Below, one piece after another: positions 1-20,657 of a stretch of 20,657 bases of DNA (position 1 is its first letter; every line of letters begins with the position of its first letter). The notes under the pieces are model-generated. The model was not told where the DNA came from. It ran no database searches and saw only the letters and a program-made list of their open reading frames with translations. The position numbers were made by a program, and so were the translations under genes. The stretch is taken from positions 1-20,657 of IMG/VR virus record IMGVR_UViG_3300033571_027961, one strand, 5' to 3'. This stretch comes from a virus.

Positions 1-40
1 CCCCATACGTAAGCCCCCCCCCTTGTTGCCCTAGCCCCCC

Positions 41-139
41 GCAAAAAAAATCGCCGCAAAAATTTTTACGTTACCAAACTATTTAAGATTTTTGTTAGGG
101 TATATGCACCGCGCAAAAAAAACTGCAAAAATTGTTTTT
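41..139 (+). repeat. Imperfect direct repeat of A-rich motif
   Basis: GCAAAAAAAA followed closely by a GCAAAAATT block occurs at 41-67 and again at 113-139, with small differences between the copies (TCGCC against CT between the two A-runs). It lies in non-coding DNA. I assign no function. Confidence 0.45.
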
Positions 140-234
140 CTTGAATTTTTCTCGGCAACACAACCGCTAAATATGCATGTCTCGGATGATATCAACCGCT
201 TCGCCGATCAACCTCAAACAACCTTAAGGTACTC

Positions 235-260
235 AAACACCCGCATGATGGCGGGTGTTT
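235..260 (+). terminator. Hairpin, candidate transcription terminator
   Basis: AAACACCCGC (235-244) and GCGGGTGTTT (251-260) form a perfect 10-bp stem with a 6-nt loop, ATGATG. Only three T residues follow on the + strand, while the AAA of the left arm gives a T-run on the other strand. It could end an upstream transcript or protect an mRNA end. It sits 33 nt before the first gene. Confidence 0.55.
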
Positions 261-293
261 CGCTATATACTTGCAACCACTCTAGGAGCAACA

Positions 294-500
294 ATGAACC
301 AGCATCGTTTTCAAAATTTTAGCATCGTTGCATACACGTTCGTTTTGATTGTGTTGGCTTTTTTAACGTATCAAGTGGGAGTGTTGGTGCAGCGTGTGGC
401 AACGCTCGAAGCAACCAACACGACCAACATGGCAATCGACTCGGTTTTGGCGCGCCGAAGTTTCATTCCGGTTCAACCGGTTGCAGCACCCGAACCATAA
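294..500 (+). CDS. Small single-pass membrane protein
   Basis: 68 residues. I chose ATG 294 because AGGAG lies a few nt upstream (CTAGGAGCAACAATG); a longer in-frame start at 255 has no ribosome-binding site and lies in the hairpin. Residues about 10-31 form one hydrophobic segment (VAYTFVLIVLAFLTYQVGVLV). A short, coil-like polar stretch and a Pro/Ala-rich tail ending VAAPEP follow. It could be a small inner-membrane protein, for example a lysis or exclusion factor, but I do not recognise the family. It is followed after 32 nt by the SGNH-hydrolase gene, probably on the same transcript. Confidence 0.65.
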   Translation: MNQHRFQNFSIVAYTFVLIVLAFLTYQVGVLVQRVATLEATNTTNMAIDSVLARRSFIPVQPVAAPEP

Positions 501-503
501 ATA
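496..503 (+). promoter_or_regulatory. Weak T4-late-type promoter motif (CATAAATA)
   Basis: CATAAATA differs by one base from the T4 late consensus TATAAATA and lies 30 nt before the start at 533. It overlaps the stop codon of the preceding gene, and TAA-ATA junctions can create such matches by chance, so this is tentative. Confidence 0.25.
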
Positions 504-532
504 ATTGCATGTGATTTTTCAAGGAAATTTTC

Positions 533-2437
533 ATGCAAAGTCTAGTCACAGCTGTTCACAACGCCAGTAAAATCAACGGGTTTTTACAACAATTGTACGG
601 TGGTACCGCTCGTGTCAGCATCGGGTTGATCGGCGACAGCACCACACAATATCAAGGTCACGGTTGGGATTCGGGAGTTGTGTTGGCTCTCAACAGTCAA
701 AATTTGCAACGTTTCGGAACCGGGTTGATTGGCACCGGAGAAAACACCGCAATCGGTCACGGTGCCAATCAAGACACGCTCAGCAACAACGCATCGCCCA
801 GCACCACTGCCGATGCGGGATTCACCGCCAGCTTGCCGGTTGCGTGGCACAGTTTGGTCACCAATCGCGGCAGCGGCTCTGCCACAACCGATGCCACGCG
901 CACGTACATGGGTGCGCTGCGACCGTTTGTGGTGACCGCCAGCAATTTGTCGAACACCACGTTTGGTTTTGCGGTGCACGGCAGCAACGTGGCGAGTCAT
1001 TCGCGACCGTTCGAACGTCTCGCCAGCGATTTGGTGTTTCAACACTGGTACCTTGTCACCGACGCGGTGGTGAACGGTCGCGCCACAACCGTTGCGGCTC
1101 GCAAAAGTAGCAATCAAGATCAAACGCAAGTCGTGAACATCAACAACTACCTGAGTTCGGCTGGCGGAACTTTTCAGTTGCAGTTGGGTTTGACCACCAC
1201 CGCAGCCATCACTTATTCGAGCAACAGTACAACTTTTGCCAGCAACATACGCACAGCTTTGCACGCAAGTTTTCCGGGATTGACCGCAACCGTATCGGTG
1301 AGCGAATCGGGAAGCAATTTGTTTTCGGGCGATGCTGCCATCTCGATCGGAATCGGCGGCAATTACGCCGGCACAAATCTTCCGTTGGCCAGCGTAACCG
1401 GCAGTTCGTTGACGAGTCAATACCAAGGCAACGGTTACAGCGGCAGCACTGTTTTTGTGGAAACGTACGGAGCCAGTGCTGGCGGATTTTTTACGCCGGT
1501 GCGAACTGGCAGCACTCTCACAGCCGGTTCGCAAACGCTCGATGGCAGCGCAACTCAATACATGCGTCGTTTGGATTTTGCAATCGGTGCGAGTGCCGGT
1601 CGCGATTACACCACCGTATTTATGCCGTTTAATGCGGGAGCCAGCGGTCCTTGGTGCAGCATGTTTTCGGCAGCTGCGGTGAGTGGAGCAACAAACGGTT
1701 ATGCATCCACCGTCATGTTGTATCTTGGTAGTCGCGGTGCACGAACACATGCGGTAACTTTGCAAAATCAAAGCAACGAATTTTTAACAAACGTTTTGCA
1801 AGGCATGGCAGAGCACGCAGGATACACAAACGCTGCATCGGCTCCGTTGTTGATACGCGTACACGGAGGCGTAAACGATCGTCCATCAACAGGGTACGAA
1901 GCTGGTACCACATCGGTTGGTCCAAATGCTGGACTCAGCAGCGATACTGCATCGGGACTTGCCGACAATTGGCAAGCAATAATAAATCGATTCAATGCTG
2001 TATATTCTGCAAACGGATGGAACAACAGCAATCTTTATTGGTTGTTTGTTGCATCACCGCCTCAAGAGTACAACGATTCTAGTTTAGATTTTGCACGTCA
2101 AGCTGCGGTGCAAGTGAGCAACAACAACGACCGCGTTGCGGCTGTTAATATGTTTTTGCTCACTCAAGGATTCACTGCCGACACAAAAGGATTGGCTGGG
2201 CGCAGCGACAATTCCGACACGCTCGATCTTTCGCATTTTTCGTACACTGGTTTCAGAATTTATTCGCAAGCCGAATGGGACAGCGTGCAAGCAGCGTACA
2301 ATTATTACAACTCGAGTCAAATTGTTGGTAGCTCGAATCCATCTTCTGTTTCGGGTGTATGGTTTGCCGGAAAAATTTACACTCCCGATCAATATAGAAA
2401 AATATTGGAAAGCTTTTATCCAAATTTGATTGTGTAA
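533..2437 (+). CDS. SGNH/GDSL-type hydrolase, probable virion esterase
   Basis: 634 residues. The start ATG 533 is preceded by AAGGA. Three SGNH blocks are visible. Block I is IGLIGDSTT with Ser36 as predicted nucleophile; block III is GGVND (Gly445-Asp449); block V is DLSH (Asp565, His568) supplying the Asp and His. SGNH enzymes are serine esterases or lipases, and phage versions often sit on tail fibres or the neck, where they deacetylate surface polysaccharide. Roughly 400 Ser/Thr/Gly/Ala-rich residues lie between blocks I and III, where ordinary SGNH domains have well under 100; this looks like an inserted beta-rich domain, perhaps for binding. The C-terminus (after about 600) is a short separate tail. 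There is no signal peptide. Virion location is inferred from composition and position; substrate is unknown. Confidence 0.75.
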   Translation: MQSLVTAVHNASKINGFLQQLYGGTARVSIGLIGDSTTQYQGHGWDSGVVLALNSQNLQRFGTGLIGTGENTAIGHGANQDTLSNNASPSTTADAGFTASLPVAWHSLVTNRGSGSATTDATRTYMGALRPFVVTASNLSNTTFGFAVHGSNVASHSRPFERLASDLVFQHWYLVTDAVVNGRATTVAARKSSNQDQTQVVNINNYLSSAGGTFQLQLGLTTTAAITYSSNSTTFASNIRTALHASFPGLTATVSVSESGSNLFSGDAAISIGIGGNYAGTNLPLASVTGSSLTSQYQGNGYSGSTVFVETYGASAGGFFTPVRTGSTLTAGSQTLDGSATQYMRRLDFAIGASAGRDYTTVFMPFNAGASGPWCSMFSAAAVSGATNGYASTVMLYLGSRGARTHAVTLQNQSNEFLTNVLQGMAEHAGYTNAASAPLLIRVHGGVNDRPSTGYEAGTTSVGPNAGLSSDTASGLADNWQAIINRFNAVYSANGWNNSNLYWLFVASPPQEYNDSSLDFARQAAVQVSNNNDRVAAVNMFLLTQGFTADTKGLAGRSDNSDTLDLSHFSYTGFRIYSQAEWDSVQAAYNYYNSSQIVGSSNPSSVSGVWFAGKIYTPDQYRKILESFYPNLIV

Positions 2438-2446
2438 TCAATTTTA

Positions 2447-2474
2447 TTGAAAATGTGTTTGATGTGCATACAAT
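2447..2474 (+). promoter_or_regulatory. Candidate sigma70-like promoter
   Basis: TTGAAA (2447-2452) is separated by 16 nt from TACAAT (2469-2474). The 11-mer TGCATACAATA containing this -10 recurs at 5256-5266, also in an intergenic gap. If active, RNA would start near 2481, which would favour ATG 2487 over ATG 2475 for the next gene. Confidence 0.4.
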
Positions 2475-3035
2475 ATGCGAGTGATTATGAAAAAAGTTTT
2501 CAAATGGTTTGGTGGTGTTTTGCGTGGGTGGTTTTCACCGTGCAATCGTTTGATGGTTCGAAACATCCAACCCGAATGGCCATGGGTGGATCGCGATCAT
2601 TTGTTTTTTCACGCAGCTTTCACGGTTGTGGCAGACTTTGTGGAACAAGAAATGAACGGTGCAGCGGGTCTCGAGCAATACATTTCGCGTCTCGAGCAGA
2701 TGCGCACGCAACCACAAACCGATCGTGAAGATGCTTTTTTGGTGAATCAAATTCAAGATCATCAACAAATGCTTGGTTTGTACGAATGGTACACCAGCAT
2801 CGATTGGAACGAGCCGGTGCCGCACACCGCCACCTATAGTCAACTGCTCGAACAGCTGCAAATCACTTCGGTTCCGCTCGAGAATGGCACATACAAAATG
2901 CAATTCGAAGGTGTGGACCAAGAAATGTTGGCTCGCGAGCGTGCGATGCAAGTGGCTCGTGAACAAGAGTTTGAAGCGGTCAAAATCAAGAATTTGATGG
3001 ATTTAACAAAAATATACCATCGTCTTTGGAACTAA
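2475..3035 (+). CDS. Conserved phage protein of unknown function
   Basis: 186 residues from ATG 2475; ATG 2487 (MKKVFKWFGG) is an equally good start because neither has a clear SD. The N-terminal third has several Trp residues and the pattern WVDRDHLFFHAAFTVVADFVEQE. The middle has LYEWY near residue 100, and the C-terminus is rich in Glu and Lys and probably helical. The layout WVD-D-hhhHAxF-hhxDFVE followed by LYxWY resembles a family of hypothetical proteins common in marine tailed phages, but I know no function for it. It is not obviously secreted or membrane-bound. It lies between the SGNH protein and a charged late-promoter gene, so a virion-related role is possible but unproven. Confidence 0.7.
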   Translation: MRVIMKKVFKWFGGVLRGWFSPCNRLMVRNIQPEWPWVDRDHLFFHAAFTVVADFVEQEMNGAAGLEQYISRLEQMRTQPQTDREDAFLVNQIQDHQQMLGLYEWYTSIDWNEPVPHTATYSQLLEQLQITSVPLENGTYKMQFEGVDQEMLARERAMQVAREQEFEAVKIKNLMDLTKIYHRLWN

Positions 3036-3046
3036 ACATTTGCCAT

Positions 3047-3054
3047 TATAAATA
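3047..3054 (+). promoter_or_regulatory. T4-type late promoter motif (TATAAATA)
   Basis: An exact match to the T4 late promoter core TATAAATA, which in T4 is read by gp55-modified RNA polymerase with the gp45 clamp as activator. It lies in a 50-nt gap, 31 nt before ATG 3086. A clamp gene is present in this window, as that system would need. Confidence 0.6.
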
Positions 3055-3085
3055 CTTTTGATTTTCTTGATCAAAGGTATCAACT

Positions 3086-4624
3086 ATGGGCAAAAAGAAA
3101 TACATACCAACCACAACCAAGCACCCCATGACCCTCAAATGGGAGGGCACCAAGCGTGCATCTGTAGAATTGGGTGGCGGAAGAAAAATGCAAGTCGAAC
3201 CGGGCATGCCCGCCAAAAGCAGCCAAGCTTACGAAGGTCAAGCTGGCAATAGCATGCTTTTTTTACCGCAAGGCAACAAAAGTAAATTTGTTTTGTCGCC
3301 GCAAACGATCGATCGTTATTTTGATCGTGTTCGTGGCGGAACCCAAGAACGCAACATCAGCGTGCGCGATGCTCGCGGCAAAGTACCCAAGGTCGAAACT
3401 GGCGGTCGTCGCGAAGCCGAAGAAATCAATCCTAAACTTTTAAAATTGAAAAACAAGGAAACGGGTGAACCAATGTCAACTCCTCAAAACATCGCCGCAG
3501 GCGATCAGTACGATCTTGAAAATCTTTTTCAGATTGTCGAAGAAATCAGCACATACAACGACGATCAACTCGATGAATTTATGGACCAACTCGACGAACA
3601 ACAAATCGAATTGATCCAAGCAGCTTTTGAGTATTTGCAAGAAACGCAAGTGAGCGCAATGACCGCTGCAAGACATATTTTGTTTGCGAAACGAGCAGCA
3701 AAAGCTGGTCAAGAATTGACACCACAACAAGAGCGCGACGTTCGAACTGCACAAGAATTGTATCCAGAAATTGCGCAAAAAGTTGCAGCAAAAATAATGG
3801 GAAAAACCATAGAACAAATGCGAGCCGAAGACGATCGTCGCACCAAGCGCGAAATCGAACGCGGTGCGGGTACCGATGAAGCAGGAAACATTCGTTATGC
3901 TCAAGGCATGGCGGTGCAAGGAGATGCCAATCCTGATTTGAGAAAGAAAACTGGCGATGATGAAAGTACAGTAGTTGCCAAAGGTGTTGGTGCTGGTGTG
4001 CGAGGCGAAGACAAACCCAAAAAGTCACGTGGTGGTTCTAAACGCGGATTTGGAGCACTTAACACCGCACTTCAAGGTTTTAAAGTACCAAAAGGTTCGC
4101 AAAAAGCGGCACGAGAAGTTGGAAAAATGGTAAACAGCTCATACGAAACCGATCAACCACAAATCGTTGAAAACGTTTTTGTGCAATCGGCAATCGAAGG
4201 AGAAGTTCTCGATTTCACCAAGACGGTGCGCGATGCACTTGATTATCATGCTCATTCCGCAATCGAAGACATCAAGAACAGCATGATGCAGGTTGATGAA
4301 AACAGCGACGAACAAAACGATATTGTCGAGTACGTCACATCGCTCGATGCAAATCAACTCAACGAATTTGTTGAAACGCTCAACCAAGAAGAAGCCGAGT
4401 ATGTGAACATGTTGATCGACGAACGTGCCAAGTACGGCACCGCAGCTGGTCGCAAGCGTCTTGCCAAGAAGATTCGCGCTGGCAAAGACATCGGCAAAAA
4501 GGGCAAGCATTTTGAAGAAATTGCAAGCAAAGCAGCCGAACGTTATGGCAGCGAAGAACGCGGTCGTGCGGTAGCAGCCGCTGCCATGTGGAAAAAGTAT
4601 GGCGGAAAAAAAGGTAAAAAATAA
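3086..4624 (+). CDS. Highly charged 512-residue phage protein with internal repeat
   Basis: The start ATG 3086 has AAAGG upstream. The protein is rich in Lys, Arg, Glu and Gln, has no signal peptide or membrane segment, and ends in a Lys/Gly-rich tail. Two related helical modules are visible at about residues 148-184 and 411-447, sharing IVE, then QL-EF and L-E at a constant offset of 263 residues. Residues about 240-330 are low-complexity and basic. The C-terminal part (about 472-505) has KAAERYGSEERGR followed by VAAAAMWKKYGG, a pattern I recall from the ends of various phage virion proteins. The late-type promoter suggests a structural or assembly role such as a core, scaffold or internal protein. 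I cannot name it. Confidence 0.7.
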   Translation: MGKKKYIPTTTKHPMTLKWEGTKRASVELGGGRKMQVEPGMPAKSSQAYEGQAGNSMLFLPQGNKSKFVLSPQTIDRYFDRVRGGTQERNISVRDARGKVPKVETGGRREAEEINPKLLKLKNKETGEPMSTPQNIAAGDQYDLENLFQIVEEISTYNDDQLDEFMDQLDEQQIELIQAAFEYLQETQVSAMTAARHILFAKRAAKAGQELTPQQERDVRTAQELYPEIAQKVAAKIMGKTIEQMRAEDDRRTKREIERGAGTDEAGNIRYAQGMAVQGDANPDLRKKTGDDESTVVAKGVGAGVRGEDKPKKSRGGSKRGFGALNTALQGFKVPKGSQKAAREVGKMVNSSYETDQPQIVENVFVQSAIEGEVLDFTKTVRDALDYHAHSAIEDIKNSMMQVDENSDEQNDIVEYVTSLDANQLNEFVETLNQEEAEYVNMLIDERAKYGTAAGRKRLAKKIRAGKDIGKKGKHFEEIASKAAERYGSEERGRAVAAAAMWKKYGGKKGKK

Positions 4625-4643
4625 TTAATTTTTAAACACAACT

Positions 4644-4686
4644 AGAAAAACCGTTTACCGTCTATATAATAGTAGACGGTTTTTCT
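4644..4686 (+). terminator. Terminator-like region with two competing hairpins
   Basis: ACCGTCTA (4657-4664) pairs with TAGACGGT (4673-4680) around an 8-nt loop and is followed by TTTT, which looks like a rho-independent terminator. An alternative perfect 11-bp pairing joins AGAAAAACCGT (4644-4654) to ACGGTTTTTCT (4676-4686); the two share 4676-4680 and exclude each other. The loop of the smaller hairpin contains TATAAT (4665-4670). The AGGAG of the next gene begins 7 nt after the structure. Confidence 0.6.
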
Positions 4687-4702
4687 TTATAAGGAGACTA
4701 TT

Positions 4703-4864
4703 ATGATTTGGATTGCATTTGTTGGTGGTTTGGTGATCGGTGCGTTGGTTGTGGTTCTTCTCAGCAAGAACAACAAGAACACAATCGCAAAGATTCGTGG
4801 TGAAGTTCTTGCTGCCGCTGCCAAGGGCGAAGCGGAAGTCAAAAAGGTTATTGAAAAGTATTAA
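4703..4864 (+). CDS. 53-residue membrane protein
   Basis: A short gene with a strong SD (TATAAGGAGACTATTATG). It starts MIWIAFVGGL, followed by VIGALVVVLL, which is one membrane segment at residues 2-20. Then come SKNNKN and a basic, alanine-rich helix ending EAEVKKVIEKY. It resembles a single-pass protein with a short cytoplasmic amphipathic helix. It lies between a terminator-like hairpin and another membrane-anchored gene 18 nt downstream, suggesting a two-gene unit. Function unknown; the SD, the membrane segment and the tight packing support it as real. Confidence 0.7.
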   Translation: MIWIAFVGGLVIGALVVVLLSKNNKNTIAKIRGEVLAAAAKGEAEVKKVIEKY

Positions 4865-4882
4865 TTCACAGGAGAATACATT

Positions 4883-5254
4883 ATGGATTTTGTGACACTC
4901 TGGGCTGCTTTGTTTGGTACGTTTTTGGGATGTATGATTGTGTACGGTATGCTTTCGTATCAGTTGCTCAAGATGCGTCAAAACTTTGATAACAAAGATC
5001 GCGAACTGAATCTCGAAATGATGCGCATGCGCAACCTATTCGACGAAACTGAACGCCAGCAAAACAAAACAATCAACGAACGTTTTGAATTGAGCTATCG
5101 AGACAGCTACGATCGTATTCGCGAAGTCGAGCAAACCATTAGCACCATCTGGGATCGTATCGACAAAGTTCAAAATCGTGAAACTTTGATTCACCTGCTC
5201 GAGAACTTGGGCGAAAAGAAAAACATTCGCGACCTTGTGGAAAAGCACGTTTAA
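4883..5254 (+). CDS. Membrane-anchored coiled-coil protein
   Basis: 123 residues with a good SD (CACAGGAGAATACATTATG). Residues about 4-28 form one hydrophobic segment (LWAALFGTFLGCMIVYGMLS). The rest is a long charged helix with heptad-like spacing (residues about 35-110), containing LNLEMMRMRNLFDETERQQN and a second Ile/Leu-rich stretch (TISTIWDRIDKVQNRETLI). The layout, anchor plus long coil, resembles small phage inner-membrane or spanin-like proteins, but no lipobox partner or lysis cassette is adjacent and I do not recognise the family. It probably forms an operon with the 53-residue membrane protein before it. Confidence 0.7.
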   Translation: MDFVTLWAALFGTFLGCMIVYGMLSYQLLKMRQNFDNKDRELNLEMMRMRNLFDETERQQNKTINERFELSYRDSYDRIREVEQTISTIWDRIDKVQNRETLIHLLENLGEKKNIRDLVEKHV

Positions 5255-5255
5255 T

Positions 5256-5266
5256 TGCATACAATA
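5256..5266 (+). promoter_or_regulatory. Candidate promoter -10 element shared with 2465-2475
   Basis: TGCATACAATA contains a TACAAT hexamer in the gap before the clamp gene and is identical to the 11-mer at 2465-2475. No clear -35 lies at 16-18 nt upstream. Transcription from here would place the hairpin at 5281-5324 in the clamp leader. Confidence 0.35.
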
Positions 5267-5280
5267 AAACATGCAAGTAG

Positions 5281-5324
5281 ACCCGCCATGCGAGCCGTAG
5301 GCAGCACACTTTGGCGGGTTTTTC
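5281..5324 (+). terminator. Hairpin with T-tract before the clamp gene
   Basis: ACCCGCCA (5281-5288) pairs with TGGCGGGT (5312-5319) and is followed by TTTTC. The 23-nt loop has a small inner TGC/GCA stem. The form is that of a rho-independent terminator, ending the 4703-5254 unit; alternatively it is a leader structure or attenuator for gp45, whose SD (TTAGGAG) begins immediately after. Confidence 0.6.
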
Positions 5325-5337
5325 TTTAGGAGATATT

Positions 5338-6009
5338 ATGAAGATTAGCAACGACACTTTGAACATTTTGAAGAACTTTGCGGGTATCAACAGCAACATT
5401 GTTGTGAAGCCAGGAAATGTTTTGCGAACACTTTCTGCGAGTCGAAACATTTTCGCCGAAGCCAAAGTCGCAGAAACATTTGATTGTGAATTTGGTATTT
5501 ACGATCTCAACAAGTTTTTGGCTACAATCAGCTTGTTCAAAGATCCTGAATTCACTTTCAACGACAAGCATGTAAGCATCAGCAGTGCAAGCAGCAACGC
5601 AAAGATCAACTATTTTTATAGCGATCCTTCGCTGCTTACGAATCCTCCCAAGAATTTCAACATGCCAGCACACCAAATTGAATTCACTCTCAACACACGA
5701 GATTTCAATGAATTGCTTCGTGCAAGTGCTGTGCTTCAAGCACCCGATCTTGCGATCGTTGGAACCGAAGGAGCAATCGATCTTCGTGTGAACGACAAGC
5801 GTGATGATACCAGCCACCAGTATGCTGTGAATGTCAGCGACAACAAAAACAACATCAACTGCTTGGCGTATCTCAAGACTGAAAATTTAAAACTTATTGC
5901 TGGTGATTATACCGTTTGCGTTAGCAACAAAAACATCAGTGAATTTTCAAACAACAACACCAACATTCGTTATTGGATCAGCTTGGAACTTGATAGCCGT
6001 TGGAACTAA
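5338..6009 (+). CDS. 45: Sliding clamp, DNA polymerase processivity factor (gp45)
   Basis: 223 residues, close to the 228 of T4 gp45. The start is ATG 5338 with TTAGGAGATATTATG; the in-frame TTG at 5311 lies in the hairpin stem and is not used. gp45 is a trimeric ring that tethers gp43 to DNA and, in T4, also activates late transcription. The sequence starts MKISNDTLNILKNFAGINSN and has the two-fold repeated strand-rich pattern of phage clamps (ISSASSNAKINYF, IEFTLNTRDFNELLRAS, ending RYWISLELDSRWN). It is followed after 3 nt by gp44, the loader ATPase that opens it. The assignment rests on sequence resemblance and on the conserved order 45-44-62-regA. Confidence 0.92.
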   Translation: MKISNDTLNILKNFAGINSNIVVKPGNVLRTLSASRNIFAEAKVAETFDCEFGIYDLNKFLATISLFKDPEFTFNDKHVSISSASSNAKINYFYSDPSLLTNPPKNFNMPAHQIEFTLNTRDFNELLRASAVLQAPDLAIVGTEGAIDLRVNDKRDDTSHQYAVNVSDNKNNINCLAYLKTENLKLIAGDYTVCVSNKNISEFSNNNTNIRYWISLELDSRWN

Positions 6010-6012
6010 AAA

Positions 6013-6954
6013 ATGAGTATTCAAAATTTGCTTTGGGTTGAAAAATATAGACCGCATAAGATCGAAGATTGTGTGTTGCCAGAATCGATTCGCAACACGT
6101 TTCATAACATTGTAAAGTCCAACGAGATACAAAATCTCTTGTTGTGTGGAGGTCCTGGTTGTGGTAAAACCACTGTTGCTCGAGCACTTTGCCAACAGAT
6201 GAATTTGGATCATATTTTTTTGAATGCAAGCGAGAATGGAAACATCGATACTTTGCGAACAACTGTTCGTAATTTTGCCAGTGCTGTTTCGCTGAGCGGC
6301 AATCGAAAAGTAGTTATTTTAGACGAAGCAGATTATTTGAATCCACAAAGCACGCAGCCAGCTTTGCGTGGATTTATCGAAGAATTCAGCAGCAACTGCC
6401 GATTCATTTTTACATGCAATTTTAAAAATCGAATCATCGAACCTTTGCATTCACGCTGTTCGATTGTTGAATTCAACATTCCAAACAAAGAAAAACCGCA
6501 AATGGCTGCGGCTGTGATGGCCAGAGTTTCTTCGATTCTCGATGGCGAGAAAATCCCATACGATCGTAAAGTTGTTGCAGAAGTTGTTATGGAATTTTTT
6601 CCCGACTTCCGCAGAATCATCAACGAGTTGCAGCGTTACAGTGTATCGGGAAAGATCGACTCGGGTATTTTATCTACCATCAAGCACAGCACCTACGCCG
6701 AGTTGTTTGCACACATGAAAAGCAAAAATTTCAGTGAAGTGAGAAAGTGGGTTGCCACCAACAGCGACATTGATCACTCGAAGTTTTTCAGAAAAATTTA
6801 CGACGAACTCAACGAACAAATTGATAAATCTTCGATTCCGAGTGTGGTGCTTATTTTAGCCGAATATCAGTATCGTATGGCTTTCAGCGCAGATCATGAA
6901 ATTTGTATGGCTGCATGCATGGCAGAGATCATGATGAACGCTCAATTTAGATAA
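6013..6954 (+). CDS. 44: Clamp-loader ATPase subunit (gp44)
   Basis: 313 residues (T4 gp44 is 319). It is an AAA+ ATPase that with gp62 loads the gp45 ring at primer-template ends. Walker A is GGPGCGKTT at residues 46-54 (Lys52). Walker B is VVILDEADYL at 100-109 (Asp104, Glu105). The SRC motif with the arginine finger is at Ser147-Cys149. The N-terminal WVEKYRPHKIEDCVLP is typical of clamp loaders. The start has no SD, only A-rich sequence (AACTAAAAAATGAG), a common feature of RegA-controlled T4 genes. No truncation is seen. Confidence 0.95.
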   Translation: MSIQNLLWVEKYRPHKIEDCVLPESIRNTFHNIVKSNEIQNLLLCGGPGCGKTTVARALCQQMNLDHIFLNASENGNIDTLRTTVRNFASAVSLSGNRKVVILDEADYLNPQSTQPALRGFIEEFSSNCRFIFTCNFKNRIIEPLHSRCSIVEFNIPNKEKPQMAAAVMARVSSILDGEKIPYDRKVVAEVVMEFFPDFRRIINELQRYSVSGKIDSGILSTIKHSTYAELFAHMKSKNFSEVRKWVATNSDIDHSKFFRKIYDELNEQIDKSSIPSVVLILAEYQYRMAFSADHEICMAACMAEIMMNAQFR

Positions 6955-6960
6955 ATAATT

Positions 6961-7674
6961 ATGATGAACAACAAAAAAGATAACTTCAGAGATTTGATAA
7001 CACAAGTTCAGCAGCTGAACGAAAAATATCAAATCAAGAATTTTACCGAAGAAATCAAAAGTGTTTTCAGAACAATCAATATTGAAGAAAAAAATATTGA
7101 AAGCTTTTTAAACAATCCTGGTTCGGGAATGTATGGTTACATCTATCCGTTGGATAGCGTAGACCAAAAACAATTAGCCGAATGTATTTCCGAATATAAA
7201 AAGATAAAGAAAAAGTACAACTATAATTCTTACGTGCGCGAAGGTCATGCTTTGCGTAAAAATTTTCTTCAACAGCGAAAAAATTACATATTCAATTCTT
7301 CAAAATTTATTCGGTTCACAACCAGCGGCAAATTATCTGCGCTGGAGCGTTTGAATGTTGATTATGCCGAACAACAATTTGTTGCCAAGTGGGTTGAAAA
7401 GCTTTTGAAAAAAATCTTTCCAAACACTTTGATTATCGAATACGAAACATCGGATGGCACCACCAAAACAGCAGAGTTGCAATATCGAAAAATTGAACTC
7501 GGAGAAGACTACGTGGAAGCTCCGCTGATCGATCGTGTTGTGGGTGAAAATATGTTTGATACATTTTTGCTGAAATCTTTTTATAATGTTCAAACCGAAA
7601 GTTATCAATACTTTCCTGTCAAGTTTATTATAAATATGCGTGCAAAAGATCACCCTATGTTTTTTGAAGATTAA
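6961..7674 (+). CDS. Unknown protein inserted between gp44 and gp62
   Basis: 237 residues. Start ATG 6961 (or ATG 6964, the next codon) sits in TAATTATGA with no SD. The protein is Lys- and Asn-rich with an N-terminal helical part (residues 1-110, many Lys/Glu) and a more strand-like second half (EYETSDGTTKTAELQYRKIE, then FLLKSFYNVQTESYQYFPVK). It has no membrane segment, signal or metal motif that I can see. In T4, gene 62 follows 44 directly, so this gene is an insertion in that order. Its position and matching start region suggest co-expression with the clamp loader; function unknown. Confidence 0.75.
   Translation: MMNNKKDNFRDLITQVQQLNEKYQIKNFTEEIKSVFRTINIEEKNIESFLNNPGSGMYGYIYPLDSVDQKQLAECISEYKKIKKKYNYNSYVREGHALRKNFLQQRKNYIFNSSKFIRFTTSGKLSALERLNVDYAEQQFVAKWVEKLLKKIFPNTLIIEYETSDGTTKTAELQYRKIELGEDYVEAPLIDRVVGENMFDTFLLKSFYNVQTESYQYFPVKFIINMRAKDHPMFFED
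7629..7636 (+). promoter_or_regulatory. TATAAATA match inside a coding region
   Basis: An exact T4-late-type core in the last codons of the preceding gene, 40 nt before the gp62 start. The spacing suits a promoter, but the site lies in coding sequence (Ile-Ile-Asn-Met) and may be chance. Confidence 0.25.
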
Positions 7675-7676
7675 TT

Positions 7677-8063
7677 ATGAATCCTTTTGATTATGTAAAC
7701 TCGATAACAAATTCCAAAAACCCAATGATGAACGGCGATCCGCTCGAAGAGCGAGAATACAATCCATACATCACCAACAGAAGCTTGAGTAATTTTGCCG
7801 ATACGATATTTCTGGCTAATGCCATGAACACCAATCATCATATCGACAAACGAATGCAATACGATTATTTGTTTTACAGCACAAGCAAAAAGAAGCGATA
7901 TTCCAAATGGCACAAGCCCGAATACAACAATCAATTTGAAGTTGATGCCATCAAAACGGTGTTTGGTTACAGCGAAGCTCGTGCTCGTCAAGCTTTGAGC
8001 GTACTTAAACCCGAAGATATTGAAAAAATCTTAAAAGAGACTCAACACATGAACGGTAAATAA
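7677..8063 (+). CDS. 62: Clamp-loader small subunit (gp62)
   Basis: 128 residues, shorter than the 187 of T4 gp62 but like the short versions I recall from T4-like cyanophages. gp62 joins four gp44 subunits to form the loader. The typical pattern is visible: MNPFDYVNSIT, DPLEEREYNPYITNR, LANAMN, HIDKRMQYDYLF, KKKRYSKWHK, then a C-terminal helical part (FGYSEARARQALSVL). The start sequence is TAATTATGA, identical to that of the gene before it, with no SD. It is followed by regA, as in T4. Confidence 0.88.
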   Translation: MNPFDYVNSITNSKNPMMNGDPLEEREYNPYITNRSLSNFADTIFLANAMNTNHHIDKRMQYDYLFYSTSKKKRYSKWHKPEYNNQFEVDAIKTVFGYSEARARQALSVLKPEDIEKILKETQHMNGK

Positions 8064-8071
8064 TCTGTATT

Positions 8072-8079
8072 TATAAATA
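8072..8079 (+). promoter_or_regulatory. T4-type late promoter motif (TATAAATA) before regA
   Basis: An exact TATAAATA in the 48-nt gap between gp62 and regA, 32 nt before ATG 8112. A late-type signal on regA and its downstream genes would let them be made after the replisome genes. Confidence 0.5.
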
Positions 8080-8111
8080 ATCTTGAAACTGGTTGTTTTA
8101 GGATTATAAAA

Positions 8112-8549
8112 ATGAATACAGAATTTAAAGGTTTAGAAAGTCTAGTGGAAGTCACTTTAACCGATCCGCAAAATTTCTTGAAAATAAAAGAAACTTTGAC
8201 CCGAATTGGTGTTGCGAGTCGCAAAGAAAACACACTCTATCAATCGTGTCATATACTTCACAAACGCGGCAAATATTACATAGTTCACTTTAAAGAGTTG
8301 TTTGGTTTGGATGGTCACGATATAACTTTCGATGAAGACGATCTGGCTCGTAGAAATACCATCACAAATTTATTGGAAGATTGGGGCTTGATCAATATAG
8401 TAGATCAAGCAAAAACCGAGGAACCGGTTGCTTTGATGAACACAATCAAAGTATTGAATTACAAAGAAAAAAACGAGTGGAAACTTGTTCCCAAATACAA
8501 TATCGGAAAGAAAATTAAAAATGAAACTCAATCTGAAGAGCAAAATTAA
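8112..8549 (+). CDS. regA: RegA translational repressor
   Basis: 145 residues against 122 in T4. RegA binds A/U-rich mRNA around start codons and blocks ribosome entry on early genes, including 44, 45 and its own. Close matches to T4 RegA as I recall it include KIKETLTRIGVASRK, LYQSCHILHKRGKYYIVHFKE, LLEDWGLINIV and EWKLVPKYNIGKK. It has about 10 extra residues at the N-terminus and an acidic tail (NETQSEEQN). Start ATG 8112 is in ATTATAAAAATGAAT, A/U-rich without an SD, so self-control is plausible. Its last 29 nt overlap the lipoprotein gene in another frame. Confidence 0.95.
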   Translation: MNTEFKGLESLVEVTLTDPQNFLKIKETLTRIGVASRKENTLYQSCHILHKRGKYYIVHFKELFGLDGHDITFDEDDLARRNTITNLLEDWGLINIVDQAKTEEPVALMNTIKVLNYKEKNEWKLVPKYNIGKKIKNETQSEEQN

Positions 8550-8760
8550 GATTTTTGTTGCAGCAAGTGGATTCATTTTTCTGCCGGGGTGCAACAATGC
8601 CGTACAAGGCGGTTTAAGCGGTGCAGCCCTTGGAGCACTGGCTGGAATGGGTATCGGCTCGCTAACGGGCGATATGGGCAAAGGAGCGGCTGCTGGAGCC
8701 ATTATAGGTGGTGTAGGTGGTGCGATCATTGGCGATCAAAATCGCAGAAACGACAAGTGA
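8521..8760 (+). CDS. Glycine-zipper lipoprotein
   Basis: 79 residues from ATG 8521, inside the 3' end of regA; the start is set by the signal peptide. MKLNLKSKIKIFVAASGF is a basic then hydrophobic signal, followed by LPGC with Cys24 as predicted lipidation site (Pro at -2 is unusual for a lipobox). Residues about 28-70 are a Gly/Ala-rich glycine zipper (GAALGALAGMGIGSL, GAAAGAIIGGVGGAIIG), as in bacterial SlyB/OsmB/YmgG-type outer-membrane proteins that pack helices in membranes. It is expected in the cell envelope. In a phage it could change the host surface, for example to exclude other phages, but no such activity is shown. Confidence 0.75.
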   Translation: MKLNLKSKIKIFVAASGFIFLPGCNNAVQGGLSGAALGALAGMGIGSLTGDMGKGAAAGAIIGGVGGAIIGDQNRRNDK

Positions 8761-8767
8761 GACAAAA

Positions 8768-8971
8768 ATGATTAGCTTCAAACAATTTGTTGTTGAAAAC
8801 AAAAAGAAAGATTCTGTTCAAGATTTTTTGTCGGCTGCAGCAAAGATTGCTCGCGAGCAACGCTTGGAACGTGAACGTTTGGTAGGAAAACCAAGATCCA
8901 GTACATTTGGTGGTCGTCCGACCTCTAAACAAGATCGCAGAAGTTCTCGCCGAGAACTGCGAGATTATTAA
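8768..8971 (+). CDS. Small basic protein, MISFKQFVVE-type N-terminus
   Basis: 67 residues from ATG 8768, 7 nt after the lipoprotein stop; a longer frame from 8717 would overlap that gene. It starts MISFKQFVVENKKK, a short amphipathic leader seen at the start of many proteins of T4-like marine phages, then a helix (VQDFLSAAAKIAREQ) and an Arg/Ser-rich tail (SSTFGGRPTSKQDRRSSRR). The basic tail suggests nucleic-acid or virion binding. Function unknown. Confidence 0.6.
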   Translation: MISFKQFVVENKKKDSVQDFLSAAAKIAREQRLERERLVGKPRSSTFGGRPTSKQDRRSSRRELRDY

Positions 8972-8984
8972 GCAAAAACTACTA

Positions 8985-8990
8985 TATAAT
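8985..8990 (+). promoter_or_regulatory. Candidate -10 element before hsp20
   Basis: TATAAT in CTATATAATACT, in the 75-nt gap before hsp20. CTATATAAT also occurs at 4662-4670. I see no good -35. RNA would start near 8997 within the small hairpin at 8994-9014. Confidence 0.4.
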
Positions 8991-8993
8991 ACT

Positions 8994-9014
8994 GAGTTGC
9001 CCGATCGGGGACTC
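8994..9014 (+). promoter_or_regulatory. Leader hairpin upstream of hsp20
   Basis: GAGT (8994-8997) and CCC (9000-9002) pair with GGG (9007-9009) and ACTC (9011-9014) around a GATC loop, with a small internal mismatch (TG against G). There is no T-run directly after it, so it is more likely a leader element than a terminator. Confidence 0.35.
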
Positions 9015-9046
9015 GTGTAAAAACCTTGCTTTATAAGGAGGCAAAT

Positions 9047-9472
9047 ATGGATTTGGTTTTTAATAGTCCGCTGTTTCGTTCGTTTATTGGCTACGATGAT
9101 TTGTTCAAAGAACTGGAAGTTGTGCTGGCTTCCAAAGACAATTCAGCGTATCCACCGTTCAACGTGTGGTCGGTAAAACCCACACAGCAAGATGTAGCCG
9201 AAACTACGTATGTGGAACTTGCGGTTGCCGGTTTCAAGAAATGCGAATTGGATGCGTATCTTGAAAACAATGTGCTGACCGTCAAGGGGCAAAAGCAAAG
9301 CAACACACCCGTAACTGGATACCGTGGAATCGCCAAGCGCGATTTTGTGCGTCAATTTCGTGTGGGTGAAAAGTACGTGGTTCACAGTGCCAAACTCGAA
9401 GACGGCATCCTGACGATTCGTTTGGATTTGCCGATGGCCAAAAAGCTTGAAGCACGAATTGAAATTCAATAA
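9047..9472 (+). CDS. hsp20: Small heat-shock protein, Hsp20 family
   Basis: 141 residues. Start ATG 9047 has a strong SD (TATAAGGAGGCAAATATG). The N-terminus, FNSPLFRSFIGYDDLFKELE, is like that of bacterial IbpA-type proteins. The alpha-crystallin domain spans about residues 40-135 (YVELAVAGFKKCELDAYLEN, GYRGIAKRDFVRQFRV) and contains the closing DGILTIRLDLP strand. Such chaperones hold unfolding proteins in the cytoplasm without ATP. Hsp20 genes are common in marine T4-like phages, where they may protect replication or assembly proteins. It has its own promoter-like region and a terminator-like hairpin after it. Confidence 0.93.
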   Translation: MDLVFNSPLFRSFIGYDDLFKELEVVLASKDNSAYPPFNVWSVKPTQQDVAETTYVELAVAGFKKCELDAYLENNVLTVKGQKQSNTPVTGYRGIAKRDFVRQFRVGEKYVVHSAKLEDGILTIRLDLPMAKKLEARIEIQ

Positions 9473-9475
9473 CAC

Positions 9476-9507
9476 TTTGGCTGCGTTGAAAAGCGCAGCC
9501 AAATTTT
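9476..9507 (+). terminator. Rho-independent-type terminator after hsp20
   Basis: TTTGGCTGCG (9476-9485) pairs perfectly with CGCAGCCAAA (9494-9503). A T-G and a T-A pair extend the stem to a GAAA tetraloop (9488-9491), and TTTT follows. The SD of the dUTPase gene (TTAGGAG) starts at the end of the T-run. Confidence 0.7.
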
Positions 9508-9520
9508 AGGAGATTATATT

Positions 9521-10072
9521 ATGAGTCAATTGAATTTTGTTAAAAAATCAGTTCTGAAATATCATAAACTTTATGCGGATGTTGATGATTTGAAGTTTGC
9601 AACACAAGGTTCGGCTTGTGCGGACGTTCGTGCATATTTCGGTACACACGAACGTATGTTCAAAGTGTACGACAATAAAAACAAAGAAATGCAATACATG
9701 GCATTTCAACTTTTTACTGGCGACAAATTTCATACAATTTTAAATCCAGGCGATCGTGCATTGATTCCAACTGGAATTGTTTTGGATATTCCCGAAGGAT
9801 ATTCGGTGCGTGTGCATCCGCGTTCGGGAATGTCGTTCAAGACCGGATTATCGCTTTCGAATTGCGAAGGAATTGTTGACTGGGATTATGTTGAACAACT
9901 TTATATTTCTGTTGTTAACATCAGCGATTCGGAAGTACGCATCGATCATGGAGATCGTGTTGCGCAATTGGAATTGGTGAAGCTACCTGAATATACTATC
10001 GAGTTGGCAGATGCACGCCCGTCTGCAAAGACCGATCGTTCGGGTGGATTTGGTAGCACCGGCAAACAGTGA
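9521..10072 (+). CDS. dut: dUTPase (dUTP diphosphatase)
   Basis: 183 residues with a good SD (TTAGGAGATTATATTATG). It hydrolyses dUTP to dUMP and pyrophosphate, keeping uracil out of DNA and feeding thymidylate synthesis. The five trimeric-dUTPase motifs are present: I near residues 30-38 (GSACADVRA), II PRSG at 100-103, III GIVDWDY at 117-123 (Asp120 likely activates water), IV GDRVAQLEL, V DRSGGFGSTGKQ near the C-terminus. Motif III is somewhat unusual (VEQ in place of the common RGE). An insertion of about 25 residues (HERMFKVYDNKNKEMQY) lies between motifs I and II. It pairs with ThyX and the reductase in dTTP supply. Confidence 0.93.
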   Translation: MSQLNFVKKSVLKYHKLYADVDDLKFATQGSACADVRAYFGTHERMFKVYDNKNKEMQYMAFQLFTGDKFHTILNPGDRALIPTGIVLDIPEGYSVRVHPRSGMSFKTGLSLSNCEGIVDWDYVEQLYISVVNISDSEVRIDHGDRVAQLELVKLPEYTIELADARPSAKTDRSGGFGSTGKQ

Positions 10073-10082
10073 AAGGAACATT

Positions 10083-10427
10083 ATGACTCGCGATGAATTG
10101 TTGAAGAATCACGAAGAGCTTTGCAAGAAAGCACTCGAATTGATGCGCCGCAAGAATGCCGACTACGCAGGTTCGGGTGGCGATCAACCATTTGCAAATT
10201 TCACACGCTGCGAAGCTATGGGCATCTGCACCACCGAACAAGGTTTTCTTGTGCGCATGACCGACAAGATGAGTCGCCTCAGTTCGTTTGTGGAAACGGG
10301 AGTGTTTCAAGTCAAAGACGAAACACTCGAAGACACAATCGTTGATGTGATCAACTATGCGGTGCTGTTTGCATCGTTCATCAAAGATCGCAAAGATTTT
10401 CGTTGCGATAACAACACAACTTGGTGA
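10083..10427 (+). CDS. DUF1599/Nmad1-like protein
   Basis: 114 residues. The start is ATG 10083 with AAAGGAACATTATG; a longer frame from 10011 would overlap dUTPase. The pattern is LCKKALELMRRKNADYAGSG, then PFANFTRCEAMGI, VRMTDKMSRLSSFVETG and DTIVDVINYAVL. This resembles the DUF1599 (nucleotide modification associated domain 1) family, all-helical proteins related in fold to MazG/dUTPase-like NTP pyrophosphatases. Conserved acidic residues in the last two helices would bind metal. It lies between dUTPase and the polymerase, consistent with a role in the nucleotide pool, but the substrate is not known. Confidence 0.7.
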   Translation: MTRDELLKNHEELCKKALELMRRKNADYAGSGGDQPFANFTRCEAMGICTTEQGFLVRMTDKMSRLSSFVETGVFQVKDETLEDTIVDVINYAVLFASFIKDRKDFRCDNNTTW

Positions 10428-10432
10428 TTTTA

Positions 10433-10504
10433 GCCACCTTAGCAGAGTAGTAATGCGGTCGCCTTGTAAGCGTCAGAGCGCGGGTGCAAATCCCGCAGGT
10501 GGCT
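10433..10504 (+). tRNA. tRNA-Thr (anticodon TGT)
   Basis: 72 nt. The acceptor stem GCCACCT pairs fully with AGGTGGC. The D-arm is short (GCA/TGC with a 9-nt loop). The anticodon loop CTTGTAA carries TGT, reading ACA (Thr), on a stem with one T-T mismatch. The T-arm is GCGGG, TGCAAAT, CCCGC. The discriminator is T and CCA is not encoded. The T-loop starts TGCAAAT rather than the usual TTC, so the gene is slightly diverged. It ends 6 nt before the polymerase ATG, and five T residues follow the acceptor stem. Confidence 0.88.
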
Positions 10505-10510
10505 TTTTAT

Positions 10511-11785
10511 ATGAATACATTTTACACAAACGTTCAAACGAGCGGCGACAATATTTTGTATCGTGGTTACGAGAACGGCAAGCGTGTGGAACAGCGCATT
10601 GCATTTAGACCGACGTTGTATGTTCCTAGCAAAAATGCGACAGCAACATATCGCACCATCAAGGGTGTGGCTGTGGAACCAATTCAACCCGGAACCATTC
10701 GCGATTGCGAAGATTTTGTGGAAACATATTCGGATGTTCAAAACTTTGAGGTCCACGGTCATACCGATTGGATTTATCAATACATCTCTAGTTTGTATCC
10801 CAATCACGAGGATGCCGAGTATGACATGAATACGATTCGTACGGTGTACATAGATATTGAGAACGAATGCGAAGATGGCTTTAGCGATCCCAAAGACGCA
10901 AGCGAGAAAATCAATGTTATCACCGTTAGATACAATGATCGCAAGTATGTACTTGCGACAAACAATTTCATACTTCCTGAAGATGCGAATGTATATCAAC
11001 AAGTTTTTCAAGACGAAAAAGATCTTTTAGAAAAGTTTGTTGAGATTTGGCGAGAGATTGATCCGGATGTAGTGACAGGATGGAATGTTCGTTTCTACGA
11101 TATTCCATATATTGTGAATCGCATCAAGCGTGTGTTTGGCAAGCGCGGAAACGATGTGGCTCGCAGCCTTTCGCCGTGGCGCAATCTGCGTGACGACGAA
11201 GTAGATTACAAAGGCAAAACGCAACAGGTTTACAAAATCTCGGGCGTTGATATTCTCGATTACTACGAGTTGTATCGCAAGTATGTTCTTGCGCCACGCG
11301 AAAGCTACAAGCTTGATTATATCGCAAGCATAGAACTCGGCAAAAAGAAAGTTGATTATTCCGAGTACGGTCACATCCGAGATTTCTACACCAAAAACTT
11401 TCAAAAGTTTGTTGAATATAACGTTCAAGACGTGGATCTGGTTCGTGAACTGGACGACAAACTCAATCTGCTTGAACTGCACATATCGATGGCTTATCTC
11501 GCTAAAACCAATTACAACGATGTGTTTGGTCAAGTGCGAATGTGGGACACGATCATTTACAACCATCTGCTTCGCAGCAACATTGTGATCTCGCAACGTC
11601 GCGACAAAAACAAAGACAGTCAATACGCAGGCGCATACGTAAAAGATCCGATCGTTGGATTTCACGATTGGGTTGTGAGTTATGATTTAAATTCTATGTA
11701 TCCTATGACTATTTCACAATTTAATATTTGCCCTAGCAAGATGGTCACCGAAGAAGACCTGTTGCAGATGATCAAAAATTGCTAA
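10511..11785 (+). CDS. 43: DNA polymerase, N-terminal part (gp43A)
   Basis: 424 residues of a family B replicative polymerase, ending in a stop shortly after motif A. It holds the N-terminal domain and the 3'-5' proofreading exonuclease: Exo I with Asp115 and Glu117 (YIDIENE), Exo II TGWNVRFYD (Asp197), Exo III YNVQD (Tyr303, Asp307). Polymerase motif A is YDLNSMYP with catalytic Asp392. The sequence continues TISQFNICPSKMV and stops after MIKNC, so motifs B and C are absent and lie in the ORF at 12506. The two pieces sum to 872 residues, near the 898 of T4 gp43. ATG 10511 is the natural start; the only SD-like sequence upstream (AGGTGG, 10498-10503) is inside the tRNA acceptor stem. Confidence 0.93.
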   Translation: MNTFYTNVQTSGDNILYRGYENGKRVEQRIAFRPTLYVPSKNATATYRTIKGVAVEPIQPGTIRDCEDFVETYSDVQNFEVHGHTDWIYQYISSLYPNHEDAEYDMNTIRTVYIDIENECEDGFSDPKDASEKINVITVRYNDRKYVLATNNFILPEDANVYQQVFQDEKDLLEKFVEIWREIDPDVVTGWNVRFYDIPYIVNRIKRVFGKRGNDVARSLSPWRNLRDDEVDYKGKTQQVYKISGVDILDYYELYRKYVLAPRESYKLDYIASIELGKKKVDYSEYGHIRDFYTKNFQKFVEYNVQDVDLVRELDDKLNLLELHISMAYLAKTNYNDVFGQVRMWDTIIYNHLLRSNIVISQRRDKNKDSQYAGAYVKDPIVGFHDWVVSYDLNSMYPMTISQFNICPSKMVTEEDLLQMIKNC

Positions 11786-11786
11786 T

Positions 11787-11833
11787 TCCTAAATAAGATG
11801 GGGATACATACTATACCCCCATCTTATTTAGGA
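11787..11833 (+). promoter_or_regulatory. 17-bp hairpin burying the SD of the homing endonuclease
   Basis: TCCTAAATAAGATGGGG (11787-11803) is perfectly complementary to CCCCATCTTATTTAGGA (11817-11833), with a 13-nt loop. It begins one base after the gp43A stop codon. The right arm contains most of the AGGAG that precedes ATG 11841, so the folded RNA should block translation of the endonuclease. In T4, the I-TevI ribosome-binding site is known to be sequestered in a similar way. It may also slow or end transcription after gp43A. Confidence 0.75.
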
Positions 11834-11840
11834 GAATGCA

Positions 11841-12509
11841 ATGAAAAATAACTGTTACGTGTATCTGTATAAAGAAACAGAAGAATCCGAAGATCCGGGA
11901 TTTTATGTTGGAAAAGGTCACGACAATCGAAAAAATGCTCATTTAAAACCATCTCTATGGAAAAATCCGGAAAAAACGACAAATCCATACTTATATTATA
12001 AAATAAAATCAATGATGGAATCTGGTAAAAAACCACATATAGTTATTCTAGCCGAAAACATTTCAGACGAACAAGCATATAATATTGAACATGAATATAT
12101 TAAAAAACATGGTAGACGTTTTGTTGACGGTGGGATATTATTTAATATATCCGATTTTAAAGGTGGATCGTATTCTGGCTGTAAACGTCCAGAATGGTCA
12201 GAAGAATCTATACAATCTTTTCGCAAAGCTTGCAAAGGATTAAGGATATATGATCCTACTTATGAAGAATTATACGAAGAATTTGTAGTCAAAGGAAAAA
12301 CGAAGCCAGAGATAGCAAAAGAAAATAATTGCAGTGCTTCTTTAGTTAAAAAAAGAATACAGGAATTAGGAATCGCGGGAAAAAAACCAAAAGAACTTTT
12401 ATATCCAAAAAAGAAAAAATGGATATGCAAAAATTGTAATAAAGAATTTTATACACCAAATTGCATCAAAACTAGATTGTTTTGTTCTAGGGAATGCCGT
12501 TTCAAATGA
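11841..12509 (+). CDS. GIY-YIG homing endonuclease
   Basis: 222 residues, SD AGGAG inside a hairpin. The N-terminal GIY-YIG nuclease domain (about 5-100) shows YVYLY for the GIY part, FYVGKG for YIG, Arg30 (DNRKNAH) and a catalytic Glu in YNIEHEY (probably Glu83). Next are an HTH-like segment (about 140-178, KPEIAKENNCSASLVKKRIQ) and a C-terminal zinc finger with Cys196, Cys199, Cys215, Cys219. This is the form of freestanding phage enzymes of the Seg/Mob kind that cut an empty allele and copy themselves into it. It separates the two halves of gp43, and its stop overlaps the gp43B start (ATGA). Codons are visibly more A/T-rich than in gp43A. All catalytic motifs look intact. Confidence 0.9.
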   Translation: MKNNCYVYLYKETEESEDPGFYVGKGHDNRKNAHLKPSLWKNPEKTTNPYLYYKIKSMMESGKKPHIVILAENISDEQAYNIEHEYIKKHGRRFVDGGILFNISDFKGGSYSGCKRPEWSEESIQSFRKACKGLRIYDPTYEELYEEFVVKGKTKPEIAKENNCSASLVKKRIQELGIAGKKPKELLYPKKKKWICKNCNKEFYTPNCIKTRLFCSRECRFK

Positions 12510-13852
12510 CAAAAAAAGAAGCATTAAAAATTCTACTGGATTCGATGGAAAATGGAAGAATAACTAGTATTTCTCCAGACTCTATAATTGATGGTAAAGT
12601 AAATCCTTTGATCTTTGAAGCATGTCAATTGCTGAATTTTGCTATTGCATCCAATGGTACAATTTATAAAAAAGATTCTGATGGATTTTTACCAGAATTA
12701 ATGAATTCTATGTACGAAAAGCGCAAATACAGTAAACAAAAAATGTCTTTGTTAAAAAAAGAAGCATCAAAAAAAGACATTACCATCGATCAAAAAAACA
12801 ATATTCAAAAACAAATAGACAAATACAATACTCAACAATCGGCATACAAGATAGCATTAAATTCTGCGTATGGTGCTTTGGGTAATCAGTATTTCCGTCA
12901 CTACGATGTGCGTCAAGCCGAAGCAATCACGCTGTCGGGGCAGTTGAGTATTCGTTGGATTCAAAACAAACTCAACGAATATCTCAACAAGTTATTCAAA
13001 ACAAAAAACCGTGATTATGTGATCGCAAGCGACACCGACAGCGTGTACTTGAATCTCAAAACGGCTGTTGAAGTTTCGTGTCCCAACGAAACCAACAAAA
13101 CCAAGATTGTTGATTTCTTGGACAAGTTCTGCAAGCAGATCATGGATCCGTACATCGAAAAGTGCTATCAGCAATTGGCTGATCGTATGAATGCGTATTC
13201 ACAAAAGATGGAAATGAAGCGCGAAGTTATTGCGGATCGTGGCTTGTGGAAAGCCAAGAAAATGTATTGCTTGAATGTTCACGACAGCGAAGGAGTTCGT
13301 TACAGCGAACCGCAACTCAAGATCATGGGCATCGAAGTTCAAAGATCCAGTACTCCATCGATTTGTCGTGAACATCTCAAGCAGTGTGTTAAGATTATTC
13401 TCACGCAAGACGAAAACAGTTTGATTGATTATATTGACAATTTCAAGCAAGTGTTTTTTGCAAGTCAACCCGAAGATATTTCTTTTCCTCGTGGCGTAAA
13501 TGGACTGGAAAAATATGCCAGCAAGAGTACTGTATTCACGAAGGGAACACCCATTCACGTCAAGGGTGCTTTGATATTCAATCACATGCTCGACAAAATG
13601 AAACTCAACAAACTGTACACCAAGATCGGCGACGGAGACAAAATTCGCTTTTTGTATTTGCGCGAGCCAAATCCAACAGGCGATCGTGTGATAAGTTATG
13701 TTGGAAAAATCCCACCCGAAATGAAATTGACACAGTATGTTGACTACAATTTGCAGTTTGAGAAAACATTTCTGGAACCTTTGATTGGTTTGCTTGATGC
13801 AGTCAAATGGAGTCACGAACGCAAGAATACGCTTGAAGGATTTTTCTCATGA
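12506..13852 (+). CDS. 43: DNA polymerase, C-terminal part (gp43B)
   Basis: 448 residues from ATG 12506, which overlaps the endonuclease stop (ATGA); ATG 12494 is an in-frame alternative. It carries polymerase motif B (KIALNSAYG, Lys115-Gly123) and motif C (SDTDSVY, Asp176 and Asp178), plus thumb and C-terminal clamp-binding regions ending LEGFFS. Catalysis needs Asp392 of gp43A as well, so the two polypeptides must assemble. The first 12 residues (MTKKEALKILLD) resemble the end of gp43A (TEEDLLQMIKN). Up to about 12880 the codons are A-rich like the endonuclease; later they return to the style of gp43A. Its stop overlaps the gp61 start. Confidence 0.92.
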   Translation: MTKKEALKILLDSMENGRITSISPDSIIDGKVNPLIFEACQLLNFAIASNGTIYKKDSDGFLPELMNSMYEKRKYSKQKMSLLKKEASKKDITIDQKNNIQKQIDKYNTQQSAYKIALNSAYGALGNQYFRHYDVRQAEAITLSGQLSIRWIQNKLNEYLNKLFKTKNRDYVIASDTDSVYLNLKTAVEVSCPNETNKTKIVDFLDKFCKQIMDPYIEKCYQQLADRMNAYSQKMEMKREVIADRGLWKAKKMYCLNVHDSEGVRYSEPQLKIMGIEVQRSSTPSICREHLKQCVKIILTQDENSLIDYIDNFKQVFFASQPEDISFPRGVNGLEKYASKSTVFTKGTPIHVKGALIFNHMLDKMKLNKLYTKIGDGDKIRFLYLREPNPTGDRVISYVGKIPPEMKLTQYVDYNLQFEKTFLEPLIGLLDAVKWSHERKNTLEGFFS

Positions 13853-14874
13853 GTTATTTTGTTGAAATGAAATATATCAATCTTGTTGGTGCTCGCCTTG
13901 AAAAGTTTTCCTGGAAGCGCAACAATGTTGCTGTGTGTCGTTGTCCTATTTGCGGTGATTCCAAGAAAAATAAAAACAAAACTCGTTTTTTCTTTTTTGA
14001 AGAAAAGGGTAAGTTTTTTGTCAAGTGCCACAACTGTTCGTACTCCACAACTTTTCCAAAATTTTTAGAACAAACTGGTGGAGTGTTGTACGAAGATTAT
14101 CGTTTGGAAACGATCAAAGAAAAGTTTACTTCAGGTACCACAGCCAACTACAAAGAAATAACTAAAATTGTTGCTTCAAACAAACCTGTTTTTGATACCA
14201 AAAACGATTTGCTGTGTTGCACTAGAATCTGCGATCTACCCGATGATCATCATGCTAAAAAATATATTGCTGATCGTTTGATTCCCGAAAAGCACTGGCG
14301 TATTCTTTACTACACAGAAAACTTCAACGAAGCAGCAAAAAAGAACTTGCATGAATCGGGTGGACCCAGAGACGAGCGAATTGTGATTCCTTTTTATACA
14401 GCCGATAAAAAATTGTTTGCAATCCAGGGTCGTGCTCTGGATCCCAACGCTGTTAGTCGATATATAACCATTCGCGACAGCGAACAGGATGTGGCTAAAA
14501 TTTATGGCATGGAACGACTCGATCAAACCAAAAAGAATTATTGTTTTGAAGGACCAATCGATAGTTTGTTTATCGACAATTCAGTTGCTCTAGCAGGATC
14601 TTCCATTTCTTTTGATCGCATGCCGTTCGACACGAGCAATACAGTTTTTGTGTACGACAACGAACCCAGAAACGCAGAAATTGTTGCGACAATCAAAGAT
14701 GCTATCGATGCTGGTTTGAAAGTTTGTATATGGCCCGATACTGTAACTTTTAAAGATGTCAACGACATGCATATGGGTTTGATGTCGATCGAGTGGATTC
14801 AGCAGATGATAGATAATAATACCCATCAAGGTTTGGCGGCACATCTTAAACTTTCAAAGTGGAAACGAGTATGA
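13849..14874 (+). CDS. 61: DNA primase (gp61)
   Basis: 341 residues (T4 gp61 is 342). It makes RNA primers for lagging-strand synthesis together with the gp41 helicase. The N-terminal zinc ribbon uses Cys32, Cys35, Cys60 and Cys63 (CPICGDSKKN, KCHNCSYS). The TOPRIM-type catalytic core follows, with Glu234 in FEGPIDSLF and the acidic YDNEPRN motif (Asp270, Glu272). ATG 13849 overlaps the gp43B stop, and its own stop overlaps the ThyX start, so the three should be translated in a coupled way. The helicase gene is not in this window. Confidence 0.93.
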   Translation: MSYFVEMKYINLVGARLEKFSWKRNNVAVCRCPICGDSKKNKNKTRFFFFEEKGKFFVKCHNCSYSTTFPKFLEQTGGVLYEDYRLETIKEKFTSGTTANYKEITKIVASNKPVFDTKNDLLCCTRICDLPDDHHAKKYIADRLIPEKHWRILYYTENFNEAAKKNLHESGGPRDERIVIPFYTADKKLFAIQGRALDPNAVSRYITIRDSEQDVAKIYGMERLDQTKKNYCFEGPIDSLFIDNSVALAGSSISFDRMPFDTSNTVFVYDNEPRNAEIVATIKDAIDAGLKVCIWPDTVTFKDVNDMHMGLMSIEWIQQMIDNNTHQGLAAHLKLSKWKRV

Positions 14875-15722
14875 GCGAATTAACAAAAAATATTGTTTGG
14901 GACGATGTAAAAAACGATCCCAATGCGATCAAAGTTTTGGATCACGGTTTTGTGGTTCTCAAAGAAACAATGGGTAGCGATTCTACGATCGCCGAAAGTG
15001 CGCGTGTAAGTTACGGTGCTGGCACCAAAACCATTTCGGATGATCGCAATCTGATTCGTTATCTGATGCGCCATCATCACACCAGCCCGTTTGAAATGGC
15101 TGAAGCGCGTTTTCTTGTGAAGGTTCCGGTTTTTATTTGGCGACAGTGGATTCGTCATCGTACTGCAAACGTGAACGAATTGTCGGGACGTTATTCGGAG
15201 CTACCCGAAGAATATTATGTTCCCGATGAATGGCGTGCACAAAGCGTCACCAACAAGCAAGGTGGCGAAGAGCCGATGTTTTACGAGTCAAATGATGTGG
15301 AAAATGAAGCATTCAATGAATATCGTCGTAGGCTGAATGAAGGAGTCAGCAGAGAATTGGCTCGCTCTTGTTTGCCGGTAAGCCATTATACTCTTGCATA
15401 TTGGAAGTGCGATATTCATAACATCTTGCATTTTCTACGTTTACGTATGCATTCTCACGCTCAAAAAGAGATTCAAATTTACGCTGAAAGCATATATACT
15501 TTACTGAGAGAACGGTTCCCGTTGACATTCGAAGCTTTTGAAGATTACGTTTTGAACACACAAAGTTTTTCTAGAATGGAATTGCATTTGTTAAAAGAGT
15601 TGATCAAAAATCAAAAGCTCACGATTTTTACCGAAGCTCAAGCCGAAGATCTTGGCATGAGCCGCAGAGAATATTTAGAATTCTCAAATAAAATTTTAAA
15701 CGTTTCAAATTTCAATAAATAA
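14871..15722 (+). CDS. thyX: Flavin-dependent thymidylate synthase ThyX
   Basis: 283 residues. It methylates dUMP to dTMP with methylene-tetrahydrofolate, FAD and NADPH. The signature RHRTANVNELSGRY is at 95-108. FEMAEARFLVKVPVFIWRQW before it and SREL-ARSCLPVSHYT after it are typical, as is the HNILHFLRLR helix of the FAD/dUMP site. ATG 14871 overlaps the gp61 stop; a GTG at 14859 is an in-frame alternative. The C-terminal 50 residues (after about 230) are an extension past the core. It works with dUTPase upstream and the reductase 8 nt downstream. Confidence 0.96.
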   Translation: MSELTKNIVWDDVKNDPNAIKVLDHGFVVLKETMGSDSTIAESARVSYGAGTKTISDDRNLIRYLMRHHHTSPFEMAEARFLVKVPVFIWRQWIRHRTANVNELSGRYSELPEEYYVPDEWRAQSVTNKQGGEEPMFYESNDVENEAFNEYRRRLNEGVSRELARSCLPVSHYTLAYWKCDIHNILHFLRLRMHSHAQKEIQIYAESIYTLLRERFPLTFEAFEDYVLNTQSFSRMELHLLKELIKNQKLTIFTEAQAEDLGMSRREYLEFSNKILNVSNFNK

Positions 15723-15730
15723 GGATTCGT

Positions 15731-18700
15731 ATGAACGCACAAGTACAGGCACTTGCAGATTATACCTTTGTTTCAAAGTACGCCAAGTATAACACCGAGC
15801 TTCATCGTCGAGAAACATGGAAAGAATGTATCGAACGCAGTCGTGGTATGCACCTTTCTAAATATGCAGGATCGATTGAAACTCTCAAGCCTTTTATCGA
15901 CGAAGCATTTGATGCTTATGAAAACAAAATTTGTGTCGGCAGTCAACGCAATCTGCAATTTGCTGGCGATGCCGTTTTTCGTCATAACGCTCGCAGTTAT
16001 AATTGCTGTGGTTCTTACGTTGATCGTTTGCGATTCTTTCAAGAAGCTATGTACAACTTGCTTTGCGGTACTGGCGTAGGTTTTAGCGTTCAAGCGCATC
16101 ATGTTGCAAAACTTCCTCCGCTTGATTTGCGCGAGAAGACCGAAATTGTTACTCATGAAATTTCTGATAGCATCGAAGGATGGGCTGACAGTATTGGCAT
16201 TCTTGTGAGTTCATATTTCAAGATTGTAGATCAAAATAGCATCTATCCCGAATATCAAGGTAAAGTTGTAAAGTTTGTTTACAAGAACATTCGCGAAAAG
16301 GGTACTCCATTTTCACACGGAATCGGTCGCGCACCCGGAGCCGAACCGCTTCGCAATGCTCATGAAAAGATTCGCAAGTTGCTCGACGAATGTGTTGCTA
16401 ACGGACAAACAAATCTCAAGCCAATCAATGCTTACGATATCGTGATGCATTCATCGGATGCTGTTCTTTCGGGTGGTATTCGTCGCTCTGCAACCATTTG
16501 TATTTTTTCGGTTGACGATCAAGAAATGATGAACGCCAAAACTGGCAATTGGTTCATCGACAATCCTCAGCGCGGTCGCAGCAACAACAGTGCATTGTTG
16601 CTCAAGAACAACACTTCACCCGAACAATTCAAGTTGCTGATCGAAAGCACCAAGCAATTCGGTGAACCTGGATTCTATTGGAGCGACAGCACCGAAATGA
16701 TTCCTAATCCATGTTTACCTTCCGATGCGTGGGTTCTTACCAAACAAGGTCCTAGACAAATTAAAGATTTGATTGGAAAATCTTTTGACGCATATGTAAA
16801 CGGTAAGCTTTATCATTCGCCTACTGGTTTCTTTCATACAGGTTATCAAAAGATTTATCAAGTTAAAACAAGCGAAGGATATAGCGTAAGTGCAACTCAC
16901 AATCACCAATTTTTGATTGTTGATGAACACAACAATCAATCGTGGAAAACTATCGATCAATTGAATATTGGTGATTGTATGGTAATACATGATCACGATA
17001 ATATCCAATGGGACGGAAAATTGAACGAACGTGAAGGTTGGTTGCTTGGAAGCTTGTTGGGTGATGGCTGCATTTCAGATGATACAGCTTATCTTGATTA
17101 TTGGGGAGATAACGCAAATATCATGAAGAATATTGCTCTTGATAATTTGAAGAGCAACAATATGATTGCTGAACATGTTTCTGGTTACAGTCAGATTGCG
17201 ACAGTAACAAAACAACGAGTCGAATCTGTAAATTTGAAGAAACTTGCAAACAGTTACGGTATGCGTCGTGGCAACAAAAACCTCAACGAAAACATAGAAG
17301 AGATCAGTAGCGATGCATATCGAGGATTTTTGCGAGGATATTTTGACGCTGACGGTAGTGTTCAAGGTAATACTGCAAAAGGAACTTCGATTCGCTTGTG
17401 CTCGGTAAATATGCACAATCTTGAAATAGTTCAACGCATGCTTTTACGTCTTGGTATTTACAGTAAAATTTTTGCAAATCGTCGTCCCGCTGGCGAACGT
17501 AAAATAAAGAATGGTGTTTATGCTTGTCAGGCATGTCATGAATTGGTTATTAGCCGAAACATGATTGGAAGATATTTAGATTTGATTGGTTTTGAAGACC
17601 CGGAAAAGAAATTGAAACTTAATAATTTAGTATGTTCGTATCAAAAGAATTTTTATAAAACTAAATTTGTTGCTACGGTGTCTTCGATTGTTCAAAAAGA
17701 TTCTGAAATGGTATACGATTGTACAGTAAACGACATTCATGCTTTTGATGCAAACGGTTTCTACACTCATAATTGTGTTGAGATTGGCTTCTATTGTTAC
17801 GATGCAGATGGCAACAGTGGCTGGCAGTTCTGCAATCTTTCTACGATCAACGGTAGCAAGATCAAGACTGCAGCCGATTTCCGCAAAGCTGCTCGTGCTG
17901 CTACAATCATCGGCACGCTTCAAGCAGGATACACCGACTTTCCGTATCTTGGAAAGGTAACCGAAAGCATCGTTCGTCGCGAAGCATTGCTTGGTGTAAG
18001 CATCACGGGTATGATGGAAAATCCCAAGGTTCTGCTCAGTGCATACTATCAACGCGAAGTTGCAAGTGAATTGTCTGCGGTCAATCGTGAAGTTGCAGCA
18101 ATCATCGGTATCAATCCTGCGGCTCGCATCACTTGCATCAAGCCCGAAGGCAGCACCAGTTGCATGCTTGGCACAAGCAGTGGTATTCACCCACATCACG
18201 CCAAGCGTTACATTCGTCGTGTGCAAGCCAACAAGATGGAAGCACCTGCACAGTATTACGCAAATCTCAATCCGCGTTCTGTTGAAGAAAGCAGTTGGAG
18301 TGCCAACAACACCGACGTGTGCATCAGCTTTGCTTGCGAAGTCAACGACAATGCGATTCTCAAAAATCAAATCGATGCAATTCAAATGCTCGACAATGTC
18401 AAGACAACTCAAATGAATTGGGTTGCGAGTGGATGCAACGCTGAACTTGGAACTCAACCTTGGTTGAGCCACAACGTGAGCAACACAGTTGTTGTGAAGC
18501 CCGAAGAATGGGATGCAGTCGAACACTACATTTACGACAACCGTCAATATTTTGCGGGTGTGTCTTTGATTGGTTCGAGTGGCGACAAGGATTATACTCA
18601 AGCTCCGTTCACCGAAGTTTTCACTCCTGCAGAAATTGTAGAAATTTATGGCAACGCAAGTCTGTTTGCTTCGGGTATCATCGAAGAAGCAATGATGTCG

Positions 18701-19021
18701 TACGGTGATCTTTGGAAAGCTTGTGCAACCGCTCTTGGTTATGGCGAAAACCTTGACGAAAAGCGAGTACTCGAACACGAAGAATTGCACCGTCAAAACA
18801 AATTAAATTGGATTGTGCGTGTCAAGAAGTTTGCCAAAAAGTATTACGGTAACGATGTCAAGAAAGTTACGTATCTTCTCAAGGATGTATACAACTGGAA
18901 GTTGTGGTATGATATCGTCAAGGAACACAAGAAGGTTGATTATACTGAATTGTATGAAGGCACAAACACAACAAACGGTACACAAGAAATCGCATGCGCC
19001 GGAGGCGTGTGCTTGGTATAA
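15731..19021 (+). CDS. nrdJ: Class II ribonucleotide reductase with intein (NrdJ)
   Basis: 1096 residues, of which 354 (328-681) are an intein; the spliced enzyme is 742 residues, like the monomeric adenosylcobalamin-dependent reductase of Lactobacillus (739). It reduces ribonucleoside triphosphates to deoxy forms using a cobalamin-generated thiyl radical. Landmarks are the NCC pair near residue 92, NP-CVEI with radical Cys682 and Glu684 (the C follows the intein), FCNLS (Cys701), the EGSTSCMLGTSSGIHP segment, and the C-terminal CAGGVC (Cys1089, Cys1094) that re-reduces the active site. SD AAGGA precedes ATG 15731. No class I or III reductase is seen here. Activity requires splicing and a supply of B12 from the host. 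Confidence 0.94.
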   Translation: MNAQVQALADYTFVSKYAKYNTELHRRETWKECIERSRGMHLSKYAGSIETLKPFIDEAFDAYENKICVGSQRNLQFAGDAVFRHNARSYNCCGSYVDRLRFFQEAMYNLLCGTGVGFSVQAHHVAKLPPLDLREKTEIVTHEISDSIEGWADSIGILVSSYFKIVDQNSIYPEYQGKVVKFVYKNIREKGTPFSHGIGRAPGAEPLRNAHEKIRKLLDECVANGQTNLKPINAYDIVMHSSDAVLSGGIRRSATICIFSVDDQEMMNAKTGNWFIDNPQRGRSNNSALLLKNNTSPEQFKLLIESTKQFGEPGFYWSDSTEMIPNPCLPSDAWVLTKQGPRQIKDLIGKSFDAYVNGKLYHSPTGFFHTGYQKIYQVKTSEGYSVSATHNHQFLIVDEHNNQSWKTIDQLNIGDCMVIHDHDNIQWDGKLNEREGWLLGSLLGDGCISDDTAYLDYWGDNANIMKNIALDNLKSNNMIAEHVSGYSQIATVTKQRVESVNLKKLANSYGMRRGNKNLNENIEEISSDAYRGFLRGYFDADGSVQGNTAKGTSIRLCSVNMHNLEIVQRMLLRLGIYSKIFANRRPAGERKIKNGVYACQACHELVISRNMIGRYLDLIGFEDPEKKLKLNNLVCSYQKNFYKTKFVATVSSIVQKDSEMVYDCTVNDIHAFDANGFYTHNCVEIGFYCYDADGNSGWQFCNLSTINGSKIKTAADFRKAARAATIIGTLQAGYTDFPYLGKVTESIVRREALLGVSITGMMENPKVLLSAYYQREVASELSAVNREVAAIIGINPAARITCIKPEGSTSCMLGTSSGIHPHHAKRYIRRVQANKMEAPAQYYANLNPRSVEESSWSANNTDVCISFACEVNDNAILKNQIDAIQMLDNVKTTQMNWVASGCNAELGTQPWLSHNVSNTVVVKPEEWDAVEHYIYDNRQYFAGVSLIGSSGDKDYTQAPFTEVFTPAEIVEIYGNASLFASGIIEEAMMSYGDLWKACATALGYGENLDEKRVLEHEELHRQNKLNWIVRVKKFAKKYYGNDVKKVTYLLKDVYNWKLWYDIVKEHKKVDYTELYEGTNTTNGTQEIACAGGVCLV
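16712..17773 (+). mobile_element. LAGLIDADG intein in NrdJ
   Basis: The intein starts at Cys328 (block A: CLPSDAWVLTKQGPRQIKDL) and ends HN before Cys682. Block B is SATHNHQF with the TxxH pair. The endonuclease motifs are WLLGSLLGDG and FLRGYFDADG, both with their acidic residue. Blocks F/G are MVYDCTVNDIHAFDANGFY then THN. All splice-junction residues (Cys1, penultimate His, terminal Asn, Cys+1) are canonical, so splicing and homing both look intact. The insertion point is between Pro and Cys of the conserved NPC active-site motif. Confidence 0.95.
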
Positions 19022-19117
19022 ACTTAACACAAAGGAGATAGCCATGTAGTGTTTAGATAAACAAACAACACTTGCTATGACTAACTTAACAGGTATTTTA
19101 ACAAAGAAAGGTTTCAG
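19021..19117 (+). promoter_or_regulatory. Structured leader of the porin gene with an ATG-TAG element
   Basis: A strong SD (AAAGGAG, 19031-19037) is followed at normal distance by ATG (19044-19046) and at once by TAG. ATAGC (19038-19042) and AGTGTT (19048-19053) can pair with AACACT (19067-19072) and GCTAT (19074-19078), leaving most of the ATG in an internal loop. AACTTAACA at 19021-19029 recurs at 19083-19091, each time upstream of an A-rich/SD region and an ATG, so the segment may be a duplicated initiation region. No convincing promoter is seen. Confidence 0.5.
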
Positions 19118-20131
19118 ATGAATAAGTTTAGTTTTATTTTTGCTATGATTGTTTCGATGATTTCGGTTGTTGCTGGTGCTCAAGTTGACACCACCAAGCT
19201 CATGGAGCGTTCGGATCAAATCACCGCTGCTCAAAAGCATTCGGTGAACATCGGTGGTGTTGCTCAGTTCCGTTTTGGATACTCGTCCAACGGTTCGAGC
19301 GATGCCAATGGTTTTGAAATTCCGCTCGTTCGCCTCGATGTTTCGGGTGATCTCGGTCACGGATTCGGCTTTGTTGTAAGCCCATTCGTTGATGCCGATG
19401 GAGACTTGGATCTTCAGAATGCTTTTGCTGATTATGATTTCAGCAGCGTCAACAACCTCAACGTCAAGTTTGGTCAGTTCCGTCCTCAGTTTATGACGGA
19501 ACTCAACGGCAACGACGAAGACATTGTGCCCGCTACGCACAGCCTTGTTGCCAACACTCTTGGCCAGACGTTCACACAGGGCGTTGAAGGCAAGTGGTCG
19601 AACGATACGTTCTCGATCAGTGCTGCTTTGACCGAAGGAGTTGATCGTGCTAACACTCCTATCGATATCGAACCTGATTACGCCACCACCGCTCGTTTTG
19701 GTTGGAATGTTTTCAAGACTTCCAACAGCGGTCTCGCTGTGGGTGCAGGAATCAATCACGAAGACGACTTTACGGTTTATGTGGCTGATGCCGCATGGAA
19801 CTACCGTAAGTTCAACGTTGGAGTTGACTATGCTCACTCGGATCAAGAAGTTGAGCATGCAGTCGTCGGTACTGTCGCTTTCGACATGACCGAAAACTTC
19901 CAGCCATTCGCTCGTGCTGAATGGGCTAGCGTTGAATCGGAAGAAGACATGAGCGTGTTCACAGTTGGTGTAAACTACTACGCTGTGAATCGCGCCGTCA
20001 AGTGGACCAACCAAGTTGGTTACGCTGTGGAAGATGTCACAGCCACTTGGGACACCACCAACACTGGTTGGGTCTCGGGAACCGAAGAGGGTGAATTTGT
20101 GTTCACCTCGCAGTTCCAAGTGTTGTTCTAA
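19118..20131 (+). CDS. Outer-membrane beta-barrel porin
   Basis: 337 residues. Start ATG 19118 follows AAAGAAAGG. A signal peptide (MNKFSFIFAMIVSMISVVAGA) has an AGA cleavage site after residue 21. The mature protein shows alternating strands with aromatic ends (VAQFRFGYSS, LNVKFGQFRPQFM, FTVYVADAAWNY, FNVGVDYAHS, FQPFARAEWASV, FTVGVNYYAV) and ends FQVLF, with the C-terminal Phe recognised by the outer-membrane assembly machinery. Resemblance is to the phosphate-selective porin O/P kind (GQF-RPQF, FxxPLVRLDVSG), though ion preference cannot be read. A porin in a phage genome is unusual; it may raise host uptake late in infection or alter the surface. It is flanked by its own leader and hairpins, like an added 'moron' gene. 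Confidence 0.85.
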   Translation: MNKFSFIFAMIVSMISVVAGAQVDTTKLMERSDQITAAQKHSVNIGGVAQFRFGYSSNGSSDANGFEIPLVRLDVSGDLGHGFGFVVSPFVDADGDLDLQNAFADYDFSSVNNLNVKFGQFRPQFMTELNGNDEDIVPATHSLVANTLGQTFTQGVEGKWSNDTFSISAALTEGVDRANTPIDIEPDYATTARFGWNVFKTSNSGLAVGAGINHEDDFTVYVADAAWNYRKFNVGVDYAHSDQEVEHAVVGTVAFDMTENFQPFARAEWASVESEEDMSVFTVGVNYYAVNRAVKWTNQVGYAVEDVTATWDTTNTGWVSGTEEGEFVFTSQFQVLF

Positions 20132-20152
20132 AATCTAAAATAAATTTAGATT
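20132..20152 (+). terminator. Small A/T hairpin after the porin
   Basis: AATCTAAA (20132-20139) pairs with TTTAGATT (20145-20152) around ATAAA. It directly follows the stop codon and precedes a stronger terminator. Confidence 0.4.
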
Positions 20153-20153
20153 C

Positions 20154-20187
20154 ACAAGAGGCAGGAGAAATTCTGCCTCTTGTTTTT
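20154..20187 (+). terminator. Rho-independent terminator after the porin
   Basis: ACAAGAGGCAG (20154-20164) pairs perfectly with CTGCCTCTTGT (20173-20183) around an 8-nt loop; five T residues (20183-20187) end it. This is the clearest terminator in the window. Confidence 0.85.
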
Positions 20188-20195
20188 CATAAATA
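20188..20195 (+). promoter_or_regulatory. Weak T4-late-type promoter motif (CATAAATA)
   Basis: One mismatch from TATAAATA, directly after the terminator but only 7 nt before ATG 20203. RNA would begin at or next to the ATG, so a leaderless or non-functional site is possible. Confidence 0.2.
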
Positions 20196-20202
20196 TTGAT
20201 AG

Positions 20203-20657
20203 ATGTTAATAGCTGGTGTTGATTATTCGATGAGTTGCCCGTGTATAACGGTGGGCGATTCGCACCAACTAGATTTTAAAAAATGCTCGGTTCATTACCT
20301 GACCGACACCAAACGATACGAAGGTAAATTCAAAAACATAACTGGATATTTGTTTGAGCGTCCTGAAAACCAAATGGAACGCTTTATTCGCATCAGCGAA
20401 TGGGCATACGACATCGTGAAAGATTGCGATCAAGTGATGATCGAAGACTATGCCATGGGATCGCGTGGCAAGGTGTTTCACATCGCCGAAAACACAGCGA
20501 TGCTCAAATACAAATTACACACCAACAGCAAGCGATGGGCAGCGTTGCCTCCCATGTCGCTCAAGAAATTTGCAACCGGAAAAGGCAACGCCGACAAACC
20601 AAAGATGTATGAAACTTTTGTGAATGAAACCAAAATCGATCTCAAAAAACTTTTTAA
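20203..20657 (+). CDS. RuvC-like nuclease, partial at window end
   Basis: 151 codons, still open at the last base. The first strand LIAGVDYSM carries the conserved acid Asp7, VMIEDYAMG the second (Glu81), and PMSLKKFATGKGNADKPKM is the typical later segment of phage RuvC-type resolvases with an RNase-H fold. These cut Holliday junctions or branched DNA during packaging and recombination. ATG 20203 is chosen because the next ATG (20230) would remove Asp7; no SD is visible. The remaining acidic residues should lie beyond the window. Confidence 0.8.
   Translation, partial: MLIAGVDYSMSCPCITVGDSHQLDFKKCSVHYLTDTKRYEGKFKNITGYLFERPENQMERFIRISEWAYDIVKDCDQVMIEDYAMGSRGKVFHIAENTAMLKYKLHTNSKRWAALPPMSLKKFATGKGNADKPKMYETFVNETKIDLKKLF

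Follow-up and report, generated by a model that had tools for sequence, protein, structure and literature searches.

The window analysed here is the whole of a 20,657-base virus record (IMGVR_UViG_3300033571_027961), a metagenome contig fragment like every locus with which it was compared. Close to its end lies a porin gene, bounded by a ribonucleotide reductase gene and by a gene for a RuvC-like resolvase, with the following features:

15731..19021, + strand, ribonucleotide reductase (NrdJ) with an intein-like insert, upstream neighbour of the porin
19022..19117, + strand, 96-nt leader from the NrdJ stop to the porin start
19031..19049, + strand, strong Shine-Dalgarno sequence and ATG-stop mini-ORF within the leader, AAAGGAGATAGCCATGTAG, kept in the related loci L002, L003, L004 and L005
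19118..20131 (stop codon included), + strand, porin gene, an open ORF for 337 aa with an ATG start and AAAGG upstream
19118..19180, + strand, signal-peptide-like N terminus, residues 1-21, read from the sequence, with the site between AGA and QV
19481..19573, + strand, loop 3 of the AlphaFold2 model, spanning residues 122-152, joining strands 5 and 6 and holding a short helix at 143-149
20132..20152, + strand, first hairpin, at the porin stop codon
20154..20183, + strand, second hairpin with a T tail, resembling an intrinsic terminator
20203..20657, + strand, RuvC-like resolvase, downstream neighbour, truncated where the contig stops and followed in relatives by a PhoH-like gene

The preliminary description had placed the porin in a phage genome, and the gene content of the window confirms it. 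The sliding clamp (gp45), the clamp loaders (gp44 and gp62), the translational repressor RegA and gp43 are all present, together with a primase, ThyX and NrdJ, and on these genes the phage carrying the porin is T4-like. Named phages share no more than 56% identity with its clamp loader, the nearest being phages of Methylophilales. The porin adjoins genes for DNA replication and nucleotide synthesis (polymerase, primase, ThyX, reductase). Two of these genes are interrupted: a homing-endonuclease-like gene of low GC (0.31) at 11841-12509 splits gp43 (10484-13852) into two ORFs, while the polymerase of the related locus L008 is a single ORF of 847 aa, and the intein-like insert of the reductase is absent in L004 (742 vs 1096 aa) and present in L005 and L008.

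The porin had also been described as complete, with a signal peptide, barrel strands and a terminal Phe, and this was borne out by the open 337-aa frame, by its last residue, which is Phe, and by the 16 strands of the structural model described below. Judged by eye, the N terminus, MNKFSFIFAMIVSMISVVAGA followed by QV, is built like a Sec signal peptide and carries an AxA-type site, leaving a mature protein of 316 residues; the porins of L003, L004, L005 and L088 have comparable N termini. In the L088 porin (L088:7473-8588) the N-terminal region carries two copies of a 20-residue repeat, KPPRDGFERREFVREVDTHQ.

Searches against porin profiles, proposed earlier as a check, matched Pfam Porin_O_P (PF07396) in the window at 25.2 bits, against a curated cut-off of 20.9, in a profile search of the genome. 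Since hmmscan of the window protein alone gave no match, this match is weak without the relatives, of which L005 reached 32.6 bits (6.8e-8, hmmscan) and L089 42.1 bits, whereas the L088 homologue had no PF07396 match; no PHROG or NCBIfam match was found for the porin. The comparison of a profile of the phage porins with cellular Porin_O_P proteins taken from Pseudomonadota genomes was far above chance. With hhalign it scored 97.3% (E 2.6e-11), whereas 100 column shuffles never exceeded 2.2% and the reversed control gave 0.2%; with six phage rows it scored 98.6% (E 6e-16; reversed control 0.1%), the alignment spanning 322 columns from the N to the C terminus and reaching the terminal Phe.

Prediction of the 16-18-strand barrel expected for such a protein gave 16 strands at medium confidence (AlphaFold2 on six sequences, pLDDT 68.7, pTM 0.64); with four rows, three of them near-identical, pLDDT was 28, and a usable model was obtained only when L088 and L089 were added. 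The model has a 31-residue loop joining strands 5 and 6, containing a short helix. Its best solved match was OprP (Z 24.6, 286 residues, 4.0 A), followed by OprO (Z 24.5), but general porins were nearly tied, with OmpT (Z 24.1) less than one Z unit below OprP, so the fold indicates a porin and it is the sequence profile that indicates Porin O/P. Taken with the profile comparison, the model supports assignment of the window protein to the Porin_O_P fold family, and the likeness to phosphate-selective porins noted earlier stands to that extent. Compared with OprP and OprO of Pseudomonas aeruginosa (PF07396; PDB 2o4v, 4rjw), the phage porin shares the 16-strand fold, the long loop between strands 5 and 6 and the full-length profile alignment to the terminal Phe, but it is shorter (316 mature residues vs 411) and only 18% identical in the structural alignment. 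These results also bear on the idea that a phage-encoded protein with a barrel-like fold might be a virion component or adhesin. Beyond its being encoded by a phage nothing speaks for that idea, and we regard it as hardly credible given that the N terminus resembles a signal peptide and the last residue is Phe, both features of exported barrels, that the gene lies with replication genes, and that every fold and profile match is a porin.

Membership in this family invites the assumption, made in the preliminary description, that the protein raises phosphate uptake in P-poor water. The best family match is indeed Porin O/P, OprP is the closest solved fold by Z, and a PhoH-like gene lies two genes downstream, although PhoH is widespread among phages and has no settled function. 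The residues that form the phosphate site of OprP are R34, Y62, D94, K121, S124, S125, K126 and R133 (PMC5877670). As reference for mapping them we used L033, an OprO-like control that matches residues 28-442 of OprO at E 9e-229; the profile alignment puts V48, R72, Q100, L129, N132, D133, E134 and H141 in their places, so that none of the eight is kept in the window porin; L005 keeps S125 only, and L088 and L089 keep R133 only. The alignment behind this mapping has an identity of only some 18-19%, and a site elsewhere in the protein is conceivable. The arginine ladder is not retained either: R59 and R60 of OprP are replaced by P and L, the arginine-bearing SRIRPRLGMRG of the control falls in an alignment gap in the phage porin, and Arg and Lys together number 16 in the mature window porin vs 43 in the control; net charge alone settles nothing, because the OprO-like control is acidic too (-16 against -29). 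Since the site residues are absent, the arginine-bearing stretch is gapped and Arg and Lys are few, phosphate selectivity of the window porin is not supported, and the proposal of raised phosphate uptake, which the sequence does not bear out, appears improbable. Likewise, ExtI of Geobacter sulfurreducens carries the same family-name annotation and lacks most OprP substrate residues; a "phosphate-selective" annotation in this family need not mean phosphate selectivity (PMC5877670). ExtI is likened here to the phage porin by description, and differs in being cellular and in lying in a cytochrome cluster. The family name calls for caution, as it points to phosphate where the residues give no support for it.

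Homologous porins were found in other phage contigs at widely different distances from the window: L002 is identical, L003 and L004 are 91% identical, L005 55%, L089 38%, and L088 and L090, whose contigs are 99.97% identical in DNA and represent one virus, 35%. Three protein or alignment scans of IMG/VR returned the four closest loci only, and the distant ones were found by a degenerate DNA pattern for NTLGQxFxQG. No additional porins in IMG/VR matched the motif K-x-GQF-[KR]-P-[PQ]-F, and its PQF form gave only chance hits in genome contigs, where an alignment scan confirmed no porin either. A tblastn search with four phage porins and an OprO-like porin found none in 50,697 phage records, a collection from which records near the window may be missing by design, and the L005 porin found none in plasmids. 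The order reductase, porin, RuvC-like gene and PhoH-like gene is kept in L002, L004, L005 and L088; the contigs of L003 and L089 start just before or within the porin, which is followed there too by the RuvC-like gene and PhoH. The locus is thus shared across phages whose RuvC-like proteins are down to 53% identical, and in L088, where the window reductase finds no match and the reductase is a different one, the position of the porin is nevertheless unchanged.

One close relative departs from this pattern. In L008, 52 nt with a hairpin-like stretch stand where the porin would be, within flanks of the same gene order (orf186, orf512, clamp, clamp loader, RegA and lipoprotein genes). As the distant L089 and L088 also have the porin, L008 most simply lacks it through loss, though the RuvC-like and PhoH trees are too weak in support to prove this, and the L008 PhoH looks mosaic (88% to L002 vs 70% for L005).

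A phylogeny had been suggested as a way to find the donor host. Among 398 Pseudomonadota genomes there was no close cellular relative of the phage porins, only remote matches. In a tree with 26 cellular porins, the six from phages group together as a single clade (support 100/100, long stem), with an attachment point that is unsure at about 20% identity. It could be argued that the porin is a recently captured host gene carried as a passenger without selected function, since its composition differs from that of the reductase (GC3 0.52 vs 0.39; codon-usage distance 0.47) and one relative does without it. However, such an origin seems very improbable in view of the single long-stemmed clade without a close cellular relative in the 398 Pseudomonadota genomes, of a locus that stays constant down to 35% porin identity, and of purifying selection. 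Among the close porins dN/dS is 0.10-0.11, and in the comparison with L005, where dS is near saturation, it is 0.22; by these ratios the phage porins are under purifying selection.

The surroundings of the gene give some indication of its expression. The porin had been described as lying between its own leader and two hairpins, and the anatomy stands, with a 96-nt leader and two 3' hairpins at z -7.0 that recur in L005 with a different stem sequence (z -6.9). However, L008, without the porin, also has a hairpin at the corresponding place, and the terminator may be a feature of the whole operon and not just of the porin. The 96-nt leader shows no unusual fold. It has no sigma-70-like promoter either, and in L088 the porin starts 28 nt behind the reductase stop; the missing promoter and the short spacing suggest that the porin may be transcribed together with the reductase. 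The Shine-Dalgarno/ATG-stop element is kept despite drift elsewhere in the leader and is absent in L088; a scan of IMG/VR for this start-stop arrangement gave 40 hits, near chance expectation. Codon use in the porin is narrow, with AAG for all Lys and ATA, TTA, AGA and GGG unused. Such strong bias is as expected for a highly expressed gene, but it could alternatively stem from a donor genome.

We propose that the phage porin probably opens or remodels the outer membrane of the infected cell. In the reading that we prefer, at a probability of roughly 0.55, it sits in the host outer membrane as a phage-encoded diffusion channel with the Porin_O_P fold, which would keep or widen the passage of small hydrophilic solutes without being phosphate-specific in the manner of OprP. 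The infected cell would synthesise the protein from the stretch that also encodes the polymerase, primase, ThyX and ribonucleotide reductase. The Sec and BAM machinery of the host would export it and place it in the outer membrane, where it would form a 16-strand barrel whose loop 3 folds into the pore; small hydrophilic solutes might then keep passing, or pass more, while the phage replicates. The pattern of conservation agrees with a role of the pore. Between the window and L005, identity is 87% in loop 3, 55% in the strands and 50% in the other outer loops, which are short (59 residues in total), and this fits selection on the pore and not on the surface. In the distant L089 and L088, loop 3 is 45% and 35% identical, no better kept than the strands. 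Counting against a channel is the fact that L008, a close relative, does without the porin.

The preliminary description had offered a changed receptor or surface as a second possibility, and this is the main rival reading. A different purpose would be served if the porin replaced or diluted the host porins, thereby removing receptors, excluding competitor phages or stopping progeny from sticking to debris. The high expression predicted from codon use would suit replacement, and in E. coli a phage porin transcript (IpeX) is reported also to lower host OmpC (PMC12197685, citing Castillo-Keller 2006). The same phage also has, behind RegA at 8515-8760, a Gly-zipper lipoprotein-like ORF (PF13488, 6e-9) with a lipobox-like LPGC, which is likely a second outer-membrane gene; it is conserved in the phage of L008 (contig L098), at 78% identity over 67 residues. 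We nevertheless hold this explanation to be unlikely, if by no means far-fetched, because the outer loops are short, loop 3 is the best kept part in the close clade, and the gene lies among the replication genes of T4-like phages, with no lysogeny cassette seen.

Lambdoid phages are known to carry porins, namely Lc of PA-2 and NmpC of a cryptic prophage, and for lambdoid phage porins such as that of PA-2 a role in receptor removal or exclusion has been proposed. Like these, the window porin is phage-encoded and would be made in the infected cell, but they are OmpC-like and belong to temperate phages, whereas the window porin is Porin_O_P-like and lies beside replication genes in T4-like phages. 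Phage porins as a kind are thus already known, both from E. coli phages, including the porin transcript with the IpeX sRNA (PMC12197685), and from named entries among the predicted viral structures of BFVD. Those resembling the modelled fold come from Siphoviridae sp. ctBLh2 ("Phosphate-selective porin O and P", E 1.1e-15) and from uncultured Caudovirales phages ("OmpC Outer membrane protein (Porin)", E 2.0e-12), but they are 11-14% identical to the window porin, and ctBLh2 is another phage type. The novelty lies in a Porin_O_P-type family that keeps its syntenic position across divergent T4-like phages and lacks the OprP phosphate site.

Where phage genes alter host metabolism, their products are mostly enzymes or components of the inner membrane and periplasm. 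That distant T4-like phages keep a porin at a single locus would mean that the outer membrane itself is targeted by the infection programme, and it permits a direct test of whether phages open the outer membrane for nutrients or close it to rivals. Extending the channel reading, we tentatively suggest, at somewhat less than even odds, that these porins are an old, vertically inherited phage family, a compact non-phosphate pore that T4-like phages add to the outer membrane of the host within their replication programme. If so, control of outer-membrane permeability would be a standing function of T4-like phages and not an occasional borrowed gene.

Two further observations were made along the contigs. 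An Hsp20-like gene at 9026-9472 of the window is apparently missing between orf84 and dUTPase in the phage of L008, with no match in the ORFs of L098 or L008. Directly 5' of the RuvC-like gene, at 20188-20195, stands a late-promoter-like element, CATAAATA, which is also found in L003, L004, L005, L008 and L089 and has AATAAATA as its counterpart in L088.
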